Of a stretch of DNA of 32,663 nt, positions 1-32,663 are shown one piece after another. The notes beneath the pieces were generated by a model. That model ran no database searches. It was not told the DNA's origin and saw nothing but the letters and a program-made list of their open reading frames with translations. Source of the DNA: Saccoglossus kowalevskii (Eukaryota; Hemichordata; Enteropneusta; Harrimaniidae); NCBI RefSeq assembly GCF_000003605.2, contig NW_003143300.1:135357-168019 (forward strand), given 5' to 3'. Both the position numbers and the translations under genes were made by a program. Every line of letters starts with the position of its first letter. The first letter of the stretch is position 1.

Positions 1-362
1 CAGTGATGGTATGGTGTCCTTAATATACAGAATACTAACAACACATTGATGACATGGTGTCCATAAATACTGAACACAGCGATGGCATGGTTTCCATAAA
101 TACTGAACACATTGATCGCATGGTGACCATAAATACTGAACACCATGAACAGTGATGACATGGTGTCCATACATACTAAACACCACGAACACAGAGATGG
201 CATGGTGTCCATAAATACTGAGCACCATGAACACATTGATGACATGGTGTCCATGAATACTAAACACCATGAACACATAGTATCTATAAACACTGAACAC
301 CATGAACACATTGATTGCATGGTGTCCATAAATACTGAACACCATGAACAGAGTGATGACAT
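1..362. repeat. 42-bp minisatellite in PPP5C intron 2
   Basis: Tandem array of a unit around ACATGGTGTCCATAAATACT plus GAACACCATGAACACATTGATG. Copies of CATGGT start near 53, 86, 119, 159, 201, 243, 319 and 360, so full units are 42 bp and shortened units 33-34 bp. The array runs off the left edge. One plus-strand frame (145-462) stays open through the array as a 14-residue repeat of the type DDMVSINTEHHEHI, because most units are multiples of three. The array lies antisense inside intron 2 of PPP5C, so I read it as non-coding. Confidence 0.9.
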
Positions 363-457
363 GGACTTAGAAATCTGCGGAATTCCGCGGAAAATTCTCA
401 TCCCTGGATGTCGTTCAACAAAATCTGAACATAATGCTGTTGACACTGAATACTTAC

Positions 458-627
458 TTTAATATATGTTTTATCTAACTCCAATGCTTTGGATGCATCT
501 CCCAAAGCATACCCAAAAGATTCTATCTTGAGATTGGCAAAGCTACGATTACCATAGTAAACCGCTAAATTAGGATTCATCTGAATGGCTTTAGTATAAA
601 ATGTGACAGCTTGTTGATAATCTTGGG
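458..627 (-). CDS. PPP5C: PPP5C exon 2: TPR repeat region of protein phosphatase 5
   Basis: Second coding exon of serine/threonine protein phosphatase 5. This phosphatase carries an N-terminal TPR domain that binds the Hsp90 C-terminus and autoinhibits the catalytic domain. The exon is 170 nt and is bounded on the minus strand by the acceptor TTTACCCACAG and a consensus donor GTAAGT. Joined to exon 1 it reads YFK-A-QDYQQAVTFYTKAI, then NPNLAVYYGNRSFANLKIE and GYALGDASKALELDKTYIK. This is collinear with the human PPP5C TPR segment (AIELNPSNAIYYGNRSLAYL and YGYALGDATRAIELDKKYIK). It ends in phase 0 immediately after YIK. The rest of the TPR domain and the phosphatase domain must lie left of position 1. 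The identification rests on my recollection of the family sequence, but the match is nearly continuous. Confidence 0.95.
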
Positions 628-3600
628 CTGTGGGTAAAGAGTAAATTATGTGAGACACATGTCACTGGTTAGAAACTGTGACAGTCTAACAGGTGTCACA
701 CAGTATTTACAAAGGAGGTGAAAACTAGAGGGCCATCTTATTTTAAAACTTTCATGTGTGTAAACGGGTATTATCTTAATGTTGTAATTTTGGCAAAGTT
801 CAGTTCAGTACTTTCAGTAATAAATATCAACAGTACAGTATTCAAAAGATATTTGCAACAGAAATTGTTTGTCAATAGTGAAACATTATACCAAGGAGTT
901 CTGTGGATACAGTTGTCATGGAGTGTTAGATAAGTCACCAAATCACTTGCAGGATTCTCTGTTCAATGATCAAAGACTATGACATAAAATCAATATTCAA
1001 TGGGAAGCATTTTACATTAAGATTATTCTTGTATTATTTCCTGTATCCATTAGGTTCCTCCCTTCAGAATTTTACTCCTGTTACCACCGCACCCAAACAA
1101 ACTTTGAAGATTATATACTTCCTAGGTTGTGTTTTAACCATGCAGTCTTTTCTTTTCATGGAAAATTGAGTACAAACACCTAAAGTAAAACAATGCATCT
1201 ATCTAATATATCTAAACATTTTGCACAAAAATTACTGGTTTAAATTTAGGTGTGATCAATTCTGACCAAAACTGGACAAGAACAATGTCATCATAAAATA
1301 TTAATTCCTCAAATAAAACTACATTTACTGTATTTATCTCAATGTGCCTTATGAATTGTATAACAATTCTCTAAAACAGTAATACAGCAATTTACTCATA
1401 ACAAAAACAACATACAATGTATTTGTTTACTAAACTTATCTAATTGACTAATCTATTTGGTTCTCACTATCAGCAGTATAAAGGTCTGTCTACTTATTTC
1501 TACATGCATGTCTGACAAGTGTTTTATTTCTTGGAAAATTGCATTTGTTACATCAAAATTGAAATTTGACCACTATCTTGATAAATATACATGGAGAAAA
1601 CACCAAAATCGAACTACAACTTGCAAGAAAAAGTAACAGTAACAACAATGGAAATTTTCTCCTCATATTTCACTGTTTGACAAATTAACCACTTTAGTTG
1701 TTACCATTTTGATTTTGCACATTTTTCTTCATATTTTTTTTATTTAAGTTGACTTTTAAAAAGTTACAAAACAAAACTTGGAACTATTATTAGGAAAAAC
1801 TATTACACAAACAACAAAGAAACATGTGCAATAGATCCTGTCTTTTATTTTAGTACATTTCTTTTATTTTAGTACATTTCTTTCATTTCGTTTTCATGAT
1901 ATAAACATACAACACACAACAGATTACATTACATAGTGGTATATGGAGAAAAAAGCGAAAGAAACAGTAATAAAAAAAAATACAGATTTGATCTGGTATA
2001 ACACACAATTGTATTTGCCCAATATCCATTTATTTACGAGTGTCTCAAAATCGTATTTGAGAACGAGTTCTGCGGGCATGCAGAAGCCATAACACTGATG
2101 TGTGTGTGTTGATCTGTGGGTATGTTCTGAGGGCATGCAGATGCCACGCAAGTCAAGTCTGCGTGTACTGACAATTCTTTTGTACGTTATCATTATGAAG
2201 TAAGCAAAGGACAAAAAAAAATGCAATTATGAATAGTGACACTGTTTGTATTTTTGAATGCACCGAAATAAAACAAAACAATAAGTTGTACGCTGCTTAT
2301 TTTGAGCTGTTGATCTAAAATCAATTTCCGCTGACACAGTTTAATTAGATGACAATCATCAGCACAGATTGCATCTGCAAGTTACATTCCACTGAAGCTG
2401 TGGGGCTTTGTTTTGTGAGTTATTACCGAAGATAACATACAAGATATTTAGGATGGAAATAAACCGTTAGTTTTGTGAAATTTGTTTTCTTCCCTGTTAG
2501 CAATATCATATATGGGTCATTGGTTTTGTCAACTAAACACTAAAATTCAGACCTGCTGGACTATTATTATTCAACTTTTAACTTGAACACAATTTGTTTC
2601 ACAGGTCGATGAAACCAGAATCTATTGGGCATTAGTATGTTTTTTATTTATTGGGTTTTGCGTGATAGTTGGTCTATATACTTTATTATTTAGAAACCAA
2701 AGAAGAATTGTCTTTACGGCTTTAATAAAGCTTACCGTATTACATGTATTATATAAGCAGGAAGTCCATGGTATGGGTGATGGTATGGCTTGCATCGCGG
2801 TAAGAAAGTAACATACTGTAAAATACTTTAATTTCACTTATAATTTTCGCTATTTTCACTGAAGGAAAGGTTCAGTAAAAAAATAAAAGCCAGCAAATAT
2901 AGTTTTTTTACTATAATTTATATTCAACTTGTCAAAAATCAGTGAAAATAAATTCCATACAAAACACACAAAAAGTCATTTCAGCGAAAATCAATTCCAG
3001 CTAAAATAAAGTATTCTACAGTAGCTGCTGTTGATGTTGTGATCATTTTGAGTTTTGACAACAGATGCTAATGAGGTGAACTAATTATTGTGTCTAGGGT
3101 GGATTATTATAACACTTGCTTTTTAAGTGAGCTTGTAAGTCTTGACATTAAAGTGTGGTGGTCGTCGCACGTGTTCAAATTTCACATTAACAAACAATGT
3201 ATTATTTACACACGTTGTGCGATGCAACGACTATTTAAGCTGACCTCTTCTCTGTTAATTTAATTTACTGGTAATAGTTAATTTAATTAAATATTTATAT
3301 TGATCTCTATTTAATAATTTGAGTTCATTTAGCGGGTGAAAGTGTGAAATATTTTGAGACATTGATGTGACTGCAAGCATAGCACCACGTGATGTACGAC
3401 TCCCCTTAGCAACAATGGCGATATTATAATATATATTATATGGGCGTCTCCAAGGATTTCATGACCCGGATCCACTTTCGCATTTGTAATCCACTTTCCT
3501 GAAACACTCAGCATGGCAATATTTCATGACTGATTTAGTTATTACCCAATTAAGAACAGCTAAACAGCATACAGAAAACACTGTATTCCACCATTCACTA

Positions 3601-3958
3601 TAAAATAGTGTGTGTATAGACTGGTACCACTCGGCGTGGTCGTGATTACACTATATCATAATTTATAGTGTTAGTGGATAAAAGTCGGTTCACATTAATT
3701 ATTATTTATGTAAAACATTAAACTTTATGCACCTTTATTATTCTTGCAAGTATGTTTTAAGATTTTTGTAAGCACGTCTACATTTGCTTAAATTACCAAA
3801 ATTGTCCGTAAAAACTACACGAGCACACGGATTTCATGAAGTAGGTCAAACCGCAATGTGACAAGAAACAACATCAATGCCGGTTCTACTAGTGTCAATG
3901 GAAAGATGCTCCCATAAAAACAATAAACCTGCGTAAAGACCGTAATTGTATACACTAC
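628..3958 (-). other. PPP5C intron 1, no coding content recognised
   Basis: This 3.3-kb stretch lies between the exon 1 donor (G|GTAGTG) and the exon 2 acceptor. I see only AT-rich sequence with small local structure. There is a 20-bp direct duplication of TCTTTTATTTTAGTACATTT at about 1841-1880. TCTG.GGGCATGCAGA is repeated near 2068 and 2127. CACTATAAAATAGTG forms a short hairpin near 3597. The short open frames here resemble no protein I know. Confidence 0.75.
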
Positions 3959-4088
3959 CTTTGAAATATTCATTTGCCTTTTCTTTCAATTCATCGGCCT
4001 TTTTCATGTCTTCTTCATCTACGTCCATTATTTCGACTTTCCCGTTGATATTATCGTCCACGACTGGGTCAACACAGGGCGACGCCAT
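3959..4088 (-). CDS. PPP5C: PPP5C exon 1: start codon and first TPR helix
   Basis: First coding exon of protein phosphatase 5: 130 nt, 43 codons plus one base. The start ATG (4086-4088 on the plus strand as CAT) sits in the context AAAATGGCG, with A at -3 and G at +4. The frame stays open a little upstream, but only through a GTG codon, so this is the first in-frame ATG. The protein begins MASPCVDPVVDD, then has an acidic stretch (VEIMDVDEED), then KKADELKEKANEYFK, the start of TPR helix A1; human PPP5C has ADELKTQANDYFKAKDYENA. The donor is AAAG|GTAGTG, in phase 1, which rebuilds an alanine codon with exon 2. The acidic, poorly conserved N-terminus is normal for the family. Confidence 0.93.
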
Positions 4089-4518
4089 TTTCGAACTATG
4101 AAGCGAATTACCCTTTTCTGCAGAAGTGTGCGCCCTCACGCAATACTATGAATATGCGCTTTTGTTTTTCAGTGTTAAAATCAGACTCACAAATATATAC
4201 ATATATGTTTGTTGTTTATATTTAAGTTAGGCACTGAGATATCAGTTGAACGAACAGACACACATACACGTCTTACCGACGTTGTGACAACACATATTAA
4301 CTTTTAATATAGTTTTGATATGAACTTGATTTAAACGTGTTCCCATATATGGATTCCAAGATATGACAAACAATACTAAATTCATACAAATAATGAGTAA
4401 TAAGAACATTTCACTAATTAAAGAAACCATAAAGTACATCGAACAGTGTTACAACATAAGAAATACATTACCGGCATAAATAAACAACATATGCCATATT
4501 CTTACATGATGTCGTTAA
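4089..4518 (-). promoter_or_regulatory. PPP5C 5' UTR and presumed promoter region
   Basis: Sequence immediately upstream of the PPP5C start codon. The first 60 bp are distinctly more GC-rich (AGTGTGCGCCCTCACG on the plus strand) than the surrounding AT-rich DNA, as expected for a housekeeping 5' end. I see no convincing TATA box or transcription start signal. The assignment is positional only. Confidence 0.4.
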
Positions 4519-5078
4519 GGTCATTATACAAAACCAAAAACACCAGTGGAAGACAGGTTATGCTCCCATTGTAATGAAGTTGAAAATGAGGGACATCATT
4601 TAATACATTGTAAATTGTACACAAAACAAAGAGACACAATGTTTCACACTATCAACAGTGTAAATGCAAATTTCCTGAATTTGGATAAAGAAAAACAATT
4701 TAAACATATCTTACAATCAAAAGATAAAGATACTATTATAGCCCTCTATGTGTACTTGAGTAACAGTAAATGAACAAACAAAAGAATACACTCAGTCACA
4801 CTTATTTAATTTTTTATTTACTCAACTTTCGCCTACTTACTTTTTTAGTTATTCATTATTAACTTTATTACAATTTAAACACCAAATTAGAAATGTAAAA
4901 TTTTCTACACGGTTGTAATAAAGCTGTTATCTATCTATCTATTGTAAAATTGTCTTACTATTCACGGATAGTTTTATGTCCGCTCAACTATGTAAAAACT
5001 TTATTAACTCGTTAACCAAAAAAGAAATGTCACATTATCTTTACGGTATTAATAAAGAATTCTATTCTATTCTATATG
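4519..5078 (+). mobile_element. 3' end of a non-LTR (LINE-type) retrotransposon
   Basis: A 5'-truncated remnant. From 4519 the plus strand encodes GHYTKPKTPVEDRLCSHCNE, continuing EVENEGHHLIHCKLY and ending at a stop at 4771-4773. The pattern RxCxxC...ExExHxxxxCxxY is the cysteine/histidine motif at the C-terminus of many invertebrate LINE ORF2 proteins. Stops interrupt the frame just upstream (4516-4518), so there is no reverse transcriptase domain here. The 3' region carries two adenine-rich tails with simple repeats: ATCTATCTATCTATTG near 4930 and AATAAAGAATTCTATTCTAT near 5050-5075. These may mark alternative 3' ends or two nested insertions. The clade is not determined. Confidence 0.75.
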
Positions 5079-6560
5079 GTTGCATTTTAATTGAGAGTTT
5101 GATTAAATCAGGCTCAGCTCTGAAGTTTTGAATGTGAGAAAATTGTGCGATTACTTCATAACCATAACGATAATTCTTCATTCACCTTAGGTAACCTATC
5201 TTTTGGACCTTGAGAAGATTCAATTTCCATGCCAATCTGCATGAAACCCAAGCTTGGAGTGAAGAGTAACCAGGTATGGATTGTATTTAGACACGTGCCA
5301 GAATCTGCCAAGTTGGTGATAACACGAAGGATTCCTTATATACACTAGAATTGGCATCACAATATTTGCATCCATTAACATATTTGTAGCTTAGAATATA
5401 CGTTTACTGTAAAACATGTGTTTCTTCCTTGCATGTTATTTTAGCTATTTTAGCTAATCTGTAATTTTGCATATTCAAGGTGTGATTAATTTAACAAAGC
5501 ATTAATCGCAATGAAATAGTTGACAGCTAAATTAAGCTTCAGCCCTTAATTCAAATTCCCTAATTTGCATGCAGCTATTTTAATGTGTATACCAATTGAT
5601 TATACACTGTTCCCTTGATAATTTTGCGGAATATTAAAGGGACAAGCTGAGGCAGCCCCTCTAGTTTATTATGTCACAACAATTACTACCAATATTTGTT
5701 TAAGTTACGGTAGATAAAGAGGGTTTGAGTCTGAATCTAAGAAATGAAGCTGCAGGCACCACAGTTGATTTAATAATCCCTATTAAGACATAGTGTGAAT
5801 GCAATGCCAACATTGCAAAACAAAAAAAATACAAAAAAACTTGAAGGGAGCTGACATGATTTGAAATGATGATGCCTCAAATGAAAGTAATTAGATACCT
5901 AATATTTACAATATAGAACACTAAGCCTAGCTAAGCTAAGAGTTCCAGGGTAAACTAAGTGTGTGTGAGACCCAGTCTGTAATAACTGGTACATGCTTTT
6001 AGGAGAGAGAACTTGAAGGTAATAAGAAATTAATGTTTTGTGTGATTCCAGTGCCTCAGTGCAAGCACATTGTCTAACACTGTAACATCACAAAACGCGT
6101 ACATGGAGTTATGATTGTATCACCCCCTGTGGGGCATCTGCCTTAGAGTATGCAAAGCTGATCGTCTTCAGATCCATCTGGAAAATGTGGTACAACTTGC
6201 TGGCAACTGCTGTATACCCTCTGTTTGGCAAGTGAATATTGAATACCCCTAGATGCCAGTGTTCACTTCCGACAATGCCCGAGCATCATATGCATTGGGA
6301 ACTGGATCGGCTGCCCCCTTGAATCAACTGTGGGTTGAAAATAGGGGAGGCTGGTTCATCAGGTCTTTGGTACTAAAGAGGTGGTCAGTTAATAAGGTGA
6401 CTGAGTCAGACTAAAGGACTGCTAAATGATCATCACATCTCCTGTCTGAAGCCAAAGCGACCAGAAATAGTATCTTCCTTAATCCATTATCAAGTGATGC
6501 AGTATATATTGAGGCTTGTGGGGAACTCGGTAAAGACACTAACAACGATGACCAACATGG
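5079..6560. other. Intergenic stretch, one weak protein-like segment
   Basis: No gene is recognised. On the minus strand, codons from about 6262 down to 6118 stay open and read WHLGVFNIHLPNRGYTAVAS onward. This may be another decayed piece of the retroelement at 6930-7090, since an FLG/LP motif occurs late in some DIRS-like reverse transcriptases. It is too weak to call. The rest is unremarkable AT-rich DNA. Confidence 0.35.
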
Positions 6561-6929
6561 TGTAGCTTACCATGGCAGTGCCATAGTGCACATGCAAAGC
6601 AGCCCCTTGAGCAGTGCATCAGTGAACTCATGCCCCTCTGCACCTGATTGGCAGGCAGACTGGGAGGTCAAGGTACTGTATAATGCTCTTGTGTGCAATG
6701 TGGTCGAGAAACATGAGCGCCCACCGATGTCATCATACTGACCACTTTCATTAGTTTCTGAAGTGTGGTCATTGGCTGAGAAAATATACAGGCTAAACCT
6801 CTTGATTTCGTTGCCATGTTTGATCAAGTGATGAAAAATACAAGCTCCAGTACCTACCTCTGTCCCCAAGTACAGGGTTTGGGATGTCTTTGACTGTACT
6901 TGACTTGGTATGCAGAAGTTGGCTTGCTG

Positions 6930-7090
6930 GGTGTATTAATTGGTATGTGAAGGTATGCAGGGCACCATAAGATGTTTGGCGTACTGCCTGACAGATGGTG
7001 CAGTAACCATCCAAGGGTGACAAATCTACTACCAGTCTTCTCGGCTGAATCTTTAGGTAAAAGAAACAGGTTTGCATAGAAACCAAGCAT
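6930..7090 (-). pseudogene. Decayed reverse transcriptase fragment (DIRS/Gypsy-like)
   Basis: Three reverse transcriptase motifs appear in order on the minus strand but in two frames. LGFYANLFLLPK (about 7087-7052) matches the GFYSxLFLVPKK block. RLVVDLSPLDGY (7038-7003) matches RPVxDLxxLNxY. AYLHIPIN (6958-6935) matches the catalytic-block motif DAYLHIPIH, with the aspartate replaced by proline. A PMPNN just upstream of GFY, in a third frame, also fits. At least one frameshift separates the first and second motifs, and the second-to-third spacing (about 15 codons) is shorter than the roughly 30-40 I would expect, implying a deletion. The wording suits DIRS-like elements best, but no tyrosine recombinase was seen. 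It is non-functional. Confidence 0.6.
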
Positions 7091-7689
7091 GGTTATTGGG
7101 CATGGGAATAATTATGTGCCTTTGAATAGGGTTATATCAGGTATATGCCTGCTATCAACTCTCATCCACGGAATCCAGATTCCATGCAGACCCATGTGCA
7201 TGAACCTAACCGGATATTGAGAACACCGGCGATTCTTAACCATATATTGAGAACACCCGTGATTCCTTACACACAGTGGGTTAATTGGCCAAAACATTAT
7301 TTACATACATTACATTTGTTACATTGTTTACATTTTATTAGTAGATTTATGACTTTTTATCTAGCATGTAATTTATATAATTAAAGATATAGTTAATTGA
7401 AGAAAACGTATATTCTACAATGAAATAGTTGACACTTTGGATAATTAAGACCCATGTGTAAGTCAAATTCTCTATTTCAACATGTTTTACAGTAATAATA
7501 GCCTTATCTCACTTGCTGATCAACAGATGACACACGAGCAGCAAATAAGCAGACAAGTTTGCAACATGAACAATTCTCCTTGCCACAGACACACTATCAT
7601 ACAGATTTCGACTCCAAGATGTGATTGCAATATCAAACCACGCCTGTCAAAATACAAATGCAAAATGTAAATACATTGTTGCAGATATT

Positions 7690-8684
7690 GATTGAAAAGC
7701 TGAAATTATTATTATGCAAATCACGTAATTAATATGCACAGATGTGAATGTAATATAATTTGTGCTAATGTATTCCAGAGCAACTCTACCACAAGTCTGA
7801 TTTTTTGAGATATAATCAATATCACAGAGCATCTTTGAACCAAATTTCAATGAAATGTGATGATTATGCACATTGTGCAAGCCGCCAAATCAGCAATTAG
7901 TATTTTAACCCAAAACTAATGTATTGTTCCCAGGCCTTATATACAAAGTCTTATTGAAATGCAATAATTGGGGTTTTTTGAAAACAAATTAATTCTTAAA
8001 AACTTAAATTATTATGCAAGTTAGGTAATTTATTATTGATTTATATAAACCCAAACTCATTAGATCATTACATGGTCTTAGAGTATATATGTACCAAGAT
8101 GAATTGAAATAAGATAAGTGCATGAGACATTAATGGAAAACCTGAATAATTATGAAAATTAGGTAATTAATATGCACAGATTTTAATGTAAAATTAAGGT
8201 CTGCACAATGTCACAGACTATCTATGTACCAGGTTAAATTGAAATGTGATTAGAACTCGAGATATTGATGTCCTAGAGCATCTACATACCAAGTTTCATT
8301 GAAATGTCATGAGTATATACCAGTTTATTGAAATATTAGTGAAAAGGCCAAAAAATTACTAATTATGCAAATTCGTTATTTATTATGCACAGATATTAAG
8401 TAAAAACTTATCAGGTCTGTGAATTGTCCTATGACATCTATGTAGATAACAGTGGAAAAGGCAAACATTGACTAATCATTATGCGAATTATTGAATTTTT
8501 ACCCAAAACTAATCAGTTCTGTGCATGGTCCCAGAGGATCTATGTACCAAGTGTCATCAAAATCTAATGAGCAGTTCTTTAGATATCAGTGGAACAGTCA
8601 TGGAACAGCTAAAAATTAGCCAATTATCATGCAAATTAGGTAATTAATATCTATGCATCAATTTTCTTTTAAAAATCAACATAG

Positions 8685-8721
<37 letters not shown>

Positions 8722-8735
8722 TACAGACACACTAA
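7690..8735. repeat. Cluster of diverged repeats with ATGCAAAT/TAATTA core
   Basis: Five or six diverged copies of a unit of roughly 130-190 bp. The recognisable core is ATTATGCAAATTAGGTAATT followed by AATATGCACAGAT. Cores occur near 7711, 8011, 8148, 8361, 8480 and 8624. Between cores come phrases such as CCAAAACTAATCAGTTCTGT, GGTCCCAGAGGATCTATGTA and CCAAGTTTCATTGAAATGTG. The cluster ends in a (CA)n tract. Two more units of the family are at 19090-19300. Confidence 0.8.
8688..8717. repeat. (CA)15 microsatellite
   Basis: Uninterrupted CA dinucleotides, followed by CATACATACAGACACAC. It terminates the repeat cluster to its left. Confidence 0.97.
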
Positions 8736-8739
8736 CCAC

Positions 8740-11700
8740 AAAGACTTCCATTTGTGTGCTTTGCACACAGGAGTCATAAAAATGCAATTCAAAGCATGTG
8801 CAATATCAATATCAGCACTGTAGCTACTTTGCATAATTTTCAGCGGATCAACTTCTGATGAACCAATTTTCATCTACACTGAAGGCACTTACAGTATGTT
8901 TGTTTACAGTACATCAAGACAATTGTGTACTTTATATGAGCCATGTTTTTGACACACGCCCATAGTATTAAAGTACAATGTATGAGGGCAAGCAATATCA
9001 ACTTTTTAAGTTACCAAGTTTAGACATAATTGGACAGTTCGAATCCAAGCATAAATGTGTCAAAAAGTGCTGAATTATCTTGAAAAACAGGGTGATTCTG
9101 TGCAAGGTTGGAAATCTCGACCAACTGCCTGAAGCCCCACTGAGTTCATGCGAGTTTTTCAGATCATGGGGATGTTACTTCCAAGACCTTGTGAGATGAG
9201 TTAGTGTACATGTACCTTACCAGATAGTGTTATAACTATCATCTACAGGTCTGTATGTTGCACCAGCCTGATGTGAAGAGCCCACGGTACATTGATCCCC
9301 AACAATCTGATACAGACACACCCATCTTCAGGACAAAAGAAATGCAATTGCTGTTACAAAATAACGTCTTGCAACACCCCATGCTGTACTGAAGTCCATT
9401 CTCAGAAACCATTTCTGAGCTGACATTGGGCAAGACATTCAAGCCCAATTTTAGGGTGCAGGCAAAGCTGGAGTTGTGAATCAGCTGACCATCAATATAT
9501 GAATGTACTTATCAGTAAAACTAATGTCTTTGATATGAAGTGTAGTGTTGAAAGGGATACAAACTGAAGACTTCAATAGTAAAGACAAATTTTTGTGGAA
9601 GGGTATATGGAAGTAAGCTGATCATTGTCAGCATATCTTTTGTAGAGGAAGCTGCAAACAGGAAATATAAAATGTTTTAGTCACTCAAAACCAGGATTGG
9701 TTGGCAAGTTCTCACCAAAACACATGGGGGAATAGAACTTGGATAAAGGAACCATTTTGCAAACAGTTCCACGACAGGTGGTCATGACTGTGGTTTTTCC
9801 CTTCACGGGCCAGATGATAACTAAATTCATTTTTATAGCATACATATGGGTAAAATGTCCAACCAACAGCCTTGTGGCAATGAGTGGGATTAAAGTTGGG
9901 ACATCAAATTTGTTGGTCTGACTGTCAGCAGAAACTTCAACCATTCATGGGCAGTCGCACATTGTTTGCTCACATTTGATGTTCATTTTGAATTTTATAT
10001 CTTCACACTTGTGTAGTTAGTTCTAACTTTGCTAATGAATTTATAGACATTCACCTGACATCAGTTTTGCAGCACTGTAGACAACCAGTAGACTTGGTGC
10101 CACCGAAATAGACATCACAGATTACTTTTTAGGTGATCAAAGTTTTAGTAGACTTGTGTCAAAACATGATTGTATTTGTAGATCACAATAATGCAAAATG
10201 CATCACTGGAAGTCACAGAAGCCATACAAGGTTGAAAAGTTCATTATGCACACTCCTGTGCTATAAAATTTAGTGATTACAGACCTAATCAAACTACACA
10301 ATCACATTAGATGTGTATATCCATTACTACTTCTGAATAGCATAGATAAAACTGCTGTCCATCACGACTTGCACTGCCTTAGTTAAGCTAACCTGATTAT
10401 ATGAATCAGAAGTGTGATACGCATGACAAAGTAATTGTTTCATCCTGCACCAATTCTTTATTGTCTTAGTAATAAGCAACGTAATTAGGAGATCAGAATA
10501 ACATTGTAAAGACTGAAAATATGAAAAATTTAGGATAAATGTAGGAGAGATAGATAAGGTGAAATTATAACTAGTTACACTGTTGACATAGAATAACTGT
10601 ACTATACATTGAAATTTTAACTATATGTACAACAATGAAATAAAATGAGTTTCCTGTAGTAGATCAAATATTTGTTGACAACTCTCTTGGACAGTCACAT
10701 ATATATATATATAGATATTGGCAGGAAATAAAAATGAGCTTGACAATAACATCCTTGGGTCGTCAGGGTATATTCTTCATTTGATTAGAATACAGATCAT
10801 ATACGATGCTTGCTGTTCTTCAATATCAATATTTTCCTTCATAATTCTGGAGAAACTGTCACGTGGTGATCACAATATTTGAAATTTTTAATTTCTTATC
10901 CATATGTCTGGTGTAAACACAATGGTCTAACAAGTCTTTTTTCCAAATCAAAAATGTATCTGTTTCAACCAAAGCTCAATTCCATCATAAACCTTTTGTC
11001 TTACAGAATGACAGTGAATTGCTTAAAGCTAAAATTTCCAGCTTCCAAAAGTAGTTATTGGTCAGCTGAAATTGAACAGCTTTGTTCATATAAATTGATA
11101 TGCAATAAGCTTTTTTTTCAAACTTCACATATGTAGAAATGTCTTGACTAATACCACTTGCTGTTCAGTTTGTTTTTATAAAATGCAGATACAAAATGTA
11201 GATGCATAGCCAATTGTGTCAATGCAATAGACAGTTACTGAAACTTGGGTTAGAAAACAGAATAAAATTTGCAGTGAAACTCAATATATTGCACTCTGAG
11301 ATTCAATTATTTGACAGAAGTAATCCGTTTCAACCCAATAATATGGGATCAAAATCCACAAATAATGTCGATTAACATAATTTCAAAATGCGATAAAAGA
11401 GAAAAAAAAACGACAATCTTAAAAAACATCTGGTAAATATAAATTTAAATAAAATTGTTGTTACAAACATGGTTTGACACAAGACAACATTATGGTCATG
11501 TTGACTTCAAAACAAATAAACAACAAAGACAAAGTCATAATCAGTGATAACTGGGTGTTTTATCTTCACTAATAATTACTACAATTTATAGCTTGCATAA
11601 ATAACTTATTGTACATGTAGTATTAAAATCGGTCTATGAATCTGAGAAATTTATGACTATGTAAATAAACCCTACAAGTTTAAAAGGCAGAAAGAATACT

Positions 11701-12700
11701 TGGAAGAAAGTCATACAAAACAATGAATGCAAGAAAAAATGTTCTATACATTAAAAATGTGTGAACCAATTCACTGTCTCATACTGCATAGATGGTAACA
11801 CACTTGTGCAGACTTAGACATGGTGCTATCCAATCGTCAAATTGTTTCAGTACAATATTCTTAGTATGTAGCTGTTTGACCCAGAGGGTAACGAATAAAT
11901 GAAGCCAGGTTTTACTAAACAATTTAAATATCAAATATCTACTACTGAGATAATGAAAGGTTGCATAAGATAACAAAGATTTACAATTACATTTACAGAT
12001 GCTGAAAAACAAGTCATCAGTGTAAAGCAGATGCTAGTTAATTTAAGTACATGGACAAAATACATCATTAATGTGATGTTATATAAGTACAATTAACACT
12101 GATTGATAATTCAAGTATAATGGTCTTAATACACTTTATATATTCATTGAATTTGCAAAACTATATACTAAATGACACTGACAAGATAAAATAAAATGTC
12201 CATAATTGAGATATACACATCAGCTTTTATGATATTACTGGGAATAATGTCTGTACTCATTCTTTTGTTCATAAACATCATGGTTTCCGGCCACCGATCA
12301 CAATAATCTTTACAATTTATATACAATTTACAATACTTGTCTTCATGGAATGCTCTTTCCAAATTGTTTGTTATATAGAACAATATTTAAGAGAAATACA
12401 TTTCCTAAGATATAATTATTACTTATCTGCATGGATGAGCTCCAGAACTCATGAATAAAATATCCAACATATTAAGCTAAAATATTTCACAAACAAAACA
12501 GTAGTTATTAATGTAATTTACTTAAAATGACTCCTTAGAAATATTTCAATGCCACAAAGAGCTGGCATTTCATTCATGAGTTAGGACTTCAAAAATTCAA
12601 AACTATGACAGCGATTTTCCGGATATGGTTTAAATAAAGAACCAAGTACTGCCAGCAGGGACCTGGGAATTCAACAACTTCACAATGCAAAATATTTCAA
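8740..12700. other. Non-coding stretch downstream of the SNARE gene, possible 3' UTR
   Basis: No gene is recognised. Two minus-strand open stretches (9239-9448 and 9681-9944, the latter with PTLIPLIATRLLVGHFTH) look somewhat protein-like and may be remnants of an unidentified retroelement, but I cannot assign them. The part nearest 12700 would hold the 3' UTR of transcripts ending in the most distal SNARE exon. The first AATAAA I find on the minus strand below that stop is distant, near 10456, so the poly(A) site is unresolved. Confidence 0.5.
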
Positions 12701-12708
12701 CACTAACT

Positions 12709-12777
12709 CTATTGTTTTCGCAGGATGTCTTTTGCTCTTTTGTCAGCTTTGGTGATGCGCTGGTCAAGTGATTCAGT
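12709..12777 (-). CDS. SNAP25: SNARE gene alternative last exon L5
   Basis: The most distal of five interchangeable last exons; 22 codons and TAG. The acceptor is TTGCCTCTTGCACTGTGTAG, and the exon enters in phase 0 after the ...DRINDK of exon 7. It encodes TESLDQRITKADKRAKDIL and then RKQ. Aligned without gaps to the human SNAP-25 end (ADSNKTRIDEANQRATKML), it keeps R191, I192 (layer +5), A195 (+6), R198 and A199 (+7), with isoleucine at +8. It differs at layer +3 (T for A) and layer +4 (L for N). It is the most divergent of the five and the most charged. Intron from exon 7: about 5.7 kb. Function as a last exon is inferred from frame, splice site and homology. Confidence 0.85.
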   Translation of the reverse strand, partial: TESLDQRITKADKRAKDILRKQ

Positions 12778-13333
12778 CTACACAGTGCAAGAGGCAACAA
12801 AAAAGGACTATTAACACACTGGTAGAAATCACAATAAGGAAAATAAAACATAGGGATAACATAAAACAAATACCCATACACATAATACTCCTGTAGATAC
12901 AAAAAAAAATTACAACATGCATTATATACAATAAAAAGTTAACTCAAAAGTTAACTCAAAACATTACTGCAGCTAAAAATTTGGGAAACAAATAATTTAG
13001 GGACTGTACACTACCCAGGAATACAAATCTGTAGAGGCAACAATTAAGGTAAAATGTTAAAAGAAAACTGGAAGGCAAACTAAATTACATTACATGCTAC
13101 ATGTAGGGACAGGTTGGGGAGTGGTTGGAGTAAACACAGGTAGCAGACACTTACCATTATAAAAGCATTATGTGAATTAAATTGTTATATGTGATTGTAA
13201 AGGTTAACAGTTTTATATTTTTACTTTTCACATGAGAGTACTAAAGATGAATGAAAATCAATTTTATCATGACACAAATAGGTGCAGTTAGTTATCAAGT
13301 TGTGTAGCAACTTCCCAGGCTCATGTGGCAACC

Positions 13334-13399
13334 TTACTCCTTTAACAGTTGTTGAGTTCTCTTGGTGGCTAAACCAATACGGTCCACATTCAACCGACT
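13334..13399 (-). CDS. SNAP25: SNARE gene alternative last exon L4
   Basis: Last-exon version of 21 codons and TAA. The acceptor is TGGTGTTGTACATTCAG, entering in phase 0 after exon 7. It encodes SRLNVDRIGLATKRTQQLL and then KE. Layer positions by ungapped alignment to human SNAP-25: S (+3), N (+4), I (+5), A (+6), T (+7), L (+8); R191 and R198 are kept. It is closest to L3, sharing SRLN-x-DRI-x-LA. From LA onward a gapped alignment is also possible (LA----TK), meaning L4 may have lost four codons and gained a new tail. A longer open frame overlaps it in another phase and reads ESVECGPYWF; that frame is a shadow. An AAAGGA|GTAAGG donor-like site straddles the stop codon but is not needed by the model. 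Confidence 0.82.
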   Translation of the reverse strand, partial: SRLNVDRIGLATKRTQQLLKE

Positions 13400-13513
13400 C
13401 TGAATGTACAACACCAAAGAATACATCCAAGTTTTGGTGAAGGCGGGTAAATAATATGATGGCCAATAAAACGACACAACACAAAAGAAAGAAAAAGAAA
13501 GAGAGAAGAGAAC

Positions 13514-13519
13514 TTTATT
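13514..13519 (-). terminator. Candidate poly(A) signal for last exon L3
   Basis: AATAAA on the minus strand (TTTATT on plus), 0.77 kb downstream of the L3 stop and upstream of the L4 acceptor. This is where a signal would be needed if L3 is a true alternative terminal exon. The hexamer is common in AT-rich DNA, so the evidence is only positional. Confidence 0.35.
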
Positions 13520-14287
13520 AAATATGTGGAGATTTCATTTAAACTATCTCATATAGTAAACATGAGTATATACTGTAATGCTGGAAGATAAATAAAGTTT
13601 TAAAGGACATACAATGTAGCCAATTAAATGCAGATAAATTGAAATCATTCTTCATACTTAGTGTGATTCTACTCAGTTCTGGTCAATGAGATGGTTCACC
13701 ATGACATTCAGAAACTTATCAATATATTTCTATTATTCTACTGATGTTAAAAACAAAATACAATGAAAATCTTAGCAGCAATGATGATGATGTCCCGAAT
13801 AAATAGAATAAAGTTAGCATAAGCTGTCCTAGACAATTGTCACTAGTATCACAAGTGTGATGCTATTCAATAGCTATATCTAGAATTATCTAAACAGTGT
13901 ATTGTTTTCATTATGAGAAAGGGTATGCTAGAAATTTAGAGCGAAAAAATCAATTGTCGAGTGCAACTAAGCATTAAATATACAACCACAATTAATATTG
14001 CTATATCCTGTTGTATCGACTCTATTCAGTACAACAAATTTAAAAACTACATACAAGAAGAAAATAATCATTAATAGTTGATCAGTTGGGACGAGTCAAC
14101 AAACAAGTTAGCCAGTCATGGACGGACATAGTCGATGTGATCCCTATGTAGCTTAACTGCCACTTAGCTGAGCTAACTGAGCTACTATAAGTATGCATAC
14201 AAAGAAGTGAATATTTATATATATCAATGTCAAACTGTGCTGAGATAACTGCCTCATGCATTACTGTCCCAGCATTATTGCATCCTT

Positions 14288-14356
14288 TTAGTTTTGATGG
14301 AGAATCTTGGTGGCACGGGAGTTGGCCAGATTTATACGGTCCGCATTCAGTCGGCT
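14288..14356 (-). CDS. SNAP25: SNARE gene alternative last exon L3
   Basis: Last-exon version of 22 codons and TAA. The acceptor TTTTTTTGTGCAAATGTATAG has a long T-rich tract and enters in phase 0. It encodes SRLNADRINLANSRATKIL and then HQN. By ungapped alignment to human SNAP-25 (ADSNKTRIDEANQRATKML), layers +4 N, +5 I, +6 A, +7 A and +8 I are kept, as are R191, N196, R198, T200 and K201. Layer +3 is S instead of A. It is one of the versions closest to the vertebrate tail. As with L4, a longer frame in another phase (TECGPYKSGQLPC) overlaps it and is a shadow. Intron from exon 7: about 4.1 kb. Confidence 0.88.
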   Translation of the reverse strand, partial: SRLNADRINLANSRATKILHQN

Positions 14357-14652
14357 CTATACATTTGCACAAAAAAATAAAAACCAAACACAAACAGGAA
14401 ACAAGAAAAACAAAAGCAATAAAAAAAACGATACCATCAGCAATGACCAGAACACAGGATCAACCGAAAAATAATAAGGCCACCAAGAAAAACACAAAGA
14501 GAGAGAAAGAAGAAACAAAAATTACTAAATGATAAAAATGTTAATGATACATGAGAAAACAAGCCTGATTGCATGCAATAGTTAACGCACAACTTTTCTG
14601 CTTAGAGCACACAGTGGATTCATAGAATGGTTTTTTTCATCCATAGTCATTC

Positions 14653-14658
14653 TTTATT
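14653..14658 (-). terminator. Candidate poly(A) signal for last exon L2
   Basis: AATAAA on the minus strand, 0.4 kb downstream of the L2 stop and 0.3 kb before the L3 acceptor. Suggestive by position only. Confidence 0.4.
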
Positions 14659-15056
14659 TACAATGACTTAACATGCAAGACCAAACATTTTTAAGCATGA
14701 CTGCAGAGGTGTGACTTTAAATATTGCATACAGTGGCCAGTGAAAAGCATGGCAAGAATCTATAAATGGTAAATGAATAACTTTGCAAAAAAACAAGCTC
14801 AATAAAACAAGTTCATGTGAACTTTTATCTTGCTACAGGAAAATAATATTTCATTCATTGCTCATGCATATTATTACTAGTACCAATAGCAAACATCAAC
14901 TGTGACCAAACAATCATCTTTCAAATTGTCTAACTATAAACCCCTTTGAGAAAAAAAATGTATTGCTGGCAGACACAAAAAATTGGTTACTGTCAGTGTT
15001 AGGCGAAGCTTCTTGATTGGGACAAGATGATGGACAGCCCTGCAGTTATGTTTATG

Positions 15057-15134
15057 TTAGGAATCCCTCCCCTTGTGAAGTAATTCGCTTGCCCGTGTAT
15101 TAGCTTGGTGAATACGTGTGACATTTGAAGCACC
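15057..15134 (-). CDS. SNAP25: SNARE gene alternative last exon L2
   Basis: Last-exon version of 25 codons and TAA, the longest of the five. The acceptor GCTTCTTTTCTACTTCTATCAG is the strongest by eye and enters in phase 0. It encodes GASNVTRIHQANTRASELL and then a basic tail, HKGRDS. Layers by alignment to human SNAP-25: G (+3), N (+4), I (+5), A (+6), A (+7), L (+8); R191, N196 and R198 are kept. It is closest to L1, sharing SNVxR and ANTRA. The extra C-terminal residues lie after the layered helix, near where the SNARE meets the membrane, and could alter the late stage of zippering; that is inference. Intron from exon 7: about 3.3 kb. Confidence 0.9.
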   Translation of the reverse strand, partial: GASNVTRIHQANTRASELLHKGRDS

Positions 15135-16666
15135 CTGATAGAAGTAGAAAAGAAGCACAGAAGGAAAAAAAAAGTCATGCCAAGTAAAAAGTTAGTAACA
15201 GTAAAACAGAACCAGCAAGAGACAGTTAAACACATACATTACAGACCATGCTTCCATGTATGTTGACATGTATGTTTACATACATAGTTTAAAGTGTCTG
15301 TGAAAAACCTTCTACCCTGATATCTAAAATCACTTGTTGCTAGATGAATATTATTTATTATAGTATTCAATTTCTACTATCTACTATCACTCATTTGATG
15401 CATTTCACATTTATTTCTAATTTGCAACTAGACACTGATAACGTCACAAGGAGATATTGCTGTTCAGCGTAGACATACATGTAGTAGTGGAACTGTGACA
15501 GTTTTGTTAAATATTTCTCATCTATTGACTGAATTAAACTACTAGTAAAATTTGTTTGACAAATCTTGGCCAACAAATATCATGCTATATTTAATCTTCC
15601 TCAGTGTCATATATGGACACATTCAATGACCTGATAAGTGACTGCATGTTATTCATGGGTCAATCACTTGACTCTGTGTCATATCTGTAAGATTTCGAGC
15701 TCATTGCAAAAAATTGAGATCCTAATTGGATCTAACAAACTTTTAACATAATTGTCGGGGGGCAGACTAGTGTAAACCTTGTTCTTAAATTGGATTTGCG
15801 TGTTCATTGTTTGTACCCCAGAAATAAAATAAAATCAATTTAATTGACAAAACTTTACTTCGTATTCAGTCAATTATTAAATATTCTATTAATAGAATTT
15901 TCATTTTATATCCTAGTAATACATGCACTAGTAAAAGAAATAAATAGTTTTATAGGTTCTTGCGAAGCTCCCTCAATTTGTCTTATGTTTGGTGGCATTG
16001 TTTCCTTTCTAGTGACAGGAAGGGGGCGTGGCTACAACTCTGACTCATTTCAATTTTACTTGAATACCATTCATTATTATTTTTAATTCACAAATATTCA
16101 TTTTAGGGCAACATGAACCCCAAAAAATAATGTATTTGTGGGTATTTCACAGGCACTTTAAATATAAAGCAACATCAATTATTATATAAGAAGATACTGA
16201 TATTCAGTGCTTTTATGTGCAGTGTGTTTGCATTTGATGAATTATTGGATATAAAGGAATGGTAAATGGAAAGAGTAACAAGTGACAGGTAGGGGAGTGG
16301 AGAACCAGGGAGTGTGATTGCAGGCAGGGGAAGATAATCTGGACCAAGATTGTTGCAATGCAAATAATTAATATAACTTATTGATCATACATATTAATTC
16401 TCATTCAGAAATTGAGAAAGCCAAAGCAGATGATATGGATGAGATGTATTAGTTGAGGGAAATATCAGGCATGATTAAAATAGGTTTTTGTTGAAAACGG
16501 AATAAGCAAAGTCTAAATAAGTATAAGTAGTTTTAATTTGGTATAAATACAGTAGAATTCACTCCAAACAATCACACAGAATGTAAAAGCTAATAAACGC
16601 TATGTATCTTCATGCAGATTTGAATGTTAGTCATTCCACGCTTGCAGAGAAGAACATGGTACATGC

Positions 16667-16732
16667 CTATTCTTTGAGTAGCTTTGTTGCACGAGTGTTT
16701 GCAACAGTGAGACGTTGAACATTGGACCCGGC
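16667..16732 (-). CDS. SNAP25: SNARE gene alternative last exon L1 (proximal, canonical-like)
   Basis: The first last-exon version met after exon 7 (intron 1.7 kb); 21 codons and TAG. The acceptor TTATTATCTGTATCAG has a modest pyrimidine tract and enters in phase 0. It encodes AGSNVQRLTVANTRATKLL and then KE. Compared with human SNAP-25 (ADSNKTRIDEANQRATKML), it keeps A (+3), S-N (+4), R191, A (+6), N196, R198, A (+7), T200 and K201, with leucine at +5 and +8. It is the best match to the usual family tail, so it is probably the ancestral or default last exon. It was not detectable as a long open frame because it has no ATG. Confidence 0.93.
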   Translation of the reverse strand, partial: AGSNVQRLTVANTRATKLLKE

Positions 16733-17332
16733 CTGATACAGATAATAACCATGCCAATGCAAGATTTTGTACATCAAAATAGATTTTTAAATCATATGAT
16801 GTAATCCAAAGAAAAAGTTGGAAGAAAAGAGAAGGAAAAACATATCATCAGTATTTTTGCTTAAATCAGAGAAAAAGTATTGAAAAAATCCATATATGTA
16901 TAAGAAAAAGTTAAAATAGTTTTATTTTAATAAATTGAGAGATGTATTATTATTGTTAATATTATTATTGGTATCAAAGCCAGAGATGGAAAGATGAATA
17001 GTTAAGAGAGTCACTAATTTTGAGAGAAAGGATTAATGTGTTAGGTGCAGTCAACATACAAGTCACTATCATGACAAAACAGCAGTGCAGTTTACAAACA
17101 AACTGCTGAAAAAGATCCTACAAACAGTTACAAGAAAGAGAGTAACAAGAGAGAGTAACAAAAAAAAAAATATCAACACATTACTGTAGTGGGGTTCACA
17201 AAAGTAGTGACCAAAAAAAACAAACAGGTACAACAATCAATTTATTTGCCATGGTCACACACAGAGGGATAATAAAAGTTACTTTACACTTCAGATATTC
17301 GATTCTTCAAGTAATAAAATCCCACCCAATAT

Positions 17333-17349
17333 ACACACACACACACACA
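17333..17349. repeat. Short (AC)n microsatellite
   Basis: About eight AC dinucleotides in the intron between exon 7 and last exon L1. Confidence 0.9.
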
Positions 17350-18464
17350 AAAATTTAATTTTGGTTGAGTTGCTTTAACTGATTTTTCCCCTAAAACGGT
17401 ACTAGTCCCAGGAGATGTATAATCCCCGTACTCTAAAGGTTGAAACACATGTGACCATGGCATATAGTCTATATTGTTAGTCAGAGTTGGTTATTGCTAA
17501 ATAGGTACAACCTATTAACGTCTATCTACAGGATATTTATAGGTACTAAGGAGTGAAATCCAACACGCCAACTATAATATACTAAACTGTTGTGCAAGAA
17601 TACTACAAGAAAACACCCAAGGTAGGCTATATATACAGCAGATATCTAAGAGAAAGAGAAGTGCAGGAAGTGAAATGGCAATTCAGACATGCTTCATTAG
17701 ATTTACAGAGAAATTGTCTCTGTTAAAAATCTAATTTTAGAAAGATCGTTAAAAGCGACGTGGAAATTGATGATAAATATCTAAGGAAGCATATCCATTG
17801 CATGAATTATAAGACAAACAATTAAATGCTGGTTGTATCAGAGAGAATAAAACTCTGTTACATCCATGTATTTACGTCGTCAAGTGATTCAGGGATGTAC
17901 TCTATGGCATTCCACACTACACAGTCAACACCTAAAGGACTCCAAATTTTACAGTTAGACACAAGATATACTGCAACTATTTTACTGACAAAGCTTTAAC
18001 ACTCCTTGGAGAAAAGAACACTAATATTGGCAGATTAAAACTACACAGCTGGGATTTTGTGGGATGGGCAATGAATCATGACCATGATTTCCTGTGTTTT
18101 TTATTGTTAGCCATGCTAGCTGAATGATGCGCATAATAATTCAGCAGTCCCAAGTATAAGAATCCCAGATGTGCAAACATCAGTGCTACTATTTATTCAA
18201 ACAAATGTAATCTCAATTTAATAAATTTCAAATAGTATTGTGTTATTGTACTTTTGACTGAAATGAGTGAGTCAATTGGTAGGTCAGCAACTTTAAATAG
18301 GAATTTAGTGTCAGAAATATAGTTTTATATTGACTGATCACAAAAATAATTTCAGGAAGAAATATTGCTTGATGAAAACAGTAGCACTGTGAATGAAAAA
18401 GGTAGAGGTAGAAAATATTAGAAAGGTATTGAAGAGATTGATGGTATAAACATGCCACACCCAC

Positions 18465-18609
18465 CTTGTCATTGATGCGATCAACCTGCTTATTTTGTGC
18501 TTCAATTTCATTACCCATATCGATTGCCATATGTTTCAAATTGCCAACAATACCACTAACTTGACCAACATTCTCATCCATTTCAGTTTCTCTAGCATCA
18601 TTAGTTATC
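18465..18609 (-). CDS. SNAP25: SNARE gene exon 7: N-terminal part of second SNARE helix
   Basis: A constant 145-nt exon. Acceptor AATTGCCTTTCAG, donor AAG|GTGGGT; it enters in phase 2 and leaves in phase 0. It encodes [20 protein letters not shown], then [20 protein letters not shown] and QVDRINDK. Human SNAP-25 reads [20 protein letters not shown] and [20 protein letters not shown]. The zero-layer glutamine of the second helix (Q174 in human; first Q of EAQNKQ) is present, as are the layer +1 and +2 hydrophobics (V and I of QVDRI). The exon stops precisely after layer +2, so layers +3 to +8 come entirely from whichever last exon is chosen. If the donor were skipped, the frame would continue about 75 codons into the intron with no recognisable domain. 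Confidence 0.96.
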
Positions 18610-19089
18610 CTGAAAGGCAATTATATGGTATGCTACAAATCCTGGCTTACATAGTCACATGCTGCCTTATAACAGTTGATTTATCACCATAATTTATATC
18701 AATAAAGCCTATTTTTTCTAGATACTGTATCACAGTGAAATAATCAATTTCAGATCAGGACTTCCATTCCTTTTTATAGAACCAGATTGAAAACGGGTGT
18801 TGGAACAAGTTCAAACAAGGATTGCCATGACAACTAGTCTATTGTATACCAGAAAGATTGGATATAGGTTACTGGTATATAAATTAGAATTATGGAAACT
18901 GAGCCAGAATGAAAACAAGTGCTAGAACAAGCAACAATCAGCATGTTGTGATATGACAGAGGCCATATTGAAACAAAAATAATGAGGGGGAATTTCCTCC
19001 TTATTTTAAAAAATCCACCCCTCCATCCATCCTGGATTTGGACCTATGCACCAAGTTTAATTGAAAACAGTAGTAGAAATATCAAAAAA

Positions 19090-19300
19090 AATTGTCTTAT
19101 TTATGCAAATTAGGTTACAATTATGCACAGAATAAAGCCGAAACTAATCATGTCTGTGGATTACCCCACAGCATATATATTTCCAAGTTTCATTGGAATT
19201 TGATAAGTGGTTCTTGAGATATCAGAAAGTTGCCTGGTTTTAAATATGCAAATTAGGTAACTATTATGCATAGTTTCATCCCTAAACTAATCATATAGAA
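19090..19300. repeat. Two further units of the ATGCAAAT repeat family
   Basis: ATGCAAATTAGGTTACAATT near 19103 and ATGCAAATTAGGTAACTATT near 19246 are spaced by AAACTAATCATGTCTGTGGA and CCAAGTTTCATTGGAATTTG. This is the same unit layout as the cluster at 7690-8735. Confidence 0.8.
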
Positions 19301-19870
19301 AAAATATAACAATATTCAATTATTATGCTGTAATGAAAAACAATAATTCATTTTAGATGTAATATATGAAAAAATATATATGCAAATATACTGTAAACAA
19401 TTTGATATTGGCAGTTGGATGATATAATTGAGTTCATGCAAACAAATTTTCACAAAACTGTTAATCTCAATACCATTTTCACTGCTACAAAAATTCAAAA
19501 TTTTCATGGACATTTGCTTCTCAGAAATTAAAAATTGACATTACAATGTCCATGCAACATACACTTTGTTTCTTTATTTGATGTATTATTTATATATTTA
19601 AATATATTATAAAAGCTTCTTTTCTTGAAAATCTAATCAATAATTTTATAATCAAAATTGACAGTGTCACATGATTATTTGTCACACAAAAAAACAGATC
19701 AGAGTTGTCAGATATAATCAATAAGGAAGGAATATTATGATATGACCACTGTCACTCCACTGTCAGTTTAATAATATTTAATGAGTAGAACAATTAATAA
19801 GATAAACAGTGATACCAATGACAAATTATTGCTCAATGCATGTAACTTGAGAAACCATAACATTCACACT

Positions 19871-19950
19871 TGATAATATCAATATCATCTCATATATATC
19901 TCATATAAGCTATACAAGCCAATTAACTGAATATACAGTTCATTCTAGAA
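19871..19950. repeat. 80-bp duplicated segment, copy 1
   Basis: Begins TGATAATATCAATATCATCT and ends CAGTTCATTCTAGAA. It matches 20950-21029 at 78 of 80 positions by my count, in direct orientation, 1079 bp apart. Confidence 0.9.
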
Positions 19951-20547
19951 TGCATTAAATCAAAGTTTCTCATTCATGCCAAACATTCATTTAAGAAATA
20001 TGTTAAAAGGAAGCTGGGATTGGACTATGGAATGTGACACCATTGCTCATGTTGTTTATATTACAGTGTTACTGCCTGTTACTAATTACTGCCCTCCCAC
20101 ACATCCGGCACCGGTAACTATTCAGTCGGATGGATGTACGATTGTTTTCAAAATTATATACCTAGAGATCTGATTGGACCGTTTTGACACATGCAACATT
20201 TAAAACATGTATAAACAACAATCGATGAACAAAGCGTGAATTAGGGAATGATACCAATGATACTGTCAACAAGCAGACAGTGTATTGTAAAGTATGCAGA
20301 GCAATATATAAATAAAATTTTCTTACTTGAATGATTGAATGAAATGGAGTGAAATGATTGAAAATTAACAAGCCATGCATGGCACAGTCCCCGTTAGTTA
20401 TCAAATTTAAGATATATAGTTTTGTTTATAGTAATATAGCTGGAATATAACCCTGTCAGGAATATGATTTTTTAACATTAAAATGATTGACATTTGTATC
20501 TGATCGTCAAACAAGTACTTGTCCATATTGAGAGATATTGCTCTGGA

Positions 20548-21749
20548 ACAGCATTCAAAATCAGCCATTTTGAATACATGTATATATATAACATGATGTA
20601 TAACGAATATATAAAATTTAAATATAATAAGTCAAACCATTTAAGAGATATGGCTCTTGAAGCCCAATCATGAAACAAAATGGCCGCCAGTCAGCCATTT
20701 TGAATCAAATCTGAAAAATATAATGACGAACATCAGGATCCCGTAATGTCTACGTATGTACCAAGTTTGAATGAAATCCATCCATAAATGCTTGATATTT
20801 GATGATTTTTTAGCACAAAAATGACCACCATTCGGCCATTTTGAATAGGATAGTCAAACCAGTATATCTGTTTATCTATGACATGATGTATAATGAATAT
20901 TTAAAATTTGAAAATATTATCAGTCAAAACAAGTCGGAGATATGATAATTGATAATATCAATATCATCTCATATATATCTCATATAAGCTATACAAGCCA
21001 ATTAACTGAATATCCAGTTCATTGTAGAATTCCAAAACAAGTCTGAGATATGGGTCTAGAAGCCCATTCATTAAAACAAAATGGCCACCAGACAGCCATT
21101 TTGAATCCGATCTGAAAAATAAATGATGTGCATCAGGAACCTGCAATGTCTAATATATGTACCAAGTTTGAATGAAATCTATCCATAAATGCCAGAAATG
21201 CTTGATATTTGATGATTTTTTAGCACAAAAATGACCACTATTCGGCCATTTTGAATAGGAAAGTCAAACCAATATATCTGTTTATCTATGACATGATGTA
21301 TAATGAATATTTGAAATTTGAACATAATCAGACAAAACAAGTCAGAGATATGGCACGAGAACCACATTCATTAATACAAAATGGCCGCCAGTCGGCAATT
21401 TTGAATCTTATCTGAAAAACAAAATTATTTGCATCAAGGTTCCATAATGTCTAATGTATATACCAAGTTTATACAAAATCCATCTGTAAACAGTCGAGAA
21501 ATGGTTGATTTTTAGGATTTTTTAGCACAAAAACGGCCGCCATTCGGCCATCTTGAATCAGATCGTGAAACAAATTGACGTGCAAATGTATAATATCATG
21601 TATGATGTATGTGTGAAGTTTGATTGTGATTGGTCCTGGCATTTCTAAAATACAGGTCCGGACACACGCACGCACGGACGCACGGACACACGGAGGTCAA
21701 AACACAAGTCACCGTTTTTGGACCGCATCCAAACGGGGACTAATAAAAT
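20548..21749. repeat. Tandem array of ~300-bp units with terminal hairpin
   Basis: About three and a half diverged units. Each contains ATTCGGCCATTTTGAAT, then ACATGATGTATAATGAATAT, then ACAAAATGGCCGCCAGTC, then ACCAAGTTTGAATGAAATCC. ACCAAGTTT recurs near 20759, 21160 and 21461; the middle unit is longer because of an inserted 80-bp copy (20950-21029). The array ends in a CGCACGGACGCACGG-type tract and then a hairpin, AGTCACCGTTTTTGGA...TCCAAACGGGGACT, followed by AATAAAA. The same terminal sequence closes the array at 29920-30820. Confidence 0.85.
20950..21029. repeat. 80-bp duplicated segment, copy 2 (inserted in tandem array)
   Basis: Near-identical to 19871-19950. It interrupts a unit of the tandem array and accounts for most of the extra ~98 bp in that unit, so it arrived after the array formed. 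Confidence 0.88.
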
Positions 21750-22136
21750 ATTGAAAATATAAACAGGGCTGGTGAATTTTTAGCAAGTTTTTAAAGATAC
21801 CTGCCCTGTTGTCTGGTAAAACATTTTGACAAATTTCAAACAATGATATTATTAATCTTTTTGTTCCCCTTTATAATTTTAATCCTGAAGAAAATTTGCT
21901 GTGAGATTGGGCTAAAAAAGCTCAAGTCACAGACAGTCAGCAACACAATAGTTGTATTTTCACACAGATGCTTATTACAGCGCATTAAGAAACTACCGGT
22001 ACTTGTCTAAGCTACATATGATTCGCCCAGACTTAAAATGTAAATCTCCCTGGTTATTGTACAGAGAAGAAATTGTCAATTTGTATATTTTTAGTAAGTT
22101 TGGTTGCCCTTTAGTCCATACTAAATGTATGTCCAA

Positions 22137-22172
22137 CCACAGTCCCTCTATCACGTGATAGAGGGACTGTGG
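22137..22172. repeat. Perfect 36-bp palindrome centred on CACGTG
   Basis: Left arm CCACAGTCCCTCTATCAC is followed directly by its exact reverse complement, with no spacer. Pairing stops at the next base on each side (A opposite A). The arm CAGTCCCTCTA looks like the terminus of an inverted-repeat DNA transposon, so this may be two fused ends of a deleted element. Confidence 0.9.
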
Positions 22173-22525
22173 ACCAGCCAATGCATAAACTCAACTGGGT
22201 CTAGCCGATAAGCTAACATACATGAATGGTTTCAGTTTTTTGTAAAAGTCATCAATCAGTTCACATATAAACCAAGACCATCAAGGATATACAAATTCAG
22301 TGGATATGGGTTTGTTTGCTTGAGATAAGTTGTGTTATTGAAATTCGATGATTATCGACGATGTTTATCCCATTATTAGTGTGAAGCGGCATTTGGTATG
22401 GGAAGAAAACATGTATCAATTGACAGTCACAGGAAAAAGAATTGAATATCACAGAAATGCACTGCTCTATAATTAAGTGAAAAAATACGGCTTGATTTGC
22501 TTGTATAACACATACTAAATGGTGA

Positions 22526-22792
22526 TGCGCCAAAGATTGCGATGCTGCAACAATCAATTTCAATACCATAAAAACAGTAATTTTCATCCATGCATTGTCA
22601 AATTCTATATATGACCGATTGATAAGCACTGAATTCAGGAAATTATTTCCACATATCATCACTAAATTCACACCGAGCAATGTGCAGGCACATGTAATTG
22701 TCACTGATTCAAGAAGCAGAGTTCTCCAAGCACCAAACGATGAGCTTGATTCAGGGATAAGTCTTCATGTATCATCACTGATTGCACACTGA
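22526..22792 (+). pseudogene. Possible rhodopsin-family GPCR C-terminal fragment
   Basis: Open on the plus strand, antisense to the SNARE intron. It reads VIFIHALSNSIYDRLISTEF, then RKLFPHI, then a hydrophilic tail ending at a stop at 22790. ALSNS...IYxxLxxxEFRKLF resembles the TM7 to helix-8 junction of rhodopsin-like receptors (LNSxxNPIIYxxxxxEFRKxF) with the NP lost. No other transmembrane segments were found upstream. This is a weak call. Confidence 0.22.
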
Positions 22793-24843
22793 ATGTAGCT
22801 TCAGTAAATCATCACTGATTCAGTGAGTGGAGGAAGAGCCTCTAAATATCACATCAAAATTGTTTTTTCACTGCTTCTTGCAGAGATAATGGCTGACTTT
22901 CACTTTTCAACCATGGGCATGGAATTTCAAAGATCAAATGATATTAATATAATAAAATAAAATGATTGAATTACTGAAGAAGAAATGTACTCCAGGTTCA
23001 AGCTGTCTAGTGAACAGAGGCTATTATGAGATATATTGATTATTTCTGGCATATATTCGATTCATCATTTATTGTACTGATGATTGGACAAACGAATCAC
23101 TATGCGAAGGTTAAGCCATGTCAGTTGAGTGAACAATGGGAGCTCGTCACAGGATGCAGGTAAAGTTTTTGGTTGACAGATTGAGCATAAAACATTCCTT
23201 TTTTTTTGCAATATTTTTACTGATCAGAGTGTTACTATATGCCAGGCACACCACATAATGCAAACCAGGACAAAATGAAGAAGCAAGACAAAACTTTGTA
23301 TGGTCATGGACATGATCAAAGCCATAATTCTGCAAAGCCTTAGAAGGAAATCATGTTTACATGCATTAGTATCATTCACGTTGGAGATCTCGGGATGTGC
23401 CGAAACATGTGTGTGAACAGTTGGTTCTGATGGATGCTCAGAATGAAACTCGCCACATGCCGAGATTTGCTGTCTGAACATTTGACACAAACTGAAATCA
23501 CGCCCTCAATGGTGATTTTAAGAGAACATATACTGATTCAAACACAAAGAATTGAAAATTTCAGCACGTGCTCGGATCCCTTAACATGTGAACAGAGCAA
23601 TTAAGTAAATGTATCAAAGTCGACTCTGATCTCAATCTACCGGGGTACTAACAATTGATATGTAAATACACAGTACATACATGTGTTTATCTATCTATTA
23701 AAAACTCACCTCATGTTTTGTATGCGTTTATACATGTATTGAAATTAAAACAGTTTTCAATCACTCAATACACAAATAAATTATTTTTGATTAGAAATTG
23801 TTGATGTAAAAGATTCAAACAGAAGAAGCAAAAATGTCATTGATTTTTTAATGGTGACATGGTATCCAAAGCAATGGTGCCCAAAAGAAATCACCTCTTG
23901 ATTTGATCATTTTGAATTGTGAAATTACTGCTGCACCATTTTTCAATCAAAGTGGTTTGCAGTAGGTCCTTTTTGTGGAGTAGCTCCCTTTTGTGAACCA
24001 AAAATTAAAATGCAGATTCAATACATTTGTCAATATAATTCAGGATATTTGATTTTATCATATGCACTATAGGTTACAGCTGTTTGTCAAAAAATTCTGC
24101 ACTGTATCAAGTCATTTTTGTGATGGAAAACGCTATCATTTGACATGATAATTCATTAAGCATTTGCAGAAAAATTAAAATGTTTATGTAAAACCTAAGA
24201 TTTCATTTATATATTCTATCCTTTCATATTGTGAGCATTTCAAAAATTTAAATTATTCATCAGCTTAAACATACATTTTAATCAGCTGCCACATCTATGC
24301 ATACATACATGTAGCATTATTCCCCGCTGCATCGCGCATGGTCAGTACAAGTCACATTTTCCACTGCTTTGATTACCTATATCACATACTAGTTGTGACT
24401 TGGTTTCCCTTTTAATTTGCTGTGACTATGTTTGCTTCTCCGGAAGATGGAGTTACTATTCAATAAAGGAAAGCTAAAGATAACCATTATACAAGAAACC
24501 AGTAGAATTATATTAAATCTATAAGGGAATGAGTCATGTGAATGTAGAAGGTCAGCCTAAGTAATAGAACATATTTATGTCTGTTTTAGAAACATACGAC
24601 TTGATGATCAGATGACTACTAATAAAATGCAGACTCTTCCAACAATTCCTCATGGTCAATCAAAACAGAATTGACACTTTTTTGGCCAGTACAAGCCTCT
24701 TTCATCAATACATTTCACAAGCAAGTAAACATAAATTCATTGTTTTCGCAGTAAAGGTGAAATCTCAAACATACAACTGCAGTAGCATAAATGATTGCAA
24801 TTTTAAAATTGTACACATTTTTAATAATATTATTGCAACAAAC

Positions 24844-24984
24844 CTTGTAATATAGCTTGAGTTTCCCATCATTGCATTTCGTTCATCTGATACCCTTGCT
24901 GTTGGTTGACTCGACACCACTTTACCATCTTCAGAAGATTTCCATGTCTTTTTATAGTCATCTCCCTTTTCAAAGTTACCAAAA
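24844..24984 (-). CDS. SNAP25: SNARE gene exon 6: linker between the two SNARE helices
   Basis: A constant 141-nt exon. Acceptor TTAATTTCTTGCAG, donor ACAAG|GTTTGT; it enters in phase 2 and leaves in phase 2. It encodes NFGNFEKGDDYKKTWKSSED, then GKVVSSQPTARVSDERNAMM and GNSSYIT, with the next R codon split to exon 7. Human SNAP-25 has [20 protein letters not shown], then PARVVDEREQM and GGFIRR. The YKKxW, VVxSQP and DER elements mark the family linker, which lets both helices of one protein enter the same bundle and helps target the protein to the plasma membrane. The DERNAMM part begins the approach to the second SNARE helix. No second version was seen. Confidence 0.95.
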
Positions 24985-26229
24985 CTGCAAGAAATTAATA
25001 TATTAGAGAGCAGGTGATTTAGGTTTTTAAATTCCAATTTATTCTGTACGAGCCATTATCACACATCTGAATCAATTATTTAGTGACTGCGGAAATGCAA
25101 TTCTTTTCGATACACATCTGACTGTAATGCTCAAAAAAGGAAATGAAAATCAACCACTTGAACACTGTGAATGAAAATATTATCCCGATCCAATCAATCA
25201 AAAAACAAGATGAAAATGGAAAACATACAACCCATTAAGGGACAATCACAAATCCACCTAGAAGCTCAAAAATCACAATTCTTTTATTTATTGCGGGATG
25301 TAGGGATGGTTGCTGTTTGGACAAAATGTCCATTTCAATTACCAAACTTAAAATCAAGCTTGATCTCAGTGTGAAGACAAATACACCATCATCTCATTCA
25401 AGAACACTAAGGGCTGCATACATGTAGTAGCATTTTAGTCATCAAATGTAGCCCGAGGCTTCTGTAGTTCTGTTAAGAACATCAATTGAGAATAATCAAG
25501 AGTTGCAAATACAATGTTCAATTTTGAACTTTGTAAGTTTAGTTTCAAGGAATGGAAAATGTACATAAGCAAACTTCAGTTTGTTTCGCTTATGTGACAA
25601 ATTGAGACTATCCCTAAAGAGCCTAGAAACAAGATTTTATGCTACTTCGAATAATAGGACAAAGTATTTACTTTGAAAATGCTTCATCATGGAGACGCAA
25701 TTGACAAAATGATATATTGCTTTTATATTCTGTCCAATCCATTAGCTATTTCCCAGCAAATCTGTTGCTATTAGTATAGCTATATGGTAGCCTTCAGCCA
25801 TTATTCGCCTGCCTGAGACAAACAGACAATGTGGCTGCCAAACTAATCTACAGCTGAGTATAATGCACAAGTCACATCCAATCTTTTGCATTGTCTAGCT
25901 TAATGTGCTCATCCTCAGTTCTAAACCTATTTGTGTCTAACTCTACATGTTTTAAACATAAATACAGGATTCAATTATTTATTATTAATAACAACAATCA
26001 GTCTAATATATATAATGTCTAACAAGGTACATGTATTTGTTAAATTCAACACAAATATAAACATTAAATTTGATTTAAAATGTCACTGCTCCAAATAAAT
26101 GCCATTTAATTTAATGCCATCCCTCACATTACTCAGCTGTCAGAAACATGACATACAACTAGCATGTAATATGATATTAATCACAATTATTAATATTTAA
26201 ACACTATAATAGTAACATGTGACACTCAC
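24985..26229 (-). other. SNARE gene intron 5
   Basis: AT-rich sequence between exons 5 and 6. Nothing coding or repetitive was recognised, and in particular no second copy of exon 5. Confidence 0.75.
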
Positions 26230-26347
26230 TTTTTACATGGGCAAACACAGATGCCACAGCACTTTTCAAGACCAGTCAAGTTTTTTTCAGCCTCTCTCAT
26301 GTCTGTGTTGATCTGATCCATACCCTCCTCAATACGATCAAGTTGTT
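26230..26347 (-). CDS. SNAP25: SNARE gene exon 5: end of SNARE helix 1 and cysteine cluster
   Basis: A constant 118-nt exon. Acceptor CTTTAATTTAG, donor AAAAA|GTGAGT; it enters in phase 1 and leaves in phase 2. Together with exon 4 it encodes [20 protein letters not shown], then [19 protein letters not shown]. Human SNAP-25 reads [20 protein letters not shown] and ends KFCGLCVCPCN. The cluster CCGICVCPC has five cysteines, as in human SNAP-23, rather than the four of SNAP-25. These cysteines are the palmitoylation sites that attach the protein to the membrane. In vertebrate SNAP25 this is the exon that is duplicated (5a/5b); here only one copy is visible, while its neighbour exon 4 and the last exon are multiplied. 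Confidence 0.96.
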
Positions 26348-27729
26348 CTAAATTAAAGATGAAAAAGAAAAACAGCCACAAAAACAAAATCAAATTATCG
26401 AACAGATAATGAAAACATCCTAGCTACATGTACATTATGACGACTTTGGGTACTGTTTATATTTTACAGGTGATGGGGGAATTTTAATTAATACATACAA
26501 TTACTTTTTATTAGCATTTATTTCACAAAATCACTATGACAAACAAATGTAACCATCACACACAAGTACTAATTTGAAGACTAAAAACTATATTTACTAT
26601 TTAAAATACTAGTTTAAAGACTATTTTTACTTGACTAAAAAACATGGTTCATCAACTTTTATACTAACAGTACCATTAACAATACACAATTATGTTATGA
26701 TTTTTTTCATATTTTATTGTAATGCACAATAATTATCAATAATGATAACTACTAATCTGTTATCTGTTAACACCAACTATAAACAGAAGAGGACAGGTTT
26801 CATCATTATTGTCCTACTCAGTTATAATAATTGAATGCAGTGCTTTGTTTTGTGCTAGCATGACAAGATGTAGGATTACCCAGAATAGAAGTGTTTTCAT
26901 CTATCAGATACATTATCAAGTACATGCAATGTTGTGTATAACATATATGTTGGATTTTATCTTGATATAATTAGCAGTGTAAATACTTAATAAAATGTGG
27001 AGTAAAGTGACGAGTGTTAGGATATCAAAGATGAACTATGGATATATATATGAGGAATTGTTGGTTATACTGACATCAACAAATTGTATTATAGCACACT
27101 TAGATGCATATAGCACACTCATATTTAGTACTTCAAAATATTGAGAAAAGAATATTCTTTAAAATGAACATGCTGATGTAAAGTGTCATTGTGTCAGCCT
27201 CAATTTGAAAATTCAGTGAACCGTGAACGAGCCATCAGAGGATTCAACTGAAAACGTTTGTCATTCTTTCAAATTAGATTCCAATTAAGGAATGTAAAGA
27301 TGCGTAAAATCTGACAGTATTCAGTGTAACTGATGAAAACATGCAAATACATGCTAACATACAATCCATGATGACATGCAAAACATGGCACTATTTTATC
27401 AAAACAAGAGCTACAGTGTATTTCTCAGTTTGCAAATCAGAACAAGAAAAATCTTCAAATTCATCACAGAAGAATTAGAATCTACTTATAAGGTTTAAAT
27501 GTTAGTAGGAATGCACGTAGACTCAAAACAAGCTCAAACCACTTTTAGTAAGGGGAAACAAATAATGGTCACTCATAATGGGTTTTACAAGTTAATTACA
27601 TTGATCTAGACTAGATGGAGTACGTATACAATATTTTCTATTACAACATGGAAGAGGGAAAAACACATTTCTCATCACTGGGAGACTTTTTATTATGTAC
27701 ACTTAGTGAAAAATACACTAATCTGTCAC

Positions 27730-27778
27730 CTCCTTGTTCATCCAACATTACTAGAGTGTTGATGCCTGCCTCCTTGCT
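27730..27778 (-). CDS. SNAP25: SNARE gene exon 4, version II (SNAP-25-like)
   Basis: A 49-nt alternative exon. Acceptor TTTTCCATCGACCAG, donor GGAG|GTGACA; it enters in phase 0 and leaves in phase 1. It encodes SKEAGINTLVMLDEQG. Human SNAP-25 at the same place reads SKDAGIRTLVMLDEQG, so this version resembles SNAP-25. It spans layers -4 to 0 of the first SNARE helix (zero-layer glutamine in DEQ). It lies 209 nt after version I. Including both versions adds 49 nt, which breaks the frame, as does skipping both; a functional mRNA therefore needs exactly one. Confidence 0.92.
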
Positions 27779-27987
27779 CTGGTCGATGGAAAATCAATGC
27801 AGCAAAACGCAGAAAGAAGATCAAAAGAAGAAGAGAAACACAAGAGAAATTTTAGGAAAATATTTCAAGTATTAGCAAGTATTTACTGCACCAAACTTAA
27901 TCTGAATTTTCAGTTGGACTGTGAAGCTTGAATTCAGATAGTTTGGGCAGTAAATAGTTTTTTTTTATTGTTCATCCTTTGTCTTAC

Positions 27988-28036
27988 CTCCTTGCTCATC
28001 CAACATAACTATAGTCTTGATTCCAAGATCCTGACT
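27988..28036 (-). CDS. SNAP25: SNARE gene exon 4, version I (SNAP-23-like)
   Basis: A 49-nt alternative exon of the same length and phase as version II. Acceptor TTTTTTTTACAATTCAG (strong), donor GGAG|GTAAGA (consensus). It encodes SQDLGIKTIVMLDEQG; human SNAP-23 reads SQDAGIKTITMLDEQ, so this version resembles SNAP-23. Compared with version II it changes K to Q, E to D, A to L, N to K and L to I, leaving the layer residues G, T, L and Q untouched. The differences therefore fall on the outer face of the helix, where accessory proteins bind (inference). Both sets of splice signals are intact, so neither looks like a pseudo-exon. Confidence 0.94.
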
Positions 28037-29670
28037 CTGAATTGTAAAAAAAATTACGATAACAAAAACAACAGCACATGGGTGGGAAAGATAGAGGATA
28101 TAAAAGCTGGGATTATAATAAAAGCAAAAACCATACTGATACATGACGATATCAGATGACATTTATTACGATTTATTTGTAGAGATTAAAGCATGGTTTT
28201 CATGGCAACCCACCCACCTATGTCTGAAAAGTGATGAATTTTATGATCAAAAGAATAGAATTCATGACACCCCCAGCTGCTTCAAACCTCATCAGCCAGG
28301 AGTTGCTAAAGCAAACTACAGCACAGTCTATGCAAGTGCACTGAAGTGTTCAGTAGATGAGACTATTCATATCTAAAATGGCAGTGTGCAGAATTCATTC
28401 TACATGCACTCCACCTGTTAAATCTACATTGATACAATGTATCCAATTATAGCTTGCTTTAAATTCCTATAAAACAAATGACAGTATCAAATGCCAAGCA
28501 TTCAGAATCCTGGAACATGTACACAATTACGTACTTGTGTTGGAATTAAGTGCTTTAATTTAATAGCTGATTCATATTATTATATTGTTAACCCTTGTAA
28601 CACCTGGAATTATGTATGTTAATCATTGTTGCCACAGGTGTGGTGATCAGACACAGTCCTTTAGATGAACTAGAAAAGGAGCTTGGGACTAGATAGATAT
28701 AACACTAATATGTTGAATCACATACCAAATGGTGTGTGGCAACACTCGATGGATTATATTTTTTAAGTGCCCATCAGTATTGGTAATGGTGTGGGCTGAT
28801 CAATCTATGTTTATATCAATATAGCTGGTTATATCAATACATTGATGTGCTTAATATAGACTATGTTACAGTAAGGTCTGTGCACAACTTAACATCTACC
28901 TGGCTTTAAATAATTAAACTGGCTTAGCTTTCTTTCAAAACATTCACATAATTATCTAAATTGTATTGAGTAATCTGCTTATATAGGTCTCATATTATAG
29001 TCAGTAACATAAGTAAACACTACAAAGAATAAGTTGAAATTATTAATTATGAGTTATGCTACGCATTTGTGTTATGAGTCAGGATTCAGCCATTGGAATA
29101 AAGCCAATTTTAAATATTGAGAGATCAACATGTGGTTCATGAGGTAGATATAATTAAACATCACCTGCTATAAGCCTCCACAGGTAGCCAATATGAATAG
29201 GGGATAAAATGGCACCAGCGGGCTATGTATTGAGTGGTGTACAGAAAATATTCCACCATGAATAATTCTTTTGAGTTGTATCTTTCAAAATTGAACACAG
29301 CACAATACATTACATAGATATGGATATAAAAAGTCAGTGCAAAATAAAAGCACTTACCAAATAAAAAATTTATCCATTAATTAATATTTTACAAAATAAA
29401 TTTATTGAAGGAAATTAAGTAAATAATGTAATACAAGAATTGGAAATTAAAACATTTGGTGCAAAAAGATCTACTTATGTGTATATTAATGGCCTCAGAC
29501 TATACATCTTCTTGTGCCCTAATAATGTAGAGAAACCTGCACTAATCCTAAAAATAGCTTACATTGCAACTATCAAGTGAATGGAAAAAGATAAAAGGGA
29601 TAAGAAAAGATAATAAATATGCTTAGTAACAATCTAATAGCATCATATATGAATGAACAAAATATCTGTA

Positions 29671-30931
29671 AACCCCCCCCCCCCAATCTGATTAAAATCT
29701 GATGTAGTGTACAGGCTTTAATTATTTTGGCTAGAAACTTATTTTAATTTTATTTTTTATTATATTTGTTATTAATGCCCTTTTTTTTATTACTTTACTT
29801 ATTTACTTATTTTTTTTATTCTGCCCTACCTATGTATGTAATGAAGAATTAAAAAAAAAAAAACACGAAATCAAAATCAAAGTAAAATAATAATAAAACA
29901 AGTCATTGTCAATGACACGTCCCCATTCCGTTCATATTTGAGTGACATATACATTCAAAGCAGATCATGACCGAAATCTCAGACCACTTTCAGTGGTCTG
30001 ATCCGAAATGCACCTGCATATGTACAACACATTGTATGATGTGTGTGAAGTGTGGTCTTGATCTGTCCAGGCATGTCCGAGATATGGATCAAAAACTAAA
30101 TTCTTTAAAACAAAATGGCTGCCAGTCGGTTATTTTGAACTTGATCTGAAGAAAAATTTGTGTGCATCAAGCTTATATTATGTTTAATATATGCACTAAA
30201 TCTGAACAAAATCCATCCATGCATAACTGAGATCTGGTTCCGGAATTGTGAAAATACGTGATTTTGATGCATTTTCGGCCTTAAAATGGCCATCATTCAG
30301 TTATTGTTAAGCGGATCATGAAACAAATGCACACATCTATTTGTGGCATGATGTACCTTGTGTGTGTGAAGTTTGAACTCGATCAATCCAGGCATGTCTT
30401 GGATACGGATCCAGAACTGAATTCTTTAAAACAAAATGGCCACCAGTCGGCCATTTCAAACCCGATCCCCCCCCCAAAAAATGACGTTCATCAAGGTCCT
30501 ATTATGTTTAATGTATGTACCAAATTTGAACAAAATCCGTCCATGCATAACTGAGATCCGGGTCCGGAATTGTGAAAATGTGCGATTTTGATGCATTTTC
30601 AGCCTTAAAATGGCCGCTATTCGGCTATCGTTAATCGGATCATGAAAAAAATGCATAAGCATATGTCCCATATAATGTGTGATGTATGAGTGAAGTTTGA
30701 ACTTAATCGGTCCATGCATGTGCGAGATACAGGTGATCACGGACGCATAGACGCACGGACGCACACAGGGCAAACCATAAGTCCCCGTTTTCGGACTACG
30801 TCCAAACGGAGACTAATAAAAAGGCATTAATAACAAAAGTAATAAAATATAAAATTAAAATAAGTTTATGGCCAAAATAATTAAAGCCTGTACACTACAT
30901 CAGATTTTAATCAGATTGAACCCCCCCCCCC
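29671..30931. mobile_element. 1.2-kb element with ~97-bp terminal inverted repeats in poly-C
   Basis: The left end (29684-29780) and right end (30822-30918) are reverse complements. The first 48 bp, starting CAATCTGATTAAAATCTGAT, match perfectly, and similarity continues with small differences to TTATTAATGCC. The element is flanked on both sides by AA followed by eleven Cs (29671-29683 and 30919-30931), which would be a 13-bp target duplication. It encodes no transposase, so it is non-autonomous. Its interior is a tandem repeat array of the family at 20548-21749. Confidence 0.8.
29920..30820. repeat. Internal tandem array with terminal hairpin
   Basis: Two to three diverged units with ACAAAATGGCCACCAGTCGG, TCCATGCATAACTGAGATC and GATTTTGATGCATTTTCGGCC. 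On the minus strand both units keep an open frame reading like KMHQN..FSQFR..ISVMHG, which is repeat-derived rather than a gene. The array closes with CGCACGGACGCACA, then the hairpin AGTCCCCGTTTTCGGAC...GTCCAAACGGAGACT, then AATAAAA, matching the end of the array at 20548-21749. Confidence 0.8.
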
Positions 30932-32663
30932 AAAAAATACACAGTAAATTATGTTATATACATGTAGTTCTTTTATTAAGGGTTGGCAAAATTACACCAA
31001 TCTCTGTACAGCAGACTATTTGTATTATTATTATACACATATAATACATTTCAAAAGTAAAATGGCTATTCATTGGCCACTGTGAACCAGATCTGTGAAA
31101 CAAAATACATGTAAAAATAATTTTCTATGCACATACCAAGTTTGACTTAAATCTGAGGTCCTGTTTCACAAATGACCTTTTAACCTCCTAGTTCCTAATT
31201 TGGCAACATATTCAATGAATAAGCGAAACTATTACAGCAATTTTAAAAATTCTGTTCAGATAATAAACCTGAAGAGCTTAATACAATGTTAAAATGATTT
31301 TATCAGTTCAATGTTTTTTTTTTTAATATTTATAGACATAATTGATTATAAATGTCATTACTGGATTGATATAAAGTGTTAAGGTTCAACTATTGACAAG
31401 TATGAAACATTCACCCAGAATCAATTTCTATTTTTTCTTTTTTTTTCTTCAAATATGTGAAATAAATCTGTACATAGGAAATAATTGATAGCATCGCATA
31501 GCACCTGCACCATAGGATGAATGTAATTATTACAAATTTGTTCAATGATGAGATTATTCAACCTTATTGTACAGCCATCATTTGTAAAATCTTATCAATT
31601 GTTTAATTCAGTTTAATCAAGGTAAGAAAAATATAGCCAAAAAGTGAAACAAATTTGCTAATACTGTTGCTAGTTGAAATAACTCACATATAGTGTTTGA
31701 GTAAAAGGTATCATAAATTAACTCAAATTTCATTATATATACATGTATGTAGTAGCTTCAACCACTTCCCCATACTATTTTACAAGGAAATGTTAATAGT
31801 TATAAATTAAGTAATAGCCGCCATTTTGTCCAGTATCATTCTTATAGTAATAATTTCCTTCATATCTTCAAATTATACACATTGTGGTTGAAAGGATACA
31901 TTTACTTTACTTCTCTCAAAAATATAGTTCTGTGCCACACAACTGAATAAATATACCGTTGTCTAAAAAATGTCATAGTATCAGTCATGGACTAGTTGTG
32001 TGACTTTTTTACCAATTCTTTTGAGAATTATGAGTAGGTTTCAAAACAAATTTTTATCACAAAATGACTGACAGAAAGCTATCCTGAAACTTGATAAAAC
32101 TATTTGACACTACATTTGTAACCAGACATATTTCTTTGAAAATTTCTAAAACCTAATGTATAAATATTAAGGTATGACATTTCATAAAGATCAGATCATG
32201 AAAACAAAAGGTGCATATAGAATCTACATGTACAAGTCTGTATGCTCAAAATGTGAATAAAATGTCATCATAAATTTCAAAAAGATTTATTATTACAGCT
32301 AGTGAGCCATCTTCCCTGATCTAATGTTTAAGCTATGCATGAGAAAAATGTACTCTAGAGAGTTGAGAACTACCGAGAGAAAGTTATATGCTCAATTTAT
32401 CAGAAATATTATACGCAAGTTCTCTTGCCGACAATTTACAGTGCTCCATGTTCAGTTCAGATTTAGTGGTCACATTTTTTCTTTTGTCTCCTGTTCAACG
32501 ATCGCTCGTCGGGAAAGAATGAGCCTATCGTCTTCTTTCAAGATATCTTTTTCATATAAACCAAGCTAAATGAGCTGAAATTGGTTGGCAAATTCATTGT
32601 TGGAGTCTATGGATTCTGTGTTTATCGTTTGAGTGCATGTTGCTACATGTATTTATAGATTTT

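What the first reader, a model, noticed from the sequence alone, without database searches (positions are those of the whole stretch)
12709..16732. Five interchangeable last exons in a SNAP-25/23 gene, encoding SNARE layers +3 to +8
After exon 7, which ends exactly behind layer +2 of the second SNARE helix (…DRINDK), five separate short exons each provide an AG acceptor in phase 0, 21-25 codons and their own stop: L1 SNVQRLTVANTRATKLL, L2 SNVTRIHQANTRASELL, L3 LNADRINLANSRATKIL, L4 LNVDRIGLATKRTQQLL, L5 SLDQRITKADKRAKDIL. All keep R191, the +5 hydrophobic, A195 (+6) and R198 of human numbering and vary elsewhere. The C-terminal half of this helix drives the final zippering that opens the fusion pore, so the gene appears able to swap its fusion-driving segment. 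Vertebrate SNAP25 has one duplicated internal exon; I know of no member with a five-fold C-terminal exon array. It was hidden because the exons are too short for ordinary ORF calling, and two of them (L3, L4) are masked by longer frames in the wrong phase.
Basis: partly seen in the sequence, partly recalled or inferred. Interest (0 to 1): 0.95.

Follow-up and report, generated by a model that had tools for sequence, protein, structure and literature searches.

The report
Five alternative SNAP-25 last exons
An invertebrate gene for SNAP-25, a protein that helps drive vesicle fusion, carries five old, intact versions of its last coding exon (and two of an earlier one), so it could build up to ten forms that differ in the part that completes membrane fusion; no RNA evidence was available to show that they are used.

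Summary
On the minus strand, after exons 4-7 of an ordinary SNAP-25/23 gene, five short exons each have a phase-0 AG acceptor, 21-25 codons and a stop, and encode SNARE layers +3 to +8 of the second helix. A BLOSUM62 profile from three recalled outside sequences ranks exactly these five first in the window (scores 28-45; next 9; best of 600 simulated windows 19.7). All ten pairs have pN below pS, with synonymous sites near or beyond saturation: old and constrained. Four of five lie 113-168 nt behind the previous AG, as do only 12 of 700 AGs of the region, a feature linked to regulated exons. No other SNAP-25 gene was found in the readable genome, but these searches miss short exons and masked stretches. 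Best reading: alternative last exons, one per transcript, that swap the fusion-driving half of the helix. Use in RNA, conservation in relatives and functional differences are untested. The animal is unnamed; mitochondrial hints point weakly to a hemichordate.

The parts
27988..28036 (-). Exon 4a (49 nt, phase 0 to 1), SQDLGIKTIVMLDEQG; first SNARE helix
   Evidence: AG acceptor, GTAAGA donor
27730..27778 (-). Exon 4b (49 nt, phase 0 to 1), SKEAGINTLVMLDEQG; tandem alternative of 4a
   Evidence: AG acceptor, GTGACA donor; both-in or both-out gives early stops; pS 0.52, pN 0.16 against 4a
26230..26347 (-). Exon 5 (118 nt), [38 protein letters not shown]; one strong match in the window
24844..24984 (-). 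Exon 6 (141 nt), linker (Pfam SNAP-25 PF00835)
18465..18609 (-). Exon 7 (145 nt), second SNARE helix to just past layer +2, ends phase 0
16667..16732 (-). Last exon L1: AGSNVQRLTVANTRATKLLKE*
   Evidence: score 44.7; previous AG 127 nt back
15057..15134 (-). Last exon L2: GASNVTRIHQANTRASELLHKGRDS*
   Evidence: score 41.3; previous AG 116 nt back
14288..14356 (-). Last exon L3: SRLNADRINLANSRATKILHQN*
   Evidence: score 41.3; previous AG 168 nt back
13334..13399 (-). Last exon L4: SRLNVDRIGLATKRTQQLLKE*
   Evidence: score 29.0; previous AG 113 nt back
12709..12777 (-). Last exon L5: TESLDQRITKADKRAKDILRKQ* (Leu at layer +4)
   Evidence: score 28.0; previous AG 30 nt back
16532..16537 (-). ATTAAA hexamer 130 nt after the L1 exon; candidate poly(A) signal (AATAAA also at 15415 and 15359)
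   Evidence: hexamer match only
14653..14658 (-). AATAAA after L2; candidate poly(A) signal
   Evidence: hexamer match only
13514..13519 (-). AATAAA after L3; candidate poly(A) signal
   Evidence: hexamer match only

Best explanation
The gene is the animal's SNAP-25/23 gene. Its last coding exon was duplicated in tandem, stepwise and long ago, into five alternative last exons. Each transcript joins exon 7 to one of them and is cleaved and polyadenylated behind it. Each product is a complete Qb,Qc-SNARE that differs only in layers +3 to +8 of the second helix and a short tail. The core (small +3, hydrophobic +5, Ala +6, hydrophobic +8) and R191, R198, L203 are kept, while surface positions, +4 in L5 and the tail vary. 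The likely use is cell-type-specific tuning of the final zippering step and of complexin or synaptotagmin contacts there. Upstream, one of two 49-nt exon 4 versions is also chosen, giving up to ten forms. Shown: the exons, frames, splice signals and constraint. Inferred: use in RNA, regulation and functional difference.
For: Five top hits, far above simulation. pN below pS in 10 of 10 pairs; dS beyond correction in 7 of 10 and 1.1-1.8 in the other 3. No flank similarity between copies beyond the overlap of the compared stretches themselves. Neighbours are most alike (L1-L2 and L3-L4, 11 of 19 residues each; other pairs 6-9), as stepwise tandem duplication predicts, and divergence is like or beyond that of human SNAP-25 from SNAP-23 (11 of 19 shared) or from fly (10 of 19). 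Previous AG 113-168 nt back for 4 of 5 exons; 12 of 700 AGs of the region, these included, reach 113; human exons with zones of 100 nt or more are more often alternatively spliced (PMC1431707, passages). Upstream 150-nt pyrimidine share 0.61-0.71 in the five, regional 95th percentile 0.633: three above, L5 equal, L1 below; exons 5, 6, 7 have 0.59, 0.49, 0.48. One continuous frame from exon 4 to L1 through GT-AG introns; the product matches PDB SNAP-25 chains over 1-170 of 172 residues. Complexin's accessory helix contacts the last 12 residues of SNAP-25 (PMC7116205, passages), all inside the swapped exon.
Against: No transcript evidence. No related genome could be searched: the own-genome tool holds no relatives, and genome contigs and viral contigs gave none. 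L4 has no AATAAA or ATTAAA in the 558 nt before the L5 acceptor, and the first after L5 is at 10892, 1.8 kb on. L5's previous AG is only 30 nt back. The 16-nt pyrimidine tracts of L1, L3 and L4 (9, 10, 10 of 16) are ordinary: 45% of AGs reach 9 and 29% reach 10. Pyrimidine richness lowers AG frequency, so those two signals are not independent. Each dN/dS estimate rests on 19 codons. Exons 1-3 lie outside the window, where the contig is masked.
Confidence: 0.8

Rival explanations
1. Only one or two of the exons are used (probably L1); the rest are old duplicates that are no longer spliced.
For: No RNA evidence; L4 and L5 lack nearby canonical poly(A) hexamers; L4 and L5 have the lowest scores (29 and 28).
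Against: At near-saturated synonymous divergence all five still have frame, phase, AG and core residues, and pN is below pS in all pairs including those with L4 and L5; the previous AG lies 113 nt before L4.
Confidence: 0.12
2. The array is real and spliced, but its purpose is to attach different 3' UTRs (mRNA localisation or stability); the protein differences are tolerated, not selected. This can coexist with the best explanation.
For: Each exon carries its own stop and hundreds of bases before the next acceptor; alternative last exons have been reported to localise mRNA in neurons (only a reference title seen, in PMC8151252).
Against: Surface positions differ strongly while most layers stay fixed; a UTR-only role does not need five separate coding copies of the helix end. 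Not a strong argument.
Confidence: 0.15
3. Assembly error or collapsed paralogous genes placed side by side.
For: No reads were available.
Against: One contig, no N in the window, no second strong match to exons 5-7 in the window, copies only 40-60% identical at nucleotide level, no flank duplication.
Confidence: 0.03
4. Chance reading frames that resemble the SNAP-25 end.
For: The exons are short.
Against: None of 600 simulated windows reached 20; the five score 28-45.
Confidence: 0.005

Closest known systems
Vertebrate Snap25 exon 5a/5b mutually exclusive splicing
   Same: Same gene family; tandem duplicated coding exon; one copy per transcript.
   Different: There the duplicated exon is exon 5, internal, two copies; PMC2581893 (passages) reports it in bony fish and higher vertebrates but not in Torpedo or Drosophila. 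Here exon 4 (two copies) and the terminal exon (five copies) are duplicated, and exon 5 has one strong match.
Alternative last exons of syntaxins (for example C. elegans unc-64, mammalian STX1A, STX2, STX3; recalled, not looked up)
   Same: Choice of terminal exon changes the C-terminus of a Q-SNARE.
   Different: There mostly the membrane anchor changes; here the zipper layers +3 to +8 themselves, fivefold and homologous.
Drosophila Mhc exon 11 array (five converter exons; recalled) and Dscam-type arrays (PMC5740500, passages)
   Same: Tandem array of homologous exons encoding alternatives of one segment.
   Different: Internal exons with mutual-exclusion machinery; here terminal exons, where exclusion would follow from the stop and poly(A) site.

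Membership tests
SNAP-25/23 (Qb,Qc-SNARE) | SNAP-25 linker domain PF00835 above cut-off | tested here: met
   82.7 bits, cut-off 25, in 2 of 2 isoforms scanned
SNAP-25/23 (Qb,Qc-SNARE) | Two SNARE helices, second with Gln at layer 0 | tested here: inconclusive
   Second helix aligned whole with Gln in EAQNKQ; first helix only from exon 4 on, exons 1-3 outside the window in masked flank. The general Pfam SNARE model PF05739 stayed below its cut-off (22.1 of 26.8, one of two isoforms)
SNAP-25/23 (Qb,Qc-SNARE) | Cysteine cluster in the linker | tested here: met
   [11 protein letters not shown], five Cys; that such cysteines are palmitoylated is recalled knowledge
Alternative last exons | Several acceptors after one donor, each exon with own stop, same phase | tested here: met
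   five of five
Alternative last exons | Own poly(A) signal per exon | tested here: inconclusive
   AATAAA or ATTAAA after L1, L2, L3; weaker variants only after L4, and for 1.8 kb after L5
Alternative last exons | Transcripts using more than one of them | not testable with these tools
   no RNA data held
Mutually exclusive exon pair (4a/4b) | Homologous, equal length, same phases, joint inclusion or skipping breaks the frame | tested here: met
   49 nt each; both or none gives early stops
Mutually exclusive exon pair (4a/4b) | Transcripts with one or the other | not testable with these tools
   no RNA data held
Vertebrate Snap25 exon 5 duplication | Duplicated exon 5 | tested here: not met
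   one strong exon 5 match in the window

The most novel reading that the evidence does not exclude
A single SNAP-25 gene takes the place of a gene family: by choosing one of two exon 4 versions and one of five last exons, different cell types make up to ten SNAP-25 forms whose final zippering strength, surface charge and complexin contact differ, so that fusion speed and clamping are set by splicing. L5, with Leu at the +4 layer, would form a more hydrophobic C-terminal bundle.
Probability: 0.5. Interest if true: 0.85.

Novelty: new variant of a known kind. Interest (0 to 1): 0.66.

Why it matters
To my knowledge (recalled), how the C-terminal half of the SNARE bundle turns folding into fusion has been probed mainly with laboratory mutants. 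Here evolution appears to have kept five intact versions of exactly that segment in one gene, all attached to the same body. Comparing them would show which positions may vary, and whether animals set fusion kinetics by splicing.

Tried and rejected
Rejected: chance frames; recent duplication (no flank similarity); separate nested genes (no second strong match to exons 5-7 in the window); internal use of the L exons (of the five, only L4 has a GTRAG donor-like site near its stop, GTAAGG over the stop at 13337). RNA pairing of the docking/selector type: one search gave one 21-nt direct repeat and one inverted pair (12877-12899, about 100-120 nt before the L5 acceptor, with 17523-17545 in the intron after exon 7; 78% complementary over 23 nt). 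It could loop out L1-L4, but 47 of 100 simulated sequences have at least one such pair, so it is not evidence. Rfam: no family at gathering score. tRNAs: none. Relatives in genome contigs and viral contigs: none. Partner SNAREs in the same genome were looked at only in part (13 synaptobrevin-model and 8 SNARE-model matches listed; seven sequences compared): no tandem array was seen, but neuronal synaptobrevin and syntaxin 1 were not clearly identified, so nothing is concluded. Exons 1-3 were not found. Masking can explain this: of the 166,915 bases joined (window included), 92,615 read N, among them the 31,567 bases next to the gene's 5' side and all 10,000 fetched on the other side; one search covered the whole held genome, where withheld stretches also read N. 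The simulation was diluted by those N and was replaced.
Full report
What is there. The window lies on contig C3422 of a 572-Mb genome; the window is 33% GC. On its minus strand lies a SNAP-25/23 gene: exon 4 in two versions (28036-27988 and 27778-27730), exon 5 (26347-26230), exon 6 (24984-24844), exon 7 (18609-18465), then five short terminal exons starting at 16732, 15134, 14356, 13399 and 12777. Exon numbers follow the vertebrate gene by recall. Exons 4b, 5, 6, 7 and L1 join into one frame through GT-AG introns; the product matches PDB SNAP-25 chains over residues 1-170 of 172, best E 9.4e-64, and carries the Pfam SNAP-25 domain at 82.7 bits (cut-off 25), while the general SNARE model stays below its cut-off. 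Exons 1-3 are not in the window, and the flank where they may lie is masked.

Is it more than chance. I scored every AG-preceded frame of 19 codons followed by a stop within the next nine, using a BLOSUM62 profile from three recalled outside sequences (human SNAP-25 and SNAP-23, fly Snap25). Of 387 candidates in the window (169 minus, 218 plus strand) the five are ranks 1 to 5 with 44.7, 41.3, 41.3, 29.0 and 28.0; the next is 9.0. In 600 simulated windows (19.6 Mb) the best was 19.7 and four windows reached 15. The residues at the layers are: +3 A/G/S/S/T, +4 N/N/N/N/L, +5 L/I/I/I/I, +6 A in all, +7 A/A/A/T/A, +8 L/L/I/L/I; R191, R198 and L203 are in all five. The layer numbering is recalled and agrees with the construct description in PMC7116205 (passages).

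Are they alive. Over 19 codons, nucleotide identity between copies is 0.40-0.60 and amino-acid identity 0.32-0.58. In all 10 pairs pN is below pS; in 7 of 10 synonymous change is beyond correction, in the other three dN/dS is 0.29, 0.40 and 0.55. The copies share 6-11 of 19 residues with each other; human SNAP-25 shares 11 with SNAP-23 and 10 with fly. Flanks show no similarity other than the overlap of neighbouring query stretches. Old copies without constraint should have lost frame, phase or AG; none of five has.

Splice signals. The distance back to the previous AG is 127, 116, 168, 113 and 30 nt for L1 to L5, 70 and 107 for exons 4a and 4b, and 72, 59 and 23 for exons 5, 6 and 7. Of 700 AGs in the region (these exons included) 15 reach 100 and 12 reach 113. 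Pyrimidine shares of the 150 nt upstream are 0.613, 0.640, 0.713, 0.647 and 0.633 for L1-L5, 0.640 and 0.627 for 4a and 4b, 0.593, 0.487 and 0.480 for exons 5-7, against a regional mean of 0.527 and 95th percentile of 0.633. The immediate 16-nt tracts (9, 14, 10, 10, 12) are less telling: 29% of all AGs reach 10. Large AG exclusion zones point to distant branch points and are enriched among alternatively spliced human exons (PMC1431707, passages); applying that to this animal is inference, and pyrimidine-rich sequence by itself has fewer AGs. UCUU counts in the last 150 nt are 4, 2, 3, 6, 1 for L1-L5, 1 and 6 for 4a and 4b, 2, 1, 0 for exons 5-7 (regional mean 1.1, 95th percentile 3): a lead towards a PTB-like regulator, no more.

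Ends. AATAAA or ATTAAA occurs after L1 (first at 16537), L2 (14658) and L3 (13519) before the next acceptor; in the 558 nt between L4 and L5 only weaker variants occur; after L5 the first is at 10892, 1.8 kb on. This is the main anatomical weakness. L4 has a donor-like GTAAGG over its stop codon (13337), so an extended use of L4 is possible.

A second duplicated exon. Exons 4a and 4b are both 49 nt, enter in phase 0 and leave in phase 1, share 0.77 of nucleotides and 11 of 16 residues, with dN/dS 0.20. Including both or neither gives early stops. In vertebrates the duplicated exon is exon 5 (PMC2581893, passages); here exon 5 has one strong match. The gene could thus make 2 x 5 forms.

How it likely works. 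Terminal exons exclude each other by their stop and poly(A) sites: whichever acceptor is joined and cleaved behind ends the message. Cell-type-specific factors at the long pyrimidine-rich zones would set the choice. The swapped segment lies where the SNARE bundle finishes zippering; PMC7116205 (passages) maps the complexin accessory helix to the 12 C-terminal residues of SNAP-25 and cites frayed layers +5 to +8 in isolated t-SNAREs. Mostly fixed core layers with varied surface and tail, and Leu at +4 in L5, suggest the same fold with altered stability or partner contacts. Net charge over 185-203 is +3, +1, +3, +3, +1. This paragraph is inference except the cited facts.

Copy number. In the readable part of the genome no other SNAP-25 linker, exon 7 or exon 5 was found. 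Limits: masked stretches read N, the tool gives lower bounds, and short exons are easily missed: one search returned exon 7 and L1 but none of L2-L5, exon 7 and L5 only, and exons 5 and 4b but not 4a.

Which animal. The mitochondrial contig (17,037 bases) carries a COX1 frame. Of 9 ATA codons counted by eye in its printed translations, the best PDB chain (7o37_a, mouse by recall) has Ile at 5, Val at 2, Leu at 1 and Met at 1; the one AAA codon that tells the codes apart aligns with Lys. The gene order keeps blocks of the deuterostome order (genes named by eye, order compared from recall). By recalled code tables that fits a hemichordate better than an echinoderm or lancelet, but COX1 is inverted and the call is weak.

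Novelty. Ten paper searches were run. Those aimed at SNAP-25 exon duplication, alternative last exons or invertebrate isoforms (8, 13, 24, 25, 33, 34, 54) listed the vertebrate exon 5 paper, general splicing papers and unrelated ones; no listed title or abstract start speaks of a C-terminal exon array. Five papers were read in passages only (PMC2581893, PMC7116205, PMC1431707, PMC8151252, PMC5740500); the others were seen as listings. The library is an open-access subset, and predicted gene models in public databases could not be searched, so absence from print is not shown. It is a known kind of thing (tandem alternative exons) in a new place and number.

Noticed in passing
window 27730-28036, minus strand: Exon 4 of the same gene is duplicated (4a, 4b, 49 nt each, frame-enforced choice); not in the finding as given. 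It doubles the possible isoforms.
   Followed up: yes
window 398-661 and 3846-4145, minus strand: TPR-containing exons of the neighbouring downstream gene, which look like protein phosphatase 5 (PPP5C); name from recall, not searched.
   Followed up: no
window 104-364: Imperfect tandem array with 42-nt and 117-nt periods next to the PPP5C-like exon.
   Followed up: no
window 30040-30730 and about 20500-21750: Tandem 324-nt repeat units and, by eye, similar text with recurring 'aaatggccga..ggcggccatttt' in the second stretch; probably a mobile or satellite-like repeat.
   Followed up: no
window 12877-12899 and 17523-17545: Inverted pair, 23 nt at 78%, linking the intron after exon 7 with the stretch before L5; 47 of 100 simulations have at least one such pair.
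   Followed up: yes
L012 and L013 (contig C4830): Mitochondrial contig with inverted COX1, a nad2-nad1 and a cob-nad6 arrangement that seem to differ from the usual deuterostome order, and a repeat of about 190 nt near one end seen as repeated ORFs (gene names by eye).
   Followed up: partly
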